Source: Caryophanales bacterium UBA6768 (GTDB lineage: Bacteria > Bacillota > Bacilli > Bacillales_D > Amphibacillaceae). From it: a stretch of DNA of 7,673 nt. Location of the stretch: assembly GCA_002453315.1 (NCBI GenBank), contig DKGO01000209.1, forward strand, positions 1 to 7,673. The letters are read 5' to 3'. Both the position numbers and the translations under genes were made by a program. Below, piece by piece: positions 1-7,673 of the stretch (position 1 is the stretch's first letter; every line of letters begins with the position of its first letter). Under the pieces are notes generated by a model that ran no database searches, had not been told where the DNA came from, and was given only the letters and a program-made list of their open reading frames with translations.

Positions 1-1973
<1,973 letters not shown>

Positions 1974-2233
1974 GAATGCCCTTCTCATCAGTTTTTTCAT
2001 ATAGAAGGGAACTCAAAAGCTGTTTGAATGCCCTTCTCATCAGATTTTTCATATAGAAGGGCACTCGGGAGAGGTTTGAATGCCCTTCTCATCAGATTTT
2101 CCATGTAGAAGGGCACTCGGGAGATGTTTGAATGCCCTTCTTATCAGTTTTTCAATGTAGAAGGGCACTCGGGAGCGCTTTGAATGCCCTTCTCATCAGT
2201 TTTTCTATATAGAAGGGCACTCGGGAGATGTTT
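1974..2233. repeat. Tandem array of five 52-bp dyad repeats
   Basis: Units begin at 1974, 2026, 2078, 2130 and 2182, an exact 52-bp period with no indels. Each unit is a 12-nt left arm GAATGCCCTTCT, a 17-nt T-rich loop, a 12-nt right arm AGAAGGGCACTC and an 11-nt spacer of the type GGGAGATGTTT. The left arm is identical in all five units. The right arm is identical in four and reads AGAAGGGAACTC in the first. The arms pair over 12 positions with one fixed irregularity: A opposite C on the plus strand, which becomes a G-U wobble on the minus strand. Loops and spacers vary more than the arms. No T-tract follows the stems, so these are not ordinary terminators. The array lies between two minus-strand genes and contains no reading frame of note. 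Confidence 0.95.
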
Positions 2234-2522
2234 TTAATTTGGGCCTTTTTCATAAAGCCTCTTTTGGTTAACACTGTTATAAGTTTTTTAAGAAGAATTT
2301 TTGGTTATGGGGTTACAGAAAACATAGAAGGTAGTTTTATTTCAAAAAATCGAAGATACATGACTTCCGTAAAAATTGGAATTGGTTTTTAGAAGAGTGA
2401 TGAAAATGGCATAGTAGTAAACACCATCATCACCGTTATTCAAGTTCAAAAGAATACTTTATCGTATAGGTTTTCACATCTACCAACGATACATGTCCTA
2501 ACTTTATTTTTGTAGCTTGAAT
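2234..2522. other. Intergenic region between array and 280-residue gene
   Basis: No gene was seen on either strand. Two weak structures are present. GGCCTTT and AAAGCC around 2242-2259 can form a small bulged hairpin followed by TCTTTT. A long-loop inverted repeat, TATCGT (2460-2465) with ACGATA (2486-2491) and GGT/ACC inside, lies about 30 nt past the stop of the minus-strand gene; it could end that transcript but has no U-tract. Confidence 0.4.
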
Positions 2523-3365
2523 TTATATTTGTTTTAAAGCACCGTTTGCCTCTGGGATGTCATCTAAGTCAAGGGCATTCATTTTACAGAAGTATTCCAA
2601 GAAATTTTCAGCTACTTTGATTTCCTCTTGGTCCGTTTTTAATGCTATGATATCTTTTAAAATTTGGGCAGCCCAAACATTATCAAAATAACGATATTTT
2701 CCAGAATTCCATGTCATCCGATGCGGATAATTCCTGTTGATATAATAGGACCAGAAAAGCATTTTTTCAGCTTCTTGTTCAGTTAGCTTAATTCTGAATT
2801 TCGTATGAGCAGGGACCATTCCATCACTACTAAGGATGTTGGTAAATGTCTCATGTACCATATAAAGACCGAGAATCCGTCTGTCTGTTTCTGGCTGATC
2901 CAAACCCCTTGCCGTCAAAAGCCCTACACTGTTCAGACTCAATCGGGCAGGTATATTAGGTTCCCCTTTACTTTTTCCACTTTGGATTTTCCCTGTAGAA
3001 ACTTTCCAATCAGAAAATACACTTTTTTGTTCTTCTTCATCTAGCCAGAAAACAATTTGTTGACTTTCATGAATTTTTTGATTTTTTATTTTTGCTCTTA
3101 GCTGTTGTTCTAGCATCTGCTGCCTTTTTTCTTCTTCTCGTTTCTTTTCCAGTTGTTCCTTTTCCATCTCTCTTTTAGAAATGATTTTCTTAAGGGATTT
3201 TGAAGTTTCCCGGTTCTGTAGTGTGATGAATTTTCCAAAAGCATCAGGGTAAATAAATTTTTTAATTCCATCATTGAATTTAACGGTAATAAAAGATTCG
3301 TCTTGATCCACGATATCCCCTTCACCAAATACTTTATGAGTTATTTCTTCATTAATTAAATTCAT
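2523..3365 (-). CDS. Uncharacterised protein: beta-rich N-module, coiled coil, conserved C-domain
   Basis: Predicted soluble protein of 280 residues with no signal peptide or membrane segment. Residues about 6-48 (HKVFGEGDIVDQDESFITVKF then KKFIYPDAFGKF) resemble the small SH3/Tudor-like barrel found at one end of several Firmicute proteins, with a GxGxIV turn and a closing FxYPDAF strand. Residues about 55-100 are a highly charged Lys/Glu helix, likely coiled coil. Residues about 104-280 form a second domain with FWLDEEE, SGKSKGEPNIPARL, LLTAR, DRRILGLYMV, MVPAHTKFRIKL and MTWNSGKYRYFDN. The last motifs look like a family-conserved binding surface, but I recognise no catalytic signature. The ATG is well supported: GAGGAG (3380-3375) lies 9 nt upstream. 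It is transcribed alone, divergently from ytxJ. Ligand and function are unknown; nucleic-acid binding is only a guess from the barrel. Confidence 0.9.
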   Translation of the reverse strand: MNLINEEITHKVFGEGDIVDQDESFITVKFNDGIKKFIYPDAFGKFITLQNRETSKSLKKIISKREMEKEQLEKKREEEKRQQMLEQQLRAKIKNQKIHESQQIVFWLDEEEQKSVFSDWKVSTGKIQSGKSKGEPNIPARLSLNSVGLLTARGLDQPETDRRILGLYMVHETFTNILSSDGMVPAHTKFRIKLTEQEAEKMLFWSYYINRNYPHRMTWNSGKYRYFDNVWAAQILKDIIALKTDQEEIKVAENFLEYFCKMNALDLDDIPEANGALKQI

Positions 3366-3389
3366 TAACCCACTCTCCTCACTTGTTTT

Positions 3390-3407
3390 CTATCGGTCCT
3401 GCGATAG
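3390..3407 (-). promoter_or_regulatory. Perfect hairpin/dyad in leader of the 280-residue gene
   Basis: CTATCG (3390-3395) and CGATAG (3402-3407) form a perfect 6-bp inverted repeat around a 6-nt loop. In the minus-strand transcript it ends about 10 nt before the GAGGAG ribosome binding site. CTATCG recurs at 3495-3500 in the same intergenic region. It may be an operator half-site or a small leader hairpin; the stem is short, so chance is not excluded. Confidence 0.4.
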
Positions 3408-3533
3408 TAATTTCTAAATAAAAAATACACCCAAATTGCTTCGAGAAGAAGTAGCCTACAATCTTTAACTGTTATCTGGAAGCTACTACACTTACTATCG
3501 TATCATATAGTTTAAAACAACACAAGATTATGA

Positions 3534-3563
3534 TTGACAACACAGGTTTATTCATTGTATAAT
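3534..3563 (+). promoter_or_regulatory. Consensus sigma-A promoter facing ytxJ
   Basis: TTGACA (3534-3539) and TATAAT (3558-3563) are both perfect consensus hexamers separated by 18 bp. Transcription would begin near 3570 and give ytxJ an unusually long leader of about 165 nt. No promoter of this quality was seen elsewhere in the window. Confidence 0.75.
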
Positions 3564-3646
3564 TATTGGTTATCTTAAAAATAAAAACTAGAATTTTAGA
3601 TGTCCCCAAGAATAATGCTACAATTTTCGCGGAGGAATTTCCTAAC

Positions 3647-3712
3647 TGTCGTATCTTGATACAAGCATGCTCTTTGAAAAAATGAATCTATTGTCGTACA
3701 CTTAAACAAGCA
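3647..3712 (+). repeat. Duplicated 21-bp motif upstream of ytxJ
   Basis: TGTCGTA-N7-ACAAGCA occurs at 3647-3667 and again at 3692-3712. The two 7-bp blocks are identical in both copies and 16 of 21 positions match overall; the copies start 45 bp apart. The first copy contains the dyad GTATC-TT-GATAC; the second does not keep it. The arrangement brackets the candidate promoter at 3674-3702, as expected for paired binding sites of a regulator, though local duplication would also explain it. Confidence 0.6.
3664..3702 (+). promoter_or_regulatory. Second ytxJ promoter with Spx-like AGCA element
   Basis: TTGAAA (3674-3679) and TACACT (3697-3702) are spaced by 17 bp and would start transcription near 3709, about 28 nt before the ytxJ start codon. 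AGCA at 3664-3667 falls at about -45 to -42 when the -35 hexamer is numbered from -35. Spx-activated thiol-stress promoters of Bacillus carry an AGCA element at roughly this place, upstream of the -35. Thiol-stress control would suit a bacilliredoxin gene. The -10 box is poor, as is common for activated promoters. The Spx link is an inference. Confidence 0.4.
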
Positions 3713-3719
3713 ATAGATT
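3685..3719 (+). promoter_or_regulatory. Perfect 9-bp inverted repeat abutting ytxJ RBS
   Basis: AATCTATTG (3685-3693) and CAATAGATT (3711-3719) are exact reverse complements around a 17-nt loop. The second arm ends 2 nt before the AGGAGG of ytxJ (3722-3727). In a transcript from the upstream promoter this would be an RNA hairpin at the ribosome binding site. For the nearer promoter the same dyad covers the -10 box and start region, where a repressor could bind. Confidence 0.5.
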
Positions 3720-3736
3720 ATAGGAGGTTAGCATCA

Positions 3737-4075
3737 ATGGAGTGGAAGGAAATAACTGAGTTAGAAGAATGGGAACAAATTTTAAATAAATCGTCAGAAA
3801 AAGACCAAATTATTTTGAAGCATAGTACAACATGCCCAGTAAGTTTTAATGCTTTGGATGAATATAACGATTATTTAGCAGACAAGCCTAATAATCATAT
3901 CGATTATACTTTAGTAAAAGTGAGAGAATCACGGCCTGTATCAAATAAAATAGAGGCAGATTTAAAGGTTAAACATGAATCACCACAAATTATTTACATA
4001 AAAAACAAAGAAAAGTATTGGTCTGCCACCCACTGGGCTGTAACAAAAGCTCATATGAAAGCAGTCATTGATTAA
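3737..4075 (+). CDS. ytxJ: YtxJ/BrxC monothiol bacilliredoxin-like protein
   Basis: A 112-residue cytoplasmic thioredoxin-fold protein of the bacillithiol-linked YtxJ family (also called BrxC in B. subtilis). These proteins act in reversal of bacillithiol mixed disulfides on oxidised proteins. The active-site loop is KHSTTCPVS with the single cysteine at residue 33, the only Cys in the protein, so it fits a monothiol mechanism. SPQIIYI (82-88) supplies the cis-proline (Pro83) facing the active site in thioredoxin folds. Length is typical for the family. The ATG follows AGGAGG with 9 nt spacing. It stands alone here, whereas in B. subtilis ytxJ is the last gene of ytxGHJ. Two candidate promoters lie upstream, and a strong terminator follows 5 nt after the stop. 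Confidence 0.93.
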   Translation: MEWKEITELEEWEQILNKSSEKDQIILKHSTTCPVSFNALDEYNDYLADKPNNHIDYTLVKVRESRPVSNKIEADLKVKHESPQIIYIKNKEKYWSATHWAVTKAHMKAVID

Positions 4076-4080
4076 ATGAT

Positions 4081-4120
4081 AAAGGGAGGCTAAATTCGAG
4101 AATTTAGTCTCCTTTTGATT
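4081..4120. terminator. Bidirectional intrinsic terminator between ytxJ and the YfjL-like gene
   Basis: Arms 4081-4097 and 4100-4116 pair over up to 17 positions with two G-T wobbles, including the perfect 8-bp core CTAAATTC/GAATTTAG. A TTTTGATTT tract follows on the plus strand and TTTATCATTT on the minus strand. It lies 5 nt after the ytxJ stop and 44 nt after the stop of the convergent gene, so it can serve both. Confidence 0.88.
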
Positions 4121-4163
4121 TACATATATCATGTCTTCCGACTCTGACAATTTCATGGGGTAT

Positions 4164-4994
4164 TCACTCTATATTTTTCATCTTCTCATCTTCTTGCCCA
4201 TAGTAGTCCATAAGCAAATCATGGTTTTCTTCCAGCCGTTTAGCTAGGTCTTCTTCGTAAATATCGCTATATAGGAAATTTGCTGTATGAATACTCGCCT
4301 CGTCCTCATAAGGTTTCCCTGTATCTTCTTTAGGATTTTGTAACACAAAATCGATAGCATAAAAAGGGATTCCAGCTTCGTCAAGCTCATTTTTTATGAT
4401 CATTAAATAGTCACTTGCTTTGGTAAAGGAAATATCAGCATTTTCAGCATAATATACAATATGGCCAGTTGTCTTGGCTAATTCTTTTACATCGTATATT
4501 TTATCAAGCTCGAGCCCATCTATTTGCACCCCATAATCTGGTTGGTCAAAACTATCAGGAGCATTTTTATCAAAAATTTCAATCGTGCCAAAATCTATAT
4601 CACTTGCCAGTGGAAAATCTTCTGCGGAAAGAACTTTTTCAACCATTTTTCTATATTCCTCATCAATCCTGCGGTAAGTGTTCCAGCCACTAAGGACATC
4701 ATCCTCATAGGAATCACGAACAACCTTATTAAAAGGAATCGTTAAAGAAAAATGGCTGTCAATACTTGATGGTGACATGATATTTACGTTGTAAGCACCA
4801 TCTTTAAAATTATAAAAAACATCTTCAATTACAAAGTCCTCTTCATGATAATTTTTTTCTAGATATTTTTCAGCACTGCTTTTGGCTATCATTTTTGAAA
4901 CTGGGTTACCGAACAAACTATTTACAATTAACAACCCGCCAGCTAGTATAATAATCCCTATGACAATCATTGCTAGTTTTATCCATTTATTCAT
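4164..4994 (-). CDS. YfjL-like membrane-anchored protein
   Basis: Protein of 276 residues with a short basic N-terminus, one hydrophobic helix (about residues 7-25, LAMIVIGIIILAGGLLIVN) and an extracytoplasmic domain rich in Asp and Glu. No lipobox cysteine follows the helix, so it is likely a type II anchor or uncleaved signal rather than a lipoprotein. The segment after the helix (FGNPVSKMIAKSSAEKYLEKNY, then YNFKDGAYNV and SPSSIDSHFSL) matches my memory of YfjL-like proteins of Bacillus, whose function is unknown. The remainder has paired alpha/beta stretches and an acidic tail. The ATG is supported by GAGAGG with 8 nt spacing. It is a single gene, convergent with ytxJ and divergent from the hydrolase. 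A weak promoter (TATAAA near 5038-5033) may lie upstream. It is longer than my recollection of B. subtilis YfjL (about 220 residues). Confidence 0.85.
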   Translation of the reverse strand: MNKWIKLAMIVIGIIILAGGLLIVNSLFGNPVSKMIAKSSAEKYLEKNYHEEDFVIEDVFYNFKDGAYNVNIMSPSSIDSHFSLTIPFNKVVRDSYEDDVLSGWNTYRRIDEEYRKMVEKVLSAEDFPLASDIDFGTIEIFDKNAPDSFDQPDYGVQIDGLELDKIYDVKELAKTTGHIVYYAENADISFTKASDYLMIIKNELDEAGIPFYAIDFVLQNPKEDTGKPYEDEASIHTANFLYSDIYEEDLAKRLEENHDLLMDYYGQEDEKMKNIE

Positions 4995-5121
4995 TTTGTT
5001 ATCCTCTCAATATAATAGTCTAGTTATCTTTATTTTATACGTTGCTGCCCGAGCCGTAAAGATTTAAGAAGTGGTCTTATGATTACAAATCATGCTATTT
5101 TTAATGGAAATAAACAAAATT

Positions 5122-5150
5122 TTCACGTTATCCATTTTCTCTGATAAAAT
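5122..5150 (+). promoter_or_regulatory. Candidate sigma-A promoter of the hydrolase gene
   Basis: TTCACG (5122-5127) and TAAAAT (5145-5150) are separated by 17 bp, matching four and five of six consensus bases. Transcription would begin near 5157, about 30 nt before the preferred ATG. The short leader argues against the TTG at 5169, which would have only about 12 nt. Confidence 0.5.
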
Positions 5151-5186
5151 AGTAATCATGAGAATAATTTGGCGGTGTCTATTGTC

Positions 5187-7301
5187 ATGATAAATTGGAT
5201 GAAGCAATTTTTTAAAATAATAGTCTTTAGAATTAAAAAAACGACCGAACGTGATAGTAAAACGACAATCATAGCCATTCTGGCTGCCTTCCTAATTTCC
5301 ACTATCATTTCGATTATTACAGCAATTGGTGTCCCGACAGGGCCTACTTTAAAAAATAGGATATACGATATTTTAATTGCCACTGGTCTTAATTTAGTCG
5401 GATTTATGTTATTTGTGGTCATTTTTTCTATCATTCTATCACTTTTATTTATCCCGTTACCTAGATTGCTAGCCTCTGCTACTATTTACACTGGCATCCT
5501 ACATGGGATAGTTTTACATCAAGCCAAAAGCGGTATGAATTTCTCTATTTTCATCGGCGTGATGACAACCGTAGTTACCGTTTTACTTGGTGTAGCTGTC
5601 ATACTCTTTTTTAAAAATCGATTTGGCCGATGGGTTTTGACTTCACTTTTGGTCATCTCAACTGTCATGTTTGTCGCAGCAAATTTTCCCAATAAAAATG
5701 TTGTCGATGTCAGTAGTGAAAGCGAGGAACACCCGGCACATCTCGGTTCTTCTGATACATCCTTTTTCACCTATGGCAGTGGGACAGATTTACACCGTGA
5801 GGAATATGCTTCAAAAGTGGCGGAAATAACACCCTCAGTTGATGCCTCAAATTTCATCACACGTTGGAGTCATAAACGGGAGAAATTTTGGGGATTTAAC
5901 CAAGAAAATTTCCCTATCAATGGCCGTGTCTGGATGCCAGAAGGTGATGGAAGTTTCCCTATTATTTTAATGGTTCACGGTAACCATACGATGGAATATT
6001 TTTCTACAGATGGCTATGATTATTTAGGTGAGTCACTCGCATCTCACGGGTTTATTTTCATTTCTGTTGATGAAGATTATGTTAACTATTCTAATATTGT
6101 TGGACAACCTAACGATAATTATCAATTACGTACTTGGATTATGTTGCAACATCTCGTTCAATTAAAAGAATTAAACAGCAATTTAGAAAGCCAATTTTAT
6201 CAAAAAATTGATTTTAGCAATGTTGCATTTGCTGGTCATTCCCGTGGGGGTCAAGCGGCTGCAATGGCAGCAGATTATGAAAAGTTTTTCGATGATCCAA
6301 TTCTTTTAACACAATTAAAAGATATCCAAATAAAAGCAGTTGCCGCAATTTCACCTACTGAAAAACTTGTCGATAATAAACGTGCTACTTTGGATAATAT
6401 TGCTTATATGGTGTTGCATGGATCACATGATTCGGATGTTTATGATTTTCGTGGAAATCAACAATTTCACCGGACAAATCTTAATGAAAATTCAGATTTA
6501 TTGAAATTAGCTGTCTATATTGAAAAGGCAAACCATGTCCATTTCAATACGAGTTGGGGGACAAATGATTTAAGTTTTCCAAGGGGGATTTTTTTAGATC
6601 GTTCATCGATACTTAATAACTATGATCAACAGCTCATTGCAAAAGCATATTTTACGGCTTTTTTTAAAAAGGTGTTTGATGGTGATACAAGTTACGATTC
6701 AATGTTACAACATCCAAACAATCAGCAAAATGGATTACCTGACACACAAATTGTAAGCCAATATAAGCCAAGTACATATCGAACGATTGAAAAATTCAAT
6801 CGCTTTAGTGACCCGAGCGGTAATTTTAATGACTTTGAAGAAAGTGACGTTGTAACCCCTGAAGGACGAACGGGAAAAAACCATCCTAAAGATGTACTTG
6901 AATTGTCATGGGAGACTGAAGCAAGTTATTCTATTAAACTTTCTAGTGAGGATTTTAAAAATGCAAGAGATGAGGATGGTAACTATCTTATTCTCTCAAT
7001 GGCAAATATACTACCCGATTCACAACCTGACATCAACGTTACCTTGGAATCTGAACATCATCGCTTCATTGATGAAAATATTTCAATTGCCGATGTGATT
7101 GAAATTAACAATACCACATTCGGTTTATTTGATCAGTTTTTTCGTGATGGAAAATATGAGGAATCATGGGAGCCTATTTTCCAAACAATCGAAGTACCTA
7201 TCGAGCATCTACAGGACATGTCTAATGAGTCAGTTGTATTAACAATACATTTTCGAGGAAATGAAGGAAAAGTTTTGTTAGAGGAAATTGGGGTGTATTG
7301 A
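5187..7301 (+). CDS. Membrane-anchored alpha/beta hydrolase with C-terminal beta-sandwich domain
   Basis: Predicted protein of 704 residues. The N-terminal part (about 27-166) has five hydrophobic helices, near 27-48, 64-90, 95-112, 119-142 and 149-166, after a basic N-terminus, which would place the rest outside the membrane. Residues about 240-500 are an alpha/beta-hydrolase fold: oxyanion strand ILMVHGNH (260-267), nucleophile elbow GHSRGGQ with Ser352, acid loop HGSHDSDVYDF with Asp415 or Asp417, and ANHVHF with His450. It most resembles dienelactone-hydrolase or PAF-acetylhydrolase type enzymes; the substrate is unknown, possibly an ester or lipid at the cell surface. Residues about 555-704 form a beta-rich module ending SWEPIFQTIEVPIEHL...VLLEEIGVY, like jelly-roll domains appended to secreted hydrolases. 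The start is uncertain: TTG at 5169 and GTG at 5175 are in frame, and ATG at 5187 has a weak GGCGG 11 nt upstream. No partner gene is nearby, and no strong terminator follows. Confidence 0.92.
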   Translation: MINWMKQFFKIIVFRIKKTTERDSKTTIIAILAAFLISTIISIITAIGVPTGPTLKNRIYDILIATGLNLVGFMLFVVIFSIILSLLFIPLPRLLASATIYTGILHGIVLHQAKSGMNFSIFIGVMTTVVTVLLGVAVILFFKNRFGRWVLTSLLVISTVMFVAANFPNKNVVDVSSESEEHPAHLGSSDTSFFTYGSGTDLHREEYASKVAEITPSVDASNFITRWSHKREKFWGFNQENFPINGRVWMPEGDGSFPIILMVHGNHTMEYFSTDGYDYLGESLASHGFIFISVDEDYVNYSNIVGQPNDNYQLRTWIMLQHLVQLKELNSNLESQFYQKIDFSNVAFAGHSRGGQAAAMAADYEKFFDDPILLTQLKDIQIKAVAAISPTEKLVDNKRATLDNIAYMVLHGSHDSDVYDFRGNQQFHRTNLNENSDLLKLAVYIEKANHVHFNTSWGTNDLSFPRGIFLDRSSILNNYDQQLIAKAYFTAFFKKVFDGDTSYDSMLQHPNNQQNGLPDTQIVSQYKPSTYRTIEKFNRFSDPSGNFNDFEESDVVTPEGRTGKNHPKDVLELSWETEASYSIKLSSEDFKNARDEDGNYLILSMANILPDSQPDINVTLESEHHRFIDENISIADVIEINNTTFGLFDQFFRDGKYEESWEPIFQTIEVPIEHLQDMSNESVVLTIHFRGNEGKVLLEEIGVY

Positions 7302-7479
7302 TATTAGAATGATTTCCGAAAAACTTATCTTAACTTTTCTTTGAAACGATGAATTTCTTTTTAATTGTTCATATTAAGACTAATAAATAAGGGTGTTCAC
7401 CCAAATATTCTATGCCCTCCTAAATCATCTATCCATCAACTTTTTATTCCCCTAATAAAAGTGCACGATTACTAATATT
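7302..7479. other. Intergenic region after the hydrolase gene
   Basis: No gene was seen. GGGTG-TT-CACCC (7391-7402) is a perfect but loopless palindrome followed by AT-rich DNA, too small for a confident terminator. Positions 7461-7479 resemble the tail of the repeat unit that follows, offset by one base, so the array probably has a decayed unit here. Confidence 0.45.
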
Positions 7480-7673
7480 CCTTACCTGTTATAGTGAATT
7501 TGTATGGGGAAGGGCATGATTAACCTCTAATCCTTACCTTCTATTGCAATTTCGTATGGAGAAGGGCACGATTAACCTCTAATCCTTACCTTCTATTGCG
7601 ATTTTGTATGGAGAAGGGAACGATTAACCTCTATTCCTTACCTTCTATTGCGATTTCGTATGGAGAAGGGAAC
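7480..7673. repeat. Second tandem 52-bp repeat array, continues past right edge
   Basis: Units start at 7480, 7532, 7584 and 7636, an exact 52-bp period; the fourth is cut by the window edge after 38 nt. In the three better-preserved units CCTTCT and AGAAGG form a 6-bp dyad around a 17-nt loop. The following 11-nt spacer is TTAACCTCTAA, with one substitution before the last unit. The first unit is degenerate (CCTGTT for the arm). The loop keeps a GATTTT-like core also present in two loops of the array at 1974-2233. Period, loop length and AGAAGGG arm are the same as in that array, so the two appear to be diverged members of one repeat family. Confidence 0.93.

Follow-up and report, generated by a model that had tools for sequence, protein, structure and literature searches.

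Two intergenic tandem arrays with an exact 52-bp period and one dyad per unit were observed in the analysed window (the whole stretch of 7,673 nucleotides), and arrays of the same architecture, built from other letters, occur in further genomes of the Bacillales. The class to which we assign them is defined by the 52-bp period, a single dyad per unit, conservation of the arms and an intergenic place. The period is fixed over differing letters, the arms vary less than the rest of the unit, and the two arms of a unit do not covary within a genome. We tentatively read both window arrays, designated A and B, as Bacillales intergenic tandem satellites whose units serve as phased double-stranded sites for a dimeric protein. 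What we would call new is the class itself, i.e., a single period kept by many species while the letters change.

Two 52-bp arrays in the window

Array A had been described in the initial annotation as five 52-bp hairpin units in exact register and without indels, with conserved arms and variable loops and spacers. The five units are confirmed by TRF, and the register is borne out as well (period 52, 5.0 copies, 0% indels). In each unit, the arms GAATGCCCTTCT and AGAAGGGCACTC flank 17 bases. The left arm is identical in all five units, and the right arm in four of them, with a single change in unit 1 (AGAAGGGAACTC). Variable columns amount to 1 out of 24 in the arms versus 11 out of 28 in all other positions (Fisher P=0.003). 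Similar values were obtained for units 2 to 5 alone (0/24 versus 8/28, P=0.005), the spacers of which differ at just three positions. The proposed hairpin with matched arms holds for 11 of the 12 pairs, but in the third pair A is opposite C on the plus strand. For the consensus of array A the dyad was supported at P<=0.005, and the five units folded singly as RNA were somewhat better than shuffles (z -1.2 to -2.6). The earlier observation is hence confirmed as real, and its interpretation is partly supported.

Array B was missed by the initial annotation. Its letters are unlike those of array A, while the period and the core CCTTCT-N17-AGAAGG are alike. With up to two mismatches, this core has eight matches in the window compared to a shuffle mean of 0.26, and none of 200 shuffles reached eight. 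In the register set by CCTTCT, arrays A and B are identical at 26 out of 52 positions (shuffle P=0.009), and the consensus dyad of array B was obtained with P<=0.015. Both arrays thus have the exact 52-bp tandem unit, the dyad per unit and the intergenic location; conservation of the arms was observed in array A, for which it was assessed, since array B has too few units.

Coordinates of arrays, repeat parts and neighbouring genes in the window
Feature	Position	Strand	Remark
Array A	1972..2233	.	five 52-bp units and two bases (TRF)
Array A, units 1 to 5	1972-2023, 2024-2075, 2076-2127, 2128-2179, 2180-2231		
Array A, left arm, unit 1	1974..1985	+	GAATGCCCTTCT
Array A, left arm, units 2 to 5	2026-2037, 2078-2089, 2130-2141, 2182-2193		
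Array A, right arm, unit 1	2003..2014	+	AGAAGGGAACTC
Array A, right arm, units 2 to 5	2055-2066, 2107-2118, 2159-2170, 2211-2222		AGAAGGGCACTC
Array B	7479..7673	.	3.8 or more 52-bp units, extending past the window end (TRF)
Array B, cores	7537-7565, 7589-7617, 7641-7669		CCTTCT-N17-AGAAGG
FGGY carbohydrate kinase gene	2..1498	-	5' end 474 bp from array A
Gene of a 280-aa protein	2523..3365	-	3' end 290 bp from array A
Gene of a 710-aa hydrolase-like protein	5169..7301	+	3' end 178 bp upstream of array B

Array A is flanked by two minus-strand genes. The kinase gene presumably encodes the glycerol kinase GlpK, judged by its sequence. For the 280-aa protein on the other side no Pfam domain was found. 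In public records this protein is named malate synthase, a label that looks doubtful; its closest named relative belongs to Virgibacillus sp. W0181 (82% identity). A search of positions 1480-2560 for a GC-rich stem followed by a T run resulted in 0 intrinsic terminators, and one promoter-like match on the opposite strand was found in the gap containing array A, compared to 4.4 in shuffles. Rfam gave no match in the window, and neither Cas domains nor partition genes were found among the five window proteins. Due to the lack of terminator-like sites and of Cas domains, and to spacers that are homologous to one another instead of unrelated, both an intrinsic terminator and a CRISPR array were rejected, in agreement with the initial annotation.

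Relatives with the same arms

Scanning genome contigs for two consecutive CCTTCT-N17-AGAAGG units resulted in six stretches. Two of these belong to Cytobacillus purgationiresistens, the only other species in which CCTTCT arms were found at 52-bp spacing. Here, the array is situated at the ends of two contigs, with at least 14.2 and at least 6.7 copies of the 52-bp unit. As it occupies the start of L001 and the end of L004, the assembly probably breaks within the array. The Cytobacillus unit is identical to array B at 28 out of 52 positions (P=0.0007) and to array A at 23 out of 52 (P=0.17, not significant). The remaining four stretches, with steps (derived from match lengths) of 45 bp in Pseudomonadota, 54 bp in Flavobacterium, 51 bp in Rhizobiales and 42 bp in Rokuibacteriota, were set aside. 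The 51-bp stretch (L005) comprises just two units. In case of Flavobacterium (L003:6687-7180), the 54-bp tandem repeat has nine copies and, its period being a multiple of three, is probably coding.

A looser form of the arm pattern was present in 3 out of 193 genomes of the C. purgationiresistens family, two of them with a single match, and in 0 out of 29 genomes of the family that includes the closest relative as judged from the 280-aa gene. This makes the exact arms rare in the two families surveyed. Viral contigs contained no exact match to two CCTTCT units, and neither array A nor an array of genome G944 had a similar sequence among plasmids. A phage or plasmid origin was rejected, as the viral-contig and plasmid searches gave no matches.

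A constant period over changing letters

Among the 397 genomes of the order, the best match to the 280-aa neighbour of array A was found in G862, which matches Bacillus piscicola (70% identity). Near the 3' end of the ortholog, 111 bp away, G862 carries a 52-bp array whose arms are different, GGTCTT-N13-AAGACC; this shared place may be coincidental, as arrays abound in that part of G862. Arrays of the GGTCTT type account for 77 forward matches in G862 and 0 in the backward control, while the other 28 genomes of the family contributed one match, in G944 (matching Salicibibacter cibarius).

The period is markedly uniform. In 39 stretches of G862, self-similarity peaks at lag 52 (5732 positions) and lag 104 (5064), followed by lag 21 with 246 positions. 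In array-bearing genomes, 57 of the 92 TRF places with a period of 30-70 bp are at 52, none at 51 or 53, and six at 42, the next commonest period; this count covers stretches of G862, G944, G893, C. purgationiresistens and the window, includes two arrays twice because they are split at stretch borders, and takes in the window and the Cytobacillus loci owing to their arrays. In genomes without arrays (52 stretches, 1.03 Mb), period 52 is seen in 0 out of 36 places and period 51 in one. The difference between 57/92 and 0/36 corresponds to a Fisher P of about 3e-12, for groups formed after looking. Steps from unit to unit measure 52 bp in 274 out of 294 cases, 51 in 13, 53 in 6 and 50 in 1.

Sampling stretches of 17 further genomes revealed arrays in two, G944 and G893. 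An array of G893 and the window arrays are alike in having 9-base arms around 17 bases, in the consensus reading TTCCCGAAT-N17-ATTCGGGAA. Higher-order periods of 104, 156, 208 and 260 bp occur, and neighbouring arrays in one genome can differ in their letters. In stretches L074-L101 (G862:C1:17.8-378 kb), 52-bp arrays are very dense and show two letter families as well as higher-order periods of 104-260 bp. The initial annotation had considered that its reading would fall if the repeat were unique to this locus and the dyad absent elsewhere; the second window array and the 52-bp dyad arrays of relatives speak against this case.

The CAT-N9-ATG sub-type

The motif CAT-N9-ATG, flanked by variable outer arms, is found in many units of G862 and G944. 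In 50 out of the 397 genomes of the order, it occurs three times at steps of exactly 52 bp; matches number up to 249 per genome (e.g., G944 with 140, G878 with 66 and G778 with 41), and nine of the 50 genomes have a single match. The backward control matched in 4 out of 397 genomes, two of which are also array carriers. Viral contigs contained no exact match to the three-unit pattern. In G374, a 52-bp array with the arms ATAGGGTTGCAT and ATAGAGGGTACCAT is located at L189 (G374:C2:662717), and the backward control also matches twice in this genome.

The window arrays do not carry the CAT-N9-ATG core: at three mismatches there are four matches in the window, which is at chance level, and none of them lies in an array. 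By eye, units 3 and 4 of array A and the units of array B show ATG after a 10-base gap, a weak likeness. Membership of the window arrays in the class consequently rests on period, dyad, position and conservation.

Conservation along the unit and pairing of the arms

Conservation was evaluated for the 40 arrays that have four or more units; the other 17 of the 57 were left out. Mean identity was 0.79 in the columns 5-13 bp from the dyad centre, 0.61 in the loop and 0.59 in the spacer. The arms exceed the spacer in 36 out of 40 arrays, and the loop likewise in 36 out of 40. The dyad centre outranks the median of the 104 possible centres in 37 out of 40 arrays (P=2e-8, a value in which, as in the other P values across arrays, arrays of one genome are not independent). 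Individual consensuses have a dyad with P<0.05 in case of 34 out of 57 arrays, and across 32 array consensuses the complementarity of the outer arms is 0.608, compared to a mean of 0.459 and a maximum of 0.538 in 2000 permutations.

Within genomes, no covariation of the arms was observed. For units picked by CAT/ATG, and counting only columns outside CAT/ATG, standard pairs numbered 535 versus 579 expected in G862 (113 units), 208 versus 195 in G944 (36 units), and 52 versus 51 in G878 (9 units). G.T and A.C mispairs are about equally frequent (102/115, 25/23 and 3/1, respectively). Counts at paired positions are also near independence in the two families of G862, and at some arm positions A.A or G.A is the commonest state; since units entered this comparison on the strength of their arm letters (10/12 or 20/27 matches or more), its arm columns are biased towards agreement.

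In a selected RNA stem, compensation should be expected, and G.U should be favoured on one strand. If a dimer binds degenerate half-sites in double-stranded DNA, on the other hand, neither compensation nor a G.U bias should be seen. Since the arm mates do not covary within a genome, pairing as RNA or cruciform is not evidently selected, and from the letters we infer a pattern that fits double-stranded half-sites rather than RNA stems. The earlier suggestion that pairing between the arms matters is not supported, given complementarity at independence within genomes and G.T being no commoner than A.C.

Genomic context

Both neighbouring genes were situated within 700 bp for 47 out of 64 arrays. 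The flanking genes are co-directional in 30 of these cases, convergent in 13 and divergent in 4 (13 to 4, P=0.049), and array edges face gene 3' ends in 65 cases versus 5' ends in 44 (P=0.055). Among the best 25 of 179 families in the 85 out of 105 flanking proteins that were scanned, MFS_1 was the commonest with 5/85; as the neighbour families are the best 25 of 179, a rare partner family could be hidden. Arrays from six loci gave no Rfam match.

On C1 of G862, arrays cluster densely between 17.8 and 378 kb. By TRF, no arrays were detected in six sampled C1 stretches at 400-900 kb, and none in the stretch around dnaA, and the array-free stretches of this genome number seven in total (six on C1, one on C2). 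In G944, the CAT-N9-ATG positions among the matches listed (140 in all) range from 0.1 to 3.0 Mb. No common map position emerges from the clustering in G862 and the spread in G944. A link with the replication terminus was considered and rejected as well: in the stretches covered, the sole match to a dif-like site has seven mismatches and lies in another genome. One array of G944 (L115:3984-4107) directly follows an rRNA operon. Three matches to the Bacillaceae-1 RNA (RF01690) were found in the array-rich region of G862, at L074:3359-3426, L076:11283-11349 and L083:10435-10500.

Comparison with known repeat systems

The centromere-like site sopC (parS) of plasmid F is made up of 43-bp repeats, twelve in tandem; every repeat contains an inverted repeat of 16 bp to which a SopB/ParB dimer binds (PMC9178275). 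Common to sopC and the 52-bp arrays are tandem units of fixed length with one dyad each; dimer binding in the latter would be by analogy. Unlike sopC, the arrays have a unit of 52 instead of 43 bp, they occur many times per chromosome instead of once, their arm letters vary from array to array, and the five window proteins do not include a partition gene. In our reading, array A may work like a sopC-type row of dimer sites, and family membership is not claimed.

Tandem units are also found in alpha-satellite-like higher-order repeats and in MIRU/VNTR loci. With these, the arrays share tandem units and higher-order periods, but differ by a dyad per unit and by a single period across unrelated letters in many species. 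REP/BIME elements and REPINs with their RAYT resemble the arrays in being intergenic, palindromic and present in many copies per genome. We know of no fixed 52-bp head-to-tail step in REP units, whereas this step is constant in the arrays, of which 8 out of 50 carrier genomes lack Y1_Tnp. REP partners are reported to lie 20-100 bp apart (PMC3733652). The stem-loop repeat families Bhal-1, Bhal-2, Bant-1 and Bcr1 are, like the arrays, repeated palindromes of bacilli; they are set apart by their described sizes of 72-167 bp, and the word tandem is absent from the available part of the source text (PMC2267715). In the literature on such repeats no description of 52-bp dyad arrays was found, subscription journals being largely outside the search, and the available portions of papers on palindromic repeats do not mention 52-bp arrays.

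Interpretation of the arrays

Of the ideas in the initial annotation, an ordered protein-binding array best fits what was found later; the protein and its effect are what we infer. A dimeric protein could use the arms as half-sites in the double-stranded DNA. As 52 bp corresponds to about five turns of B-DNA, neighbouring dimers would be placed on one face of the helix and would touch each other. The resulting nucleoprotein fibre might act locally on the chromosome by compaction, as a supercoil or domain boundary, or by shielding gene ends. Unequal recombination would multiply and homogenise the units, and the letters of the half-sites may drift along with the preference of the protein. Against such a protein it can be held that no neighbour family recurs in more than 5/85 proteins, that just 34 out of 57 consensuses have a dyad with P<0.05 by themselves, and that one genome has two families with different half-site letters, which a protein of fixed preference would not tolerate, and against phasing that a period inherited from a single ancestral satellite would need no such function.

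The latter objection leads to the main rival, a non-functional or selfish satellite, in which an ancestral 52-bp repeat spread in the Bacillales with drifting letters and kept its period since unequal exchange works only in register. We consider this possible, though somewhat doubtful. Higher-order periods, the differing letters of adjacent arrays in one genome and the patchy presence (50/397 genomes and 2/17 of those sampled by stretches) are in agreement with it. Pure homogenisation, however, predicts even variation, and the excess of arm conservation over loop and spacer in 36 out of 40 arrays as well as in array A (P=0.003) counts against it. Alternatively, the units might function at gene ends as RNA hairpins (for mRNA protection, attenuation or as small RNAs) or form extruded cruciforms. 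All units of array A are foldable, and the preference for gene 3' ends and convergent gaps points in this direction. The lack of covariation, the absence of a G.T excess over A.C, the arm positions at which A.A or G.A is the commonest state, and the missing terminator-like sites and Rfam matches argue against it, and an exact step of 52 bp is not required for RNA stems. Because the mates do not covary within a genome, RNA hairpins or cruciforms as the selected feature were rejected as the leading idea and appear improbable to us.

REP/BIME-like elements moved by a Y1 transposase (RAYT) would account for intergenic, palindromic units in many copies. The Pfam family Y1_Tnp, which also takes in IS200-type enzymes, was detected in 42 out of 50 array-positive and 250 out of 347 array-negative genomes, but this difference is not significant (Fisher P=0.086). 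In 8 out of 50 carriers there is no match (E<=0.001), including G878 and G778 with their 66 and 41 array matches. As co-occurrence with Y1_Tnp does not support this origin and REP units are not known to have the fixed 52-bp head-to-tail step, we regard it as very improbable. Regular palindromic units, together with the location of array A 474 bp upstream of the kinase gene, could finally suggest a real or degenerate CRISPR array or a cis-regulatory operator of the glpK-like gene. With homologous spacers that differ at three positions in units 2-5, no Cas domain in the window proteins, a single promoter-like match on the other strand, and unrelated genes next to arrays elsewhere, this explanation is hardly credible.

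It is tempting to extend the reading as phased protein sites to chromosome-wide, period-locked nucleoprotein arrays in many Bacillales, in which a dedicated dimeric protein co-evolves with its half-sites and the chromosome is organised by them. We consider this extension rather unlikely. If true, letters would turn over while the five-turn spacing stays fixed, as in eukaryotic centromeric satellites and their proteins, and organisation would start at intergenic seeds numbering tens to hundreds.

Recognition of intergenic repeats in bacteria usually relies on their letters. Since the 52-bp class keeps period and dyad while the letters change, repeat catalogues based on sequence would miss it. 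Such arrays may also break assemblies, as exemplified by the C. purgationiresistens array at two contig ends. The protein-bound and the function-free readings are separable by experiment. If no protein reads the arrays, the class would be a clean model for the evolution of bacterial satellites. If a protein does, it would belong to an undescribed chromosome-organising system in roughly an eighth of the sampled order, a share given by the 50 out of 397 genomes with the CAT-N9-ATG sub-type alone.
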